DNA of 64,000 bases. It comes from Methanosarcina vacuolata Z-761. Its GTDB lineage: Archaea; Halobacteriota; Methanosarcinia; Methanosarcinales; Methanosarcinaceae. The notes under the pieces were generated by a model that was not told where the DNA came from, did no database searches, and was given only the letters and a program-made list of their open reading frames with translations. Below are positions 1 through 64,000 of this stretch, one piece after another. Positions within the stretch are counted from its first letter, which is position 1; each line of letters opens with the position of its first letter. The DNA lies in assembly GCF_000969905.1 (NCBI RefSeq), contig NZ_CP009520.1, forward strand, positions 3,720,001-3,784,000, read 5' to 3'. The translations under genes were made by a program, and so were the position numbers.

Positions 1-406
1 GTTTTCTTGCATCTCCTTCTCTGAACCTGACCTGCAGGTTCTCTTTCTGTGCTCTGGTTCTTGCTTTCCTTATAAGGTACTGGGACCTGTCATATCCTTC
101 AATATTTGAAAAACCTCTCCTTGCCAGTTCAAGTATATGTCTTCCCTGACCACAGCAAAGATCAAGAATTTTTTCTTCAGGAGACACTCCTAAAATGGAA
201 ACAATGAGATCGACCTCTTTTCTAGTAACCTCCATATCATCCAGAAGATCGGCATCGGTCTTAAGGTAAAGTGAGTTAAAAAGAGTCTGCCACCAGTCGG
301 ACCGGACATGAGTTTCAAGGTCTTCAACAGGCCCAAAGGTTTTCTTCTGTACAGTGCACCTGGTGCGTCTGCGCCTGGTATTTGGATCTGTATTATTCAG
401 GGTCAT
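1..406 (-). CDS. Class I SAM-dependent methyltransferase (5' part, runs off the window)
   Basis: Reading the minus strand from the ATG at 404-406 gives an open frame of about 135 residues that continues past base 1. It has a basic N-terminus (TDPNTRRRRTRCTVQKK), then a SAM-binding motif I (ILDLCCGQGRHILELA) followed by an acidic motif II-like turn (IEGYDRSQYL). This order is typical of small class I methyltransferases. The pre-motif segment DWWQTLFNSLYLKTDAD resembles the methyltransferases that precede the ubiE-like fold. Substrate cannot be told because the C-terminal half lies outside the window. A purine-poor leader precedes the ATG, so the start is the first ATG in frame rather than one fixed by a ribosome site. 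Confidence in the family is high, in the exact start moderate. Confidence 0.75.
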   Translation of the reverse strand, partial: MTLNNTDPNTRRRRTRCTVQKKTFGPVEDLETHVRSDWWQTLFNSLYLKTDADLLDDMEVTRKEVDLIVSILGVSPEEKILDLCCGQGRHILELARRGFSNIEGYDRSQYLIRKARTRAQKENLQVRFREGDARK

Positions 407-591
407 GATCTTATATCTTCCAGAAAAAAGTGTATGTGCTTTGAGTATATCAAGTTTATTGGAGAGTTGAAAATACTTACGTACTCGTAGAAAAAAAGTA
501 GATGCATTAAAGATCAATAGGCCTATAAATTTGGTTTAAGGGAATCTCACATCTTTAAAATTTATTACAAGATGAATATGGGTTTAAAAAG

Positions 592-1854
592 TTAAAGAAA
601 GATTAAGTAAGTAATAGCATCCAAAATAGTAATTAAAACTCCAATTTTGGAAAATTCGGCAAATGATAGAGTTTTTCCTTCTTTTTCTGCGTTTTGGATA
701 ATTATGACGTTGCTTGCAGCGCCCAGGATCAACAGGTTTCCTGCAATTGTACTTCCTGCAGCAAGCGCCATCAGTTGCACCTGAGAAACTGTACTGCCCA
801 TGGCAGGCAGATAGAGCGCAACAAAGGGAACATTAGAAATAAGTTGGCTGAGTCCAATGCTGAGCGCGAGGATCATTGACACCGAGCCTAACTGAGGAGA
901 CATCCTGGTAAGCAATCCCTGGCATGTTCCGGAAATCCATACGCTTTTCATTAGCACAAACATTGAAACGAAGAAAACCAGGGTTGACCAGTCAATATTT
1001 TTCAGGACCTCAACGCGTTTTCTATTGAGCAGGACAGGCGACGCGGAGAAAAGTGCAATCCAGCTCAAATCAAAATCCCAGGCAGGGAAAAATTCCACCA
1101 GGAAAATTTTACAGACTATGAGAATCAGCAAAAGCAAAAGAGAGATTTTTGAAGCACTGGCAAGTTCAGGGTCAGTAATAACTTCTTCAGAGTGAATAAG
1201 GGTTGATATTCCAAATTCCTCCCGAAAAAAGAGTTTTAGCACTGCGTAAGCAATTAAAAGACATATAAGGGTTGGTATGGCGAGTGAATGCAAAAATATT
1301 ACAAACGGAGAATCAAGGTTTCCCCCGATTGCTATGAGGAGGTTTTGCGGGTTTCCAATAGGGCTCATAACGCTTCCTGTAGTTACCCCAAATGCCAGGG
1401 AAAAGAGCATGAGTTTGGGAGATATATTGTACTTTCTGGAAAAACCCAGAACCAGTGGAGTACCCATGATAGCCAGGGTATCATTCATGAGAATTGCAGA
1501 AAGAATTCCTGTAGAAAACAACACAAGTAAAACAAGTTGATCCGTATCCCTTGCCCTGGAAACTATCCGGTTCCCGAGCCATGCAAGATACCCGCTCATG
1601 TTAAGTGCTTCCCCAACGCAAAAAGCCCCGAAAAGGAAGATGAGCACATCCATATTAATCGCTGCAAGAGCTTCTCGGAGAGAAATCTCACCGAGCAACA
1701 GTACCAGTATCGCTCCAAAGGTCATGATCTGCCAGATCTGCAGCCTTAAAGATCCGACCTGCCTGAGAGCGGTAAGTACAAAAACACCCAGAAGAATAAG
1801 CACGGAAAGGTCAGGTAAAGGTACAGGAGAAGACAGTAAAAACTCTGCTGGCAT
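592..1854 (-). CDS. SLC13/ArsB-NhaD-type ion permease
   Basis: This is a membrane permease of about 420 residues with 10-12 hydrophobic segments. The paired motifs MNDTLAIMGTPLVLGF and SNVPFVALYLPAMG sit in the two halves, as expected for the inverted-repeat fold of the ion transporter (SLC13, ArsB/NhaD) superfamily. The family exports arsenite or exchanges Na+/H+ or takes up anions; nothing here decides the substrate, and no arsR or arsA gene is adjacent. The frame also allows a GTG start three codons upstream (1863). The ATG at 1854 is preferred because it is the canonical codon, although no clear ribosome site precedes either. It is transcribed divergently from the HicB-like gene. Confidence 0.8.
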   Translation of the reverse strand: MPAEFLLSSPVPLPDLSVLILLGVFVLTALRQVGSLRLQIWQIMTFGAILVLLLGEISLREALAAINMDVLIFLFGAFCVGEALNMSGYLAWLGNRIVSRARDTDQLVLLVLFSTGILSAILMNDTLAIMGTPLVLGFSRKYNISPKLMLFSLAFGVTTGSVMSPIGNPQNLLIAIGGNLDSPFVIFLHSLAIPTLICLLIAYAVLKLFFREEFGISTLIHSEEVITDPELASASKISLLLLLILIVCKIFLVEFFPAWDFDLSWIALFSASPVLLNRKRVEVLKNIDWSTLVFFVSMFVLMKSVWISGTCQGLLTRMSPQLGSVSMILALSIGLSQLISNVPFVALYLPAMGSTVSQVQLMALAAGSTIAGNLLILGAASNVIIIQNAEKEGKTLSFAEFSKIGVLITILDAITYLIFL

Positions 1855-2006
1855 AGGGCACACGAACTTAACAATATATATTTAGAATGTGATACCAGCT
1901 TAAGTATAAAACTCCTGCGCTCAGGGGGAGATTTTCTGTAAAAAAAGACCTTAATGAATAGGAAAGTAAGAAAGATTTAAACGTAGACTAACAGATTTTT
2001 TAAAAC

Positions 2007-2198
2007 ATGACAATCTTTTTCCCTTTTTCTGCAACCATCCGCCAGGAAGAAGACTTCTATATCTCAATCTGCCCTGAAGCTGATATCATTTGCAAGGGAA
2101 TCACTATTGAAGAAGCCATTGAAAACCTGAAAAAAGAAATGGAAAAATTCCTTGGGGAAGAACTGTCCCAGGGATTTTCAAAAATTACATTTTACTGA
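2007..2198 (+). CDS. HicB-like small protein
   Basis: The 63-residue product has the HicB N-terminal fold pattern: a short beta-strand (FSATIRQEEDFYISICPEADIICKGITIEEAIENLKKEMEKFL). This is the partial RNase H-like domain found in HicB antitoxins and stand-alone HicB-like proteins. The C-terminal DNA-binding part of true antitoxins is missing, and no HicA-type toxin (a 60-80 residue protein with a GxH motif) is encoded on either side. It is therefore best treated as an orphan HicB-like protein, not as a proven toxin-antitoxin module. A TATA-like stretch lies about 30 bases upstream and the leader is very short. Confidence 0.7.
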   Translation: MTIFFPFSATIRQEEDFYISICPEADIICKGITIEEAIENLKKEMEKFLGEELSQGFSKITFY

Positions 2199-2285
2199 AT
2201 CTGAAATTTATAATTTCCTTCCGGAAATATAATCTCTTCTGATTGAAATCATGGCAGTTATCAATGATTTCAATGATTTTCATCA

Positions 2286-2342
2286 AAAACCAGGAACTCT
2301 GTAAGAATCGATCAGATCGCTAGCAAAGAAGTTCCTGGTTTT
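2286..2342. terminator. 13-bp inverted repeat after the HicB-like gene
   Basis: AAAACCAGGAACT at 2286-2298 pairs perfectly with AGTTCCTGGTTTT at 2330-2342. The arms are separated by 31 bases that contain a smaller palindrome (CGATCAGATCG). It lies about 90 bases after the HicB-like stop and may stabilise or end that transcript. A small mobile-element footprint is an alternative. Confidence 0.4.
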
Positions 2343-2369
2343 ATCGATATCATGAACACACAGTAAAAT

Positions 2370-2426
2370 GGTTTTAAAAGGGTTTTTAAAAGGGTTTTTA
2401 AAAGGGTTTTTAAAAGGGTTTTTAAC
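2370..2426. repeat. 12-bp tandem repeat (GGGTTTTTAAAA)
   Basis: A 12-base unit, GGGTTTTTAAAA, is repeated between four and five times. It leaves a 91-codon plus-strand frame open with a KGFLKGFL repeat. That frame has no recognisable protein features and overlaps the structured RNA on the other strand, so I do not call it a gene. Confidence 0.8.
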
Positions 2427-2464
2427 AGAACTAGTAGAAAAAAGAGAAACATACATTAAAAGGA

Positions 2465-2640
2465 GGGTAAGGAAAAACCCGAAAACTTATGGTCCTTTTA
2501 CCGTAGCCCCCGTTACGATCGCTCGGAAAATACGCTCCCCCAAGCATATTATTCAGAACAGGACCAAAAAGCTTCCGGGCAATTCTTTACTATTCATACC
2601 CTTTGCTCACTCTTTGTTATCTCTAGTGTACAGTATAGGA
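2465..2640 (-). ncRNA. Candidate structured RNA, copy 1 (G-loop RNA)
   Basis: On the minus strand this segment folds as a closing helix (GCCCGGAAGCTT near 2569-2580 with its partner at 2477-2488). Next comes a second helix UGGUCCU/AGGACCA, then two hairpins, AUAUGCUU-GGGG-GAGCGUAU and AUCGUA-ACGGGGGC-UACGGU, whose loops expose runs of four to five G. The closing helix and first hairpin need G-U pairs that would be A-C mismatches on the plus strand, which fixes the orientation. A second copy at 3010-3207 keeps the architecture with different bases. A TATA-bearing sequence shared by both copies lies upstream and U-rich DNA follows. No open frame is apparent. I do not recognise the family, and the exact ends are estimates. 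Confidence 0.6.
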
Positions 2641-2650
2641 TAATCCCTGT

Positions 2651-2680
2651 CATTATTTTAAATTAATTATACCAAAAATT
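2651..2680 (-). promoter_or_regulatory. Promoter of RNA copy 1
   Basis: On the minus strand this reads AATTTTTGGTATAATTAATT and continues into TTAAAATAAT. The same stretch, with one main difference, stands upstream of the second copy at 3219-3249. The TATA-like core GTATAATTAA lies about 70-90 bases before the first helix. Because the match ends sharply while the DNA around it differs, it is best read as a conserved promoter. Confidence 0.55.
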
Positions 2681-2893
2681 AGTTCCAAACGAAAAATGTT
2701 TTCGCATAAAAAGTTTTAAAATCGGAGTATGATTTCATGTTATACGAGTTTTTAGCGTTAACCAGATGCTAATAGACTTTGAAAAGGGAATACAGTAGTA
2801 AGAGGTTTGATTGAGAGTTAATTTACAACTTACCATCCGGCAAATTTCAATAAAAGTCTACAAAGGTATTTTCAACTTTTCAAAGAAGAAATA

Positions 2894-2990
2894 AGAGAAT
2901 AAAAAAACCAGAAAGCAAAAAGGATAAGAGAATAAAAAGACCAGAAAGCAAAAAGGATAAGAGAATAAAAAGACCAGAGACCAGAGAGAA
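2894..2990. repeat. 33-bp tandem repeat
   Basis: A purine-rich 33-base unit starting AGAGAATAAAAAGACCAG occurs two and a half times head to tail between the two RNA copies, just downstream of copy 2 on its transcribed strand. Confidence 0.8.
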
Positions 2991-3009
2991 CAAAAGATTT
3001 AGTAAATCC

Positions 3010-3207
3010 AGAAAAACGTAAGAAAATGCCTGGAGGCGCTGTACCTGTTCACTGTATCCCCCAATAAAATCTCTCTGATTACCATGCTCCCCCGAGCATG
3101 ATTTTCAAAGAAGGACCAGCAGCCTCCAGGCTATTCTCTTATCTATTAAGGTTTCTCTTATCTATTGAGGTGGTTGCCAATCTAACTATCTAACTCCATA
3201 ATATACT
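3010..3207 (-). ncRNA. Candidate structured RNA, copy 2 (G-loop RNA)
   Basis: This is the paralogue of the RNA at 2465-2640. Its closing helix is a perfect 10-bp pair, GCCTGGAGGC (3028-3037) with GCCTCCAGGC (3121-3130). Inside it is a second helix GCUGGUCCU/AGGUACAGC with two central mismatches, then a hairpin AUCAUGCUC-GGGG-GAGCAUGGU. Last is a weaker hairpin whose loop again shows GGGGG. The helix sequences differ from copy 1, but the order of elements, the G-rich loops and the GGUCCU segment are retained, as expected for selection on RNA structure. T-rich DNA (TTTTCTTACGTTTTTC) follows on the minus strand and could end transcription. Confidence 0.6.
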
Positions 3208-3218
3208 AAGAACATAAA

Positions 3219-3249
3219 TTATTTTAAATTAATTATATCAAAAATTGTT
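3219..3249 (-). promoter_or_regulatory. Promoter of RNA copy 2
   Basis: The minus strand reads AATTTTTGATATAATTAATT followed by TTAAAATAAT, nearly identical to the sequence at 2651-2680 in front of copy 1. The TATA core GATATAATTAA would place the RNA start near 3207. Confidence 0.55.
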
Positions 3250-3391
3250 TTTAATCAAAAAATCTTTTGACGCCAAAGATTTTAGTTCCAGAATAGGTTC
3301 AAATATAGAACAATATTTTTAGATACTTCCGTTTTTTTGGTCAATACTATTTTTTTATATATTTAATAAATTCATATGAAGAAGCGTAAAA

Positions 3392-3412
3392 CCCTGAGTT
3401 TTTAGCTCAGGG
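3392..3412. terminator. Short hairpin CCCTGAG/CTCAGGG
   Basis: CCCTGAG (3392-3398) and CTCAGGG (3406-3412) form a 7-bp stem with a T-rich loop. It stands beside the MITE downstream of purH and could act as a weak terminator or be a transposon-end hairpin. Confidence 0.4.
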
Positions 3413-3425
3413 ATATTCACATATT

Positions 3426-3531
3426 ATGGTTCTTCGTTGTTTTGTGTGGATATCCTCATAATATTCTCATAAAAACCGTGCGGCCTTGAATTGAAAATTA
3501 TCTTATCCATAGGGAATGACGAAGAACCCAT
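3426..3531. mobile_element. MITE family B, copy 1
   Basis: This 106-bp element is bounded by the inverted repeat ATGGTTCTTCGT (3426-3437) and ACGAAGAACCCAT (3519-3531). The interior includes TGTTTTGTGTGGATATCC and GAATTGAAAAT. A copy of the same length lies at 18478-18583, another of 104 bp at 55850-55953 (reversed) and a fragment at 19207. No coding capacity is present, so it is non-autonomous. It sits directly downstream of the purH stop. Confidence 0.75.
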
Positions 3532-3558
3532 ATTATTTACATCCACACATGAAGATTA

Positions 3559-5175
3559 TTAATGAAGGAAGTGGCGCATGCCTGTAAAGACCATAGAAAC
3601 TCCTAGCCGATTTGCAGCAGCAATGACTTCGCCATCCCTAATTGATCCGCCTGGGGAAACTATGTAGCGAATATCATTTTCTGCTGCATGAATTATGCTG
3701 TCATCGAAGGGGAAGAAGGCATCTGAGGCCATTACGCATTCTGACATAACTCTCTGGCAATAATCTTCAAAGGAGGTTTCAGGATTTTCCCGTTCGTAAA
3801 TTATCCTGAGATTTTCAACAGCTTTTGTGGCTGCAAGTTTACGAATCGAATCCACTCTGTTCGGTTGTCCTGCGCCCATAGCAAGTACCATGAAGAAACC
3901 TGGCTCGTACTCGTGAGCAAGGATCACTGAATTGGATTTAGTTGACTTACAGGCTTTAAGGCAGAATTCCGAAAGAGAGCGCTTCTCTTCAGGATAAGAA
4001 ATGTCTGTGACTGATTCCCATTTTTCGTAGAGGCCAATATCGCGACTCTGCTTGAGCATGCCTCCGATTACATACTTATATGTGTAGTCCGTCCCGAAAG
4101 CTTCCCTGAGATCAGGCAGTTTAAGGAGTCTAAGATTTTCACTTTTCTTTTTCAGGTATTCAAGAGCATCGGGCTTGAAGTCAGGAGCAAGAATAATCTC
4201 CACAAATTTTCCGTTCAGAAAAGTCGCAGCTTCGAGGTCAAAGATTTCATTAGTGCAGATTATGCTTCCGTAAGCTGAAATTGGGTCTCCGTCCCAGGCA
4301 GCCTGAAGAGCCTGCAGGAGTGTGCTGCCGGTTGCAAGCCCACATGGGTTATTGTGTTTTACAATTGCCACGCCAGGATGAGCACTTCCTAGTTCTTTTA
4401 CCGTTTGAAGAGCATTATCGGCGTCCACATAGTTATTGTAGGAGAGTTCTTTTCCGTGCAGCTGAGTGGCTTTTGCCAGGGTAGGGCCTTCAATTTGGGA
4501 ATCTTTATAAAAATAGGCTTTCTGATGCCAGTTTTCGCCATAGCGAAGTTTTACACCGCCAGTAAAATTCAGGCGAAGCACGTTTTCTTCGAGCAGGGTT
4601 TTGCTCAGGTAGGTATCGATTGCTGCATCATAATCCGCAGTATGCCTGAAAGCCTTAACTGCAAGGGCAGCTCGAGTTGCCTCCGAAACTACCCCTGTTG
4701 AGCGGAGTTCTTTGAGGACACGCCCGTAGTCCAACGGGTCTGAAAGTACTATAACCGAACGGTAGTTTTTAGCTGCCGAACGAAGAAGAGTTGGCCCTCC
4801 GATATCTATGTTCTCAATGGCTTCTTCGAGTTCGACGCTTTCCTTTGAGACCGTTACCTCAAATGGATAGAGGTTTACAGCCACCATGTCAATAAGCGAG
4901 ATGTCTTCTCTTTCAGCCTCAGCCATCTGTTCCTTGCTCTCTCGCAAACATAAGAGCCCGCCATGAATTCTTGGATGGAGAGTTTTAACCCTTCCTCCCA
5001 TCATCTCCGGACAGCCTGTGACTTCCGAAACATCAGTAACTTCTATGCCGGCGTCGCGAAGAATTTTCGCTGTCCCGCCTGTTGAAATAATTTTCACGCC
5101 AAGTGATTCAAGCCCGCGTGCGAATTCTGCAATTCCGGTCTTGTCTGAGACGCTGAGCAGTGCCCTCTTTACCAA
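3559..5175 (-). CDS. purH: Bifunctional AICAR formyltransferase/IMP cyclohydrolase PurH
   Basis: The 538-residue protein carries the two catalytic units of PurH, which perform the last two steps of IMP synthesis in the cytoplasm. The N-terminal IMP cyclohydrolase (MGS-like) domain opens with KRALLSVSDKTGIAEFARGL, and IISTGGTA is visible. The AICAR transformylase part shows KLRYGENWHQKAYFY, VKHNNPCGLA with the catalytic Lys-His, and the ending SPGGSIRDGEVI. The length matches the bacterial fusion enzyme. The start is a TTG at 5173-5175, chosen because GGTGAT lies five bases upstream and the homologous MxKRALxSVSDKTG begins exactly there. The gene is alone; its MITE-flanked 3' end faces a non-coding region. 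Confidence 0.95.
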   Translation of the reverse strand: MVKRALLSVSDKTGIAEFARGLESLGVKIISTGGTAKILRDAGIEVTDVSEVTGCPEMMGGRVKTLHPRIHGGLLCLRESKEQMAEAEREDISLIDMVAVNLYPFEVTVSKESVELEEAIENIDIGGPTLLRSAAKNYRSVIVLSDPLDYGRVLKELRSTGVVSEATRAALAVKAFRHTADYDAAIDTYLSKTLLEENVLRLNFTGGVKLRYGENWHQKAYFYKDSQIEGPTLAKATQLHGKELSYNNYVDADNALQTVKELGSAHPGVAIVKHNNPCGLATGSTLLQALQAAWDGDPISAYGSIICTNEIFDLEAATFLNGKFVEIILAPDFKPDALEYLKKKSENLRLLKLPDLREAFGTDYTYKYVIGGMLKQSRDIGLYEKWESVTDISYPEEKRSLSEFCLKACKSTKSNSVILAHEYEPGFFMVLAMGAGQPNRVDSIRKLAATKAVENLRIIYERENPETSFEDYCQRVMSECVMASDAFFPFDDSIIHAAENDIRYIVSPGGSIRDGEVIAAANRLGVSMVFTGMRHFLH

Positions 5176-5671
5176 AAAATCACCAATATCTCTGGTTTAA
5201 AAATTCTTAGCTATAAAACTTATGGTCTACGCATTATTATATTAAAACAGAGAGTTTTTTCTGGATAAACTGAATTTATATTTTACAAATTCAGTATTTC
5301 CGTGAAGGTGCTTCCAGAATTCTTCTAGGAATATAGTTCTTTAAGTTTTTGGTACGTTTCATACACAACTCCCCCAAGTTATACATTTTTTGCTTCTTTT
5401 TTGGTAACTCGTATAAAAGGGTAATATGCAGCTTTACTTTTATAGCTGCATTTTCATAAAACAAACATAGGCTGAGAAGTTAGGGCTCAAATCCTCGGAC
5501 ATGAAAAACTGGTCTTTACATATCCTATTAAATGTTTGGATATTCCTTATATGCTGTAACCTGCTGGATCGGACATCGAACTCAAGCTTCAAAGAGGCAT
5601 AAGAAAATACCATTTCCTCAAACAAACAATTTCCGGCGAAAAACGGGACAAAACTAGAAGAAGGAGTTACC

Positions 5672-6379
5672 ATGCCTGAAAAAAAGTCAAAAAAATCTGA
5701 CACTCAGGACTTCATTTCCGAATATGATATTCCTGATAACAGACACAATTTCGACCGCATCTGGGCTCTTTTAAAAGAAGAGTATTCTGACGTAAAACCC
5801 TCTCTTAACTACAGCAATCCCCTTGAACTGCTTGTGGCGACTGTTCTTTCAGCCCAGTCAACTGATGTACAGATTAATAGAGTGACTGATAAACTGTTCA
5901 AAAAGTACAGGACTGCAGAAGATTATGCCAGTGCAGACATCAGAGAACTTGAAAACGATTTATATTCCACAGGTTTTTACAAAAGCAAGGCAAAAAATAT
6001 CAAAACTGCTGCGCAGATTATTGTTGAGAAGTACAACGGAGAAGTCCCAAAGACTATGGAAGAACTTATCAGTTTGCCAGGGGTCGGAAGGAAAACGGCT
6101 AATATAGTACTTTCCAGAGCATTTGGAATAGTAGAGGGAGTTGCTGTAGACACTCACGTAAAAAGGATTTCAAGACGGATGGGATTTACGAAAAACTCCG
6201 ACCCCGCTAAAATTGAACAGGACCTTATCTCACTTGCCCGAAGGGAAGATCTCGATTCAATTTCCATGACCCTGATCTATCATGGGAGGAAAGTCTGCCA
6301 GGCAAAAAAACCAAAATGCAAAATCTGCATTGTAAAGGACTTATGTCCTTCGAGTGTAATATTTATTAGCAATGCTTGA
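5672..6379 (+). CDS. nth: Endonuclease III (HhH-GPD DNA glycosylase/AP lyase)
   Basis: The product is a base-excision repair enzyme of 235 residues that removes oxidised pyrimidines and nicks abasic sites. It shows the helix-hairpin-helix LPGVGRKTANIVL that contains the catalytic lysine, followed by VDTHVKRISRRMG with the catalytic aspartate. A [4Fe-4S] loop C-x6-C-x2-C-x5-C (CQAKKPKCKICIVKDLC) sits near the C-terminus. An N-terminal extension of about 20 residues is lysine-rich. The start ATG is preceded by GAAGGAG at a good distance. It is convergent with the cbi genes and divergent from purH. Confidence 0.95.
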   Translation: MPEKKSKKSDTQDFISEYDIPDNRHNFDRIWALLKEEYSDVKPSLNYSNPLELLVATVLSAQSTDVQINRVTDKLFKKYRTAEDYASADIRELENDLYSTGFYKSKAKNIKTAAQIIVEKYNGEVPKTMEELISLPGVGRKTANIVLSRAFGIVEGVAVDTHVKRISRRMGFTKNSDPAKIEQDLISLARREDLDSISMTLIYHGRKVCQAKKPKCKICIVKDLCPSSVIFISNA

Positions 6380-6540
6380 ATTTTTTTCCAGAGACAGGAG
6401 GACTAAATTATTTTGTTGAAGCAAAATCTGTAAAGTTTTACTGAAAAGATTACTTTTTCAAAGATCTTTTAATATGCGAGCCGTTTCTCCCCTACTTTTT
6501 GGGAAGAACGGTTTTTATGGAAGAGAACTCTATTTTATGT

Positions 6541-6846
6541 TCAGACTTTTTTGCTAAAAACTTTTCCTAACCCTAAACTGATTACCAGCACTGCAAGTGT
6601 TCCAACAGCTATTGCTACTACTTCCCCACTCTTTCCCAGGCCTTCGATGGAATAGTCAGACATCGGAGAACTTACTGCAGGTTCAGTCTCTTCAATTTGG
6701 GACATCTTCGACTCTTCAACTACCCCCCCAGCAGCACTTTCAAGCCCGTCAGGGTCGGAGGATGCGAGGAAAGGAGCTAGAACTGCAAGCAAAAGTGCAA
6801 TCACAATTCCGGCATAAAATAATTTCATGTTTGCTTTTCCGCTCAT
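6541..6846 (-). CDS. cbiN: CbiN-like PDGLE-domain subunit of an ECF metal transporter
   Basis: This 101-residue membrane protein has an N-terminal transmembrane helix followed by the signature SSDPDGLES, an acidic extracytoplasmic loop, and a second helix near the C-terminus (VVAIAVGTLAVLVISLGLG). That is the layout of CbiN/NikN, the small subunit that joins CbiM in cobalt or nickel uptake by energy-coupling-factor transporters. Its start overlaps the cbiM stop by four bases (ATGA), so the two are translationally coupled. The ATP-binding and T subunits (cbiO, cbiQ) lie 5 kb away at 12380-14203. Confidence 0.88.
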   Translation of the reverse strand: MSGKANMKLFYAGIVIALLLAVLAPFLASSDPDGLESAAGGVVEESKMSQIEETEPAVSSPMSDYSIEGLGKSGEVVAIAVGTLAVLVISLGLGKVFSKKV

Positions 6847-7508
6847 GCATGAGCCTCCTTTTTATGTTTATCTGGTCTGGCAGTGAAATTATCCTCAAGG
6901 AGATCAGGACGGGATTTTGCAATCGCTGTGATTACAACTGAGGTGATCAGTCCTTCGCCTATAAAACCAATTATCAAGTGATATGTTCCCATTGCAATTA
7001 GACCTGGGACAAGGGGGAAGGTGCCTGCAATCCACATTTGGATCGCGCAAACTATTGCCGAAATAAATAGTCCGAGCCAGGCGCCTCCGAAGGCTGCAAT
7101 GCTTGTACCTACCCTACTTCGAAGGGCAACATATGTATAATATCCAACAAATCCGGAAATGACACCCATATTCAGAATATTTGCTCCCATTGTAGTGACT
7201 CCCCCGTCCCCGAAGGCGAACCCCTGCACAAGCAGGACTAGAGTAAGCACAAGGACCCCAGCCCAGGGGCTTCCGAACACGATGGCAACAAGGACTGCTC
7301 CTACCATATGCCCACTTGTTCCCATCCCTATGGGAATATTCATGGCCTGGATTGCAAAAATTCCTGCCGCAAGAGCCGCAAGAATCGGTACTTTCATCTC
7401 ATCAAGCTCGTTTTTTGCCCATTTCATTGACATTATAATAAACGGAAGGGCAATAACCCAGTAAATTACTGCCTGGCTAAGCGGTATGAATGAATCAGGT
7501 ATGTGCAT
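6843..7508 (-). CDS. cbiM: CbiM substrate-binding subunit of an ECF Co/Ni transporter
   Basis: CbiM binds Co2+ or Ni2+ and is the S component of the transporter. The 221-residue protein begins MHIPDSFIP; in this family the N-terminal amino group and His2 are metal ligands, which argues for this ATG. Six or so membrane helices follow, with the conserved PIGMGTSGHMVGA and FGDGGVTTMGANILNMG, both carrying conserved metal-site residues. GAGGAAAGTG is the ribosome site. The C-terminal tail after the last helix is charged. A leader of about 270 bases separates it from a TATA box lying between two GTATTAC boxes (7779-7823). Sequence alone cannot separate cobalt from nickel. Confidence 0.93.
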   Translation of the reverse strand: MHIPDSFIPLSQAVIYWVIALPFIIMSMKWAKNELDEMKVPILAALAAGIFAIQAMNIPIGMGTSGHMVGAVLVAIVFGSPWAGVLVLTLVLLVQGFAFGDGGVTTMGANILNMGVISGFVGYYTYVALRSRVGTSIAAFGGAWLGLFISAIVCAIQMWIAGTFPLVPGLIAMGTYHLIIGFIGEGLITSVVITAIAKSRPDLLEDNFTARPDKHKKEAHA

Positions 7509-7778
7509 TTCACTTTCCTCTTTTACCCCTATCTCTTATTTAGCATGAAAATGCTGCATCTGCAAGCACTTTCACTGGTTGTCCATGTTATTCAAATAAT
7601 ATTATGTTCGCTGCCTGTAAATCCAAACAAAAGTTCTTTAGGTTCAGAAATATTCCTAAAGAAAAGAATTGAAAACTATTCTTAACATAAAGCCTGAAAA
7701 TTCTTTTTCAGGAATAATCTTAGCATTTTTGAGTTTCTTATACTGTTTTCAGTGACTGTTTTCGAAGAACACTTCTGA

Positions 7779-7823
7779 TAATACCACATTAATCAGTATT
7801 ACATATATACGTTTTGGTATTAC
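7779..7823 (-). promoter_or_regulatory. Candidate operator/promoter of cbiM-cbiN (GTATTAC boxes)
   Basis: Three copies of one heptamer cluster here: TAATAC (7779-7784), GTATTAC (7796-7802) and GTATTAC (7817-7823). The first two form an inverted repeat with an 11-base spacer. The second and third are direct repeats with 14 bases between, and those 14 bases contain the minus-strand TATA box ACGTATATAT. A repressor bound here would cover the promoter. The same heptamer occurs upstream of cbiO-cbiQ. A metal regulator such as NikR is possible, but no regulator gene is in the window. Confidence 0.45.
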
Positions 7824-8463
7824 TTTTTTTGACAATTTTTTTATTGAAACCTTCTCATGTATCTCTCTTTTTATTTTTTAGTCGAATAAAGTAGCCTGGT
7901 ATATTCGATTAAGTCGCACATCGATTCATATTAATTTTTTGACTTTGTCTCCTACTCTGTTTTGACCTCCTAACCTGTTTTGAAACTTAACGAAAAAAAG
8001 AACGGGACATCTTTGTTCAAAAATATGAAGTATGAAGAATGAATTTATCGAAAAGGCACAAAGAAATGAAAGTACTTGAAAGAACTTTCATGCTAAAATA
8101 ACGTTCTGGTTTCGTAAGAATATTATTAGAAAAGTTAGCAATACGTAATAGGAAATGTACCAAAAATCTTAAATATCAACTGGTAATATCGATTAATGGT
8201 CTATGGCGAACAGACACAAAATAAAATACCTCCGAAATCGCCTAAGTAATCTGAACTCCTTTTTGCCCTGCCTGTGGTAGCAAAGCAGGCAGGAACTGGA
8301 TGAAACGTTTTAGAACTCCTGGTTAAACTAATGATTTTCATAGCGCCATTTATTATTTCACTCATATTTTTCTTCCGTTCCTTCATTTTTCGTTCTGATA
8401 TCTTTCCAGTCCTTGATGTTCAAGATTTTCAAGGGAATTATTCAACTTATCTCACCCTTAGCT
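7824..8463. other. Non-coding stretch
   Basis: I see no convincing gene here. The one notable structure is the inverted repeat CCTGCCTG/CAGGCAGG at 8267-8293. It follows the HExxH gene stop and may end its transcript. Confidence 0.4.
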
Positions 8464-9597
8464 CTAGTTATCGTCAATTCTGTCATACAGTTTTTCCAGA
8501 TCCATTTGCAACCTGTTAATTTCCTTTTTCCAGATTTTTTTATTAAATTCCATACAGAGACCCATTTTCAAAGCTGCCAGTTTCACATAATTCTGAGAAA
8601 TTTTTCTGTTGCTGCAGGGAAGGCCGAAAGCCAGATCGGTTTTTTTGATGCTATATTTTTCGTGGATTAGAAACTCGTAAAGCTCAGTAACCAGGTCTGG
8701 TTTTTCTTCAGACTGTTTGGAAAAATCCGGGCAAAGATCAACCAGATTCCGCAGGTGGGACTGGACGCCACAACATTCAGGGCACAATTGCTTTGAATTT
8801 GCAAACTTAAGCAGCTCTTTGAATTCAAGAAAAATATTCGTCTGCTCGAAACCTGAGGGTAGAGTTTTTCCGAGGAAGATAAGGATATGGATGCATTCAT
8901 GAAAGAGGATTTTTGCTATCAGGAATTCAATTCTATCCCGAAGGTTCCATAATTTTTCGACCAATTTTCGTTCCCACAACTCATATGGATTTATCAGGAC
9001 AAGGGATCTGTAGATTATTTTCTTGTCTTCTTTAGAAATGATTTTTTTAGGCTCGAAGGCTAACCCCGGCATCATTCCAACAAATTGCACTCGGACCGCT
9101 AGATCCCAGCAGTATTTCCATTCCCCTAAACGCGCACATTTTACCCGATAGTATTTTCCGTCAAATTTGACTCTTTCAATTAGCCGGTACAGCTCCTCAT
9201 TTTGTTTTTTGATAAGGGTTTTTATTACAGTTTCCCTGTAAATGTTCAGGTCGAGATAGAAAAGCCCTGGAGATAAAAACGAACAATCAGGAGCAGGATT
9301 AGAAACAGGATAAGTAAAAGGATTAGAAACAGGATAAGTAAAAGGATTAGAAACAGGATAAGTAAAAGGATTAGAAACAGGATAAGTAAAAGGATTAGAA
9401 ACAGGATAAGTAAAAGGATTAGAAACAGGATAAGTAAAAGGAGAGAAGTATAAGTCAACAGGAGAGGCTGGTGAAGAGGCAAGGAATAACTTGTCCTTCA
9501 CTCTATGTAACGGCAAGCTATTTTTTTCCTTTGGCAAAACTTTCTTTGTTCTTATTCCCTGCACCGCAAATCTACCCCTCTTGAACCCATTACCCAC
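8464..9597 (-). CDS. Putative zinc-dependent protein with HExxH motif and an eight-residue repeat
   Basis: I do not recognise a named family. The frame encodes up to 377 residues. Residues 53-100 are six copies of PFTYPVSN, produced by a 24-bp DNA repeat. The C-terminal two thirds are globular and contain LFHECIHIL (His233, Glu234, His237), the HExxH signature of zinc metallopeptidases. A Cys cluster (LCPECCG with later Cys residues) that could bind a second zinc follows. The start is uncertain because the low-complexity N-terminus may not be translated; the conserved-looking part begins near residue 112. It lies inside the split metal-transport locus, between cbiM and the nicotianamine synthase-like genes, but on the opposite strand to the latter. 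Confidence 0.6.
   Translation of the reverse strand: MGNGFKRGRFAVQGIRTKKVLPKEKNSLPLHRVKDKLFLASSPASPVDLYFSPFTYPVSNPFTYPVSNPFTYPVSNPFTYPVSNPFTYPVSNPFTYPVSNPAPDCSFLSPGLFYLDLNIYRETVIKTLIKKQNEELYRLIERVKFDGKYYRVKCARLGEWKYCWDLAVRVQFVGMMPGLAFEPKKIISKEDKKIIYRSLVLINPYELWERKLVEKLWNLRDRIEFLIAKILFHECIHILIFLGKTLPSGFEQTNIFLEFKELLKFANSKQLCPECCGVQSHLRNLVDLCPDFSKQSEEKPDLVTELYEFLIHEKYSIKKTDLAFGLPCSNRKISQNYVKLAALKMGLCMEFNKKIWKKEINRLQMDLEKLYDRIDDN
9294..9440. repeat. 24-bp tandem repeat inside the HExxH gene
   Basis: The unit GGATTAGAAACAGGATAAGTAAAA is repeated six times with almost no change. It is in phase with the minus-strand frame (encoding PFTYPVSN), so repeat number can vary without a frameshift. Confidence 0.9.
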
Positions 9598-10442
9598 AAT
9601 AAGAGGTTATTAGTGTTACTAAAATTTATTTTCGTATTATTAAATAGTAAAACATCCTAACCAATAAATACTTTATTCTACAAAATTGAAATATAGTAAC
9701 AATACCACAGAGGATATGAAGAAACTCATATTTCCTTAGAGCTTTTAGAACCCTCTTAACTCTAAAAACAGAGAAGCCTAAAGTTTTTAATTTTCAAAAC
9801 AACCTTCTGCAGATTTATTAGACCCAAATCTACTGGAATATCTGTGTTCTTTAAAATAACTTTTTTAACTTACTGCATCATTAAATTTCATTAGGGTATT
9901 ATTTCTATAGACAAATTTATTAACTTTGCATACAGATTAGTACCAATAGGAAATAATTTATTTTAAGAAATCTATTAAAAGTATAATCCATGAGTTAAGA
10001 AAATCCTGTCTGTTCAGGAAAGGAGTAAAATATGTCTGAGAAAGTTGCAAGAGCAAATGTTATTAGGTTAAAAAATACGCACATAAAATGCCTGAAAATT
10101 AGACTTCGGAAGTCAAAACCGTTTATTGCAAAGAATGAAACTGAAGGATACAACAACCAATAAGCTAAATCTAGAAATTTCCGAACCTGATTAAGTTTAA
10201 CATAAAATATACAACGCTGCCGAAAAAGTTCTAAAACTCTCTTTTTTGAAATTTGAAGAGGATACCTAAATTCCCCTAAAATGCCGCAACAATTTTATTT
10301 TCCCGCTGTTAACAAATATTATTTTTTTGTTTTCGTATGGTTTAAATGATTTTTACTAAGCCATCTTACGTTTTTTGTCTTATTTTTTACTTAATGCAAT
10401 GAATTTTTTTAATATACTTACTTTTTTAAGATTGTAGATAAG
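9598..10442. other. AT-rich region upstream of the nas pair
   Basis: About 850 bases of very AT-rich DNA. Apart from the possible 43-codon gene at 10032-10163, I see no gene, RNA helix or extended repeat. Confidence 0.5.
10032..10163 (+). CDS. Possible small basic protein (43 residues)
   Basis: An ATG preceded by GGAAAGGAGTAAAAT, a strong ribosome site at ideal spacing, opens a 43-codon frame. It encodes a very basic peptide (MSEKVARANVIRLKNTHIK then CLKIRLRKSKPF). No family is recognised. The ribosome site is the only positive evidence; the frame could be the start of a decayed gene. Confidence 0.35.
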   Translation: MSEKVARANVIRLKNTHIKCLKIRLRKSKPFIAKNETEGYNNQ

Positions 10443-10530
10443 TTTATATATGTTCAACAAAAATTAATCATATATAAAATATATTTTTATTAATATATTA
10501 TTAATTAATAACACGGAGTAGTGTGATCTC
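10443..10530 (+). promoter_or_regulatory. Promoter and leader of the nas-like operon
   Basis: TTTATATA at 10443-10450 and a second AT-rich box near 10470 are the likely TATA elements. GGAG at 10515-10518 is the ribosome site, about a dozen bases before the ATG. No GTATTAC box like those before the cbi operons is seen in this leader. Confidence 0.45.
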
Positions 10531-11403
10531 ATGAACAGCTTACTAAGTGCTGAGGGCAACAGTTTACTGCCCATTTTTCAAGACTATGAGCTGCAATTAT
10601 ATGACATCAGGTCCCATATCTTACATTTTTACAACAATATTAAAGATCGTGATTTAAGTATAATTGCAGAATCAAATATGGCGGAACTTTATGAGATATT
10701 TTCCGAGCTTGATGAGCTTGGGCATCTGGATGTTTCTGAAGATCTCTGTCAGGCCTTACTTAGAGATCCGGTGATCCGTTCCGTTCTTCCTGCAATTTAC
10801 ACCAGTTATACTCATTTTTTTAGTTTGCATGAGACTCAGCTAGCAAAAAATATTCTGGCTTACAAGGAACCCTGGAAAATACTGGAATCTTTTCCTCTAT
10901 ATCCCAGATACGAAAAAATGATTAAAACTCAAGTTCGGGCATCCCCTGGAATTGAAGTGCTGGCTTTCATAGGCTGCGGTCCTCTTCCTGTTACTCTACT
11001 TATTTTCAGTAAATTATATGGCATCCGTTGCATTGGAGTAGATCAGGACCCTGAAGCCGTGGATCTGGCAAAAAGCTGTATAAAGCACTTTGGGCTTGAA
11101 AAGGAAATCACTATTCTTGAGGGAGACGAAACCGTACTTTCAAAAATGGAATGGGACTCTGTGCTTATAGCAGGACTTGCCGAACCCAAACAGCGTATCT
11201 TTGAAAACTTACATACGATGATAAAAAATCGAAAATCGAGTTCCAAAAAACCAATTTCAGTGTGTTATCGCAATTATAGCGGCATAAGACAATTGCTATA
11301 CTGGCCAGTCCAGCCGGAACAGATTAAAGGTTTCAGAAAAATAAACGAAATCTATCCCGCTGGAAAAGTAAACAATACCCTGGTTTTCATGGAGTGTGAA
11401 TAA
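10531..11403 (+). CDS. Nicotianamine synthase-like protein 1
   Basis: The 290-residue product matches the nicotianamine synthase family in order of motifs: a helical N-terminal domain, FPLYPRY (121-127), the Rossmann segment VLAFIGCGPLPVTLL, GVDQDPEAVDLA, and the C-terminal VNNTLVF that corresponds to the family NSVV ending. Members condense aminocarboxypropyl groups of S-adenosylmethionine into metal-chelating opines such as nicotianamine. Glu101 and Tyr127 are 26 residues apart, the spacing I recall for the catalytic Glu81/Tyr107 pair of the Methanothermobacter enzyme. A glutamate kept in many homologues after the YPxY motif is Gln134 here. It overlaps the next gene and lies between the two cbi operons, pointing to a metallophore role. 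Confidence 0.85.
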   Translation: MNSLLSAEGNSLLPIFQDYELQLYDIRSHILHFYNNIKDRDLSIIAESNMAELYEIFSELDELGHLDVSEDLCQALLRDPVIRSVLPAIYTSYTHFFSLHETQLAKNILAYKEPWKILESFPLYPRYEKMIKTQVRASPGIEVLAFIGCGPLPVTLLIFSKLYGIRCIGVDQDPEAVDLAKSCIKHFGLEKEITILEGDETVLSKMEWDSVLIAGLAEPKQRIFENLHTMIKNRKSSSKKPISVCYRNYSGIRQLLYWPVQPEQIKGFRKINEIYPAGKVNNTLVFMECE

Positions 11404-12217
11404 CATTCAAAAAATAGATGTTAAGCCCCTAATTGCCGAATTTCGCCAGATCTATACCCAGATAAAAGATCTTAAAGAAACTGATATCCTGGATAATTCC
11501 TCTCCTGAACTGTATGCTGTGTTTAAAAGGCTGGATGAACTGGTATCTCTGGATATAGATGAACAGTCTATTGAGGTACTCTTTGAAAGCCCGGATTTTA
11601 ATATTCTGATTGTTGAGATTTCTCGCTTTCGGTTTTTATACAATTTGAAACTTGAAATCGAAAAAGCAAAAAGTCTTCTTGAAAGCTCGAATCCGTGGCA
11701 AACTCTCCAGAATTTTACATTTTATCCGAACTACCTGCAGCTTGCCAGAACCGAATATACAGGTTCAGGTCTTAAACCAAAGGATTGTGTTCTTTTTCTT
11801 GGAAGCGGCCCTCTACCTCTGAGTCTAATAATGCTCTGTCGCGAACACGGTCTTTTCGGAATCGGAATTGAACAGGATGGAAAAAGGGCAAGCCTCTCCA
11901 GGGAGGTAATTGATTGTCTCGGTCTTTCCGAAAGTATTGAGATAATCGAAGGAAACCATTTCATCCTGCCCCTTAAAACCAGATGTGACCTTTACATGGT
12001 TGCTGCCCAGGCTGAACCCAAAGAAGAGATATTCGAGCACCTTGCAAAAGTCCTTCCCAAAGGAAGTAAAGTTTCCTACCGCCTTTATGAAAAGGGCCTT
12101 CGGAGAATTCTGGACAGTAATTTCCTCTTTAAACTGCCTTCAGGATTTGAAGAATATCTCAGGGTTCAGCCGGAACCTCCAGTTAATAATACGGTTGTAT
12201 TTTTGAAAAAGAGATAA
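11396..12217 (+). CDS. Nicotianamine synthase-like protein 2
   Basis: This 273-residue paralogue of the preceding gene starts at a GTG that overlaps its stop by eight bases, so the two are surely cotranslated. The same landmarks are present: FTFYPNY (107-113), ARTE, VLFLGSGPLPLSLIML, GIGIEQDGKRASL and VNNTVVFLKKR at the end. Glu87 and Tyr113 keep the 26-residue spacing of the putative catalytic pair, and the GSGPLP loop is closer to the family consensus than GCGPLP in copy 1. Two adjacent copies suggest a heterodimer or two enzymes with different acceptors. The substrate (glutamate, histidine or another amino acid) cannot be read from the sequence. Confidence 0.85.
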   Translation: MNNIQKIDVKPLIAEFRQIYTQIKDLKETDILDNSSPELYAVFKRLDELVSLDIDEQSIEVLFESPDFNILIVEISRFRFLYNLKLEIEKAKSLLESSNPWQTLQNFTFYPNYLQLARTEYTGSGLKPKDCVLFLGSGPLPLSLIMLCREHGLFGIGIEQDGKRASLSREVIDCLGLSESIEIIEGNHFILPLKTRCDLYMVAAQAEPKEEIFEHLAKVLPKGSKVSYRLYEKGLRRILDSNFLFKLPSGFEEYLRVQPEPPVNNTVVFLKKR

Positions 12218-12263
12218 AATCTTCTGGCTGTAGGAAGCGGTTTTCAAAATTTTCTATACCAAC

Positions 12264-12345
12264 CAATTCTCAGAAACAATCAGTTCTCAGAAATAGTCAG
12301 TTCTCAGAAATAGTCAGTTCTCAGAAATAGTCAGTTCTCAGAAAA
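12264..12345. repeat. 17-bp tandem repeat between nas and cbiQ
   Basis: Five copies of CAGTTCTCAGAAATAGT fill the gap between the convergent nas-like and cbiQ genes. Confidence 0.85.
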
Positions 12346-12379
12346 GCTAAGGGAGTAGTGGAAGCAGTGGAAGCTCCTT

Positions 12380-13186
12380 TCAGACATAAAGATGTGTATA
12401 TAATATGCAACCTGCACTCAGGAGCAAAAAGAAGATGTCCTGAGCTCTGATTTTTGTCCTATAATAAGCCTTTTCATGACCACTTCCGTAACCTCTGCAA
12501 AGCATACTTATATAGGTCCTTTCTCCCTGCTCGTAGGAGCGTATGAAAATAGAACTTATGCTGTTTCCTACCTGCTCGATGACCCATTTTCTTGGCACAT
12601 CTTTGTTCCATATATCAAAAAGCCTTGTTTGCTGTGCGGTCCTTATCCTTTTAAGAACGGCCCAAAACAGGAAAAGATAGCGTATCATCATGCTCAAAAG
12701 CAGAGTAAACTCTCTTGGAATGCCTACCCTGTCTGCAGCTGCAACCATATCTCTCAGCCGCGTAGTAGAAGAAAACAGGATAATAGCTGTTATGCAGACC
12801 AGAAATTTTGCAAGCAGGGTGATTCCAAAGTCAAGTCCTTCATAAGTTATACTGAGCCCGAAAGGCAGGTCAAGAGGGTATAGAGTATAATTTTCTATAA
12901 AGGAAGGTCTAAAGAATGGCTGGATAAGGGCTATTGTGAGTCCGAATGGTAAAATTGCAAGAATACGAAGGAAAAAGTATCTTAAGTCGAGCCCTGCAGC
13001 AAGCACCAGAAGCAGCAAATAAACCTCGATGGCAAAAAGGCGGACCATATTTTTTTCGTGAATCCGGGGCAGGCTAACTGCATAAATGATTATTGCAAAT
13101 GTAAAAAGCAGCTTTATCCGGGGATCAAGCCTGTGTACTGGACTGTCTTTATATGATTCGCGTTCAATATCCGTGAGCGTTACCAT
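12380..13186 (-). CDS. cbiQ: CbiQ, T component of an ECF metal transporter
   Basis: This is the 268-residue transmembrane scaffold that joins the ATPases to CbiM. The start MVTLTDIERESYKDSPVHRLDPRIKLLFTF is typical of CbiQ. Five or so helices follow, and the cytoplasmic coupling-helix motif appears twice as an arginine-rich stretch (AADRVGIPREFTLLLSMMIRY and CRGYGSGHEK). The gene follows cbiO by 33 bases and the two form one transcription unit. It converges with the nas-like pair. Confidence 0.93.
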   Translation of the reverse strand: MVTLTDIERESYKDSPVHRLDPRIKLLFTFAIIIYAVSLPRIHEKNMVRLFAIEVYLLLLVLAAGLDLRYFFLRILAILPFGLTIALIQPFFRPSFIENYTLYPLDLPFGLSITYEGLDFGITLLAKFLVCITAIILFSSTTRLRDMVAAADRVGIPREFTLLLSMMIRYLFLFWAVLKRIRTAQQTRLFDIWNKDVPRKWVIEQVGNSISSIFIRSYEQGERTYISMLCRGYGSGHEKAYYRTKIRAQDIFFLLLSAGCILYTHLYV

Positions 13187-13219
13187 TAAAAATTCTCCTC
13201 TGAGGACTATTTCCGGCTT

Positions 13220-14203
13220 TCAATCAAGCCTCACATTTTGCTGTCCCGAGCTTATAAGCCGCAGTACTTCGTCTCTGGCTGCTTCGGCTGTTATCTGTAT
13301 GTTAACATTAAGTCCTTTTTGCTGGAGCATCTCGAATACTTCAGCCACTCTCGGAAGTCTGAGGTGAGCTTTCCTGAGGAGTTTGGGATCACTAAATATC
13401 TCATCCGGGCTTCCGTCAGCCTCAAGTCTTCCATGATGGAGAACAAAAACCCTTTCTGCAAAATAAGGAACCACATCCACGTCATGGGTAGAAAGGAGCA
13501 GGGTGATTCCAAGTTCCTTGTTCATCTTCATAATTAACTCAAGCACGCGAGCAGAACTGAGAGGGTCAAGGCCAGCTGTTGGCTCATCAAGGACTATAAC
13601 TTCAGGGCGCATGGCAAGGATGCCTGCAATCGCCACAAGTTTCTTCTGCCCTCCACTTAGATGATGCGGAGCCCTTTCCTCAAAACCTGTGAGTCCGACC
13701 ATATCAAGGGCTTCTTTAACTCTCATTTCCACCTCTCTTCTGGACAAACCCATATTAATCGGCCCAAAAGCAACATCTTCTTCAACACTTGGAGCAAGCA
13801 CCTGGTCGTCAGGGTCCTGGAAAACGATTCCTACGGTTTCCCTGCAGGCCCGGAGATTCTTCTTAGTCATTTTTTCCCCTTTTATCAGGATTTCCCCTGA
13901 AAGAGGCCGCAGAATTCCATTAAGGTGCTTGAACAAAGTAGATTTTCCGGCTCCATTAGCTCCAAGCACTGCAACTCTCTCCCCTTTGAACACTTTGAGA
14001 TTGATTTTATCCAGGGTATTTGAATCAAGATGAGAGTATCTATGGCAGAGGTCTCTGACTTCCAGTACAGGAACGCCATTTCTTTCGGTAAACTTGCCCG
14101 ATTTTTCGGAACCTGTTCCGGCTTTCTGGCTCATTCTGCCTGTTGTTTCTTTTGGGAAAGTTACTGTTTCTTCGGAGTTATGGGGGGAATTCGGAGTGCT
14201 CAT
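13220..14203 (-). CDS. cbiO: CbiO, ATPase of an ECF metal transporter
   Basis: The 327-residue protein is an ABC ATPase with Walker A GANGAGKST, Q-loop FQDPDDQ, signature HLSGGQKK, Walker B VIVLDEPTAGLD and switch histidine STHD. FQDPDDQVLAPSVEEDVAFGP is typical of ECF-type ATPases, which differ from importers with a binding protein. About 45 extra residues rich in Ser/Thr/Glu precede the domain; a later start is possible but no better ribosome site is evident. Only one ATPase gene is present, so a homodimer should power the CbiMNQ module. GTATTAC boxes upstream match those before cbiM. Confidence 0.93.
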   Translation of the reverse strand: MSTPNSPHNSEETVTFPKETTGRMSQKAGTGSEKSGKFTERNGVPVLEVRDLCHRYSHLDSNTLDKINLKVFKGERVAVLGANGAGKSTLFKHLNGILRPLSGEILIKGEKMTKKNLRACRETVGIVFQDPDDQVLAPSVEEDVAFGPINMGLSRREVEMRVKEALDMVGLTGFEERAPHHLSGGQKKLVAIAGILAMRPEVIVLDEPTAGLDPLSSARVLELIMKMNKELGITLLLSTHDVDVVPYFAERVFVLHHGRLEADGSPDEIFSDPKLLRKAHLRLPRVAEVFEMLQQKGLNVNIQITAEAARDEVLRLISSGQQNVRLD

Positions 14204-14263
14204 ACTGAAAACATCCTGTATGAAGATCGCGTTTACATATGAAAACTAACTTTTTTAAAAATA

Positions 14264-14300
14264 GTATTACAAGTAATGAAGTTATCTTTCTTATGTATTA
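14264..14300 (-). promoter_or_regulatory. GTATTAC boxes upstream of cbiO-cbiQ
   Basis: GTATTAC at 14264-14270 and GTATTAT from 14295 recur upstream of the cbiO start, with an inverted half (GTAATG) just after the first. The heptamer is the one clustered at the cbiM promoter (7779-7823), so a shared regulator is plausible. The spacing is not the same. Confidence 0.35.
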
Positions 14301-14824
14301 TGGTTTGTACTTTACCTTTAACTTATCCATCTATTGTTTAGTTTCATTTCATTATTTGCATTTAATTTTATATATTAGTTTAAGTGCCTTCAAAAAAGAT
14401 TCTGATTAAACTTGCCTTTCAAAGATGTGTGATTTTACGGCATCTATAGACTTTGTTTGTGTATGCCTAATAAAAGAATAACCCTTTCGGTAACGATTTT
14501 GTTAGGATGACAGGTATTTCTTTAACAAAATTTTTGAAAGATTTTAGTTTTCGTACCTGTAGCTTTATTTTTTCTAGAATAACAAATGATCAAATACATA
14601 TTTTGCATGGCCACAAAAAAACCCGTATTCAAAATATCGTATACGAGTGGCCTTCTAAACAGATTAATGTATTGGTCAGTTGTGGATTTTTTATACTATC
14701 TCGTTGTAACATTAATTGTGAACTAAAATTAAGATCTACGTTTATAGATTTTTTGCGAAAAAAACGAAATGAACAGACTTTTTAAAGTGAGTTTATTAAT
14801 TAGGATCAACAATTCAAGCAAAAA
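14301..14824. other. Non-coding or decayed stretch
   Basis: A 92-codon plus-strand frame at 14507-14785 has no recognisable features and no ribosome site. The stretch probably belongs to the eroded mobile DNA that follows. Confidence 0.4.
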
Positions 14825-15070
14825 ATGAGAAGTCGCTTGATGCTGATTTTAAGGAAAATTTTTGGCAAAAAACACATTTCTTTGAAAGGAAAGTCAAACC
14901 ATAACGAGGAAGGAACAAAGGCAAATGGCACATTTATGACGATTGTTCAGACGGCAAAGAAACTGGGTGTAAGTGCATATCATTACATATGTGATAGAGT
15001 CGGCGGTACATTTGAGATGCCATCTCTGGCTCAACTCATCAAAGAAAAAAGCTTGGTGAGTGAAAGGTGA
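14825..15070 (+). pseudogene. C-terminal fragment of a transposase
   Basis: The frame ends with GTFMTIVQTAKKLGVSAYHYI followed by CDRVGGTFEMPSLAQLI. This is the kind of C-terminal tail seen in IS66-like transposases of Methanosarcina, as far as I can tell from memory. The catalytic domain is absent upstream, so it is a remnant. The first 30 residues have no resemblance to a transposase. Confidence 0.45.
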
Positions 15071-15778
15071 GAGATTTCCACTCAACTTGAAGAGGATACG
15101 AATCCAGTTTTTATCAAAATAGATATTCGCTATCTAAAGACTTAAATCACTATGTTGTATTACACAGATGATGACCATTTACAAAATCTAGTGATTTTGA
15201 ATTTTATATTCATCACTAGATTTTGGTACTGAGTCCTGTAATGAGAACGCTTAGTATTATTTCAACGCAGCCTATAATGAGAATGCTCAGTATTATTTTT
15301 TTGTTAACCAAAATCTAAAACCTCCATTTTCGATTATTAACCCTGTAATCTCAATTATGAAAGTGAAGAAGTGAGAAATTCATCAAAGAACATTCATATT
15401 CTTGCAATTTCAACGGGGATTAATCTCCTCCTTTCGTACTTGTTACTATTAGTTATTGGCTAATTACCAAGAATTTTGGATAGGTAATAGGTAATTACCA
15501 CTACCAGTAAGCTTTGTGTTGAAAAAGAAGTTAATAAATGATTAACTCGGAAAATCTGTTTGTAAGAAAAAAAATCCCTTGGGCAAGATCAAAATACTTA
15601 TATAAGATTATGTGAGGTAGATCCAAAATATGGGGTGACTGTTGTTCTGGAAATACCTTCTGCCTGAGTAGATAAATATAAAAAAGGAATGAATGTGTCG
15701 TTTTTATGACGTGGATTATTAAGTCTGTTTAAAAATAAAATATAGTAAATAGATATATTTGCCCTATGATGAACTATC
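15071..15778. other. Non-coding stretch with an imperfect direct repeat
   Basis: An imperfect direct repeat of about 33 bases (TAATGAGAACGCTTAGTATT and TAATGAGAATGCTCAGTATT) occupies 15236-15296. I see no gene in the rest. Confidence 0.5.
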
Positions 15779-16210
15779 TCATTTTCCAAGTTTACGAACT
15801 TGGAAAATATGGGATATTGAGGCGGCCATGAAAAGAAAGTTTGTAAACAGCATCCACTTAGAACTTGGGATCCATTTTATTAACCCTGCAACTATAAGGA
15901 AACCGCTGACTGTGGCAAATATGCTCAGGCCAAGATAGAACTGGCTCCAGGGTATATCTCCTTTATTAACAGTTTCCAAGTAAATGTCAAATTCCTGGGA
16001 GGCTGGGAGAAGTTCCACAGTGTCCTGCTCTCTATTGTAGGCAACGATTCCCATATTTTCCATTTTTGGGATATGTGTCTGAAGCAGTGAAACATATATG
16101 CTTTTCCTAACACCCCTATTTGGCTCTTCGTCTTGGGATTCAATACGGGCGATCTCTTCGGACAGGGAACGTACACTCTGGTTTCCCTGAATGCGGAGGA
16201 GTTCAAGCAC
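15779..16210 (-). CDS. DUF7344-type winged-helix membrane protein, 5' end cut by an IS
   Basis: The protein has a winged-helix domain followed by two C-terminal membrane helices (FYLGLSIFATVSGFLIVAGL and WMLFTNFLFMAAS), as in DUF7344 regulators of Methanosarcina and haloarchaea. The listed start is a GTG, but the frame stays open upstream. There it encodes the characteristic first helix SDIFGVLQNDRRRLVLELLR and runs without an ATG into the inverted repeat of the IS at 16293. The native start has probably been removed by the insertion, so the gene may be broken or be expressed from the GTG. Its DNA-binding target is unknown. Confidence 0.65.
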   Translation of the reverse strand: MLELLRIQGNQSVRSLSEEIARIESQDEEPNRGVRKSIYVSLLQTHIPKMENMGIVAYNREQDTVELLPASQEFDIYLETVNKGDIPWSQFYLGLSIFATVSGFLIVAGLIKWIPSSKWMLFTNFLFMAASISHIFQVRKLGK

Positions 16211-16292
16211 AAGCCTTCTTCGGTCGTTCTGGAGTACTCCAAAAATGTCACTCTTTGATAACTGCGATTGTGTTTGTACAGTTCTCTGAGTA

Positions 16293-18022
16293 TTAAACCT
16301 AGATTCGGCAGGTAAACATATAAGTTAATATAATTAATTTTCATATTTCTTTTCTTGATCTTCCATGGCAGATAAAAACAACAGTAGAAGAGTTGAATCC
16401 TCAATAAAACGTACAAGCTTCTTAGGTCACCTTGGTCTTATTGCTGGAGTTTTCCAAGAGCTTGAAGTTGACAAATTGATCGATGAGAAACTTCCTAAAG
16501 AACGAGATCACAAGGTTCCTCACTCCGTCTGTATCCTTGCCATGGTACTCAATGGTCTTGGTTTCATAGGGCAACGTCTGTACCTTTTTCCTGATTATTT
16601 CAGGACTATTTCTATAGGAAGACTTTTTGGAGACAGCGTCACACGAGAAGACCTGAATCAATATGCTATTGGAGAAACTCTTGACAGAATCGTAAAGTAT
16701 GGTCCTACAAAACTGTTTACTGAAATCACTCTTCACATTATGAATCGTCTACCTATTCCTGTCCATTGTTTACACGCTGACACTACAAGTGTCAGCGTTT
16801 ATGGGGATTATGAAGACGAAGAAACTGAGTATATTGATATTACTTTTGGAATACCCAAAAACGGAAGATGGGACCTCAAACAATTTGTTTTGAGCTTGAT
16901 TGTTAATCAGCATGGAATACCACTTTTCATGAACACCCATTCAGGGAATGCTTCAGACAAAAGCACAATTCTGGAAGCAATCAAGTCTCTCAAATCAGCT
17001 TTAAGACCTGAAAGCAAAGTGTACTATGTAGCTGATAGTTCTTTTTACACTGATAATAATATCAAGAACATAGGAAAGTCATTCTGGATCAGTCGTGTTC
17101 CTGCAACAATTACTGAGGCAAAGGAACTGCTAAATGCAAATCTAAACCTGAAAACGTTGAAAAGCGACGAAAGATACTCATTTTATCAAACCTTTGTGGA
17201 TTATGGTGGAGTTAAACAAAAGTGGGTTTTGTTACTCTCTCATAAAATGAAAGAAAAAAAAGAGGTAACTCTCAGAAGGAAGCTTGAAAAAGAGCTTGAA
17301 AAAGCAGAAAAGTCGCTTAAAAAACTGGCAGGAGATGACTTTTTCTGTGAAGAAGATGCATTAAAAGCAGCAGAAAAATGGATTGCAGATTTCCCTTCCG
17401 TTCTTTTTGAAAAAGTAGATTTGAAAACCATTAAAAAACGCGAAGCAGGTAAAAAAGGCAGACCTTTAAAAAATGAAAAATTAAAGACATATTATAAGAT
17501 TGATGGGGTTATAAAGGTTAATGATGCTTTTGTTTTAAAAGAAATGGAAAAAATGGGACTTTTCATTCTTGCAAGTAATGATATCAGTCTTTCTCCTGAA
17601 GAGATGCTGAAGTATTACAAAGGACAGGATAAAGTAGAAAAAGGATTCAGATTTTTGAAAAGTGATGCCTTTAGCATATCGAAGGTTTATCTCAAGAATA
17701 AATCAAGAATTGAAGCGTTGACAATGATAATGGTTCTCTGCTTAATGATTTATTCTATTGCAGAATGGAAATTAAGGACAAAGTTAGAAGAAGAAAATGA
17801 AACGGTTCCAGATCAAAAAGGGAAACCAACAAAAAGACCAACAATGAGATGGATATTTTTCAAGTTTCAGGGAATTACAGAACTTATAACGCAGAAAAAA
17901 GGGAAAACAAAGTCAGAAATACTGAATATGGAAGAAATTCACTGGAAAATATTGAGTCTCATGGGAGAGAAATATGAAAATATATATCTATAGTTGCGTT
18001 AACCTGCCGAATCTAGGATTAA
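16293..18022 (+). mobile_element. IS1634-family insertion sequence
   Basis: The element is about 1730 bp and carries one transposase gene. Its ends are an inverted repeat, TTAAACCTAGATTCGGCAGGT at the left (16293-16313) and ACCTGCCGAATCTAGGATTAA at the right (18002-18022), with one mismatch in 21. No clear target duplication is visible. A 15-base match, GAGTTCAAGCACAAG, occurs on both sides (16199 and 18061), one inside the DUF7344 gene, and may record a rearrangement at insertion. Confidence 0.85.
16365..17993 (+). CDS. IS1634-family transposase
   Basis: The 542-residue enzyme is intact and fills the IS. The N-terminal domain (residues about 15-120, LGHLGLIAGVFQELEVDKLI) is the DUF4277-like DNA-binding part. 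The DDE core follows with HADTTSVSVYGD (first Asp), VADSSFYTDNN (second Asp) and YYKGQDKVEKGFRFLKSD (the YREK-like signature that contains the Glu). A lysine-rich insertion between the second Asp and the Glu is usual for the family. The frame is complete, so the copy may still be active. Confidence 0.92.
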   Translation: MADKNNSRRVESSIKRTSFLGHLGLIAGVFQELEVDKLIDEKLPKERDHKVPHSVCILAMVLNGLGFIGQRLYLFPDYFRTISIGRLFGDSVTREDLNQYAIGETLDRIVKYGPTKLFTEITLHIMNRLPIPVHCLHADTTSVSVYGDYEDEETEYIDITFGIPKNGRWDLKQFVLSLIVNQHGIPLFMNTHSGNASDKSTILEAIKSLKSALRPESKVYYVADSSFYTDNNIKNIGKSFWISRVPATITEAKELLNANLNLKTLKSDERYSFYQTFVDYGGVKQKWVLLLSHKMKEKKEVTLRRKLEKELEKAEKSLKKLAGDDFFCEEDALKAAEKWIADFPSVLFEKVDLKTIKKREAGKKGRPLKNEKLKTYYKIDGVIKVNDAFVLKEMEKMGLFILASNDISLSPEEMLKYYKGQDKVEKGFRFLKSDAFSISKVYLKNKSRIEALTMIMVLCLMIYSIAEWKLRTKLEEENETVPDQKGKPTKRPTMRWIFFKFQGITELITQKKGKTKSEILNMEEIHWKILSLMGEKYENIYL

Positions 18023-18229
18023 ACATTTTATTTAATAGATAATAAACATTATTTCTGAGGGAGTTCAAGCACAAGAATATCTCTCCATTTTTTTAATAAA
18101 AAACTTATGTATCCTCTTCAGATTCAATGGAGAATTTTCCAACTTTACACGTGTGTGATAATTTTGACATAGTTAGGTACTCGAATATATCGCTTGAGAT
18201 TGTTTCATAAACTTGGAATAATTCTTAAA

Positions 18230-18436
18230 TTTTTGTAACTATTCAGCCTGCCGGAATCTATTGATCTATATCGATTTTGATGAAATCGGCATGTATGAAT
18301 TCTAACTAGTGAGGATTGAAAAAACGTAATCAATAGCCAACAATTAAATAAAATACATTTTCTGAAATTTGCCAATTGAATTCGGGTAAATCAGGCTAAT
18401 GATGTTGTTTTTCCTAGGCTGAATAGTTACAAATTT
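18230..18436. mobile_element. MITE family A, copy 1
   Basis: TTTTTGTAACTATTCAGCCT at the left and AGGCTGAATAGTTACAAATT at the right form the ends of a non-coding element of about 207 bp. A second copy in opposite orientation lies at 47075-47285, with shared ends and shared internal blocks (CAACATCA-TAGCC, ATTGTTGG-TATTGATT). The interior has no coding capacity. Confidence 0.75.
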
Positions 18437-18477
18437 TCAACAAATATATGAAATTTATTTTTACCCATTGAATCTAC

Positions 18478-18583
18478 ATGGCTCTTCGTTGTTTTGTGTG
18501 GATATCCTCGTAATGTCTTCATAAAAACCAATGCGGTCTCGAATTGAAAATCATCTTATCCACAAGGAATGACTAAGAGCCAT
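18478..18583. mobile_element. MITE family B, copy 2
   Basis: A 106-bp copy with ends ATGGCTCTTCGT and ACTAAGAGCCAT. It has the same interior as the copy at 3426-3531, with about a tenth of positions changed. Confidence 0.75.
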
Positions 18584-20038
18584 ACAACCTTACTCTTTTT
18601 TGGAATTGGCAGGTACTGAAAGTTCTGTGAACCACAAAATTTTAAAAAAATCGTAAAAATTGAGAACTTGATCTAGGTAGACCAGTTTCAGATACAGTGT
18701 ACAAAACACAGTATACAAAAATGTGACTTAAAAATTACAACATATTCAGAACACTGCCTTAGAATTAATTACTAATTATGAACATGACTCTCTTTTTGTG
18801 TTTTGGTTATTTATTATGCAATGTTATTCGTAATGTTATTTGTAATGTTATTTGTAATGTTATTTGTTAGAACGTTTATAATGTAGTCCATATATATAAA
18901 TATATAGGATTTCGCATATATTTATGGTTTTTAATATAAGTGTATGAATTTCAATATAAATATTCATTTTTAGTATTTATTGAGCATACTTAATAGAAAT
19001 CTTGAGTTATTAATTGGAAATCACCATAATCAGTATTTTTGTGTTGAAAAAAATGGTTATAGGACCTATGCACTTGAGGAACAAAATAAGCACTTGAGGA
19101 ACAAAATCAATTGCAGCGAAAACTGTGGATTAAAATCATGTTTTAGGTAGTTAACAACCTAATGATGTTGATTTTTCAGTTCAACTTTGTGAGTTCTATT
19201 ATACTTCAGACTCTTCATTGTTTTGTGTGGATATTCTCACAATATTCTATGTTTTATCCCAAAATAATTTCGCTTTTTTAATATTTTTTATTTTAATCAT
19301 ACATCATATACAGTTGACCCACTATTTTACTCCAATTTCGAACTTGTTTCATTTTACATGATTAGTCCACAATACCAAAATGGAATTTTACTTACTCAAC
19401 GTTTAACTCTTTGCGTCGCCTGCTGTTGTATTGGGCATTAAACGTTTAAAGGATTTTGGGTCGTTTCCCTGAGTTATTGATCAATTCCGAAAAAGCGAGT
19501 ACATCTCACGTATTTAATGAATATATTGAGAGATTCTTGCGCTTTCGGTTTTCAATGATTCAAACCCACTACCGGATTTTGAATCTGCGAAATTATTTCA
19601 GGATACAACAATTGGAGGAGTTTTGGATTTGAGAAAAAATGTAAAATTCTGCATGAACCTCACATTTCGACCCCTCTCAAAAGACACAACTTAATTTTTT
19701 ATTCACGCAGTTTATTACTAATTTTACCCTGTTATTCTATATAAATAGTTTAACTCCCCCTATGTATCTATATAGATACCTAAATTTTCATTTGTTTTTA
19801 TAAATTTAAACTTGATTTTTTTGAACGTTGTGGGATTCGAGCCAAAATCATTGATTTTGTTGAGCACATGCCCACATATGATTCAAGAAGTTTTTCAATT
19901 ATTGCAAAAATCACCTTATTTTTGAAAGAGAGGGCGGAATGTGAGATTTAATGTAAAAACATCAAAATATAAGAGGACATCTTCCTGATAGAGAGCTTGA
20001 GAGATAACTATACAAATCTTCCCAACCTATTTTTTTCG
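18584..20038. other. Gene-free stretch with mobile-element debris
   Basis: A fragment of MITE B lies at 19207-19250 (CTCTTCATTGTTTTGTGTGG). A run of GTAATGTTATTT units occurs near 18826-18866. An imperfect inverted repeat, CCTCACATTTCGACCCC near 19660 and GGGCGGAATGTGAGATT near 19950, encloses about 290 bases and may be another worn element. Just before it a 60-codon frame (FPELLINSEKASTSHVFNEY) is the remains of a gene I cannot name. Confidence 0.45.
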
Positions 20039-21136
20039 ATGCAGCGTATCGTTCTCCATGTAGACATGGACTATTTTTTTGCAGCCATTGAAGAGCGGGA
20101 AAAACCTGACCTTCGGGGAAAAGCCATCGTAGTCTGCATGCTTTCCGGAAGAGGTGAGCTCAGTGGAGCTGTAAGTACCTGTAATTATACTGCACGAGAG
20201 TCAGGGATCAGGGCAGGAATGCCCTGTTCGAAGGCAAAAAAACTGAACCCTGAAGCTGTTTTCCTGCCTGCCCGAAAGGATTTTTATACTTCAGTCTCGG
20301 ATCGGGTGATGGAAATTATCAGGAGTTATGCGGATGTCAGGGAGACAGGGGAAGCGTTTGAACAGATAAGCATAGACGAAGCCTTCCTGGAAATTACCGA
20401 AAAAACAGGTGGAGATTTTAACCTTGCCTTTGAGATTGGAACCCAGATAAAGAATGACGTAAAAGATAAAGAGAAACTGACCTGTTCGGTGGGGGTAGGC
20501 CCTAATAAACTTATTGCCAAGATGTCATCCTCTGTCCAGAAGCCAGATGGAATTACTGTTATAAGTCCGGATAAACTCGAAAACTTTCTCTGGCCTCTCA
20601 AGGTGTCCAAACTCTGGGGGATAGGAAATGTAACCGCAGGAAAGCTGCAGGAAATGGGCATCGTCACAATAAAAGATCTTGCTGAACACGATGTTATTGA
20701 CCTGATTTCTACTTTCGGAAAAACACGGGGGATCTGGCTTAAACAAGCTGCGTCAGGCATCGATGATTCTCCCCTGAAAGAAAGGGACGGCTCCGAACAG
20801 ATAGGGAGGATTGCAACCCTGCCTGAAGATACTCTCGACGTTAATCTTATCTCTCAGCTACTTGACAGGCTGGCAGGGGATGTAATTTCAAAACTCGATT
20901 CGAGGGAGCTTTCCTTCAGGACTGTAACGATTACTGTCATAAATTCAAAGTTCAGGATGTACACTAAAAGCCGTACACTAAACCACCCGGTCTATTCAAA
21001 GGAAACTCTTCTAGAGGTGACTCGTGAAATCCTTAATGAGTTCCTTTCGGAAAGCCGAACTGAGTTCAGGCGTGTAGGTGTAAGGGTAGGAGAACTTCAA
21101 AAAAGGATGGGCCAGAAAAGCCTTTTTGATTATTAG
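20039..21136 (+). CDS. dinB: DNA polymerase IV (Y family)
   Basis: This error-tolerant lesion-bypass polymerase starts with MQRIVLHVDMDYFFAAIEER, where DMDYFFA holds the first catalytic aspartate. Further catalytic residues are in ISIDEAFLEI. The thumb helix-hairpin-helix motif is KLWGIGNVTAGKLQEMGI, and the little-finger domain follows. The last residues, MGQKSLFDY, form a PCNA-interacting (PIP) box. The frame extends 14 codons further upstream, but the ATG at 20039 agrees with the conserved start of the family. It is about 365 residues, as usual. Confidence 0.95.
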   Translation: MQRIVLHVDMDYFFAAIEEREKPDLRGKAIVVCMLSGRGELSGAVSTCNYTARESGIRAGMPCSKAKKLNPEAVFLPARKDFYTSVSDRVMEIIRSYADVRETGEAFEQISIDEAFLEITEKTGGDFNLAFEIGTQIKNDVKDKEKLTCSVGVGPNKLIAKMSSSVQKPDGITVISPDKLENFLWPLKVSKLWGIGNVTAGKLQEMGIVTIKDLAEHDVIDLISTFGKTRGIWLKQAASGIDDSPLKERDGSEQIGRIATLPEDTLDVNLISQLLDRLAGDVISKLDSRELSFRTVTITVINSKFRMYTKSRTLNHPVYSKETLLEVTREILNEFLSESRTEFRRVGVRVGELQKRMGQKSLFDY

Positions 21137-21154
21137 TTTCACCCTTTTTGAGAT

Positions 21155-21196
21155 TATCAAATTTGATTTGTTGAGTATCAAATTTGATTTGTTGAG
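21155..21196. repeat. 21-bp direct repeat after dinB
   Basis: TATCAAATTTGATTTGTTGAG occurs twice head to tail just after the dinB stop. Each unit is itself nearly palindromic (CAAATTTG). Confidence 0.8.
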
Positions 21197-21309
21197 TATT
21201 GAGTTTGCCTTTTTGAAGTTTTACATTTCCCTCTATCTGAATTCTCACTTTTTCTTTTTGTAAATTACTCCGTTTTAATTCATGTAAATGTAAGAGTTTA
21301 TGGAAGAGT

Positions 21310-23214
21310 TCAAATAAATTTAACAAGAGGGCAGACTTCAATACATGCTCCGCAGTGAATGCAGTTTTCTTTAATCCTTACTTTCTTTTCTTTCATTTCA
21401 ATCGCATTATGCTCACAGTGGCCCACGCAAACTCCGCACCCCTGGCAGAGTAAAGCCCTTCTTACCGAGAGCTCAACAATTCTCATAAGCTTTTTTAGCT
21501 CTTTTTCGTCCTCGCTTCTCCCATTAACATTACCTGAGGCAAAAACCTGTGCCCTGGATTCTCTGAAAACGACGGACGCGGCTCCTTCTATGAAAGAAGC
21601 TTTGCCGATGGGTGAAAGCATCCCGCTTTCTTTAAGGGTTTCTATGTCAATTGCCTGCCCAAAGCTTCCGTCCGCAGATATTCCTCCTGCTTTGCAGGGC
21701 CTGTACCCTGTTGCTACTTCAAAATGAAGTTCTGTTGGGGCTTCCTGGGATGGAAGAAGAGAAATTCCTTTTTTCTCAGCAAGTTTCTGGAGAACACGAG
21801 GATACCGCTTATAGCGCCATAAACCGTACTTTACCCACTCAGGAGAGAGACCCATTTTCTCGGCATAGTCAAGGAGATAGAAGTTCAGCTTTTTTGCAAG
21901 TTCTGGATGGCTTTCTTCAAGCTGGAAGAAATCTGCAAGAGAGGAAGATGGACAGAGCCAGCATCCCATCCTATCATATCCTTTCTCATAAGCCGGATTA
22001 TAGGGAGCTTTTGTTCTGAAAAGGTAAAGCCAGACATGAAGAGCTGTCCATTCCTGTATAGGGGATGCTCCTACCTGGTTTCCCACCCAGGGATTTTTCC
22101 AGACTTTCTTGCTGATTGAACGGGCATGGGATTCATACTGGCGCTGTCCTATGAAACTAAGGCATCCTCCTTCATAGTTCTCGTCAATTAACCTGGTGAT
22201 CGGCCCGAGTTTGCAGATCTTGCAGCACCAGCGGGTATCCATGGTAGGAGGGCCAAAAACACTTATTGAGTTCCAGAAAGCGTCTCCTGCACTTGAGCTC
22301 CTTAGTTTTTTCCCATAGTGCTCTACAACCTGTTTGACGTTTTCAACGGTTTCCGGAAACTCAAGCCCGGTATCTGCAAACATAATCTCGTAATCGCCAA
22401 GACTTTCACTAACTAGCTGGAGCACAGCAAGGCTATCCTTTCCCCCGGAATAGGATACGCTTACTTTCATGTCCATGCTTCCCACGACATTTTTTATGAA
22501 GGCATGGGACCTTTCTATCATGCCGTCCAGAATTTTTTCGTTGGCTTTTACGGCATCTTCCCAGGTCTGCTCTCCAAAATTTTCTTTTTGAGGCTCTGGG
22601 TTTCCGCTCCAGCGAGGTTTTACTGCATGCCCGTGGTTTTCTTCACACATTTCCTTTCCTGTCATTCGGGCTCGCCCACAGCAGATTACTTCTCCTGCAG
22701 GGTTCAGCACAACTACCTCGTCTTCTTTTTGGATTTCAGGATCGGCATCAAGAACCCCGGGTGCCAGAACACTTGCTCCCTTTTCCAGGATAAAAGGTAC
22801 AACTGCCTGATCAATAACAACCCATTTTTTCAGGGCTTTTCTATCCCTGCCCTGGAAAAGCCTTCTTGCCCCTTCGAGCCTGGGAAGTAAAACCCATTCA
22901 CAGCTCTCAATTTCAAATCTAAGAGACGCAAGCACTTCCCCGTCAACTATAATCTCATCCATACGGTCTTCATACGGAGCTTTATTTAGCACTACAAGGT
23001 GTCCTTCAGGTATAAGTGGCGCATTGAACTGTTTTTCCGAAACCGAGTTTATGCGTTTTATATCATAATCAAAAGCAGGGCGGATATCCCCTGGAGGGGT
23101 TACCTCAACTTTTTTTGTACTTTTACCGCATCCGCACTTTTTTCCTAGCACAGGCACATTACAGGCCTCACACCAGTGCAGAAGCATTTTTCCAAGATAT
23201 GCTGGTCTGGACAT
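21310..23214 (-). CDS. PAPS reductase-like protein with Zn ribbon, PUA and ferredoxin domains
   Basis: The 634-residue protein joins four parts. Residues 10-32 hold a zinc-ribbon-like Cys set (WCEACN, CGCG). Residues 131-200 form a PUA-like RNA-binding domain. The CysH-type ATP-pyrophosphatase domain begins at about 252 with the PP-loop SYSGGKDS and ends with GCWLCPSS, and contains the extra Cys WCCKICK. After residue 590 come two C-x2-C-x2-C-x3-C clusters (CQGCGVCVGHC and CIHCGACIEVCP). Homologues in methanogens are annotated as PAPS reductases, but PUA and ferredoxin suggest a thiolation or Fe-S linked reaction on RNA or a cofactor. It is monocistronic, and its leader carries the hairpin repeats at 23262-23460. 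Confidence 0.8.
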   Translation of the reverse strand: MSRPAYLGKMLLHWCEACNVPVLGKKCGCGKSTKKVEVTPPGDIRPAFDYDIKRINSVSEKQFNAPLIPEGHLVVLNKAPYEDRMDEIIVDGEVLASLRFEIESCEWVLLPRLEGARRLFQGRDRKALKKWVVIDQAVVPFILEKGASVLAPGVLDADPEIQKEDEVVVLNPAGEVICCGRARMTGKEMCEENHGHAVKPRWSGNPEPQKENFGEQTWEDAVKANEKILDGMIERSHAFIKNVVGSMDMKVSVSYSGGKDSLAVLQLVSESLGDYEIMFADTGLEFPETVENVKQVVEHYGKKLRSSSAGDAFWNSISVFGPPTMDTRWCCKICKLGPITRLIDENYEGGCLSFIGQRQYESHARSISKKVWKNPWVGNQVGASPIQEWTALHVWLYLFRTKAPYNPAYEKGYDRMGCWLCPSSSLADFFQLEESHPELAKKLNFYLLDYAEKMGLSPEWVKYGLWRYKRYPRVLQKLAEKKGISLLPSQEAPTELHFEVATGYRPCKAGGISADGSFGQAIDIETLKESGMLSPIGKASFIEGAASVVFRESRAQVFASGNVNGRSEDEKELKKLMRIVELSVRRALLCQGCGVCVGHCEHNAIEMKEKKVRIKENCIHCGACIEVCPLVKFI

Positions 23215-23261
23215 GTCATGCAGATTGAGAGAGGTTCACCTTTAAAAGGCTTTGGCTCAAG

Positions 23262-23460
23262 CTTTTTAAAAAAAAGCTTGACCAAAAATTCATTTAAAAA
23301 GTCCTGGATTTTCGTAAGCTCTTTAGAAAAAGCTTGGCCAAAAATTTATTTAAAAAGTATTGTCTTTTCTTAAGCTCTTTAAAAAAAGTTTAATCAAAAA
23401 GTTATTTAAAAAGTCTTGTTTTTTCTTAAGCTCTTTAGAAAAAGTTTAATCAAAATTATG
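23262..23460. repeat. Hairpin repeat array (about 65-bp units, four copies)
   Basis: Each unit holds an inverted repeat of the type AAGCTTTTTAAAAAAAAGCTT followed by CAAAAATTTATTTAAAAAGT. The four copies drift in sequence towards 23460. The same hairpin type recurs at 41201-41514 and 56079-56226. It lies upstream of the PAPS reductase-like gene. Confidence 0.7.
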
Positions 23461-23522
23461 TATTGGAACGTACTGTTTTTTCAAATGCTCTAATCTTTAA
23501 ACAGGGCTCAATAATCCAATGA

Positions 23523-24215
23523 TTATGACACATTCTCGCATAATACATTGGCAAGTTCTTTCAATGAGATAATACTTTTAACATTTTTACTTATTAATAT
23601 TTTGTTATTTCTATTAATCCATATACCTTTCATTCCAATATTTTCACATGGTATTATATCCGTTTCGATAGTGTCTCCAACATAAAAGCATTTTTCTGGT
23701 TCTTCACCATTTCTTTTACATGCAATTTCAAATATTTCCGTATGGGGTTTTGAAACATTAAATTCTCCTGCTACTACGATATCAACAAAGTAGTGAGAAA
23801 TTTTCATTTTATCTAGCTTTAGTTTTTGTTGCCCTGGATCTCCATTACTGATGATACCCATTTTTAGCTTTGAAAGTTTTTTCAAGCATGGTATTACATC
23901 ATTAAAAGGTTTCCAACTTAATTCATAATTGCGTAAATAGTGATCAAATACTTCAAGTGCTTCTTCACTTGACAGGTTAATATTTCGTTTTAAATAAAGT
24001 TCTTTAATTCGCTCTATTCGCTGCTCTTCAAAAGAGCATTTTTTGGCTAAATATTTTTCAAAGTGTTTGTCTGATAGTTTACACCAAATAGAATAAAATT
24101 CATTAAAATCCATATCAAAAAAATTTTTATGGTTCTGGTAAAATAATTTGACCCCCGTAAATTCTGCACTTTTATGATCCAACAGAGTGCCATCTATATC
24201 AAAGAAAACCATCAT
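23523..24215 (-). CDS. HAD-superfamily phosphatase
   Basis: The 230-residue hydrolase shows HAD motif I FDIDGTLLDH (two catalytic Asp), motif II GIISNGDPGQQ, a motif III lysine near KPHTEIF, and motif IV YVGDTIETDI with the metal-binding Asp. A helical cap is inserted after motif I, which puts it in subfamily I (phosphoglycolate phosphatase or haloacid dehalogenase type). The first two codons are both Met and the second may be the true start. The substrate is undetermined. The codon usage is AT-rich compared with the neighbouring housekeeping genes. Confidence 0.85.
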   Translation of the reverse strand: MMVFFDIDGTLLDHKSAEFTGVKLFYQNHKNFFDMDFNEFYSIWCKLSDKHFEKYLAKKCSFEEQRIERIKELYLKRNINLSSEEALEVFDHYLRNYELSWKPFNDVIPCLKKLSKLKMGIISNGDPGQQKLKLDKMKISHYFVDIVVAGEFNVSKPHTEIFEIACKRNGEEPEKCFYVGDTIETDIIPCENIGMKGIWINRNNKILISKNVKSIISLKELANVLCENVS

Positions 24216-24616
24216 GCTTTTTCCTCAAACTCAATAATATGATAGTACGAAAATTTAGCAGGAATATCTTTGTATCAGTATATCTTTGTATCAGTAATAC
24301 AATAGGAAAGATCTGTTTTCTTCAAGTCATAACTTCTGTTTAATAATTAGTTAAAATTTCCTGATAATTAGTCAATTGTCGTCGGTCAAGGAACTTTCTT
24401 GCCTGAAATATATCGATTTTGTACCCGAAGCCTGCTTTAAGTTTTGGAGTATTTACATGAAATTGATTCTCTGTTCCAGCCTATAATAAAATTAAATATT
24501 TAACAACTGTTGAGGAAATGAAAGCAATTTCTCTTGATTTCTCAATTAACCGAAAACACATGTCTGAGACTCTTTTAACAATAACGTCTTGACAAAATCT
24601 GTCTGAATGTTTCAGT
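24216..24616. other. Intergenic, no feature seen
   Basis: About 400 bases. A 14-base direct duplication TATCTTTGTATCAG is the only pattern I notice. Confidence 0.4.
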
Positions 24617-25054
24617 TTAGTGTCTAGATTCTCTGAATTTGACATCCGGATAATCCGGAATATGCAAATTGGGTTTTTTACTAAGAAGAAAATGAGTTTC
24701 TGTATTTCCAATTTTTTCAAAACCAAGTTTGTTGTAAAAATTTTGAGCTATATAATTAACTTTTAACACTCTGAGATTTATTTCTATTTTTGCCTTTTGA
24801 GCATCGGCAATAATATCTGAAATAATTAAAGTTCCTATTCCTTTATTCTGATATTCAGGCAATATTTGTATTTCATCAATAACAATGGATTTTTCACTTC
24901 GACTGAAAGCAACAATGCCAACATTTTTTTCATTTACAACAATAAGCTGGAATTCTATAGTTTGGAAATACCTGCTGAAAAACTCTCTTTGAAAATCTTC
25001 GTTCCAATTGCCCCATGTTTTTATTACATAATCTTCTATGTTAGCCTTATTCAA
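24617..25054 (-). CDS. GNAT-family N-acetyltransferase
   Basis: Acetyl-CoA binding is indicated by IQILPEYQNKGIGTLIISDI (the Q/R-x-x-G-x-G/A loop) and by the later ALxFY-like segment NYIAQNFYNKLGFEKIGN. The listed start is a TTG. Reading further upstream in the same frame gives KIATQEDYNFIYNLNK, which looks exactly like the first strand and helix of the GNAT fold, yet no ATG, GTG or TTG precedes it before a stop. Either a rare start (ATA or ATT) is used or the gene has lost its start codon. The acceptor substrate is unknown. Confidence 0.75.
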   Translation of the reverse strand: MNKANIEDYVIKTWGNWNEDFQREFFSRYFQTIEFQLIVVNEKNVGIVAFSRSEKSIVIDEIQILPEYQNKGIGTLIISDIIADAQKAKIEINLRVLKVNYIAQNFYNKLGFEKIGNTETHFLLSKKPNLHIPDYPDVKFRESRH

Positions 25055-25496
25055 GTTATAAATGAAATTATAGTCCTCTTGTGTTGCTATCTTTAAAATA
25101 TATATTTACTCACCCATCCAATAAAATTTATTGATAATATCAAGCAATTGGTTCAGTTCATTATATCAGGAAAAGTGTTAATTTTTGTTCTTTTTCATTA
25201 CAAAATAATCTTACTTGATAATATACTCTTCCACATCAACTTATATTTCCCATCTTATATCTAAACGCATAAGTTATGCTTCTTTGAATATATTGCTGTG
25301 GCCGGTGTGCTGTGTGAGTATGTAAACGCAAGCAAAGCCATGTTTTAGACTATGCCATGAAAACATCAATCAGGTATTAGTGGACGACCATAATATTAGA
25401 CTGCTATTAATTAGACTGGTTTCAGAATCGGCTCATGATATAGATATATACAAATGCAGAAATAATGGATATTGGAATGGATATTGGGGGAATATC

Positions 25497-25784
25497 ATGG
25501 TAGTCATAAAAGAAATTAATTCAGCCGGATTCGGGAAAATTCTTACAATCTTTTATGGAACAATGGGTTTAGTTTTTGGGTTTTTTACAACAATAGCTGC
25601 TTTAATGGGAATTTCCATGACAAAAAAATTCGGGATTTTTTCCTTGATTTTCGGAAAATGGGCTGTACTCAGTCTACCTATATTTTATGGAGTATCTGGA
25701 TACTTCATAGGGCGTATTGCAGCTAGTTTATATAATACTATAGTGGGCTCGAAAAAAGGGTTCAGGGTGGAGGTTTTGCGTTAA
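25497..25784 (+). CDS. Small membrane protein (DUF3566-like)
   Basis: From the ATG at 25497 the product is 95 residues with two membrane helices (TIFYGTMGLVFGFFTTIAAL and AVLSLPIFYGVSGYFIG), a basic loop between them and a basic tail. GGGGGAATATC before the ATG is an acceptable ribosome site. A longer reading from 25380 is less likely because its first 39 residues are unlike a membrane-protein start. The helix-loop-helix pattern resembles DUF3566 proteins, but I cannot assign a role. Confidence 0.6.
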   Translation: MVVIKEINSAGFGKILTIFYGTMGLVFGFFTTIAALMGISMTKKFGIFSLIFGKWAVLSLPIFYGVSGYFIGRIAASLYNTIVGSKKGFRVEVLR

Positions 25785-25929
25785 AAATTGGTATTCATAG
25801 AGGCAAATATCAAAAAATTATCAATAAGTGTTGTTTGTATAATTTTATTTTTCCTTTTTTCCCAAGCATTCCTTGTCTTCAATGCAAGTTCAGTCCAATA
25901 AGTAACGACATTAAACCCCATTTTGGCAC

Positions 25930-27267
25930 TTACTTCTTACCGAACTTCCATCCTCCAAAAAGGCAGGCCAAGCCGCACAATAATCCGAAGCCTGGAGTAG
26001 AGTTATTTTTGCTCGATTCATTTCCATTTGAGATACTACCATTATCATACTCAGAATTATTGTTCTTTGAATTATTGAGTTCAACAGCTTTTTTTTCTTC
26101 AAATGATAGGTTAGCTTCTTCGGCTTCTGTATCTTCACGTGAATTGGAAGCTACCCTTGTGCTTTGATCAGTAATATTAGAATCTATTAAAGGCCCAATA
26201 GCAACTCCAGCAGGATAGTTTAGAGTATATTTCCCTGAATTCACAGTCGCTGTAACTTTGTTTGTATCTGTATCAATTACGGAGACATTGTCGCCTTCGG
26301 CGTTTGTCACATATACCTTTTTTCCGTTCGGTGTGACTGCAATTCCCATAGGCTGTTTTCCTACAGGCACGGTGGCTATAACAGTGTTTGTTACTGTATC
26401 AATTACGGATACGTTGTTGCTTTGCCAATCTGCCACGTATACCTTTGTTCCGTCCGGTGTGACTGCAATATCACCTGGGCCATCTTCTACAGGCACGGTG
26501 GCTGTAACGGTGTTTGTTTCTGTATTGATTACTGATATGTCATTGCTGCCTGTATTGGTTACATACACCTTATTCCCGTCAGGACTGACTGCAATATCAG
26601 AAGGATGGTCTCCTACAGGCACCGTGACTGTAATTTTGTTTGTAGCCGCATCGATTACAGAAGTAGTGTTGTTGCGGCTGTTTACAGCATAGATTTTTTT
26701 TCCATCTGGAGCGATTTCAACGTTAACAGTACTTATTCCGAGATTAATCATGGCCGTTACGCTATTCGTTGCCGTGTCAATTATTGAGATATTGTTGCTG
26801 TCATTATCCGCCACACTGTAGCGATTTGTCACATAAACCCTTGTTCCTGCAGGGTTGACTGAAACTCCCCAGGGATAACTTCCTCCTGTATTCACTGTAG
26901 CACTAACCATATTTGTGGCTGTGTCAATTACTGAGACGGTGGGGTCAAATCCGGTTGCTACGTATACCTTTGTTCCTGCAGGGTTGACTGCAACACCTGC
27001 CGGCCAGCCGCCCACAGGCACCACGGATGTAACATTGTCAGTTGCTGTGTCAATTACAAAAACAGTTCCAGTGTCGACCCCCAAACTCGTAACATATGCA
27101 AATGGAGCTGCACCTGCTACGCTCACCAGTATTGAAATCGTAAGTACTGGTATTCCAAAAGCTCTTAGGAAAGTATCTTTTCTGCGTGCTTTATTAGACA
27201 TTACCACAGATGAGGGTGGAACCGGAAAAGTAGCAATCGACGTTGTTGATATAGTTTTACCTTTCAT
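25930..27267 (-). CDS. Secreted YVTN beta-propeller protein with PGF-CTERM anchor
   Basis: The protein (445 residues) has an N-terminal signal region ending near VAGAAPFAYVT. It then has about seven YVTN-type blade repeats of roughly 42 residues (SVIDTATNxVxATVPVGxxPxGIAVxPxGxKVYV). A low-complexity Asn/Ser linker follows, and then a C-terminal PGFGLLCGLACLFGG helix with a basic end. This matches the PGF-CTERM sorting signal processed by archaeosortase, so the protein is probably linked to the cell surface. GAGGAT precedes the ATG at 27267. A second ATG 22 codons in would also leave a signal peptide. A related protein with PKD domains is at 45098. Confidence 0.88.
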   Translation of the reverse strand: MKGKTISTTSIATFPVPPSSVVMSNKARRKDTFLRAFGIPVLTISILVSVAGAAPFAYVTSLGVDTGTVFVIDTATDNVTSVVPVGGWPAGVAVNPAGTKVYVATGFDPTVSVIDTATNMVSATVNTGGSYPWGVSVNPAGTRVYVTNRYSVADNDSNNISIIDTATNSVTAMINLGISTVNVEIAPDGKKIYAVNSRNNTTSVIDAATNKITVTVPVGDHPSDIAVSPDGNKVYVTNTGSNDISVINTETNTVTATVPVEDGPGDIAVTPDGTKVYVADWQSNNVSVIDTVTNTVIATVPVGKQPMGIAVTPNGKKVYVTNAEGDNVSVIDTDTNKVTATVNSGKYTLNYPAGVAIGPLIDSNITDQSTRVASNSREDTEAEEANLSFEEKKAVELNNSKNNNSEYDNGSISNGNESSKNNSTPGFGLLCGLACLFGGWKFGKK

Positions 27268-27468
27268 ATTTTATCCTCAAAAGCTGTTTGTCTTTCGCCA
27301 TAGCGCTGTTTAGCGCTGTTACAAAAAAATTTGGAGATTTCAATAAATATATAAAAAATAGTGAGAATTTTGATAAACCTCACTTTTTGGCTGGCTATAT
27401 ATAGCTATATACAAAGTGTACATATGCAACCGTTGAAACCAGGAGTACATCCAACTCTTTAAAGGATT

Positions 27469-28677
27469 TTAACGTATATAGATACGTTTTCTTTCTGTAC
27501 CGTTTCCGATCTTTTCAATCTTTGGTGTACCACGTGACCCAACAGGCAATGGATCATTAATATACATATAATAATACCCATTCTGAATCAGGTATCCCTG
27601 GCAAACCCGATAATGATTTGAAGTCATACTGAAAAAAGGTCTTCTTTTGTTAATCTCTGTAACAGCACCAGAACTAGTACAACTACTAGTTAAAGTTCCT
27701 GTTTTTCCCCATTTAATATTAGCCCATTCTATAATTTCAGAAGGATTGAGCCCAGCCGGATCATCGTTAGAATCGAAGAAATATTTATAGATTGATGTTT
27801 GTTTAGGAGTTGGTCTTCCATAGTATAAAGAAATCATTTGAATAGATGCTTCACCACAATAAATATCGCATTCTTGTCCACGACAAAGAACACCAAGTTT
27901 TATACTTGTTGAAGTCGTTGTTGCTGCATCGGCACTGAGTTTCTTCATATTTTCTTCAGTGACTGCCGCATTAATATTAACTCCCTTATTAGCTGCTGCT
28001 TGTTCTATATATTTTGTGAGTTGATCACTTTCCTGCCACTCTTTTAAATTTTCTTCAACTCCATTCTCCAATTTCATCTCATACATTGACCAAACCCCAG
28101 GCCCGGTTTCAGTTACAGGTTTATCTTCTACCTTTTCAAGAGTATATGCATCTACAAATATCCGATGTTCAAATCCAGTGGTCTTGTCTTTTACAACGGT
28201 CATTGCCCCTATACTCGGATAGTTGTATACAACCAAACTGGTTGATTTGATTTCTCCAGTTGGATAATTTTTCTTGGCGATATCTTTTGACTTTTTTATA
28301 GCTTCAGTCGTTTTATAGGGTTCAGGATCAAATGCAATGTCATTGAATGAATTTCCTAGCTTTTTATTGGCATAAATATCAATTGTACCTATCAATTTTT
28401 TTTCTTTATAGACTAAAAATTGATAAAATAATTTCTGACCATTTATGTCATAAAGCTCAATTGGTTTGGGATCAATAGATGCCCCTGTCCAATCTTCAAA
28501 GTTTGGTGCTTTGGCTACTATAAAACGTATCATATTCGCATTAGCATGCTTAAAGGCGTCTTCAGCAGTTACAGAGTAATTATCCTCTTTCTGTGCACTT
28601 ACGGCTGGTATCAATGTAATACCAACCAGCAATATTACTAAAATTAGCGCTACTATTCCAAATTGTTTCTTAATCAT
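27469..28677 (-). CDS. Secreted C39-like cysteine peptidase
   Basis: A signal peptide (residues 1-28, ending VSAQK) precedes a pro-region of about 230 residues and then a papain-like domain. The catalytic pattern is seen as GQECDIYCGEASIQMISLYYG (Cys274 after a Tyr, with Ala/Ser as in C39 and C70 families), SNHYRVCQGY (His355) and YYMYINDPLP (Asp375), the usual order for Peptidase_C39_2. Extra Cys at 265 and 270 could form a disulfide outside the cell. A two-lobed pro-domain resembling inhibitory regions fills the middle. The target is unknown. Confidence 0.75.
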   Translation of the reverse strand: MIKKQFGIVALILVILLVGITLIPAVSAQKEDNYSVTAEDAFKHANANMIRFIVAKAPNFEDWTGASIDPKPIELYDINGQKLFYQFLVYKEKKLIGTIDIYANKKLGNSFNDIAFDPEPYKTTEAIKKSKDIAKKNYPTGEIKSTSLVVYNYPSIGAMTVVKDKTTGFEHRIFVDAYTLEKVEDKPVTETGPGVWSMYEMKLENGVEENLKEWQESDQLTKYIEQAAANKGVNINAAVTEENMKKLSADAATTTSTSIKLGVLCRGQECDIYCGEASIQMISLYYGRPTPKQTSIYKYFFDSNDDPAGLNPSEIIEWANIKWGKTGTLTSSCTSSGAVTEINKRRPFFSMTSNHYRVCQGYLIQNGYYYMYINDPLPVGSRGTPKIEKIGNGTERKRIYIR

Positions 28678-29164
28678 TCATTTAACTCCTAGTTACTTTT
28701 TCCTAGGAAGCAGAATCAGGCAAACTTGATATATACACAAAGCGAACATGACCATTGCCTCTTAGGACATGTTTTATGGAGTCAGGGTTATCTGGAAAGT
28801 ACTGATAAACTCTATAAAATTCTATTTATTATTCCTTTATATATTTTAGGATCAAGTTATCAAACAATCTGATACGATATAATATTTAGGATTATTTTTT
28901 TCAGAATTATTACTTAATAGGTCGAATTATTTGAGGATTGGGCTAGAAAATTTATATACTTATACTGAACCCAAGCGCAGTTTTAAACTTAAAAAGTGAG
29001 AAATGGTGTTTTTAAGAAAAGTATAAACTGTCCTGGCATATTCAAAAAAATCGTCACAACTAATTATAGGACAGCATGTTTCGTTTTTCATCTCTTTATA
29101 GTCCCTTTGAGGACCACCTTCTATTACCCTGGTAGTTTACTTTATTCTGACTTTTGCCTTTCGT
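28678..29164. other. Intergenic region upstream of the C39 peptidase
   Basis: About 490 AT-rich bases hold the peptidase promoter. Short plus-strand frames here and in the following repeat lack ribosome sites and are rejected. Confidence 0.4.
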
Positions 29165-29318
29165 GTTTGTTCATTGTGTTGTAATCTTTTTCCATTTTAT
29201 TTATTGTATTATAATTTTTTTCCATCTTTTTCATTGTATTGTAATTTTTTCCATCTTTTTTATTGTGTGGTAATATTTTTCCATATTTTGCATTGTGTTA
29301 TAATCGTTTTCCATCCAC
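29165..29318. repeat. About 30-bp T-rich tandem repeat
   Basis: Five imperfect copies of a unit like TTCATTGTATTGTAATTTTT plus TCCATCT. They lie directly downstream of the Cas4-like gene. Confidence 0.75.
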
Positions 29319-29325
29319 TTCTATT

Positions 29326-30147
29326 TCAGAAAAATTTTGACATAAGGGAAGACTCTGACACGCAGTGTTCTGAAAAGTTACATTCTTTGCAGAATTTCTC
29401 TTCCTTTCTCTCAGGCATAACTCCGGCTTTAATTTTTTCCACTTCCCTGCAGATTTTAAGAACTTCCCGCCTATCCGTGCTTCGAACAGCTACCCTTCGG
29501 AGAAGGCCGAAACTTACATATTCCACAAAGGCAAAGGGAACCTCTTTTCCATTTTCAGCTTCAAGAAGCATGACAAAAGCTGCGGCATGTATCCGATCAG
29601 AAGCCCATACTCCCTGTTGAGGGCAGCTTCCTGGCTTTAAGATTGACGGAACCTGCGCACCTTCAAAGCAAACGAGTTTTGACGGAACACCTTTAAGGTT
29701 AAGTCTTTCTGAGGACAGAAATGGCTCGGTTTTAACAGGCGTAAGTGCCGCAAGCATAGGCTCTTTCCCAAATTCTTCAAGTGCTCCCCGCAGGTTGGCT
29801 GCAATTTCGGGAAGTTTAGCTCTTGCCCGCGCTTCTCCGTCCTCAAAAATCTCTTTTGTAACACATGCGAGTTCTCGCGGAAACAGGAGTGGGAGATCTG
29901 TACATACCTTTGCCAGAGAAATTTCAAGCTCCTCATAAAGGTTATCGGCGTTTAACGAACACTCTTTCACAATTTCGGGATAATTTAGGGAGAGTTCTTT
30001 CAGGATTATTCTTTCGAGCCTGGAGGCAGTAACTTCCGAAAACAATTCAAAGCCTCGATTGACAAAGTATACCCTCCTCGGGCAGTTGATATATAGAAGA
30101 AGGTCTGAGACGTTTATCTCCTGATTGGACGAATTGACTGGCATCAT
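29326..30147 (-). CDS. Cas4/RecB-like PD-(D/E)XK protein, probably inactive
   Basis: The 273-residue protein follows the Cas4 pattern: an early Cys in YINCPRRVYF (residue 22), a central nuclease core, SDRIHAAAFVMLLEAE that matches the conserved DRxQLxAYxxLLE helix, and C-x2-C-x5-C at the end (FCKECNFSEHC). The four Cys should bind an Fe-S cluster. In the core, the usual G-x-x-D becomes GVPSK and the P-x-E-x-K becomes PSILK, so the catalytic Asp and Glu look replaced while the Lys remains. No CRISPR array or other cas gene is in the window. It is divergent from the mevalonate cluster. Confidence 0.7.
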   Translation of the reverse strand: MMPVNSSNQEINVSDLLLYINCPRRVYFVNRGFELFSEVTASRLERIILKELSLNYPEIVKECSLNADNLYEELEISLAKVCTDLPLLFPRELACVTKEIFEDGEARARAKLPEIAANLRGALEEFGKEPMLAALTPVKTEPFLSSERLNLKGVPSKLVCFEGAQVPSILKPGSCPQQGVWASDRIHAAAFVMLLEAENGKEVPFAFVEYVSFGLLRRVAVRSTDRREVLKICREVEKIKAGVMPERKEEKFCKECNFSEHCVSESSLMSKFF

Positions 30148-30283
30148 ATACTAATTCGTTTACAAACATTATAAATTTTCTTAAGAACGTGTGCTGCACA
30201 TTGATTTAGAAGTTCTGCGACAATTGCCGAATTCATATTCGTTAGATATATAAGGTAATGTTTCCTCTTAGAGTACGTAAGTC

Positions 30284-31024
30284 ATGACATCCAATGAATC
30301 CTCAGAAAATCTGCGCAACCGTCTGGCGGAAAAAATGGCTGGAGATATCACTCTTTCGGAAAAGCCGGGAGAGTCACTCAAAAAATGGAGATCAAATTTT
30401 GAGATATCCCAGACCGATCTTGCAAATTACCTTAAGGTTTCCCCCTCCGTTATCAGTGATTATGAAAGTGGGAGACGAAAGTCTCCAGGAACGCTAATTA
30501 TAAAAAAAATTGTTGAGTGCCTCCTTGAAATTGATATGGATCGGGGAAGCAAAAAAATTCACGCTTACGAATCTATACTTAATGCCGAAAGCGGTACGAA
30601 ATCCATTTACTCAACATATGAGTATACGATCCCGATACAGCTTGCTAAACTGGTCAACCTTATTGAAGGAGATATTATCTACAAAGGAGTTGAAAGGCCT
30701 CTTTACGGTTTCTCTGTCATTGACAGCCAGAGAGCAATCCTGGAACTTTCTTCCCATGAGTTTCAGAAGCTCTATGGCTGGAGTACCGACAGGGCCATGA
30801 TCTTTACGAAGGTCAGCACCGGAAAATCCCCAATGGTAGCCATCCGGGTTACCAACCTTAAGCCCGGTGCCGTGGTACTTCACGGTCTTCGAAAAGAAGA
30901 GGTCGAACCTGTTGTAATCAAAATGGCAGAAGTCGACCGCATCCCCCTGGTCGCAACTACGATGGATCTTGACCAGATTGTCCAGTTACTGAGAAAATAC
31001 AGTCAATACTATGCCAGGGAATAA
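30284..31024 (+). CDS. XRE-type transcriptional regulator upstream of the mevalonate genes
   Basis: The 246-residue protein has a Cro/C1 helix-turn-helix at about residues 38-75 (QTDLANYLKVSPSVISDYESGRRKSPG) and a C-terminal archaeal domain of about 150 residues seen in MTH967-like regulators. That domain includes YTIPIQLAKLVNLIEGDI. It precedes HMG-CoA synthase by 46 bases on the same strand, an arrangement conserved in methanogens, so it may sense and regulate isoprenoid precursor supply; this is inference. The ATG at 30284 follows a TATA element by a short leader. Confidence 0.85.
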   Translation: MTSNESSENLRNRLAEKMAGDITLSEKPGESLKKWRSNFEISQTDLANYLKVSPSVISDYESGRRKSPGTLIIKKIVECLLEIDMDRGSKKIHAYESILNAESGTKSIYSTYEYTIPIQLAKLVNLIEGDIIYKGVERPLYGFSVIDSQRAILELSSHEFQKLYGWSTDRAMIFTKVSTGKSPMVAIRVTNLKPGAVVLHGLRKEEVEPVVIKMAEVDRIPLVATTMDLDQIVQLLRKYSQYYARE

Positions 31025-31070
31025 ACCCTGAATTCTGATGCCCTGAAACACTCAAAAACAGGTGGAAATA

Positions 31071-32120
31071 ATGACTATTGGAATCGTATCTTACGGTGCT
31101 TATGTTCCCCGATACCGTATCAAAGTAGAAGAAATCGCCCGGGTATGGGGTGATAATGCAGATGCTCTTAAAAGTGGCCTTATGGTATATGAAAAATCCG
31201 TGCCTGATATCGATGAAGACGCAGCAACTATAGCTGTGGAAGCGGCAAGATACGCGATGGCAAGAAGCGGGGCTGATCCAGAGAGGATTGGGGCAGTATA
31301 TACGGGCTCGGAGAGTCATCCCTATGCTGTAAAGCCAACAAGCACAATTGTCGCCCAGGCTATAGGAGCAACCCCAAATATGACTGCAGCAGACTTCGAG
31401 TTTGCATGTAAGGCAGGGACAGCCGCAGTTCAGGCCTGTATGGGACTGGTAAGTTCAGGAATGATCGACCTGGGCATGGCTATAGGAGCCGATGTTTCCC
31501 AGGGTGCTCCCGGTGATGCTCTTGAGTATACTGCAGCTGCAGGGGGAGTTGCCTGCCTCATTGGAAGAAACGAATCAGAGATTGCCGCAATCATTGAAGA
31601 CACTTATTCCTTTACAACTGACACCCCTGACTTCTGGAGAAGAGAAGGGATGCCCTACCCTGAGCACGGAGGCCGTTTTACAGGAGAGCCAGGCTACTTC
31701 AAGCATGTGACTAACGGCGCAAAAGGTCTTATGGAAAAACTCGGGACAAAGCCTACAGATTATGATTATGCGGTTTTCCACCAGCCAAATGGAAAATTCC
31801 CTACCAAAGCTGCAAAAACCCTGGGTTTCACCATGGCCCAGATTGCTCCAGGGCTTGTAGTTCCAAAAATTGGGAACACGTATTCAGGTTCCTGTCTTAT
31901 GGGAATTGCTGCGACTCTTGACCAGGCAAAACCAGGGGACAGAATTTTTGCGACTGCCTTTGGGTCAGGTGCAGGGTCTGATGCTTTTAGTATAACGGTT
32001 ACAGACAGGATTGAGGAAATCCGAAACAGGGCTCCGACGGTTTCCGAACTGATTAAAAATCCTGTATATATTGACTATGCAAGATACGCCAAACATAAGG
32101 GTAAAATCCGCCGGTCATGA
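31071..32120 (+). CDS. Hydroxymethylglutaryl-CoA synthase
   Basis: HMG-CoA synthase condenses acetyl-CoA with acetoacetyl-CoA for the mevalonate pathway that supplies archaeal lipids. The 349-residue archaeal form shows [14 protein letters not shown] at the start, the active-site Cys in [19 protein letters not shown], and [14 protein letters not shown] with the catalytic His. AGGTGG sits six bases before the ATG at 31071; a GTG three codons earlier is not used. With the two following genes it forms the known archaeal thiolase-HMGS-DUF35 complex that channels acetoacetyl-CoA. Confidence 0.95.
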
Positions 32121-32136
32121 AAACGGAGTGAAGAAT

Positions 32137-33309
32137 ATGAGAGACGTAGCAATTATCGGAGTAAAGAATACCAAGTTCGGAGAACTCTGGGAACGGTCCC
32201 TGAGGGATATAGTAGTAGAAGCCGGGGCCGGAGCACTCGCAGATGCAGGCGTTGGCGGAAAAGAAATCGACGCTCTCTACGTAGGAAACATGAGCGGAGG
32301 GCGATTTATTGATCAGGAACATATAGGTGCTCTTATAGCGGACTATTCGGGACTTTCCAAAAACCTGCATGTCCCAGCTACGCGAGTTGAAGCTGCCTGT
32401 GCATCAGGCGGGCTTGCCCTGCGGCAGGCCATCATGGCTGTAGCTTCCGGTTATAATGATATTGTGATTGCAGCAGGAGCCGAAAAAATGACTGATGTGG
32501 GGTCTGAGGAAGCGTCTTCAGCTCTTGCAGCAGCGGCTGATCGGGAGTGGGAAGGGATGGCAGGAGCAACTTTTCCCGGAATCTATGCAATGATTGCAAG
32601 ATTGCATATGCACAGGTATGGGACTACCAGCGAACAGCTTGCCGAGGTTGCCGTAAAGAACCATAAAAACGGCTCTTTAAATCCCATTGCTCAGTATAAA
32701 AACAAAATCACTGTGGACGACGTGTTGAAATCTATAATGGTAGCTGATCCTTTGCATATTTTTGACTGTTCCCCTATAACGGATGGCGCTTCAGCTCTTG
32801 TGCTTGCCCCAGCGGATATTGCGCACAAGTACACGGATACTCCCATTTATATCAAGGCAACCGCTCAGGCAAGTGATACAATTGCGCTTCACGACCGGCG
32901 GGATATAACAACCCTCGACGCAACCGTGGTGGCTGCAAAGCGGGCCTATTCCATGGCAAAGCTGAGGCCTGAAGACATCGACCTTGTAGAAGTGCATGAC
33001 TGCTTCACCATTGCTGAGATTTGTGCAATTGAAGACCTCGGGTTTGCAGAAAAAGGAAAAGGCGGAATTGTCACAGCAAACGGAGAAACTGCAATCGGAG
33101 GTAGGATTCCTGTCAATACCTCAGGCGGCCTCAAAGCCTGTGGACATCCTGTGGGAGCAACTGGCATAAAGCAGGCTGTAGAAATCGTAACCCAGCTGCG
33201 CGGAGAAGCAGGCAAGCGTCAGGTCGAAGGCGCAGAGTATGGCATGACCCATAACGTAGGAGGGTCAGGAGCAACAGCAGTAGTGCATATTTTCTCGAGG
33301 GAGAGGTGA
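32137..33309 (+). CDS. Acetoacetyl-CoA thiolase (archaeal type)
   Basis: This 390-residue thiolase joins two acetyl-CoA units. It shows [16 protein letters not shown] with the nucleophilic Cys, the family [20 protein letters not shown] with the catalytic His, and [11 protein letters not shown] in place of the usual NEAF region, as in the archaeal/SCP-x branch. The ATG at 32137 with GGAGTG upstream is preferred over the open frame from 32071, which would overlap the HMGS gene. It partners with HMGS and DUF35 in one complex. Confidence 0.93.
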
Positions 33310-33315
33310 GATCCG

Positions 33316-33714
33316 ATGTCTTCCGTTCCAAGATTCTGGAGAAGTCTCGGCAGCAGGTATAACCTTGAAGGTACCCGCTGTAAAGAATGTGGGGAACATT
33401 TCTATCCCCCGCGTAATTTTTGCGTAAACTGCAGGCGTGTAGGCCATATTGAGCCTTACAGGTTCAAAGGCACTGGCGAAATAATATCATATACAGTAAT
33501 CCATACAGCTGCAGAAGGTTTTGAAGACCTGGCTCCTTATACCCTTGCGATAATTCAGCTTGATGAAGGTCCCCGCCTGACATCGCAGGTAATTGGCGAT
33601 CCTGAAAAAATTCACATTGGAATGAGGGTAAGATCCGTATTCCGCAAGCTTGGAGAGGACGGTGAAGGTGGCATGATCTACTACGGCACCAAGTTCGTCC
33701 CCGAAGATGCATGA
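33316..33714 (+). CDS. DUF35 OB-fold/zinc-ribbon protein
   Basis: The 132-residue protein has an N-terminal helix (FWRSLGSRYNLEG), a rubredoxin-like zinc ribbon with two Cys pairs (CKECGEHFYPPRNFCVNC), and an OB-fold (GTGEIISYTVIH). In the archaeal mevalonate complex this protein holds the thiolase and HMGS together and provides the shared CoA-binding site. It starts seven bases after the thiolase stop. Confidence 0.93.
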   Translation: MSSVPRFWRSLGSRYNLEGTRCKECGEHFYPPRNFCVNCRRVGHIEPYRFKGTGEIISYTVIHTAAEGFEDLAPYTLAIIQLDEGPRLTSQVIGDPEKIHIGMRVRSVFRKLGEDGEGGMIYYGTKFVPEDA

Positions 33715-33725
33715 AAGATCCGGAT

Positions 33726-33881
33726 TTTCCGGATTTTATTTTTAGCGTTTGTTTCCGGATTTTATTTTTAGCGTTTGTTTCCGGATTTTATTTTTAGCGT
33801 TTGTTTCCGGATTCTATTTTTAACATTTATTTCCGGATTCCATTTTTAGCGTTTGTTTCCTGATTCTATTTTTAGCGTTTA
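33726..33881. repeat. 26-bp tandem repeat after the mevalonate genes
   Basis: Six copies of TTTCCGGATTTTATTTTTAG plus CGTTTG, diverging towards the end, start soon after the DUF35 stop. Confidence 0.85.
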
Positions 33882-33941
33882 TGTTGAAAAACGTAAGCAC
33901 TATATTTTCTCATATCATATTTACTTCTGCAGGGCGATTTG

Positions 33942-34511
33942 ATGAAGATAAAGATTGCGATGGCATTGATGTCTGTTGTCTTTATGTTTGTAGTTGGAAT
34001 TCTATCCAATGGATTTTACTTGCTGCCTGGTACCGATGAAGATGTCCTTTTAGAATTAATGAGCACTATCTCTCTTTTTGGTTCTGTACTTTTCGTATTA
34101 GAAGCAAGAAAAGTACTACCCAGATGGCATATGGCAGTCCCGTTTTGTGTTTCACTGTTTTTACTGGTTATCGTAAGTTTTTGGAAAGTTAGTGGTACAG
34201 AATTTCTTAGTGACTACAGGTACCTCGTAACACCCATCGTAATAACGCTTCTGGCGTTACTGTCCCCATTCTCATTACTGGTCTTCTTATCTTTGCATAG
34301 ACATCCATACTCGATGAAAGCATATCTTGCAGTTTCATCCATAGCAAGTGTTATTTCTATATTTTCTCTTTTCTTTGCAGTCTGGGAACTTTCATCAAGG
34401 CATTCACACGAGGCATCTTTTAGTGATGGTCTCATAGCAATTTATTTACTTTATTGGTTAATTGTGATGCCGATTATAGGATTGAGTTTTTTGCATCGTG
34501 CAATAAAGTAA
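33942..34511 (+). CDS. Hypothetical membrane protein (five to six helices)
   Basis: The 189-residue product is almost entirely hydrophobic helices, beginning IAMALMSVVFMFVVGILSNG and ending IYLLYWLIVMPIIGLSFLHRAIK. No family motif is recognised. The ATG at 33942 follows AGGGCG at a workable spacing; a TTG one codon upstream is also in frame. It lies between the tandem-repeat spacers at 33726 and 34587 and has no obvious operon partner. Confidence 0.6.
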   Translation: MKIKIAMALMSVVFMFVVGILSNGFYLLPGTDEDVLLELMSTISLFGSVLFVLEARKVLPRWHMAVPFCVSLFLLVIVSFWKVSGTEFLSDYRYLVTPIVITLLALLSPFSLLVFLSLHRHPYSMKAYLAVSSIASVISIFSLFFAVWELSSRHSHEASFSDGLIAIYLLYWLIVMPIIGLSFLHRAIK

Positions 34512-34586
34512 AGGAATACCAGGGTTATGCCAAGTTGATCGGGATGGACAATTTCATGAGTTCTATATTAGCTGGTTAAATTTTTA

Positions 34587-34645
34587 TCACCACTAGACTT
34601 CTCACCACTAGACTTCTCACCACTAGACTTCTCACCACTAGACTT
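34587..34645. repeat. 15-bp tandem repeat
   Basis: Four copies of TCACCACTAGACTTC lie upstream of the CYTH gene. Confidence 0.9.
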
Positions 34646-34751
34646 GATAGAACCGCCTCAAACAAATACTATATATCGTTTTAGTGCAAGTGTTTTAGCC
34701 AGCAAATATTTACCAATTTTAACCGGATTCAACTGGAGATTCCTGAAAACT

Positions 34752-35285
34752 ATGATTGAAATCGAGGTCAAGGTCAGAGCAGACCATTCAAAAGTTCGCT
34801 CCATCCTTAAGAACATAGGAGCAACAAAAATTGGGATTGAAAACCAGTCTGACGTTTATTTTGCAGCTCCTCACAGGGATTTTGCAAAAACCGATGAGGC
34901 ACTAAGGATTCGTTCCCTGGATGGTCAGGCTGTGCTGACCTACAAAGGCCCCAAACTCGATGGCATTTCCAAAACCCGAGAAGAATTCGAAACTCCTGTA
35001 GATGAAGCCACCACAATACAAATACTGCATGCCCTTGGCTTCTCGGAAGCCGGAGTAGTCCGAAAAAAAAGGGAAGTTTTCAGCGCAGGAGAAATTACTG
35101 TCTGCCTCGATGCCGTCGAAGGGCTCGGGGAATTTCTTGAAGTCGAAATTGTGGCTGAAAGCGAAAAAGAACTCGAAACTTCAAGGGCAAAATTATTTGA
35201 ATTGCTTAAACAGTTTGGCGCAGGGGAAAAGGATTCTATTCGGACTTCTTATCTTGAGATGGTACTGGAGAAAAATAACGGTTAA
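34752..35285 (+). CDS. CYTH-domain protein (class IV adenylate cyclase/triphosphatase type)
   Basis: The 177-residue protein begins MIEIEVKVRAD, which holds the ExExK signature of the CYTH triphosphate tunnel fold. The other charged tunnel residues appear as LRIRSLDGQAVLTYKGP, KKREVF, ICLDAVEGLGEFLEVEI (metal-binding Glu residues) and RTSYLEMVL at the end. Such proteins act as CyaB-like cyclases or as triphosphatases acting on thiamine triphosphate or inorganic polyphosphate; the archaeal substrate is not settled. The ATG at 34752 is chosen because the family starts there, although the frame opens 36 codons earlier. Confidence 0.88.
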   Translation: MIEIEVKVRADHSKVRSILKNIGATKIGIENQSDVYFAAPHRDFAKTDEALRIRSLDGQAVLTYKGPKLDGISKTREEFETPVDEATTIQILHALGFSEAGVVRKKREVFSAGEITVCLDAVEGLGEFLEVEIVAESEKELETSRAKLFELLKQFGAGEKDSIRTSYLEMVLEKNNG

Positions 35286-35471
35286 TACACCTGGTAGATG
35301 TATGTACCAATCTTTCAAAGTTTTTCATACTACTCTTTTTACAGGTCGTTTCTTGTAAAAGAGTTAATCTTAAGCTGAAGAAATTGATATAACGCTTGAT
35401 ATTATAATATTATCTTAATTTGGAAACCCCGGAAATATAGCCGGATAAAAATTTCAGGTGGGCATGGAGGC

Positions 35472-36083
35472 ATGAAGGATATAGAAGATTTAATACAGAA
35501 AGCTGTGGAACTGCAAAGTAACGGACTTGTAACCGGTCAGATCGCCGAGGAACTCAATGTTTCAAGGGAAACGGTTACCTGGCTTTTAACCCGTTCAAAA
35601 AAAGAAGAAATAACTCCCGCTCCAAAAGATATTTCTGTAGACTGGAACAGTATAGGGAAAAGTGCTAAACGTCTTCATAACATCTCGCTTGCACTCTGCG
35701 ACATTGTGCTTGAGACTCTGGAAAAAATAAATGCCGAAGTAGATGTAGTTGTTGGCGTTGCAGCCAATGGTATTCCTCTGGCAAGCATGATGGCATATGA
35801 ACTGGGTGCAGATTTGGCTATTTATCACCGCAAAGGGCAGGAGACCGTTAGCACAGGACACAAAGGGACCATAAGCAGGAATTTTGGATCAGTTGCCGGT
35901 AAAAACTGCGTTATCGTGGATGATGTTATTACCACCGGTTCAACCAGTATGGAAGTGATTGAGCAGCTCAGGGAAATGGATGCAAAACCAAAACTTGTAG
36001 TTGTACTGGTCGACAAAAAAGGTGTAGATACAATCTATAATGTCCCGATTAAGTCTCTTGTAAGAGTTGTACGTTTGGACTGA
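35472..36083 (+). CDS. GfcR-like PRTase-fold transcriptional regulator
   Basis: A helix-turn-helix domain (residues 1-45, [25 protein letters not shown]) is fused to an orotate phosphoribosyltransferase-like domain. The PRPP-binding loop [17 protein letters not shown] is intact. The architecture is that of archaeal GfcR, described in haloarchaea as a regulator of sugar metabolism genes, and often annotated as PyrE-like. In a methanogen the effector may be a phosphoribosyl compound or PRPP; this is inference. AGGTGGGCATGGAGGC precedes the ATG. A strong terminator lies 28 bases after the stop. Confidence 0.85.
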
Positions 36084-36110
36084 ATTGGTAAAAACTCATA
36101 CAAGCTAAAT

Positions 36111-36159
36111 AAGAGCGTGTTTTAAAATTAAGTCAGTGATTTTGGGACACGCTCTTTTT
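36111..36159. terminator. Hairpin between gfcR-like and the secreted paralogues
   Basis: AAGAGCGTGT (36111-36120) pairs with ACACGCTCTT (36147-36156) and is followed by T residues. It lies between two convergent genes, so it may serve both. Confidence 0.7.
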
Positions 36160-36192
36160 ATGAAGGTTGCATAAACTCGCCTTCCGCAGTTT

Positions 36193-36879
36193 TTATCGAT
36201 TCCTTCTTATATATACGACTGCCCCCAACATTACTGCAATCACACTGACAGAGCTCATGAAAGGAGTAGTGTTTGATTTCTGAGTCTGATTGGAATTTTT
36301 TTCCGGCTCGCCTTCTGTTCCCGTATTCTCTGTCATTCCGATATCATTTGTCTTATTTTCGGTTTGATTTTCTTCTTGCTCTACATATTCGGCATTTTCG
36401 ATTTGTTTTATCTCATCTGTTTTGTTCTCGATTTGGTTTTCTTCCGACCACTTGCCCTGAGCTTTCAACTCCTCAATTACTATATTTCTGTCTGTAGCCG
36501 GATGTTTTCCCAAAAAGCCGAGAGACATATAAAAAATTCCTTTATCGGGCCTTTGGTCCTTTAACATAAGTAGTACAGATTCGTTTTTATTAAACTCTGC
36601 CTCGTCTTCAGTAGAGGCATTGGTCCCTATATTAGTCCTTACTATTATGGTCTTTGTTGGTAGAGGATTATAGAGCCATTCTTTAACTGTAATTGTGTTA
36701 TTCGTGTAATAGTCAGCTACATCAATCTTACTTACTGTGCCAATAACAATACGGTCAGAGTTGTTTATCTGGTACGGAATTTCGGCAGCTTCTGGAGTAA
36801 ATAAGGCTGCTGCGAGGTTTGGAGCTAAAAGAAGCAGTATAAATGTAAAGAGTGTCAGAAAAAAACTTAGGCGTTTCAT
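36193..36879 (-). CDS. Secreted surface protein, paralogue 1 of 3
   Basis: The protein (about 229 residues) has a signal peptide, a globular domain of about 120 residues (AEIPYQINNSDRIVIGTVSKI then KEWLYNP-PTKTIIVR), an Asn/Glu/Lys-rich linker and a C-terminal helix TTPFMSSVSVIAVMLGAVVY with a basic end. The last part resembles a PGF-CTERM-like anchor. GGAGGA precedes the ATG, and a TTG one codon upstream is also in frame. It is the last of three tandem paralogues, and neither the domain nor the function is one I know. Confidence 0.7.
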   Translation of the reverse strand: MKRLSFFLTLFTFILLLLAPNLAAALFTPEAAEIPYQINNSDRIVIGTVSKIDVADYYTNNTITVKEWLYNPLPTKTIIVRTNIGTNASTEDEAEFNKNESVLLMLKDQRPDKGIFYMSLGFLGKHPATDRNIVIEELKAQGKWSEENQIENKTDEIKQIENAEYVEQEENQTENKTNDIGMTENTGTEGEPEKNSNQTQKSNTTPFMSSVSVIAVMLGAVVYIRRNR

Positions 36880-36933
36880 CAAAATCCTCCTGTTCTTTAT
36901 TTTCAGCTCCTACAAAACAACGAAGAGGCATTG

Positions 36934-37698
36934 TTAGTTCTTCTTTTTTAAGTATATGACTGCCGCAAGCATTACTGCCATCGCACTGATAAGACTCATA
37001 AAAGGAGTAGTATTTGGTTTCTGGGTCTGATTGAAACTTTCTTCCTGCTTGCCTATTGTTCCTGTATTCTCTGTAATTCCTGTTTCATTTGTCTTATTTT
37101 CATTTGTCTTATTTTCATTTGTCTTATTTTCATTTGTCTTATTTTCATTTGTCTTATTTTCATTTGTCTTATTTTCTGTTTGATTTTCTTCTTGCTTCTC
37201 TACTGTTCCAATATTCTCTATCACTTCGGTCTCGTTTGTTTTATTTCCTATTTGGTTTTCTTCCGGCCACTTTCCTTGAGCTTTCAGTTCCTCGATTACC
37301 GCATCTCTGTCTGTAGTCGGGCGTTTCCCTGGAAAACCAAAAGTCACTTTGAAAAGTTGTTTATCTATATCTACATCTTTTAGCATTATAAGTACGGATT
37401 CGTTCTTTGTAAACTCAGCTTCATCTTCAGTCCAATGACTGCTTCCTGTTTCAATTCTTACTTTTATAGTCTTTGCAGGCAGGGGATTATAGAGCCATTC
37501 ATTAACTGCAATTGTGATAATAGTGTATCTGCCGTAATCAATTATCTTACTCACCGTGCCAATCACTATGCGGTCAGAGTTATTTATCTGGTACGGAATT
37601 TCGGCAGTTTCTGGAGCAAGTAAGGCTGCTGCGATATTTGGAGCTAAAAGAAGCAGCATAAGCGTAAAGAGTATTGAAAACAAATTTAGTCGTTTCAT
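36934..37698 (-). CDS. Secreted surface protein, paralogue 2 of 3 (repeat linker)
   Basis: This is the middle paralogue, about 254 residues from the ATG at 37698, which follows AGGAGA. The signal peptide and globular domain are conserved with its neighbours. The linker is expanded by six copies of NKTNE produced by a 15-bp DNA repeat (37086-37166), and the C-terminal helix TTPFMSLISAMAVMLAAVIY is kept. The frame extends 12 codons further upstream, but the ribosome site argues for this start. Linker length could change by slippage. Confidence 0.7.
   Translation of the reverse strand: MKRLNLFSILFTLMLLLLAPNIAAALLAPETAEIPYQINNSDRIVIGTVSKIIDYGRYTIITIAVNEWLYNPLPAKTIKVRIETGSSHWTEDEAEFTKNESVLIMLKDVDIDKQLFKVTFGFPGKRPTTDRDAVIEELKAQGKWPEENQIGNKTNETEVIENIGTVEKQEENQTENKTNENKTNENKTNENKTNENKTNENKTNETGITENTGTIGKQEESFNQTQKPNTTPFMSLISAMAVMLAAVIYLKKKN
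37086..37166. repeat. 15-bp tandem repeat in the linker of paralogue 2
   Basis: TTCATTTGTCTTATT is repeated about six times in phase with the minus-strand frame, giving NKTNE repeats. Confidence 0.9.
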
Positions 37699-37752
37699 CA
37701 AAGTTCTCCTGTTCTTTATATTCAGCCTACGCAAAATAACAAGAAGCTGTTG

Positions 37753-38433
37753 TTAGTTTTTCCTTTTAACGTATATGATTGCACCAAGCATTACTGCAAA
37801 CACGCAGACAGGACTCATGAAAAGAATAGCGTTTGGTTTCTGGGTCTGATTGGAACTTTCTTTCTGCTCGCTGGGTGTTCCTGCGTCCTCTGATGTTTTG
37901 GTATCATTTACGTTGTCAACATTTTGATCTTCCTGTTTATCCTCTGTTTTTGTATTTTCTACCGCTTCGGTTTCGCTTGTCTTATTTTCTGTTTTATTTT
38001 CCTCTTGCCATTTACCCTGAACTTTCAACTCCTCGATTACTGCGTCCCTGTCTGAAACAGGATATTTTAGTCCCAAAGGTACTCTAAAAAGTAGCTCATC
38101 GAGATTTCCGTCATTTAACATCAAAAGGGCAGATTCGTTCTGGGTAAACTCGACTTCATCTTCCACAGCTAGATTAGTCCCGATTTTACTTTGTATTTTT
38201 ATGGTATCTGTGGGAATAGGATTATAGAGCCATTCTTTAACTTTAACGGTATAAATTGTGTAGCTGCTATATGTGTCAATCTTGCTGACTGTACCAATAA
38301 TTATTCGGTCAGAGTTGTTTACTTGATAAGGGATTTTTGCAGCTTCTGCATCAATCAATGCTACTGCGATATTTGGAACCAGAAGAAGCAGTATAAGCGT
38401 AAAAACCATAGGGAACAAATTTAGGTGTTTCAT
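37753..38433 (-). CDS. Secreted surface protein, paralogue 3 of 3
   Basis: This is the promoter-proximal paralogue, 226 residues. It has a signal peptide (FTLILLLLVPNIAVALIDAE), the same domain with AKIPYQVNNSDRIIIGTVSKID and VKEWLYNPIPTDTIKI, a linker rich in Glu, Lys and Thr, and the C-terminal helix ILFMSPVCVFAVMLGAIIYVKRKN. AGGAGA precedes the ATG. The tandem array most likely arose by duplication, as all three share intergenic sequence of the form GTTCTTTAT-TTCAG. Confidence 0.7.
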   Translation of the reverse strand: MKHLNLFPMVFTLILLLLVPNIAVALIDAEAAKIPYQVNNSDRIIIGTVSKIDTYSSYTIYTVKVKEWLYNPIPTDTIKIQSKIGTNLAVEDEVEFTQNESALLMLNDGNLDELLFRVPLGLKYPVSDRDAVIEELKVQGKWQEENKTENKTSETEAVENTKTEDKQEDQNVDNVNDTKTSEDAGTPSEQKESSNQTQKPNAILFMSPVCVFAVMLGAIIYVKRKN

Positions 38434-39026
38434 TAAAATTCTCCTGTTCTTTATTTCAATTTTCTAAAGAGTAGTTCATCGAAATTTCGGGCTGGATTTT
38501 TCATGATTTATTGTAATAACTGTCTCTTTTCCAATTATTAAGGCAGATCCGTCTAACTCTCCCAAGAGTTAAAAATAAATAATGAAAGTAAGAGGATTTA
38601 TTTAGCTAACTTGCTTTATATCTATTAAATTGGGCTAACTATATAAAAATGTTTTTTATATCGGTAAAAAATTTTGTTAAGGATTACATGCTTGATGCTT
38701 GAGCAAAAAAATAATGGATTATCCGTAACTCTTATGAAATGAAAATAAGAGTAAAAACAGAAAATAAGAGTAAAAAACAGAAAATAAAAGTAAAAAGCAG
38801 AAAATAAGAGTAAAAAGCAGAAAATAAAAATGAAAACCCTATAATCATAAAATAACAGGGTTGAATTCTACCTGCATATTGCTCTTTTCAAATTGTATTT
38901 TATCTTTTTTGCCTAATTCTACCTTTTCTGGGGTGCACTGCCAGATAAACTGGTAGGCGTCCTCTAATGTATAATTAGAAGACGGTTCTAAGCCAGTAGA
39001 AGTATTTTTGAATTCAAGAGGTTGTC
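38434..39026. other. Intergenic region with a 20-bp repeat
   Basis: The first part should hold the promoter of the secreted paralogues. A tandem repeat of about 20 bases (AAAATAAGAGTAAAAAGCAG, four to five copies) occupies 38741-38836. No gene is seen. Confidence 0.6.
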
Positions 39027-41156
39027 TCAGCGTATCCTTGAACCCGGCTTTATCTCTTTGTCCGGCATCAGGGCTGCTACAATCTCTCCGCCATCGTCGG
39101 CTGCAAGCATCATGCCGTTTGATTCGACTCCGCAGAGTTTGGCAGGTTTCAGGTTGGCGAGTACAATTACAGTTTTTCCTACAAGCTCTTCTGGAACATA
39201 ATAAGAAGCAAGGCCTGCAACAAGCTGCCTTGGCTTTTCTTCGCCAATGTCCACTTCAATCCTGATGAGCTTTTTTGATTTCTTCACAGGTTCAGCAAGC
39301 AAAACTTTTCCTACGCGGATATCGAGTTTTGCAAAGTCTTCGTACTCGATCGTGGGAAGTTTTTCTTTTTCCTCTGTCTCGGGTTTTGCAGTGTCAGCTT
39401 TCTCGGCTGTTTTTGCTTCTTCGGCAGTGCCCATCCCTTCGGATTTGGTGGGCTCTTTTCCATTGCCTTTTCCTGCGGCTTTCTTTGCATCTGCGGCTCT
39501 TACTCTCTGGTTTGCAATCTCTTCCATTTCCTCAATCCTGTCATCTTCAAGCTTTGTGAAAAGGATTTTGGGCTTTGCAAGTTTTGTGCCTGCTTTCAGA
39601 GGCACGAGAGCATCAGCATACAGTGCGGTGTGCAGGTCTCCTTCCTGCCCGAGTTCTTTCCAGGCTGTTTCCGTGCTTCCGGGAGTTACTGGCTCAAAAA
39701 TAAGGCACAGAGCTTTTGCCAGGTGAAGGCAGTTGTAAAGCACCTGCCCACAGGCGACCTTATCCTGTTTTATCAGGCTCCAGGGCTCGTGGGACTGGAA
39801 GTAGGCATTTCCGAAAGACGCAAGGGACATTGCAGAATCAACGGCTTTTTTGAACTCATATTCAGCCATTGCGGCTTTTACTTCCTTCAGGGCCTTTTCT
39901 ATCTCTTCCTTTACCTCAGACTCAAGCTCTCCTGCTGGAACTTCTCCATAGTTCTTAAAAGCAAATAGCATTGTCCTGTACAGGAAATTCCCGAGCACGG
40001 CAACAAGTTCGGCATTGATCTTTTCCTGAAGCACGCGCCAGGAAAAGTTCAGCTCCTTTGTGTGTGAGGTATAGCTTGCCAGATAATATCTCAGCAGGTC
40101 AGGATGGAAACCGTGGTCAAGGTAATCTTCTCCTACCCAGACCACATTACCCCGGCTCTTGGAAAACTTTTTATCTTCAATTTTGACCATGCCTGAAGCT
40201 ACAACAGCTGTAGGGACCGAATAATCCGCGCCTTTAAGCATAGCCGGCCAGAAGATACAATGATGATAGGTAATGTCCCCTCCGATAAAATGGACAATTT
40301 CCCCGTCGTTTTTCCAGAATTTTTCCCAGGAATCCCCGGCTTTTGCAGCCCATTCTTCGGTAAAGGCGATATATCCTATAGGAGCATCTACCCAAACATA
40401 GACCACGAGGTCATCATGCCCAGGGAATTTTACTCCCCATTCCAGGTTCCTGGTTATGCACCAATCCGTAAGCCCCTGCTTTACCCAGCCAAGTGCATAA
40501 TTTCTGGCATTGATGGTTCCGCCAAGGTCATTTGAGAGATAGTCCTTAAGGTAATCACTGAATTCGGAAAGCTTGAAAAAGAAGTGTTCCTGTTGCCTGT
40601 ACTCGGCAGGCCCTCCGCAAATAGTGCAGACAGGGTTCAGAAGTTCTCCGGGCTCAAGGTGTTTTCCACATCCCTGATCGCACTCGTCTCCTCTTGCAAT
40701 TTCGCCGCAGTGAGGGCAGGAACCTTCTACATAGCGGTCAGGAAGAAAACGATTGCACTTAGGGCAATAGGCAATTTCGATGGTTTTCGGATACACATAG
40801 CCTTTTTCAATCAGCTTGTTTACAATATCCAGGGTCCGATTGTGATTTTCAGGATCGTCAGTAGTCCCAAAAGCATCAAAGTAAACTCCAAGCTGCTTGA
40901 AAGTCTCGTCAAAATGTTTGTGATATACTTTTACAAGTTCTGTGGGAGTAATCCCTAATTCTTCGGCATTTACGACAATAGGGGTGCCGTGAGTATCCGA
41001 ACCGCAGACAAAAGTAACGTCCCTCCCTTCTTTTCGCAGGGAACGGGCATAAATATCAGCGGGCACATAGGTCCGGAGATGCCCGATATGAGCCTTGCCA
41101 TTAGCATAAGGCAGGCCACAGGTGACAAGTACGGGTTTACTGGATGATTCTGGCAT
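39027..41156 (-). CDS. metG: Methionyl-tRNA synthetase with C-terminal tRNA-binding domain
   Basis: The enzyme is 709 residues from the ATG at 41156. Class I motifs are [10 protein letters not shown] (HIGH) and KFSKSRGN (KMSKS type). A zinc-binding insertion carries several CxxC pairs (CPKCN, CPHCG, CTICG). The C-terminal 110 residues ([20 protein letters not shown]) form the EMAP/Trbp111 OB-fold that grips tRNA, joined by an Ala/Lys/Glu-rich linker. The frame opens another 24 codons upstream, but those codons lie partly within the hairpin-repeat array and have no ribosome site, whereas ATGGAGATAAGA precedes this ATG. Confidence 0.95.
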
Positions 41157-41200
41157 TCTTATCTCCATATATTTTTTATGAATATATTCCTCTTCGACAA

Positions 41201-41514
41201 TTGCAACTCTGAAATATATTTCGCTCACTCTTTTTGATCAAACTTTTTTTGAAAAAGTTTGTTGCAACTCTGAAATATATTTCGCTCACGCTTTTTGATC
41301 AAACTTTTTTGGAAAAAGTTTGTTGAAACTCTGAAATATATTTCGCTCACGCTTTTTGATCAAACTTTTTTGGAAAAAGTTTGTTGAAACTCTGAAATAT
41401 ATTTCGCTCACGCTTTTTGATCAAACTTTTTTGGAAAAAGTTTGTTGAAACTCTGAAATATATTTTGCTCACGCTTTTTGATCAAACTTTTTTCAAAAAG
41501 TTTGTTGAAACTCT
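41201..41514. repeat. Hairpin repeat array upstream of metG (about 61-bp units, five copies)
   Basis: Five tandem units of about 61 bp, each with CTGAAATATATTTCGCTCAC and a hairpin ATCAAACTTTTTT-GGAAAAAGTTTG. The first unit runs into the extended metG frame. They may be in the metG leader RNA, where each would form a stem-loop. Confidence 0.85.
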
Positions 41515-41792
41515 GGAATCTGTTTCACTACTGTGTTTTACAAGGTAATCTATTTGAGGAATAGTTAATAATAATATATAAAGAAGGGTGGAATGTAGAG
41601 ACAGATTAATAATAGCTCCGACAAATGAACTGCTGAGTAAATTATATTGCCTGCGAACTTTTGTAAGTTATCCTTCTTGCACCGCTGCTACAATAAATAT
41701 TCTCTTGATTAATAATTCAAACAATGCTCAAGACCGCAAACTAAAGTGGTAAATCTAAAATATACGATCCTAGATATACGGTTCCATCATAT

Positions 41793-42977
41793 ATGAGCGA
41801 TAAAAACATAAACCCTGAGAACACGAACTCAAAAGATCTGTCTGGAGACGACAACTTACAAAGCAGTCCTCACAATGGAAGAGATGACTCCGTCCCTGAT
41901 AATGGAACATACGGTACGAGTAATAACTCCTTCGATAGCTCTGCCCCTTATGGTCCGGAAAAAATAGATGATCATGGGCCCCACGTTGAGATCTCTGAAA
42001 ATAAAGAAATTAAAAACAAGAGTTTAAGCATGAATCCCAATCCGTATCCACAGAACAAAAAGCATAGATGGATGCCCTACCTGCTGGTCGTACTGGCTCT
42101 CATTACTATCATACTGGTGAGTCTTGCGGTGATCTCCTCCAATTTTGGTGTTGGTGGAAGCCTGGGAAATTCGGAGAAGGTAGCTGTTATCTATGTCCAG
42201 GGTACTATATTTTCTGGAAACATTGCTGAAGGGCTTGGTTATGCTACTTCAGAAGAGATTGCAGGAGATATTCGCAGGGCTGCCGCAGATAGTGGAGTCA
42301 AGGCAATTGTGCTTAGAATTGACAGTCCTGGAGGATCTCCAGCAGCAGCCCAAGAAATTGTCGAAGAAATTAAGAAAGCCCAGGCAAAAGGGATTCCTGT
42401 TGTTGTATCCATGGGGGACCTTGCAGCCAGTGCTGCATATTATATCTCTGCGCCAACTGATTATATTATTGCAAACCCCTCTACGAATACCGGATCTATT
42501 GGAGTGATCTGGGTCTTCCAGAATAATTCGCTCTCTAATAAAGAAACAGGTGTAGATTACTACGTTGCAAAATCTGGAGAGATGAAAGATATGGGAAGTA
42601 CCTGGAGAGGACTCACTGATCAGGAAAAAGAGTATGCTGATTCTGTAGTTATGGATAGCTACGAAAATTTCGTAACTGAGGTTTCAGAAGGGCGCAACAT
42701 GTCCAGAAGTGATGTAAAGGCTCTTGCTGATGGCCGCATATACACCGGAGCCAGGGCAAAGGAACTTGGGCTTGTGGATGGTTTCGGAAATCTTTATGAT
42801 GCAATTGACAAGGCTGCGGAACTTGGAGGAATTTCCGGGGAACCCAAAGTTGAATATATGAATAAAGCAAGTCTTTCAAGGCTCCTTTTGGGTTCGGATT
42901 CCAGAGGATCTAATGAGACAGCAAAACAGTCTGTCAGTTACTTTGAAGAAAGTCCATATGGAAAACTTCTTGCCTGA
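41793..42977 (+). CDS. sppA: Signal peptide peptidase SppA-type protease
   Basis: The 394-residue protein has a polar N-terminal region of about 90 residues, one membrane helix (YLLVVLALITIILVSLAVIS) and an outward-facing SppA domain. The catalytic Ser sits in VVSMGDLAASAAYYISAP. The partner Lys lies in the segment KSGEMKDMGS, and RIDSPGGSPAAAQEIVEEI is the conserved substrate-binding loop. It degrades cleaved signal peptides in the membrane. The cytoplasmic tail is longer than in bacterial short SppA. It is upstream of serS with a 230-base gap, so co-transcription is uncertain. Confidence 0.92.
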   Translation: MSDKNINPENTNSKDLSGDDNLQSSPHNGRDDSVPDNGTYGTSNNSFDSSAPYGPEKIDDHGPHVEISENKEIKNKSLSMNPNPYPQNKKHRWMPYLLVVLALITIILVSLAVISSNFGVGGSLGNSEKVAVIYVQGTIFSGNIAEGLGYATSEEIAGDIRRAAADSGVKAIVLRIDSPGGSPAAAQEIVEEIKKAQAKGIPVVVSMGDLAASAAYYISAPTDYIIANPSTNTGSIGVIWVFQNNSLSNKETGVDYYVAKSGEMKDMGSTWRGLTDQEKEYADSVVMDSYENFVTEVSEGRNMSRSDVKALADGRIYTGARAKELGLVDGFGNLYDAIDKAAELGGISGEPKVEYMNKASLSRLLLGSDSRGSNETAKQSVSYFEESPYGKLLA

Positions 42978-43002
42978 AACCCTAACAGAAAGAGCATTTA
43001 AT

Positions 43003-43041
43003 AAGTGATATAGTTAAGTGATATAGTTAAGTAATATAGTT
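43003..43041. repeat. Short direct repeat (AAGTGATATAGTT, three copies)
   Basis: Three near-identical copies of AAGTGATATAGTT lie 25 bases after the sppA stop. Confidence 0.8.
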
Positions 43042-43045
43042 TTAA

Positions 43046-44476
<1,431 letters not shown>

Positions 44477-45097
44477 ACTAAACAAGTCTAAATTTAAACT
44501 TATAAGCCTATATTTAGACAGATGTATGGGATTACCAAAGTAGATCCCAAAACTACTGTCAACGCGAAAAAGCGTGGAAGAAAAATTTAAAGGCGCAATT
44601 TTTCAGTGCTTTGCGTACTGTTAGCGTCTGTTTTCTTTTCTAATTTTTATATGTAATATTGAATGAGTTTTCTCAAAATAATTTTGTTCCCAAGTTCATA
44701 AAGCTTCAGAACTATTTTTGTGATGAGAAATCGATTGATTATTCAGATTATGTGATTAAGAGGAGTATTTTGAGTTTTGGGATTAGATACTTGTTTTACA
44801 ATATTAAGAGTCTTCCTCATATTCGCGATTTTCAATAACTAAATCTTACGATCCTTATCTCTTAACTCTTTTTAAACCATTTTTTGGATTTTAATGCCTC
44901 TGTTTTGTGTTTTTGCACTAAAATACTGTTATTTCACCTTAATCAGCTTCAATTCGATTCTTATATAGGCATATTCTCTCTAATTCGAGAATTTTTATGA
45001 AACTCTGGTTTTAATAAAAAGGCTTAAAAATTAACATGAAGTTTAAAGTATTAATATCCTTTATATAAAAAATAAACTAAAGAACCAGGGTAAGATA
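44477..45097. other. Intergenic region with a decayed frame
   Basis: At 44650-44839 a plus-strand frame ends VPKFIKLQNYFCDEKSIDYS then DYVIKRSILSFG and RDFQ. It begins without a start codon or ribosome site and is most likely the remnant of a transposase gene I cannot name. The promoter of the YVTN-PKD gene lies near 45050. Confidence 0.4.
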
Positions 45098-46921
45098 ATG
45101 AAATTTAACGAAAAATTGAATTCAGTAGCCTTAGTGTCAGTAGCTCTGATCTTGTTTTTAATTTTCGTTTCGTCTACAACGTCGGCAGCTACTGAGCAGA
45201 GTGCTTCATATGCAGGGACGTATGCATATATTACGGACCGTTACAGCGACACTGTCTCTGTAATTGATACATCTACAAACGCTGTTACAGCCAAGGTACC
45301 TGTAGGAAATCATCCTAGTGGAGTTGCGGTCAGCCCAACGGGAACAAAGGTATATGTGGTGAACTCTGATAGCGGGAGTGTTTCTGTAATTGACACAACC
45401 ACAAACACCGTTACAGCCACTGTTTCTGTAGAACGTGGTCCTTATGGGGTTGCAGTAAGTCCTAATGGAAAAAAGGCATATGTAGCGAGCATGGGCTTAG
45501 ATACTGTCTATGTAATTGACACAGCAACAAACACTGTTACAGCCACTGTGAATGTAGGAACTTATCCTAATGGAGTTGCAGTCAATCCAGCAGGAACAAA
45601 AGTATATGTGACGAACAATATGGATGGTACTGTCTCTGTAATTGATACAGCTACAAACAAGGTTACAGCCACAGTAAATGTAGGAACCAGTCCTGAAGGA
45701 GTTGCAGTCAGCCCGAACGGAAAAAAAGTATATGTGACAAACAATGGAGAAAATACCGTCTCTGTAATTGATACAGCTACAAACAAGATTACAGCCACTG
45801 TGAATGTAGGTGATTATCCTAAAGGAGTTACAGTCACACAGGACGGAAAAAAGGTGTATGTGGCGAATTTCGGCAAAATTGGCGATCTAGGAGGTACTGT
45901 CTCTGTAATTGACACAACCACAAACAAGGTTGCAGCCACTGTGAATGTAGGTTTCTATCCCTGGGGAATTGCAGTCAATCCAGCAGGAACAAAAGTATAT
46001 GTGGCAGACTATGGAGATGGTTCTGTCTATGTAATTGACACAGCAACAAATACTGTTATAGCCACCATTATGTCTGCAGGACACAAGATTATTGCCTTCG
46101 GACAGTTTATAGCTTCTGTCCCGATACCAGTAATTCCTGTCGCAAACTTTTCCGCAAAACCTACCTTTGGAATGGCACCAATGATAGTTAAGTTTACTGA
46201 CAAAAGCACGGGCTTACCGGATAAATGGAAATGGAATTTTGGAGACGGGGATACTTCAACCGAGCAGGATCCAATCCATAAGTATTTCAAAGCAGGAACA
46301 TATACGATAACATTGACAGTGACCAATGCAGCCGGCAGCAATAAAACAACAAAAACAAAGTATATAACTGTTCTACCTCGTCTTAATAACCCTAAAGTTC
46401 CTGTTGCTTCTTTTTCTGCATCTCCTACTACTGGAAAAGCACCTTTAAAGGTTGTCTTTACTGACAAGAGTAAAAACACACCTACTTCCTGGAAATGGAG
46501 TTTTGGAGACGGAGCAGTTTCAACCGAGCAGAATCCAGTCCATAAGTATTCAAAAGTAGGGAATTATACGATTGCCCTCATAGCGATAAATGCAGCAGGT
46601 AATAATACAACAACAAAAGAAAATTATATAACAGTAATAGAAAAACCTGTTGCAAACTTCACCAGTAATGTCACATCAGGAAAAGCCCCATTAACTGTGG
46701 CCTTTACTGACAAAAGTACAGGCTTACCTGAGAAATGGAAATGGAACTTTGGAGATGGGACAACTTCAAGAGAAAAGAATCCGACTCATAAGTATTTACA
46801 GGAAGGAAAATATAAGATTACACTTACAGTAAGCAATACCGCAGGCAGCAGTACTGTAACCAAGACAAATTTCATAAAAGTAACAACAAATACAAGACCG
46901 GGTATATACTCTGAAAATTAA
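45098..46921 (+). CDS. Secreted YVTN beta-propeller protein with PKD domains
   Basis: A signal peptide (ending TTSAATEQ) precedes seven YVTN blades of about 42 residues (VSVIDTATNxVTATVNVGxxPxGVAVSPxGxKVYV) and three PKD domains. Each PKD domain shows the pattern APLxVxFTDKSTGLPxKWKWNFGDG and HKYxxxGxYTITLTVTNAAG. The product ends shortly after the last PKD domain without a membrane helix, so it is either released or held by other proteins in the cell envelope. It is a paralogue of the protein at 25930-27267, which has a sorting signal. The 607 residues are translated from an ATG following AGGGTAAG. Confidence 0.9.
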   Translation: MKFNEKLNSVALVSVALILFLIFVSSTTSAATEQSASYAGTYAYITDRYSDTVSVIDTSTNAVTAKVPVGNHPSGVAVSPTGTKVYVVNSDSGSVSVIDTTTNTVTATVSVERGPYGVAVSPNGKKAYVASMGLDTVYVIDTATNTVTATVNVGTYPNGVAVNPAGTKVYVTNNMDGTVSVIDTATNKVTATVNVGTSPEGVAVSPNGKKVYVTNNGENTVSVIDTATNKITATVNVGDYPKGVTVTQDGKKVYVANFGKIGDLGGTVSVIDTTTNKVAATVNVGFYPWGIAVNPAGTKVYVADYGDGSVYVIDTATNTVIATIMSAGHKIIAFGQFIASVPIPVIPVANFSAKPTFGMAPMIVKFTDKSTGLPDKWKWNFGDGDTSTEQDPIHKYFKAGTYTITLTVTNAAGSNKTTKTKYITVLPRLNNPKVPVASFSASPTTGKAPLKVVFTDKSKNTPTSWKWSFGDGAVSTEQNPVHKYSKVGNYTIALIAINAAGNNTTTKENYITVIEKPVANFTSNVTSGKAPLTVAFTDKSTGLPEKWKWNFGDGTTSREKNPTHKYLQEGKYKITLTVSNTAGSSTVTKTNFIKVTTNTRPGIYSEN

Positions 46922-47074
46922 TAAACCTCGAATTTAGAACGAAAAAAATTCAAGTCTAAAGGGAGTGGGGGAGTTTTTATAAAGTACCCCCGATTACCAC
47001 GTTTTGAGTATGGACGAATTTTATAACTAAACAAAAAGGCTGGTTAGAATAGATCTACGACAAATATTGAAAAA
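46922..47074. other. Spacer before MITE A copy 2
   Basis: This holds no gene. A short C-rich stretch (GTACCCCCGATTACC) lies downstream of the YVTN-PKD stop. Confidence 0.3.
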
Positions 47075-47285
47075 TATTTGTAACTATTCAGCCTATATAA
47101 AACAACATCAATAGCCATCTTGTTTAATATTTAATGAGCACTTTTTTGGAAGGTTCGTTTTTTTAAATTGTTGGTTATTGATTGCGTTTTTCAGTCTTGC
47201 ATGGGTTAGCAATTTCACGTATGTGACAACTCTGAATCAACATCAGTAGACTGATTTGGGGTACCTGAATAGTTACAAATATTTA
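47075..47285. mobile_element. MITE family A, copy 2
   Basis: The ends are ATTTGTAACTATTCAGCCT and ACCTGAATAGTTACAAAT, the same as in the copy at 18230-18436 in the reverse orientation. The interior shares CAACATCAATAGCC and AATTGTTGGTTATTGATTGC blocks. There is no coding capacity. Confidence 0.75.
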
Positions 47286-47381
47286 AATATTTTACTGCAT
47301 TTATCTCAGGAGCTTCCTACTCTTTTTACATCCTTCAATCCTTCTCTTCTGCTTATAAGATCCTCTCCCTTTTGTTACTCC

Positions 47382-49403
47382 TTAATTTTCTTGCATATTC
47401 CCGGCTTTTTTCCTGCAAATTTTGTCCAGAAGCAGAATGTTATTAAGTATCAGAGATCCACTCCATCCGAGAGGGATTGCCCAGGCAGGGGTGCCTGTAG
47501 ACTTATCCACCTGCTCCGGGAGAAGTCCTGTACTGGTTGCTCCGGCAAGAGACCATTTGAGGTATTCAATCCCTTCCATGGTCAGCCTTTTTACTGTTTC
47601 TTCCGGCTTTTCTTCTTGTTCATAGAACTTCTCATGCGTGGAGGTAGAGCCTTCTTTTTCATCGGAAAGTTCAAGGGCAAAGGTAAACATTGCTTCCGAA
47701 AGCCAGAGCGTAGTTACTACCCACGGGTTTCCGTTTATGTAACTGTCATTTTCATACCTCTTGATGCCGTAACCGATATTTATGGGTACTGAGAGTTTTT
47801 TCTGGATGTTCTCTATCATGAACTGAATCATATCCTTTTCCAGGGGGTCTTTTGCAGAGAGCATTCCAAAAGGAACATAAGTGCCGAGAATACTTGCATC
47901 AATCGTTTTGTCCAGCTTCTCATTAATTACACCTTTTGCAAAGTAACCTTCCTGAAGCCAGAAACGGTCAATCGTAGCCCGTTTGACGAACTCCGCCCTC
48001 TTTTTCCAGCGCCTTGCCATGCCAGCTTCTCCATTTTCTTCAGCCAGGTGTGAAGCGCCCATGAGTCCGGCATAAATTGAAGCATTTGTATATGTAAAAA
48101 TTCCGTAGTAAGTCTCCCAGAGATCCATACATCTCTCGTGAATTCCTGATTTGGTCCGCTTCATCAGATATTCGGCAGCCCTGAGCACCGAGACCCAGAC
48201 CTCTTCTAGAAATTCAGCTTTCTTCAGGCCCTCGAGAATCCCGTAATAAACATCCATAGCATAGAGCGTAGACCCGGTTTCATCAATCTGAGTTGAGTAG
48301 TCAAAATTACCCCAGGAGGGAGCTATATTTCCATTTAGCCAGTAGCGTTGAAACCAGGAACCATCAGGGAGTTGAGTCTGGATGCACCACTTGAAAAACA
48401 TGTCACAGTAGTCTGGATAGCCTGAATGCTTTAATGCAAGCACGATTTCTGCAGCATCTCTATTCCAGCAGAACCCATATCCTCCACATTTCTCGAAGTT
48501 TGAGTCAAATTCCGGAGCAGCTACAAAAGACCCATATTCGCGGTCGTTAAGGAGGTAAAGCATTAGAAGAGCCCGGTTATAGGCATTGAACAGATCCTGA
48601 CGAAGGTTGTCGTGTTCTTCAAGCCCCGGAATTTTGATTACCTGCTTTCTGGAAAGCCACATAACCCAGTGTTCCCGCGTCTTTTCAAAAATATATTCAA
48701 GAGGCATTTTTGAGAGCTCTTGCATTCTCTTATATAAGAGGCGTCGGGAAGAAGCAGCACCTATAAGGATTACAAACTCATTTGCTCCGTCAGCATCCAG
48801 TTCAAGATCCCAGCCAGCCGCATTATTAATGTTTCCTATGTCTTCTTTGTTCCCCTGGAGTTTTCCGTCTTCCATATCATATTTGGCATTCGTCCACCAT
48901 ATAGTATCCATTGCCTTTCCAATTTGCCACTCATTAAACTCTGGCTGAGAATAGATCCCTATATGATAGTTTTGCCAGTATTGTACAAGCAAATGAATAT
49001 CGGTATCGCAAAACCCGGAGTTTTTCTTGGAGGTTTCACCTACGTTAAAATTCGAGTAATAAAAGAATTTTCCTGAAAGCTTTTTCTGGGACTGGACCTT
49101 GAACCTGCGGATAAGGACAGGCACGTCAGGGTGCACAAGGTCAAGAATGGAAATTCGGATTCCCGAATCATGATAAAGTTTTGTTGACACAATATTTGTG
49201 TCCTCTATATAGTTCTGGATGCCGTGCCATTCGTTATCATTAGTCCAGAGAAGCTTTTCTCCTGTATGAATACAGGCAACAGATTCCTCGACATGTTGAG
49301 CATGGTCTCGGCGGGGATAAAAAAAACCTATTATTTCCCCCTTTTTTCCCATTGTTACAAGCAGCTCGTCATTTCCAAGAATAACGTTGGGTTGCTTTAT
49401 CAC
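47382..49403 (-). CDS. GH15 glucoamylase/glucodextranase-type glycoside hydrolase
   Basis: The 673-residue cytoplasmic enzyme releases glucose from alpha-glucan chain ends. The N-terminal beta-domain (1-260) begins NVILGNDELLVTMGKKGEI and contains FFYPRRD. The (alpha/alpha)6 barrel shows GYGFCWNRDAAEIVLAL and STQIDETGSTLYA, where the Glu is the expected general acid. STGLLPEQVDKSTGTPAWAIP then PLGWSGSLI carries the general base Glu in LLPEQ. Its start overlaps the stop of the V4R gene by four bases (ATGA). No signal peptide is seen, so the substrate is internal glycogen or imported glucan. Confidence 0.92.
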   Translation of the reverse strand: MIKQPNVILGNDELLVTMGKKGEIIGFFYPRRDHAQHVEESVACIHTGEKLLWTNDNEWHGIQNYIEDTNIVSTKLYHDSGIRISILDLVHPDVPVLIRRFKVQSQKKLSGKFFYYSNFNVGETSKKNSGFCDTDIHLLVQYWQNYHIGIYSQPEFNEWQIGKAMDTIWWTNAKYDMEDGKLQGNKEDIGNINNAAGWDLELDADGANEFVILIGAASSRRLLYKRMQELSKMPLEYIFEKTREHWVMWLSRKQVIKIPGLEEHDNLRQDLFNAYNRALLMLYLLNDREYGSFVAAPEFDSNFEKCGGYGFCWNRDAAEIVLALKHSGYPDYCDMFFKWCIQTQLPDGSWFQRYWLNGNIAPSWGNFDYSTQIDETGSTLYAMDVYYGILEGLKKAEFLEEVWVSVLRAAEYLMKRTKSGIHERCMDLWETYYGIFTYTNASIYAGLMGASHLAEENGEAGMARRWKKRAEFVKRATIDRFWLQEGYFAKGVINEKLDKTIDASILGTYVPFGMLSAKDPLEKDMIQFMIENIQKKLSVPINIGYGIKRYENDSYINGNPWVVTTLWLSEAMFTFALELSDEKEGSTSTHEKFYEQEEKPEETVKRLTMEGIEYLKWSLAGATSTGLLPEQVDKSTGTPAWAIPLGWSGSLILNNILLLDKICRKKAGNMQEN

Positions 49404-50209
49404 CGTGTCTCCCCTCTCAGTTGGTATTCCTGACTTGTACCGCCAGACGGTGCCGGCGAGATTATGTGTTCACAGACTTCTTTTCCTGTAGCTTTACAGC
49501 TTACCTCCCTCACACTTATGTTTTTCCCGAAATACTCGGTCAGGTAACCTGCAAAATAACCACTCATAAAGGCACAAACTGGCTGTTCCGACCCTCCGTA
49601 AACATCAGCTATAAACGAGTCTTTCACAACGATTTTTCCTTCATAAGTTTTGGGATCACATTCGATTTCCAGGATTCCCCAGCCCACGCCTTTAAAGAGT
49701 TCTGCAAGCACGCTTGCAAAATTACTGTCATTAAGGTCCAGAATACTCTTGAAATACTTTGCTGCGTGAGTCCCCCCCTTAAGTCCTGAAAGAGTGAGAA
49801 GGCCTTCTGCATGCGGAGCACTCTGGTTAAGAGTTTTAATGATATCAACAATGGTAAGTGCCCTTGCCATAACTCCCCTGACTCCTATAACATTTAGAGG
49901 GAAGTCCACGGAATAAACCATTCCGTATTCTGAAAGCCCATATTCGACCTCACTTACAACTTCAAGTTCCTTTATTTTTCGGGCGAAATCCTCTGGATCA
50001 ACATCTTTGTTAAGCTCGGTAAATACTGAATATTCTCCGGTTTTCTGTGTAATATTATCCAGATGACCAAACATAATGAACGCATTCTCTTTTTCGAGAA
50101 AGTCAGTTATTAAAGATAGAGATCCCGGCTCTTTCGAGTAGATTATCTTAAACCATACAATCTGCGAGTTTTCATTGAAACCTGCAAACATGAATAAGTC
50201 TCTTACCAT
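49400..50209 (-). CDS. ACT-V4R domain protein in the alpha-glucan operon
   Basis: Residues 15-90 look like an ACT domain (IVWFKIIYSKEPGSLSLITDF). The second half is a V4R (4-vinyl reductase) domain with the signature FGKNISVREVSCKATGKEVCEH, in which the two Cys and His are the zinc/ligand-binding set. V4R proteins bind small hydrophobic ligands or act as signal sensors; ACT domains bind amino acids or sugars. Placed between the GH57 and GH15 genes and coupled to the latter, it is probably a regulator or sensor of glucan use; this is inference. It has no enzymatic motif of its own. Confidence 0.75.
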   Translation of the reverse strand: MVRDLFMFAGFNENSQIVWFKIIYSKEPGSLSLITDFLEKENAFIMFGHLDNITQKTGEYSVFTELNKDVDPEDFARKIKELEVVSEVEYGLSEYGMVYSVDFPLNVIGVRGVMARALTIVDIIKTLNQSAPHAEGLLTLSGLKGGTHAAKYFKSILDLNDSNFASVLAELFKGVGWGILEIECDPKTYEGKIVVKDSFIADVYGGSEQPVCAFMSGYFAGYLTEYFGKNISVREVSCKATGKEVCEHIISPAPSGGTSQEYQLRGETR

Positions 50210-50246
50210 GTGACCTGACTCCCATGAGTTAGTATGTGTTCTTTAG

Positions 50247-51443
50247 TTAAGCTATTGTGCGAAGTTTTCTGAATACCTGTGCTTTGAAATCCATAAGTAC
50301 AGCCATGAAATTAACCGCTGCATCGAAAGGCGTGGAATGGACACTGAAATATGAATGTACATCCCCATCTCCGAGCCATTTGGTACACATATAGTAGTAA
50401 TGGTCCGAAGTCAGCAGATGCTTCCATATACGCAGGATTTCAGGGTCCTCCGTCTTCCTCACAAAGGGTTCAAGCAGCTTTATTTCTTCAAAGCAGCGCC
50501 TTTGCATGTCGTTTCCAAGCCATGCGCTTGTATCGCGTTCCATATCAGCCCAAGAAATTGTGGAAAAGTCCCCAACATCGATCTCGGCTACAGGGGAATA
50601 TTTTTCGACAAGCTCAAGAGGGGTGCTGAAATCCAGGTGAGTCTTGAGCACTTCCCCGGGAAGTTCTTTCAGGAAGGAAAATATCCCGGTTTCTTCCCAC
50701 TGATGCTCTCCGAAGGTCTCATAGTCCATAAAGATATTAACGCAGTCTTCATTATTCCCTGAAGCCCATGAGGCCCATTTCTCTGCAGTCAGGGGATACC
50801 CTTCCCACCACCTTGCAGAAAACCTGTATCCTATATCGTCACTCAACTTGTAATTTCTAAAGATAATAGGAAGCCCTGAACCTTTTGCCCTGTAAAGTAC
50901 GTTGGGTGACCTTCCCTCAAGCATATGGTCCGCTCCTTCGGTAAGGATCGCCCTGTACCCAAGACCCGAAACAAGCTTTGCTATAGTGTTATTGTAAAGC
51001 AGTTCGGTATTCCGGAATACCTTAGGTTTAACTCCCAGAAGGTCAAACATAAGTTCTCTATGTTCTTTTATCTCCTCAATAAACTCGGTTTTGTCTTCAA
51101 AAAGACTTGAAAGAGAATGATAAAAGGTTTCGTCCAGAAATTCCATTGATCCGGTTTCCGCCATCTGCCGGAAGCCTTCGAGGGCATCTTTTCCCCAGAG
51201 TTCACATTGTTCGAGCAGGGTCCCGGTAACCGAAAGAGAAAACCTGAATTCTCCTTTATGTTCGTCAAGAGCATCCAGGAGGAGTGTATTTGTAGGAATG
51301 TAACATTTCCGGGCTACTCTTTCAAAGATCTCCCTGTTGCTTCTCTCGTCAAAATAGCGGAAAAACCCTGATCGGTCATCAGGCCAGAACCTGCGCAGTC
51401 TGAAAGGCTGATGTACCTGGAAATACATGCAAACCGATGTCAT
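50247..51443 (-). CDS. GH57 alpha-amylase-type glycoside hydrolase
   Basis: The 398-residue enzyme has the family-57 conserved regions: HQPF at 11-14 (region 1), KVFRNTELLY with the nucleophile Glu147 (region 3), LTEGADH, and MDYETFGEH with the catalytic Asp240 (region 4). Region 5 follows as SWADMERDTSAWLGN. Members are alpha-amylases or glucanotransferases acting on glycogen or maltodextrin. It starts within the stop of the following degenerate paralogue by four bases. All catalytic residues are present, so I expect it to be active. Confidence 0.92.
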   Translation of the reverse strand: MTSVCMYFQVHQPFRLRRFWPDDRSGFFRYFDERSNREIFERVARKCYIPTNTLLLDALDEHKGEFRFSLSVTGTLLEQCELWGKDALEGFRQMAETGSMEFLDETFYHSLSSLFEDKTEFIEEIKEHRELMFDLLGVKPKVFRNTELLYNNTIAKLVSGLGYRAILTEGADHMLEGRSPNVLYRAKGSGLPIIFRNYKLSDDIGYRFSARWWEGYPLTAEKWASWASGNNEDCVNIFMDYETFGEHQWEETGIFSFLKELPGEVLKTHLDFSTPLELVEKYSPVAEIDVGDFSTISWADMERDTSAWLGNDMQRRCFEEIKLLEPFVRKTEDPEILRIWKHLLTSDHYYYMCTKWLGDGDVHSYFSVHSTPFDAAVNFMAVLMDFKAQVFRKLRTIA

Positions 51444-52576
51444 GCTCCCTCCTCCAGCACAGCTCTCCTGAAATCGGACAGGATGGAAAAGTAATTGACA
51501 GCCCTTTCATATCCTTCCCTGATATTCCCAGAATTCATAGAAAAAAAGATTTCACTCTGCTGAAGGTAACCGAATATATGTTTAAGTTCTCGATAGTTCT
51601 TATTTTCTTTAAGCCCTGAGAGTTCCTCTTCGATTCTTACCAGTTCTCGCAGGTAAAGCTGTTGAGCATGGTTACCTAATGCGTTATTTATCCCATAACG
51701 GATTGTCTGTTCGGTTCCCAGGGTAGGAAGCTTTAAGGGTTCAAATCTACTGGCAGCTTCAGAAGGTGTGAGCATGTCAATTCCCCTGGACTTTAGGGCC
51801 TCTGGAAACGTCCTGATAAAATCGTCTATCATGCTTTTGTTTCTGTAGTGAAAACAGAGGCTTGTATAATTAAAATAAAGAGTCAGGATGTCACCTTCCA
51901 TGCTGGCAATCCAGTCCGCAAACTTTTCCGGAATAAGAGGATAGCCTTGCCAGTTTTTTTCCGAAAAGCGCAGTTCAAGGTCTTCGCTCAGGTTTATGTG
52001 CCTCAACAAAGTCGGGAGATGGTTTTCAAATACATGTACAGGGTCATATCCATTCATGAGATTCCTGGACCCCTCGGCGATAAGGCAGTTATAACCCAGG
52101 TCAGTAAGAATCGTCTCTACTCTTTCGGTGTACAGAATCTCTGTGTTTACGAAGGTTTTAGGGGTGATATCCAGTAATTCCCGGATCATTTCTCTATAAA
52201 TGAGCACTTCTTCCTTAAACCAGGAAAGATCAGGATATAGTGAACTCAGAGAGTGATAACTACAGCTCCCTGTGAATTCCACGCTCTCATTTTCCCCAAA
52301 TTCGCGGAATGATTCGAGAAGTTCGGGATCCCATCGACACTGTCCAAGGAATGGCCCGGATAGATCAAAGGAATATTTTCCCCCTCTTTCTATGGACTCC
52401 ATAATCAGATCATTAAGGCGTAAAAACTGTCGGCTTGTTTTTAAAAATTTTGAAAAAATACTATTCCGGTCAAAATACCGGTCCATTTCAGGCACCCCAA
52501 AAAATCCCTCTACAGGCCAGTACCACTTAGGACTGTAAGGCAGATGCACTCCCATACAGATGCATACAGCTTTCAT
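51440..52576 (-). CDS. GH57-like protein lacking the catalytic aspartate
   Basis: This 378-residue paralogue precedes the active GH57 gene in the operon and overlaps it by four bases. The fold is kept: VHLPYSPKWYWP at the N-terminus corresponds to HQP, and TFVNTEILY still has the nucleophile position (Glu146). In region 4 the segment is LYFNYTSLCFHY, where the usual D-Y-E-T-F-G-E-H becomes N-Y-T-S-L-C-F-H, so the acid/base Asp is replaced by Asn and the neighbouring substrate-binding residues are lost. It may be a binding or regulatory partner of the active enzyme. Similar inactive subunits exist in other families. Confidence 0.85.
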   Translation of the reverse strand: MKAVCICMGVHLPYSPKWYWPVEGFFGVPEMDRYFDRNSIFSKFLKTSRQFLRLNDLIMESIERGGKYSFDLSGPFLGQCRWDPELLESFREFGENESVEFTGSCSYHSLSSLYPDLSWFKEEVLIYREMIRELLDITPKTFVNTEILYTERVETILTDLGYNCLIAEGSRNLMNGYDPVHVFENHLPTLLRHINLSEDLELRFSEKNWQGYPLIPEKFADWIASMEGDILTLYFNYTSLCFHYRNKSMIDDFIRTFPEALKSRGIDMLTPSEAASRFEPLKLPTLGTEQTIRYGINNALGNHAQQLYLRELVRIEEELSGLKENKNYRELKHIFGYLQQSEIFFSMNSGNIREGYERAVNYFSILSDFRRAVLEEGA

Positions 52577-52726
52577 AACACAGTACTCTAGTGCGGAAAC
52601 CTACTAAAAACTATTGTTTTGGTAACTATGCATTTACAGTGGAGTCAAAAATACTGAAAGTGGAATGAACTAATAGCTTATCTAAACATCCAAATAATTA
52701 TAATAACATCAACACAATTTAAAACT

Positions 52727-53290
52727 GTGACAAAGAAAGACACACTAACTATCGTATCGCTAGCAGTCATAGGCTCCATCGTAGCAGTATTATTAAGTTC
52801 AGATAAGCCCACCGCGGGTCTAACGGCACTCGCTGTACTCATAGCAAGTGCATCATTATACGAGTCAGCGAAAACATCCGAAAAAAACAATGAACAAATG
52901 GAGAAATCACTCAAACTAACAGAAATAACACTCGAAAAAGCAGAAATCGAACAGAAAACGCGAACTATAAAAGAACAACTGAATGTATTTTACTATCCAT
53001 TATATGATTATATAACACGAGATCCAAGCATTAACGAATGCTGGCAACCCAGTACATTGAATAAAATCGGAATGTATAGGTACTTTGCAAACAAGGAAAT
53101 AATCGAACAGTTCGAAGTGTTCAGAAATAGTGGGTATGGTTACGGTAGCGAACCATGTAACAAACTGACCGAAAGTATAAAAATTGAAATCAAATTACTT
53201 GAATCTAGATGCAGAGAGCTGAACAATGGATTAAACATACTGGATAATGAATACAACCAAATAAAAAACGACTCGTATAAAGGTAGGTAA
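52727..53290 (+). CDS. Hypothetical membrane protein with coiled coil
   Basis: The 187-residue product starts at a GTG and has an N-terminal pair of short helices (LTIVSLAVIGSIVAVLLSS and GLTALAVLIASASLY) followed by a long charged coiled coil (SEKNNEQMEKSLKLTEITLE) and a Tyr-rich C-terminal part. I do not recognise the family. It is divergent from the alpha-glucan operon, and about 150 bases of shared leader separate them. Confidence 0.55.
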   Translation: MTKKDTLTIVSLAVIGSIVAVLLSSDKPTAGLTALAVLIASASLYESAKTSEKNNEQMEKSLKLTEITLEKAEIEQKTRTIKEQLNVFYYPLYDYITRDPSINECWQPSTLNKIGMYRYFANKEIIEQFEVFRNSGYGYGSEPCNKLTESIKIEIKLLESRCRELNNGLNILDNEYNQIKNDSYKGR

Positions 53291-53329
53291 ATTTACTGTG
53301 AACAACATGATTAAGAGCTATCCAAAATT

Positions 53330-53381
53330 TATAGTACGTCTAAAAAGTTATAGTACGTCTAAAAAGTTATAGTACGTCTAT
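53330..53381. repeat. 19-bp tandem repeat (TATAGTACGTCTAAAAAGT)
   Basis: Almost three copies stand head to tail after the hypothetical membrane protein. Confidence 0.85.
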
Positions 53382-53402
53382 CTACTCGAATACTCATTTT
53401 GT

Positions 53403-53637
53403 TTATGAACGTTTGCGATCTTGAAAGCCACACAAGGTCATAATACTTTTTGGATAAACCCCTAAATGGGAAGCAAAAATCTTTTGCTTCCAAAAACAAG
53501 GAATGGGCGAAAAAGCCGTAACCTTGTAAGTTATTTTACTTGAATGAAACTTATCTACAATATTTCTCAGCCCTCTTGAGCGAAGCGAAAAGGACACCGT
53601 CCTCCCGAGACGGAACTCGGGTGACGACTCAGGGATT
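53403..53637. mobile_element. Possible IS200/IS605-type end (solo remnant)
   Basis: Two hairpins are visible: GGAAGCAAAA/TTTTGCTTCC (53469-53491) and CCCGAG-ACGGAA-CTCGGG near 53604-53621, followed by GACTCAGGGATTTTA. The block looks like the right end of an IS605 transposon, where the guide RNA of TnpB is normally encoded. No tnpA or tnpB frame remains, so the assignment is tentative. Confidence 0.35.
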
Positions 53638-55785
53638 TTATCTCATCATAAACCTTGTCAAGCTGTCGTATGCATAGGAGATTTCTTTTAGGGATAGGGA
53701 AATCTCGAAGTCTTTTCCTTTAACCTCAAGGGAATTGCCTTCTACTTTGCCGATAATCATATGAGGCACATCTTTGAGGATTTCGAGTACAGTTTCGGGT
53801 TCACCTGTAGCAAGTAGAGCTCTTGCCGGGGCTTCTGAGAATAAGAGTTCCTCAGCTTTTAATTCTGAAACTTCACTCAAGTCTACCTTTGCACCAGAAT
53901 TCTTGCACATCCTCGCAAGTCCTGCTGCAATTCCTCCAAGGTAAAGGTCATGTGCCGAGCTGAGTTTTCCGCTTCTTGCCGCTTCGATTACTGCTTTTAT
54001 AATCTCAGGAGCATTTTTCGGGACAGAAGGAACTTTTCCGGCATTCTGGGCCTCGAAACAGGCATAGTATTCGGAACCTCCCAGATCTGCAGTTGTCTCT
54101 CCTACCAGGATGATGGTGTCTCCTGATTTTGCAAAGAAGCTTGAAGGGAGAAGAGTCTCAAGGTTGACTTTCCCTATTATTCCTATTGAAGGAGTTGGGA
54201 GAATTGCGGTCTTAAATTCATCGCTTTCGTTATACAGGGATACATTTCCTCCCACGACCGGGATTGAGAGTTCCCTTGCCCCATCTCCAAGTCCAAGTAC
54301 GGAGTTTTTGAGTTGCCAGTAGATTTCCGGGCGATCCGGGTTCCCAAAGTTCAGGCAGTTTACAATTGCAAGCCCTTCAGCCCCTTTTACTGCAAGGTTC
54401 ATGACGTTTTCAATTACTATATTCTTTCCTCCGTTATAGGGGTCAAGAAGGGTAGCTCTTGGCTGGCAGCCGCAGGAAAGTACGAGTCCTTTTTCATCAG
54501 TTATCTTGAGCACGCCAGAATCTTCTCCGGGTTTGACAACTGTTCTTAACTGGACTTCATGGTCGTACTGCCTGTAGATCCATTCTTTTGAGGCAATATT
54601 GTAGGAAGAGATAACTTTCAGGAAGGCTGCCTTAAGGTCTTCCGGAGTTTCGGGGGCTTTACTTTCTTCAACCTGAGGAATAGGAGCTACTGAAGATTTC
54701 TCGCAGGTCGGAGCTCCGCCTGTCAGGAAATCAATTGGAATATCTACAACGACTTCCCCTTTGAATTCAACCGTATAGTTTGGTTTCTCTGTTAAGTATC
54801 CTACTACGGCCCCATTAAGGTCGTACTTTGCTACCAGAGCAAGTACGGCATCAACGTCTTCAGGAGCTACTTCAAAGACCATGCGTTCCTGAGATTCTGC
54901 AAGCAGGATTTCATAAGCATTCATATTGGGTTCGCGCTGGGTCACGGCATCTGCAATAATGTAGGCTCCAAGTCCTCCCTTTGCAGCCAGTTCTGCGCTT
55001 GCTCCTCCAAGACCAGCAGCTCCCAGGTCTTTGCAGGATTTTATATAACCTTTCTCCATGGCTTCCAGCGTCATTTCAATTACGAGCTTTTCAGTATATG
55101 GGTCTCCCACCTGGACGCTCGGACGGTCTTCCGCTTCGGCTGATTCGGAAAGGTCTCTGGAGGCAAAAGAAGCTCCTCCAAGTCCGTCTTTTCCTGTGCT
55201 GGAGCCTGCGAGCACAAGCTTGTTTCCGGCTTTCTGGGAGCGGGCAGTTATGACCTCATCTTCCCGGCAGAGCCCTACTGCAACAACATTTACAAGAGGG
55301 TTCCCACTGTATTTTCGGTCAAAGAAAGTCTCACCATTGACCACTGGCACTCCTATGCAGTTTCCATACCCTGCAATTCCCTTAATTATCTGTTCAAAGA
55401 GAAACATATTTTTTGGAGTGTCAAGAGGTCCGAAATAGAGGGGGTCCATAAGGGCTATTGGACGGGCTCCCATGGAGATTATATCTCTTACGATACCTCC
55501 TATACCGGTAGCAGCTCCGTTGTAGGGGTCGACATATGAAGGGTGGTTATGGCTTTCCATACCTATAGCAAGTACATAGCCATCATCAAATTTTATAATT
55601 GCAGCATCGTCCCCCGGGCCAATAATCACATTTTCGCCCGTACTGGTAAAAGTTTTCAGGAGAGGGGCACTTGAGCGGTAGGAACAGTGTTCGCTCCATA
55701 AATTTAAAAAGCAGCCCTGTTCTACCAGGGTGGGCTCTCGCCCCAGTTCTTTTTTAATGATCTTAAGGTCTTCTTCAGGTAACAT
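53638..55785 (-). CDS. purL: Phosphoribosylformylglycinamidine synthase subunit PurL
   Basis: The 715-residue PurL is the synthetase subunit of the archaeal FGAM synthase, which works with PurQ and PurS (not in the window). The start [20 protein letters not shown] and the ATP-binding motif [32 protein letters not shown] are characteristic. The second half-repeat shows [17 protein letters not shown]. The length equals the small type of PurL without a glutaminase domain. The ATG lies beyond a MITE B copy at 55850-55953. Confidence 0.95.
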
Positions 55786-55849
55786 TGCCTTGCCTCTGAT
55801 ACTTAGTCCTTTTTTGGATGCCGAAGCTCTGGTTTTTTCTTAATATAAT

Positions 55850-55953
55850 TGTCTCTTCGCTATTCCGTATGGATAAGGTGATTTTCAACTCAAGACTGTA
55901 TTGGTTTTCATGAGAATATTATGAGGATATCCACACAAAACAACGAAGAGCCA
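55850..55953. mobile_element. MITE family B, copy 3 (reverse orientation)
   Basis: The end is GAGGATATCCACACAAAACAACGAAGAGCCAT on the right, with GTCTCTTCGC near the left. The interior TTTTCAACTCAAGACTG corresponds to the shared GAATTGAAAAT region in reverse. The copy stands 65 bases upstream of purL. Confidence 0.7.
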
Positions 55954-56581
55954 TATAAATTGATTATTCCCTTAAATTCAAGAGTTTCAGTATTAGCGTT
56001 AACAGTTTATGCCGACATAAAGGGATAAGAATTAAATAAATATTTCTAACCCATACCTTTTCAAAAAACTGCTTTACCGCAAGCCTTTTCAAAAAAGGCT
56101 TGAGCGAAAACCCTGAGTGACGGCGTGATCAAACGATGCAACGGTTGTGGCGCAAGCCTTTTCAAAAAAGGCTTGAGCGAAAACTCTAGCAACAACGGGG
56201 TCGGCGTGATCAAACGGTGCAACGATTACGGAGCAACGGTTGCGCTCAATTGTGATGACAATCTGAGCTGGAATCAAGAAAATTGAATTATTGAATCGAA
56301 TTTTTTCTAGCTTTTTGGATTCCCGTAATTATCAAATCTATAGTAAGCTTTCTATTTTCGCGTTTTTCGCAAAATATTACACTGGACGAAAAAGTGATAA
56401 GCAACTCTTAATCCGAGATTCAGGGTTAATTCTCCAAGTTGCGTATTATCAGCAGTCATCGGGCCTTTGATTCTCAAAATAGGCTTAAAAATTTTGTCAA
56501 CTTGGAATGAAATTGGTTTTGGAATGAGCTACGGATAAAAAAGGATTTAAAATGAAGTGAATAAAAGAAATATGTTTAAAG
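55954..56581. other. Intergenic region with a duplicated hairpin block
   Basis: The duplicated block at 56079-56226 is listed separately. A 35-codon minus-strand frame at 56352-56459 (MTADNTQLGELTLNLGLRVA) lacks a convincing ribosome site and is not called a gene. Confidence 0.5.
56079..56226. repeat. Duplicated hairpin block (AAGCCTTTT/AAAAGGCTT)
   Basis: CGCAAGCCTTTTCAAAAAAG plus GCTTGAGCGAAAA appears at 56079 and again at 56151. Each copy is followed by GGCGTGATCAAACGATGCAACG. The hairpin is the same kind as at 23262 and 41201. Confidence 0.8.
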
Positions 56582-56830
56582 TTATATTTGCTGGATCATT
56601 TTTTCCACTTTTACTCCAGATTCGGTAAGGGAGTACATTTCTTCTTTTTTAGTAATTAATTCCTTCTGTTCAAGTTCATCGAGAGTTTTTGCAATGGTGG
56701 GATGTGCAACTCTCAGGGTTTTTGATACTCTTGTCCCTTCCATTTCTCCTTTTGAGGAAAGTAAGGAGAGCACTTTTTGCCTTATACTGTTTCCGTTTAC
56801 AAAACCTATTAAATCGTTCAATTCGTTCAT
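56582..56830 (-). CDS. Winged-helix transcriptional regulator (82 residues)
   Basis: The ATG at 56830 opens MNELNDLIGFVNGNSIRQKVLSLL, followed by a winged helix with recognition helix VAHPTIAKTLDELEQKELI and a beta-wing ending SLTESG. The fold is of the archaeal MarR/PadR-like small regulators, and is common in methanogens. The frame extends 36 codons further, but the upstream part is a hydrophobic, Tyr-rich sequence unlike a regulator. No operon partner is adjacent, so the target is unknown. Confidence 0.75.
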   Translation of the reverse strand: MNELNDLIGFVNGNSIRQKVLSLLSSKGEMEGTRVSKTLRVAHPTIAKTLDELEQKELITKKEEMYSLTESGVKVEKMIQQI

Positions 56831-57489
56831 CAGGTGCCCCCGATTTATTAATGTACCATATATTTTTATGCTGCTATATTTATATAATAGAAGTGCATAT
56901 ATATGCAATAGCAGGTTATAGGAAGAGATGGAATTCAAGATATATCTAACTTGTTGCTGGGTATGAAAGGCTCTTTCCGGTAAAATCAGGGATTTTAAGC
57001 TTGTTTAGTTTTCTCGGCTTTTTATCTTTTGTGGCTTTTCAGCTTTTCGGCTTAGATCCTTTCCTGAAGCGTTAATCTTTTGAATTTCTTTTAAATATCC
57101 AGCTTTTTCGCTTGCAGTCTATACAAATCTGTACTTACAAATCTGTACTTACAAATCTGTACTTACAAATCTGTACTTACAAATCTGTACTTACAAATCT
57201 GTACTCTTCACTAACAATAATGTTATTAAATTTACTAGAAGTAAACAGTATAAAACAAACATTACAAAAGAATATATTGATATATTAAAAAATTGAAAAA
57301 TAATAAAGCTCTGGCTGGCTTTTTATATTGTCAAGAGTTTCGGGTTATTAGCTGAAATTCAATATAAAGTGCCTGTAAAATACCATTAGGCTTTAATACC
57401 ATCATTGATAAGTACTTTATATCTATCTAGTTATTTTTAGATGTAAGTTACATATACAATGATTACAAATTCGGAGGATATACCAACAA
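56831..57489. other. Intergenic region with a 15-bp repeat and the aIF1 promoter
   Basis: Promoter-like AT-rich DNA flanks both genes. The 15-bp repeat at 57122-57206 is listed separately. A GGAGGATATACC ribosome site precedes aIF1. No gene is seen in the rest. Confidence 0.5.
57122..57206. repeat. 15-bp tandem repeat (TACAAATCTGTACTT)
   Basis: Almost six identical copies stand head to tail, about 280 bases before the aIF1 start. Confidence 0.9.
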
Positions 57490-57798
57490 ATGAGCAGCGG
57501 AATGTGCCCAGTATGTGGGCTTCCAAAAGAACTTTGCATTTGCGAAGAAGTTGCAAAAGAGCAACAGAGAATTACTGTGAAAGTTAATAGAAGAAGATAT
57601 GGCAAAGAAGTTACCGTTGTTGAAGGTTTCGATGCAAGTGAAATTGATCTTCATGAACTGTCCACTTATCTTAAATCAAAGTTTGCATGCGGCGGTACGG
57701 TAAAAGGAAATACTGTGGAACTTCAGGGTAATCACCTGGCCCGCATGAAAGAAGTCCTCATGGAAAAGGGTTTCTCTGCTGAACAAATCAAAAACTAA
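57490..57798 (+). CDS. Archaeal translation initiation factor aIF1 (SUI1 family)
   Basis: The 102-residue protein is the archaeal homologue of eIF1, which checks start-codon pairing on the small ribosomal subunit. It begins [20 protein letters not shown], an N-terminal zinc-binding set, and continues with the SUI1 fold: [21 protein letters not shown] and [20 protein letters not shown]. Both are conserved in the family. GGAGG stands at a good distance before the ATG. It is monocistronic by position. Confidence 0.95.
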
Positions 57799-58062
57799 AT
57801 CCTGACGATAAATCCTGACAAGTTTCAGGGATAAACCGGGTCTGAGAAATAGCAATAATATTTAGCAATAGCTTTTCAGGTCTGGGATTACTATGTTTTT
57901 GTCGGTATTTCAATAGCATGCGTTTTGAGTAAATTAAGAGATATATTTTCTACTCGAAAAGTAAAAGTATGCCGACATATAACTGGTTATGAAATTGATG
58001 GATGTAATTTTGGTTAAGAGAATCTTTCAAAATTCACCTGATTTATGCGGTGTTGGTCTCCC
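57799..58062. other. Intergenic, no feature seen
   Basis: About 260 bases that probably hold the promoter of the HTH gene. Confidence 0.3.
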
Positions 58063-58428
58063 ATGAAAACAACATGTGAAATTATGGTACAGAAAGTCTT
58101 GCCCGCAATAAGGGCAGAACTTTCCAGAACAATGATTTTTGAGCATGGGTGCACGCAGCAGGATGTAGCGGACGTCCTAGAGCTTTCAAGGGCTGCGGTA
58201 TCCCAGTACGTGAGTGAAAAGCGTGGGGCTGAGGTTGATTTTTCCGAGGAGACTCAGAACGAAATTCGGAAATTTGCATCAGTGCTTCTAAATAAAGACT
58301 TATCCTCTCAGGAAAAGGTAGATGGCATGTGCAATGTTTGCAAGTTTGTTCAGAAATCCGGTTGGCTATACAGGAACGCTCCTGAAGCTAAAGCCTGTAT
58401 CATCTGCGAGGATACGGATTTAAAGTGA
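58063..58428 (+). CDS. HTH regulator with a four-cysteine C-terminal motif
   Basis: The protein (about 121 residues) has a helix-turn-helix at residues 32-62 (CTQQDVADVLELSRAAVSQYVSEK) and a C-terminal C-x2-C ... C-x2-C set (MCNVCKFVQKSG and KACIICED). Such a set would bind zinc or an Fe-S cluster and suggests redox- or metal-dependent DNA binding. A start six codons upstream (58045) is also in frame; the ATG at 58063 gives the conserved-looking N-terminus MKTTCEIM. The stop overlaps the nreA GTG by four bases, so the regulator probably controls or is controlled with that repair gene. Confidence 0.75.
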   Translation: MKTTCEIMVQKVLPAIRAELSRTMIFEHGCTQQDVADVLELSRAAVSQYVSEKRGAEVDFSEETQNEIRKFASVLLNKDLSSQEKVDGMCNVCKFVQKSGWLYRNAPEAKACIICEDTDLK

Positions 58429-59651
58429 ATGGAACACTGTGTGTCAAATGTAAAGGAAAAGGACTTTGTGGGCGTCCCCGTTGTCCAATTCTTGAAAAAT
58501 TCAAATCTTTTCAGTCTATCGCTCCTGTAGTCTCGGGAGATTCGGTTTTTGGAGCATCCCCTCCTGCTGTTTTTGTCGGAAGTTTTGGTTACCCAAGGGT
58601 TTCGGCAGGCCCGCTCATTCCCCCTCTGGCAAATGAGAGCGAAGCTTCAGTTTTTGAAGATACTTCAGCCTGGGCAAACATGCAGATTGAAGACATTATC
58701 TCCATACGTTCCCGTATGGTCAGGGCAAACACAAATTTCCATGTAAAAGACGCCCGCAGCAAAGAAAACCCCCTCCTTGTAAAGGCGCAGGAACTTGCCC
58801 TCTCCAGAAAGCCGGTGGATACCGAAGCCTGGTTTTTTAAAGCCCCTAAACAGGAACTCAAATTCGATGCCGTACTGACGCCTATGGGTCCTTCAGGGCT
58901 TGTCAAAAACTTTGAGCTTGCAGAAAATCCAAATGTTCCGAAAAAAGTGGATTACCTTGTCTACGACACTGACGCCCTGGCAAAAGATGCAGTGCTTGAG
59001 CTCTATAAAGGAGATATCCCGGCTGAACATATTACTCGCCTGTTCTCAATTGGCCTGCTCGGAAAAGAAAGAAAAATCGTGCCAACGCGCTGGTCAATTA
59101 CAGCCGTGGATGATATGGCAGGAAAGGAACTTGCAGACCGCGTTAAGGATTTTCCCTGGACCTCAGAGATCCAGCTTTTTAGCGGGACCCATTTTGGGAA
59201 CCATTTTGAAGTCCTTATCCTTCCACGGGCTTATTCCTTCGAACTTATAGAAATCTGGCTCCCAAAAGCCGTCTGGTCTGGAGAATCAAGCTGGATTGGA
59301 GAAGACAGTGAGAGTTACGATGGAAAAAAAGGTTATTCTCCTCTGGCTGGAGGCTATTATGCCTCACGGCTGCCTGTACTTGAATATCTGACAGAAATCA
59401 AAAGGCAGGCCTCGGTCTTCGTACTCCGGGAGATAACTCCGGATTACTGGGCCCCCCTTGGAGTTTGGGTCGTCAGGGAGGGTATGAGAAAAGCTCTCAG
59501 GAACCCTCCTAAAAAATTCGATTCTCTCGAAGCCGCAGTTTCAGATCTTGCAGGCAGGATAAGCACACCAAAAGCCGAATGGATGCAGCAGGCAAAGATA
59601 CTTTCAGACTTCCGTTTTCAAACGACTCTGGACTTCTTTTTAAAAACATAA
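58425..59651 (+). CDS. Nre-family DNA repair protein NreA
   Basis: The 408-residue protein starts at a GTG overlapping the preceding stop. The N-terminus holds a zinc-finger-like Cys set (LCVKCKGKGLCGRPRCP). The long central region includes VFVGSFGYPRVSAGPLIPP, the Nre signature, and YYASRLPVLEYL. The C-terminus is FQTTLDFFLKT, a PCNA-interacting peptide (PIP box, QxxLDFF), as known for archaeal Nre proteins. They act in repair of interstrand or alkylation damage at the fork. The function was inferred from haloarchaeal genetics; the biochemical role is not settled. Confidence 0.9.
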   Translation: MNGTLCVKCKGKGLCGRPRCPILEKFKSFQSIAPVVSGDSVFGASPPAVFVGSFGYPRVSAGPLIPPLANESEASVFEDTSAWANMQIEDIISIRSRMVRANTNFHVKDARSKENPLLVKAQELALSRKPVDTEAWFFKAPKQELKFDAVLTPMGPSGLVKNFELAENPNVPKKVDYLVYDTDALAKDAVLELYKGDIPAEHITRLFSIGLLGKERKIVPTRWSITAVDDMAGKELADRVKDFPWTSEIQLFSGTHFGNHFEVLILPRAYSFELIEIWLPKAVWSGESSWIGEDSESYDGKKGYSPLAGGYYASRLPVLEYLTEIKRQASVFVLREITPDYWAPLGVWVVREGMRKALRNPPKKFDSLEAAVSDLAGRISTPKAEWMQQAKILSDFRFQTTLDFFLKT

Positions 59652-60239
59652 CTTAAAAGCAGAGTCAGTGTAAACACAAAAAGAGTATAAAAGCAGAGTC
59701 AGTGTAAAAGCAGAGGCAGTATATAAAAATCAAATTGCGGGCGGCCACCCCACCCTAAAGGATGGGGTATGCTTCGGGCCGCCCGCCCGGTTACTTGGAG
59801 ACAGATGATTAAGTATCCTTTAACAAGGTTTCCTTAACATAAGTGATTGAAATTTTGACCCTCGGTTTCCTATCAGATTTGATGTATCTATAAAAGGAAG
59901 CTATGGTTTAGATATTCAAAGAGAAATACGAAGAGGCGAGGGTTCACTTCATCCCCAATCTAAAGAATGGGGTATTCGTGACCCTCTGCGCTCCCGTTGT
60001 AATAAAATCAGTGTATACATAAAAATAGTGTAAAAACAAAAAGAGTATAAAAACAGAGTCAGTGTAAAAACAAAAAGAGTATAAAAGCAGAAACAGCGTT
60101 AAAACATAAATCGCGTAACAGCAGAACTAACAGAAATACGGATAGACCGCCGATTACAATATAAAAATAAAAATAAGCAGGTAGGAAAACATTGAAGCCT
60201 TTATATGGCTAACTCAAGTTTCCTGGCCTTTTTTCACAT
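59652..60239. other. Intergenic region with hairpins and repeats
   Basis: A GC-rich hairpin, GCGGGCGGCC (59737-59746) with GGCCGCCCGC (59777-59786), encloses CCCCACCCTAAAGGATGGGG. A related one at 59936-59987 pairs GAGGGTTCAC with GTGACCCTC and encloses ATCCCCAATCTAAAGAATGG. Such ATGGGG hairpins are typical of IS605-type ends. Tandem units AAAGCAGAGTCAGTGTA/AAAGAGTATA occur on both sides (59652-59727 and 60005-60105). No transposase frame is present. Confidence 0.55.
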
Positions 60240-60953
60240 TTATTCAAAGATTTCGGGCACTATGCGCCGTGCAACTTCTTCGTAAGCTTTGGAAATGTCG
60301 CCTTTATCAAATCTGAAGACATCTTTATCCATTGACTGCCCGGTCTTCTTGTCCCAGAAACGGCAGGTATCACAGGAAATCTCATCTGCAAGGATGATTT
60401 CTCCATTCCTCCTTCCGAATTCTAGTTTGAAATCCGGAAGTAAGATACCTTTTTTGTCAAGATAAGGCACAAGCAATCCGTTAATTTTCAGAGCGAGTTC
60501 CCGGAGTGTGGCGAGTTCTTCCTTTGTTGCTAACCCAAGTGCAAGAGCAATATCGTCATTTAGCATGGGATCCCCATACTCATCGTTTTTGAAGTCAAAA
60601 ACAAGTACAGGAGACTTAAAAACCGTGCCTTCTTTAATGGGATATCTTTTTGTAACCGAACCTGCGGCAATATTCCTGACAATGACCTCGATTTTTATAA
60701 TCTCGACTTTCTTCACAAGCATATCGATGTCAGAAAGCATTTCGACAAAATGAGTTTTTATTCCCTCGGTTTCGAGCATCTCAAAGAGTTTTTTTGAGAT
60801 TTGGGCGTTATAATACCCTTTCTTTTCCATTTCCCCTTTTTTTTCTCCGTTAAATGCAGTCAGACTGTTCCGGAATTCGGTAATAAGGGTGTCGGGATCA
60901 TCTGTCTTATAGATAGTTTTTGCTTTCCCTGAATAGAGCTGTTCTCTTGTCAT
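60240..60953 (-). CDS. purC: Phosphoribosylaminoimidazole-succinocarboxamide synthase
   Basis: The enzyme (237 residues) joins CAIR with aspartate in purine synthesis, using ATP. It begins [20 protein letters not shown], with the conserved SGKAK-Y loop. ATP and substrate residues are in [20 protein letters not shown] and LPDFKLEFG. The catalytic Asp/metal set is near [15 protein letters not shown]. The length is that of the archaeal/bacterial form. It is monocistronic. Confidence 0.95.
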
Positions 60954-61438
60954 GCAATGGTCCTCTCTAGGGATAATTCTGGATTTCCTTAGATAGAGAG
61001 ATCTTAGGAATGATAGTTTTAATATACTAGTTCTGATAATGCAGAAGTTTTGATAATTCCGTGATATTCCAGAAACAAGCTATTTAGATTAAATCATCTC
61101 TAAGACGCGAGTAAATCCACACGGAGACATGATTCGCTATTTCCAGAATTCACAATCACACTCTCTGAAAATGAAACATTTTCCGGAGGCGACAAAGGCT
61201 TTTTCCGAAAATACGCTTGAATTCCCAAAAGAGATAGAGTAGATGATAACGTCTTCTGCTAGATAAAGCTATCATCTCCAGCCGATCTTTTCTTTTACTG
61301 TCGGCAGCTTCGTAAATTTTATCATTGAAGAAAATCAATTACTAGGTTCAGAAACTTGAAGAATAATTTAAGAACTTACCGCATTTGAGTGCCCAACACT
61401 TGATAGTGGATTAGTCCAAGCACGCAACAGGTAAAAAC
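60954..61438. other. Divergent promoter region between purC and the AAA gene
   Basis: About 480 bases contain promoters for both genes. No RNA, repeat or gene is apparent. Confidence 0.4.
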
Positions 61439-62719
61439 ATGTCAGGCCCTATATTAGATATCTTAGAACTACTGCTAACCGCAGAGATCTATAATCGCTA
61501 TCCAGAACTGGATGTAAATGATCTCCCAAAAAACATTAGAAAAAATTACTGGAACAGCACAGAAAAAACAGTTCCCAAACCCATCACAGCCACGTTTATT
61601 CGTATTGAAAAACTGTACGGGCTTAAGGATATCGAGAAAATCGTCAGGAACGTTCCCTTCATAAATACTGACAAGTCTCACTTTGAACTTCGTCTGAGCG
61701 CTTTCGAACTTGCCGCAGAATGGTTTGAAAAGCAGGAAGGTTCTCAGGAACGGATCGAAAACAACCCTGTCCTGGCTTATTACTTTGAAAAAATAAGGAA
61801 GGACGAGGCCGCAAACTATGCACTTGCAAAGTCGAAAATGAGGCCCAAGGAAGTCGACAGAGAATGGATAGAGTCCCTGGTAGCGGAGATCCGGAAAGAG
61901 GACAAAGGCGAAGATATGCTGAAGCTCGTTGTCATTATCGCTCCTGAGGACGTAAGACAAAAAGTCAAAGACCTTGTGCTCACCGAAGAACAGAAGAACG
62001 AAGTTGAAAAGATCACTAAAGCCATCGAGCACAGAGAATACCTGCGGGAGATCGGCCTGCATGATATCGGAAAACTCCTGTTTGTCGGACCTCCCGGAAC
62101 CGGAAAGACCTCAGTTGCCCGTGCACTTTCAGAACGGCTTTCAATCCCGTTTGTTGAGGTCAAACTCTCCATGATAACAGACCAGTATCTTGGTGAGACT
62201 GCAAAGAATATTGACAGAGTCTTTTTGCTTGCAAAGAAACTGAATCCCTGCATCCTTTTCATAGATGAGCTCGATTTCGTAGCAAAAGCAAGGACGTCTG
62301 ACGAGAACGCTGCCATCAAGCGAGCAGTAAATACCCTCCTAAAGGCCATAGATGAAATCAGCCTTGTGGACCACGGAGTTCTTCTGATTGCCGCGACCAA
62401 CCACCCTCGCATGCTTGATAGTGCAGCCTGGAGACGTTTTGATGAGATTGTTCATTTCCCCCTCCCTGACCTTGAGATGCGTAAAGATATACTAAATATA
62501 GTAACCCGACACATCGAAGGGGATTATGACACAGGAGAAATTGCAGAATTAACAGACGGCTATTCAGGTTCGGACCTGCGTGTAGTTATAAGGGAAGCCG
62601 TCCTGGGTGCTCTTCTCGAAGAGCGTAAAAAACTTACACAGCAGGACCTGCTGGACGCTGTAGACTCTTTCAATGAGAGAGCTGGCCTCAAGTCTGAAGA
62701 GTACGAAAGGAAGAAGTAA
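61439..62719 (+). CDS. AAA-type ATPase
   Basis: Residues about 1-190 are an unfamiliar helical N-terminal region (ITATFIRIEKLYGLKDIEKIV). The AAA module then shows Walker A FVGPPGTGKTS, Walker B CILFIDELDFVA, sensor 1 LLIAATNHP, an arginine finger in AAWRRFDE, and the C-terminal lid ending AELTDGYSGSDLRVVIREAVLG. It is close to the proteasome-activating or spastin-type AAA group but has no coiled coil as in PAN. The substrate is unknown. The next gene starts one base after its stop, so the two are coexpressed. Confidence 0.85.
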   Translation: MSGPILDILELLLTAEIYNRYPELDVNDLPKNIRKNYWNSTEKTVPKPITATFIRIEKLYGLKDIEKIVRNVPFINTDKSHFELRLSAFELAAEWFEKQEGSQERIENNPVLAYYFEKIRKDEAANYALAKSKMRPKEVDREWIESLVAEIRKEDKGEDMLKLVVIIAPEDVRQKVKDLVLTEEQKNEVEKITKAIEHREYLREIGLHDIGKLLFVGPPGTGKTSVARALSERLSIPFVEVKLSMITDQYLGETAKNIDRVFLLAKKLNPCILFIDELDFVAKARTSDENAAIKRAVNTLLKAIDEISLVDHGVLLIAATNHPRMLDSAAWRRFDEIVHFPLPDLEMRKDILNIVTRHIEGDYDTGEIAELTDGYSGSDLRVVIREAVLGALLEERKKLTQQDLLDAVDSFNERAGLKSEEYERKK

Positions 62720-62720
62720 G

Positions 62721-63461
62721 ATGAGGCTAACACTGCTTGGGACCGGCGATGCTGTCGGAACTCCTAAAATTGGATGTAAGTGCCCTGCCTGCGAAGACGC
62801 CCGAAAAGGTGGAAAGAGCCAGCGCCTTCGTTTTTCTATCCTTGTAGAGTCCGAGAAGGGCAAGATCCTCATTGACACCAGCCCTGATCTAAGGCAACAA
62901 TTTATCAAACAAAACCTGTCCTGTATAGATGGAGTGATCTGGACACACGGACATTATGACCATTACTCCGGATTTGGAGAGTTCTACAGGGTTCAAAATA
63001 AGGTTGATGTTTATGGGGTTCAGGAAAATATTGAATACATAAATCAGTTCGTTTACTTCCTGAAACCCAGGTATCATTATGTGAAGCTCTATGAGCCCTT
63101 CGAACTAATCGGGCTGCGGTTCACTCTTTTTAAGGTCACCCACCCTCCTGTAGAGGTTCCTACAGGGGTTATAATCCGTGAAGGTGATAAAAAAGTAGTG
63201 ATTACAGGAGATACAAACTCAGAAATTCCCGAAGCCAGCCTGGAGCTTATGAAAAATCCGGATCTTCTGATTGCCGATGCTATAGTGCCGCCAAATATTC
63301 ATATTAAAAAACACATGAACTCCGAAGAGGCCATGGCACTTGCAGAGCAGCTCAATGCAAAAAAAATAGCTTTGATCCATCTCAGTCATTTATTTCGTCC
63401 TCATCATATCGAATCCTTATTTTTACCCCTTGGATACGACGGGCAGGTTTTTGAGTTTTAA
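62721..63461 (+). CDS. Metallo-beta-lactamase-fold hydrolase (PhnP-like)
   Basis: The 246-residue protein starts MRLTLLGTGDAVGTPKIGCK, with a small Cys set (CKCPAC) like that of PhnP and related phosphodiesterases. The metal site is in WTHGHYDHYSGF, GDTNSEIPEA and LIHLSHLFRPHH, each supplying His or Asp ligands. The family includes phosphoribosyl cyclic phosphodiesterases and related metal-dependent hydrolases. It follows the AAA gene without a gap, which suggests a joint process, not the phosphonate pathway. The frame opens 16 codons earlier, but that overlaps the AAA gene. Confidence 0.85.
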   Translation: MRLTLLGTGDAVGTPKIGCKCPACEDARKGGKSQRLRFSILVESEKGKILIDTSPDLRQQFIKQNLSCIDGVIWTHGHYDHYSGFGEFYRVQNKVDVYGVQENIEYINQFVYFLKPRYHYVKLYEPFELIGLRFTLFKVTHPPVEVPTGVIIREGDKKVVITGDTNSEIPEASLELMKNPDLLIADAIVPPNIHIKKHMNSEEAMALAEQLNAKKIALIHLSHLFRPHHIESLFLPLGYDGQVFEF

Positions 63462-63619
63462 AAATTTTTAAAACATTGTAATTATCACTTTATATTTTGT
63501 CTAAAATTCCTGTTTAAATTGATCCGGGATATTTCTTTAACACGATCTTTGTTTAACACGATCTTTCTTTTTATTATCCTTATGTTAGATCTATATATTC
63601 TGGATCCCAAAAACCATTA
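63462..63619. other. Promoter region of the photolyase
   Basis: A direct repeat TTTAACACGATCTTT (twice, 63536-63566) precedes the gene. A TATA-like ATCTATATATTC sits about 30 bases before the ATG. Confidence 0.4.
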
Positions 63620-64000
63620 ATGAACACTAAACGTATTCGGCCTATCCTATCCGGGAAACCAGGTAAAGGACCGGTTGCTTACTGGATGAGCCGTGACCAG
63701 AGGGTGGAGGACAACTGGGCTCTTCTTTTTGCCCGAAAAATAGCATTTGAAGCCGATGTGCCTGTTTTTGTGGTCTTTTGTCTGGTAGATAGATTTCTGG
63801 GAGCTACAAGAAGAAAATATGAGTTTATGCTCAGAGGGCTGCAGGAAGTTGAAGCTACCCTTGCAAGAAAAAAAATTCCATTCTTTTTCCTTCGAGGAGA
63901 CCCTGAAGAAGAAATTCCAAATTTTATTGAAAAATATGAGATTGGAACTCTTGTTACGGATTTTAGTCCACTTAGAATTAAGAGGACATGGACAGAAAAA
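63620..64000 (+). CDS. Class II CPD photolyase (5' part, runs off the window)
   Basis: The ATG at 63620 opens a 127-codon frame that continues past the window end. [39 protein letters not shown] is the N-terminal alpha/beta domain typical of class II cyclobutane pyrimidine dimer photolyases. [31 protein letters not shown] and RGDPEEEI with [11 protein letters not shown] follow as in the Methanosarcina enzyme. It would repair UV damage with light and FAD. The C-terminal FAD-binding part is not in the window. Confidence 0.92.

Follow-up and report, generated by a model that had tools for sequence, protein, structure and literature searches.

The locus studied here raises the question of why two genes of the nicotianamine synthase (NAS) family, nasA and nasB, should lie antisense within a cbiO-Q / M-N ECF transporter operon of Methanosarcina vacuolata. 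The initial annotation proposed that a nickel or cobalt chelator is made here and used with the transporter; of this proposal the enzymes and their recurrent linkage to ECF genes stood up, while the cobalt-type set, the opine chemistry and the role of an HExxH protein did not. The reading we prefer, with a slightly better than even prospect of being right, is a NAS-based nickel-chelator pathway tied to ECF nickel import, its product probably a secreted nickelophore; the metal, the export and the chemistry are parts that we infer. The features are as follows, with coordinates on the window, meaning the whole 64,000-nt stretch analysed.

6541..6846, minus strand: nikN-like small ECF subunit with a PDGLE domain (PF13190, 66.6 bits; NF004934, 158 bits), the CbiN of the initial annotation
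6843..7508, minus strand: nikM/cbiM, ECF S component (PF01891, 183.9 bits; NF004902, 347.5 bits)
8464..9180, minus strand: HExxH protein, given as the conserved stretch within ORF 8464-9597, without a Pfam or NCBIfam family
10255..10275, no strand: SAM methyltransferase deletion scar, approximate, from flank alignments to relatives
10443..10450, plus strand: TTTATATA, a possible archaeal TATA box for nasA-nasB, read from the sequence
10531..11403, plus strand: nasA, NAS-family aminocarboxypropyl transferase, subfamily A
11396..12217, plus strand: nasB, NAS-family aminocarboxypropyl transferase, subfamily B
12380..13186, minus strand: nikQ/cbiQ, ECF T component (PF02361, 128.3 bits; TIGR02454, above cut-off)
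13220..14203, minus strand: nikO/cbiO, ECF ATPase (PF00005; TIGR01166, 242 bits, above cut-off)

The two NAS-like reading frames are present as first described, sharing 8 bases (11396-11403), and both belong to the family, with PF03059 scores of 73.7 bits (E 2e-20) for nasA and 115.9 bits (E 2.7e-33) for nasB against a curated cut-off of 27.1 bits. Both proteins match the Methanothermobacter enzyme MtNAS in PDB entries 3fpe, 3fpg and 3o31, with E values of 8e-40 and 1e-31, 3o31 being the structure with Glu81 changed. Glu81 and Tyr107 of MtNAS align with E101/Y127 of nasA and E87/Y113 of nasB, and this Glu/Tyr pair, already singled out as a landmark, is invariant across 29 A-type and 33 B-type sequences. 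The pair is the proposed deprotonating pair of MtNAS, whose product is a nicotianamine analogue (PMC10491745), and the equivalent residues of AtNAS1 are essential (PMC10248798). AlphaFold models of NasA and NasB (pLDDT 90 and 88) consist of an N-terminal helical domain and a SAM-binding Rossmann domain. The best PDB match of each, extending along almost the entire model, is MtNAS (Z 33.5, rmsd 1.7, 258 aligned for NasA; Z 24.4, rmsd 2.9, 260 aligned for NasB), followed by CntL; the MtNAS scores lie far above those of other methyltransferases. The SAM fold and the catalytic pair are retained in both modelled proteins, and this check of the pockets did not overturn the initial proposal. On the CntL equivalog NF033601 the two score 32.7 and 33.6 bits, below its cut-off of 350. 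With dN/dS of 0.10-0.26 and intact frames in the M. vacuolata clade, both genes are under purifying selection. They probably make a small metal-binding molecule, which may be nicotianamine or an analogue of it built from SAM.

The tandem copy had been regarded as a local oddity, an interpretation that we reject, as the two genes form a conserved module present in two domains of life. A and B are two ancient NAS subfamilies; nasA falls in the part of the tree that holds the MtNAS-like genes of the Methanobacteriales, and the order A-B is kept in Methanosarcina, Methanothrix and the Desulfobacterota. Loci with B only also occur, B being found alone in ANME archaea, and a third clade, NASC, consists of solo genes. 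The M. vacuolata genome has a third NAS gene, 1.1 Mb distant.

The surrounding genes had been described as a complete CbiMNQO module. Pfam and NCBIfam profiles bear this out for CbiM, CbiQ and CbiO, but not for CbiN: among Pfam profiles the small subunit has no match to PF02553 (CbiN), carrying instead the PDGLE domain, which we take to be NikN. A true CbiN (PF02553) is encoded elsewhere in the genome, at locus L114, with its own CbiM. The NikM N-terminus, taken straight from the translation, has Met1 and His2, and His67 follows further on. NAS-linked ECF loci of other lineages carry NikK (DUF4198) and NikL, and in an ANME-1 contig (L122) the gene for the nickelochelatase CfbA adjoins NAS. NikN and CbiN are unrelated, and Zhang (2009) assigned NikN, NikK and NikL to nickel and CbiN to cobalt (PMC2667541). 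Nickel is therefore likelier than cobalt, since the small subunit is of the PDGLE/NikN type rather than CbiN, and a putative NikMNQO nickel ECF transporter is the likelier identity of the module.

To define linkage in other genomes, we required an ECF M or Q gene at most 10 kb from NAS. Among pair loci whose flanks reach 6 kb or more on each side, 15 of 17 had such a gene, as did 10 of 16 B-only loci, compared with none of the 18 loci of the solo NASC clade; these counts are not independent, because many Methanosarcina loci stem from a single insertion. In a Desulfobacteria sample with NAS on long contigs, CbiM/NikM lies within about 10 kb in five of nine genomes, where the density of CbiM would lead one to expect roughly 1% by chance. 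The association of A- or B-type NAS with ECF Ni/Co transporter genes thus recurs in both archaea and bacteria, including methane-oxidising ANME archaea and sulfate-reducing bacteria, and this second check likewise left the initial proposal standing. Two bacterial loci are co-directional: in Electrothrix nikO ends at position 9080 of L196 and nasA starts at 9087, and Desulfospira (L188) has nikK-M-L-Q-O-nasA-nasB. In Gram-negative Desulfobacterota relatives TonB receptors, Peripla_BP_2 and FecCD genes adjoin the pair, suggesting an extracellular compound, at least in that phylum, and in sulfate reducers the pair is next to a gene for a racemase-fold PLP enzyme.

In most Methanosarcina sister species a SAM methyltransferase gene precedes the NAS pair. 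This gene is lost in the M. vacuolata clade: the left flank of the scar at 10255..10275 aligns upstream of the relatives' methyltransferase, the right flank aligns with the methyltransferase-nasA spacer of L037, and L034 still has a decayed remnant. Elsewhere in the M. vacuolata genome there is no orthologue, only paralogues of at most 46% identity. The HExxH protein between the transporter genes had been named among the features that make the locus unusual; copies of it turn up at numerous unrelated loci across Methanosarcina genomes. A 24-bp repeat array occupies the 5' part of its ORF (8464-9597), so the conserved protein spans about 8464-9180 rather than reaching 9597. We ruled out a role in the pathway for this genus-specific family, its link to NAS being inconsistent, and judge the protein a bystander. 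Opine chemistry, which had been named for the family, is not supported, as no opine dehydrogenase was recognised among the NAS neighbour genes examined; the profile PF10100 had no matches in the M. vacuolata genome, and was likewise silent in the control genomes.

Some features of the locus count against a coupling of chelator and ECF importer. The pair is patchy in the genus, with several Methanosarcina species lacking it or having broken copies (L042, L043, L045, L046), and MtNAS-like genes of the Methanobacteriales have no ECF linkage among the loci fetched. A close relative, L033, has an intact nasA-nasB next to truncated nikM and nikQ genes; four further CbiM/NikM genes are present in that genome. 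Neither an exporter nor a chelate-specific importer was found at the Methanosarcina NAS locus, and the presumed ligand of ECF NikM is free Ni2+. A shared NikR-like operator was also considered and discarded, as our scan found no inverted repeat common to the nik and NAS upstream regions, the sole recurrent one being TCATAC-N12-GTATGA over the nikO start.

In the pathway that we propose, NasA and NasB would transfer aminocarboxypropyl groups from SAM to an amino-acid starter, yielding a nicotianamine-like chelator without an opine step; A may extend the amino acid as MtNAS does, and B may carry out a second step. The chelator would most likely be released to capture Ni2+ where little of it is available, as in sulfidic water, and would then pass Ni2+ to, or act beside, the surrounding NikM-N-Q-O importer. 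The methyltransferase of sister species could modify the chelator, and the M. vacuolata product may be unmethylated because its clade has lost that gene.

Instead, the chelator might never leave the cell, buffering Ni2+ imported by the ECF transporter or delivering it to enzymes such as CfbA, CODH, hydrogenase or Mcr. An intracellular role is the one that nicotianamine has in plants, ECF importers accept free metal, the archaeal loci lack an exporter, and the CfbA gene adjoins NAS in L122. TonB-type recapture is not expected in archaea, which have no outer membrane. The TonB receptors and Peripla_BP_2/FecCD genes flanking the pair in the Desulfobacterota speak against this idea, and we regard it as somewhat unlikely. 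A chelator for cobalt, or for zinc or iron, beside a cobalt importer is unlikely: every ECF subunit is named "cobalt" in NCBIfam, a cobyric acid synthase gene is near ANME-1 locus L124, and Methanosarcina has a high cobalt need too, but the PDGLE/NikN and NikK/NikL subunits mark nickel-type sets (PMC2667541), and M. vacuolata has its separate CbiM and true CbiN. Zinc draws some support from the bacterial metallophores made by NAS-like enzymes, which serve mainly zinc (PMC7438024).

Two further explanations would loosen the tie to nickel import altogether. The pair could be a horizontally moved or decaying passenger between cbiQ and cbiM, of little function in this genus, consistent with its patchy distribution and broken copies, the contiguous cbiOQMN of eight NAS-less sister species, intermediate loci with the methyltransferase but no NAS, and the methyltransferase remnant of L034. 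Purifying selection on intact frames, along with a promoter-like block around TTTATATA upstream of nasA that is conserved in L034, L037, L038 and L040, makes this distinctly unlikely. It is highly improbable that aminocarboxypropyl transfer here serves a cofactor, lipid or macromolecule, with ECF proximity due to chance or regulation. Pairs of A and B have no known product, and an adjacent methyltransferase and PLP enzyme would suit many pathways; nevertheless, the ECF linkage recurs across domains and with several transporter types, with solo NASC as a negative control, and MtNAS makes a nicotianamine analogue (PMC10491745).

Returning to the secreted nickelophore that we prefer, the pairing of NAS and ECF genes across anaerobes suggests a so far unrecognised route of nickel scavenging. 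Methanogens and ANME need much nickel, for Mcr, CODH and hydrogenases, and sulfidic settings lock nickel in sulfides. How these organisms mobilise nickel is an open question (PMC10617489), to which the module, if real, would be a concrete and testable answer. A wider proposal is more tentative, having a real but minority chance of being correct: that a dedicated, ECF-coupled nickelophore module (A and B, or B alone in ANME, with an optional methyltransferase) is common to methanogens, ANME and sulfate reducers of the same sediments, producing a new non-opine nicotianamine analogue that is exchangeable within consortia. We know of no earlier archaeal nickelophore pathway, so this module would be the first. 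Laffont and Arnoux (2020, Metallomics) are said to have reviewed NAS/cntL evolution. In the literature searched we found no description of chelator-synthesis genes with NikMNQO or NikKMLQO transporters and nothing joining "nicotianamine synthase" with "Methanosarcina", though an earlier mention of the archaeal NAS context is possible; nicotianamine is likewise absent from genome surveys of ANME and SRB. A 2024 survey of cable-bacteria nickel genes comments that the nikMQO operon in Ca. Electrothrix gigas is odd and does not contain the word nicotianamine (PMC11247825); nasA-nasB come after this operon (L196).

Among known systems, the window resembles MtNAS, the thermonicotianamine synthase of Methanothermobacter thermautotrophicus (3fpe/3fpf/3fpg/3fpj/3o31), in family, fold and the Glu/Tyr pair. 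MtNAS is encoded by a single gene, ECF-unlinked in the Methanobacteriales loci fetched, whereas the window adds subfamily B and a nickel-type ECF transporter. The cntKLM zincophore operons (staphylopine, pseudopaline, yersinopine) likewise tie a NAS-family enzyme to metal import, and the sulfate-reducing relatives resemble them further, with TonB/FecCD genes as well as a PLP enzyme of racemase fold. Unlike cntKLM, our loci have two NAS enzymes, no opine dehydrogenase that we could see and a methyltransferase in the place of CntM, and those of archaea carry an ECF nickel transporter rather than Opp/FecCD. Compared with the NikMNQO and NikKMLQO transporters, the window has M, PDGLE-N, Q and O, while its relatives have NikK-M-L-Q-O.

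Two NAS-family genes, nasA and nasB, overlap by 8 bases and lie among ECF transporter genes in a Methanosarcina genome of 4.56 Mb, and the best reading of the locus is a NAS-based nickel-chelator pathway coupled to ECF nickel import. The features are as follows (the PF03059 cut-off is 27.1 bits).

7508-6541, strand opposite to the NAS pair: nikM/cbiM and small subunit
10531-11403: nasA, PF03059, 73.7 bits
11396-12217: nasB, PF03059, 115.9 bits
14203-12380, strand opposite to the NAS pair: nikO/cbiO and nikQ/cbiQ
15779-16210, minus strand: DUF7344 protein, adjoining the locus
16365-17993, plus strand: DUF4277/DDE transposase, adjoining the locus

The closest solved structure for both proteins is the Methanothermobacter enzyme, MtNAS. 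AlphaFold models built on alignments from the loci fetched here (pLDDT 90 for NasA and 88 for NasB) match MtNAS best over about 260 residues, with Z of 33.5 and 24.4, followed by CntL, with ordinary methyltransferases far lower. The initial annotation was correct about the catalytic Glu/Tyr pair (E101/Y127 and E87/Y113), which does not vary among 29 A-type and 33 B-type sequences; its counterpart in AtNAS1 is essential (PMC10248798). Comparison with sister species gives dN/dS values of 0.10-0.17 (nasA) and 0.11-0.26 (nasB).

The small ECF subunit had been named CbiN, but it bears instead a PDGLE domain, which we take to mark NikN. A genuine CbiM-CbiN set is found elsewhere in the same genome (L114). 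In the assignments of Zhang et al. (2009), cobalt goes with CbiN, and nickel with either NikN or the combination of NikK and NikL (PMC2667541). On these grounds we read the module as NikMNQO. A palindrome, TCATAC-N12-GTATGA (14200-14223), covers the nikO start codon, is kept in several species and is a possible operator. No operator common to the NAS pair and the nik genes was found, which counts against the best reading.

To compare linkage with chance, we collapsed duplicates and kept a locus only when both flanks reached 6 kb or more. Of the 17 A+B loci kept, 15 have an ECF M or Q gene no more than 10 kb away, as do 10 of the 16 B-only loci; the internal control, a solo NAS clade (NASC) of the same genus, gave 0 of 18. 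Because most of the Methanosarcina cases have one common origin, we added an even sample from the class to which Desulfospira belongs, where NAS occurs in 21 of 241 genomes. CbiM/NikM lies within about 10 kb of NAS in five of the nine sampled genomes in which NAS is on a long contig, against roughly 1% expected by chance (our own estimate, from 1-4 CbiM genes per 4-8 Mb). At least four transporter types are linked: window-type NikMNQO, CbiM2-type, archaeal NikKMLQO and bacterial NikKMLQO.

NASC, the third NAS of this genome, is present in most Methanosarcina (here L053:9775-10659; own genome C2:2644820-2645641), and a small HTH regulator gene (cluster 7) often lies immediately upstream of it on the same strand.

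Subfamilies A and B separate with maximal support (SH-aLRT 100) in a midpoint-rooted tree of 143 sequences, with the Methanobacteriales enzymes inside A. Besides Methanosarcina, the A-B tandem order occurs in Methanothrix, a Methanoculleus MAG, Auribacterota and Desulfobacterota, the cable bacterium Electrothrix being among the last. The pair follows nikO by about 60 bases on the same strand in Desulfospira (L188), and nikM-Q-O by about 6 bases, also on the same strand, in Ca. Electrothrix gigas (L196:6777-10789). In the loci fetched from ANME-1, ANME-2, Methanolobus and Methanococcoides, every NAS gene is of type B; many of these loci adjoin NikK (DUF4198)-NikM-NikL-NikQ-NikO, often with the methyltransferase, and one ANME-1 contig with NAS also carries the F430 nickelochelatase CfbA, above its cut-off. 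Bacterial NasA begins with a GCCxxC cysteine cluster (L188:9086-9976, L181:7435-8319, L190:9141-10025), possibly a metal or regulatory site, which Methanosarcina NasA does not have.

In eight NAS-less relatives (L099-L103, L106, L108, L109) the four ECF genes form one unbroken block bordered by the same nth gene, and by purH where the stretch extends that far, indicating that the NAS genes split a pre-existing operon. The pair lies between cbiQ and cbiM in 10 Methanosarcina genomes, the window's included (in one, L041, as seen up to the contig end); in several genomes (L035, L036, L045) it is found instead beside a different, more distant CbiM/Q/O set. Most sister species have a Methyltransf_11-type SAM methyltransferase upstream of nasA. 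It is absent from the window locus, with a junction near 10260-10270: the left flank aligns with what precedes the methyltransferase in the relatives, and the right flank with the methyltransferase-nasA spacer. Decayed pieces persist in the close relative L034, and five genomes (L104, L105, L107, L110, L112) have the methyltransferase or its fragments without NAS. Loss of the pair is patchy and common, and in L033:6292-11578 nasA-nasB are intact beside truncated nikM and nikQ, with nikO not found at the locus; we count both the losses and the truncations against the best reading.

The HExxH protein at 8464-9597 matches no Pfam or NCBIfam family and is genus-specific, with a second paralogue of about 50% in most Methanosarcina genomes; its reading frame extends into 6.2 perfect tandem copies of a 24-bp repeat (9295-9442). 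A 17-bp repeat (12267-12344, 4.6 copies) occupies the convergent nasB/nikQ gap.

The product of MtNAS is thermonicotianamine, assembled from glutamate and two SAM-derived units (PMC10491745). NasA and NasB might share two such transfers between them, or might alternatively form a heterodimer. In Desulfobacterota, a fold-III PLP enzyme (Ala_racemase_N with D-ser_dehydrat) follows the pair in 12 loci of the first set. Parts of a metallophore recapture system also lie near the pair, namely TonB receptors (L199, L200, L220, L224, L234), Peripla_BP_2 (L192, L220) and FecCD (L220), and thus we favor a secreted nickel chelator as the product over the main rival, an intracellular one. No exporter was found at the archaeal locus, which counts against the best reading.

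A 2024 survey of nickel in cable bacteria remarked on the unusual Electrothrix gigas operon without naming the NAS genes (PMC11247825). We found no description of NAS-ECF coupling, of the A+B pair, or of its spread across methanogens, ANME and sulfate reducers in the literature searched, the main review of NAS/cntL evolution being outside that search. Taken singly, metallophores based on NAS and ECF transporters for nickel are both already known.
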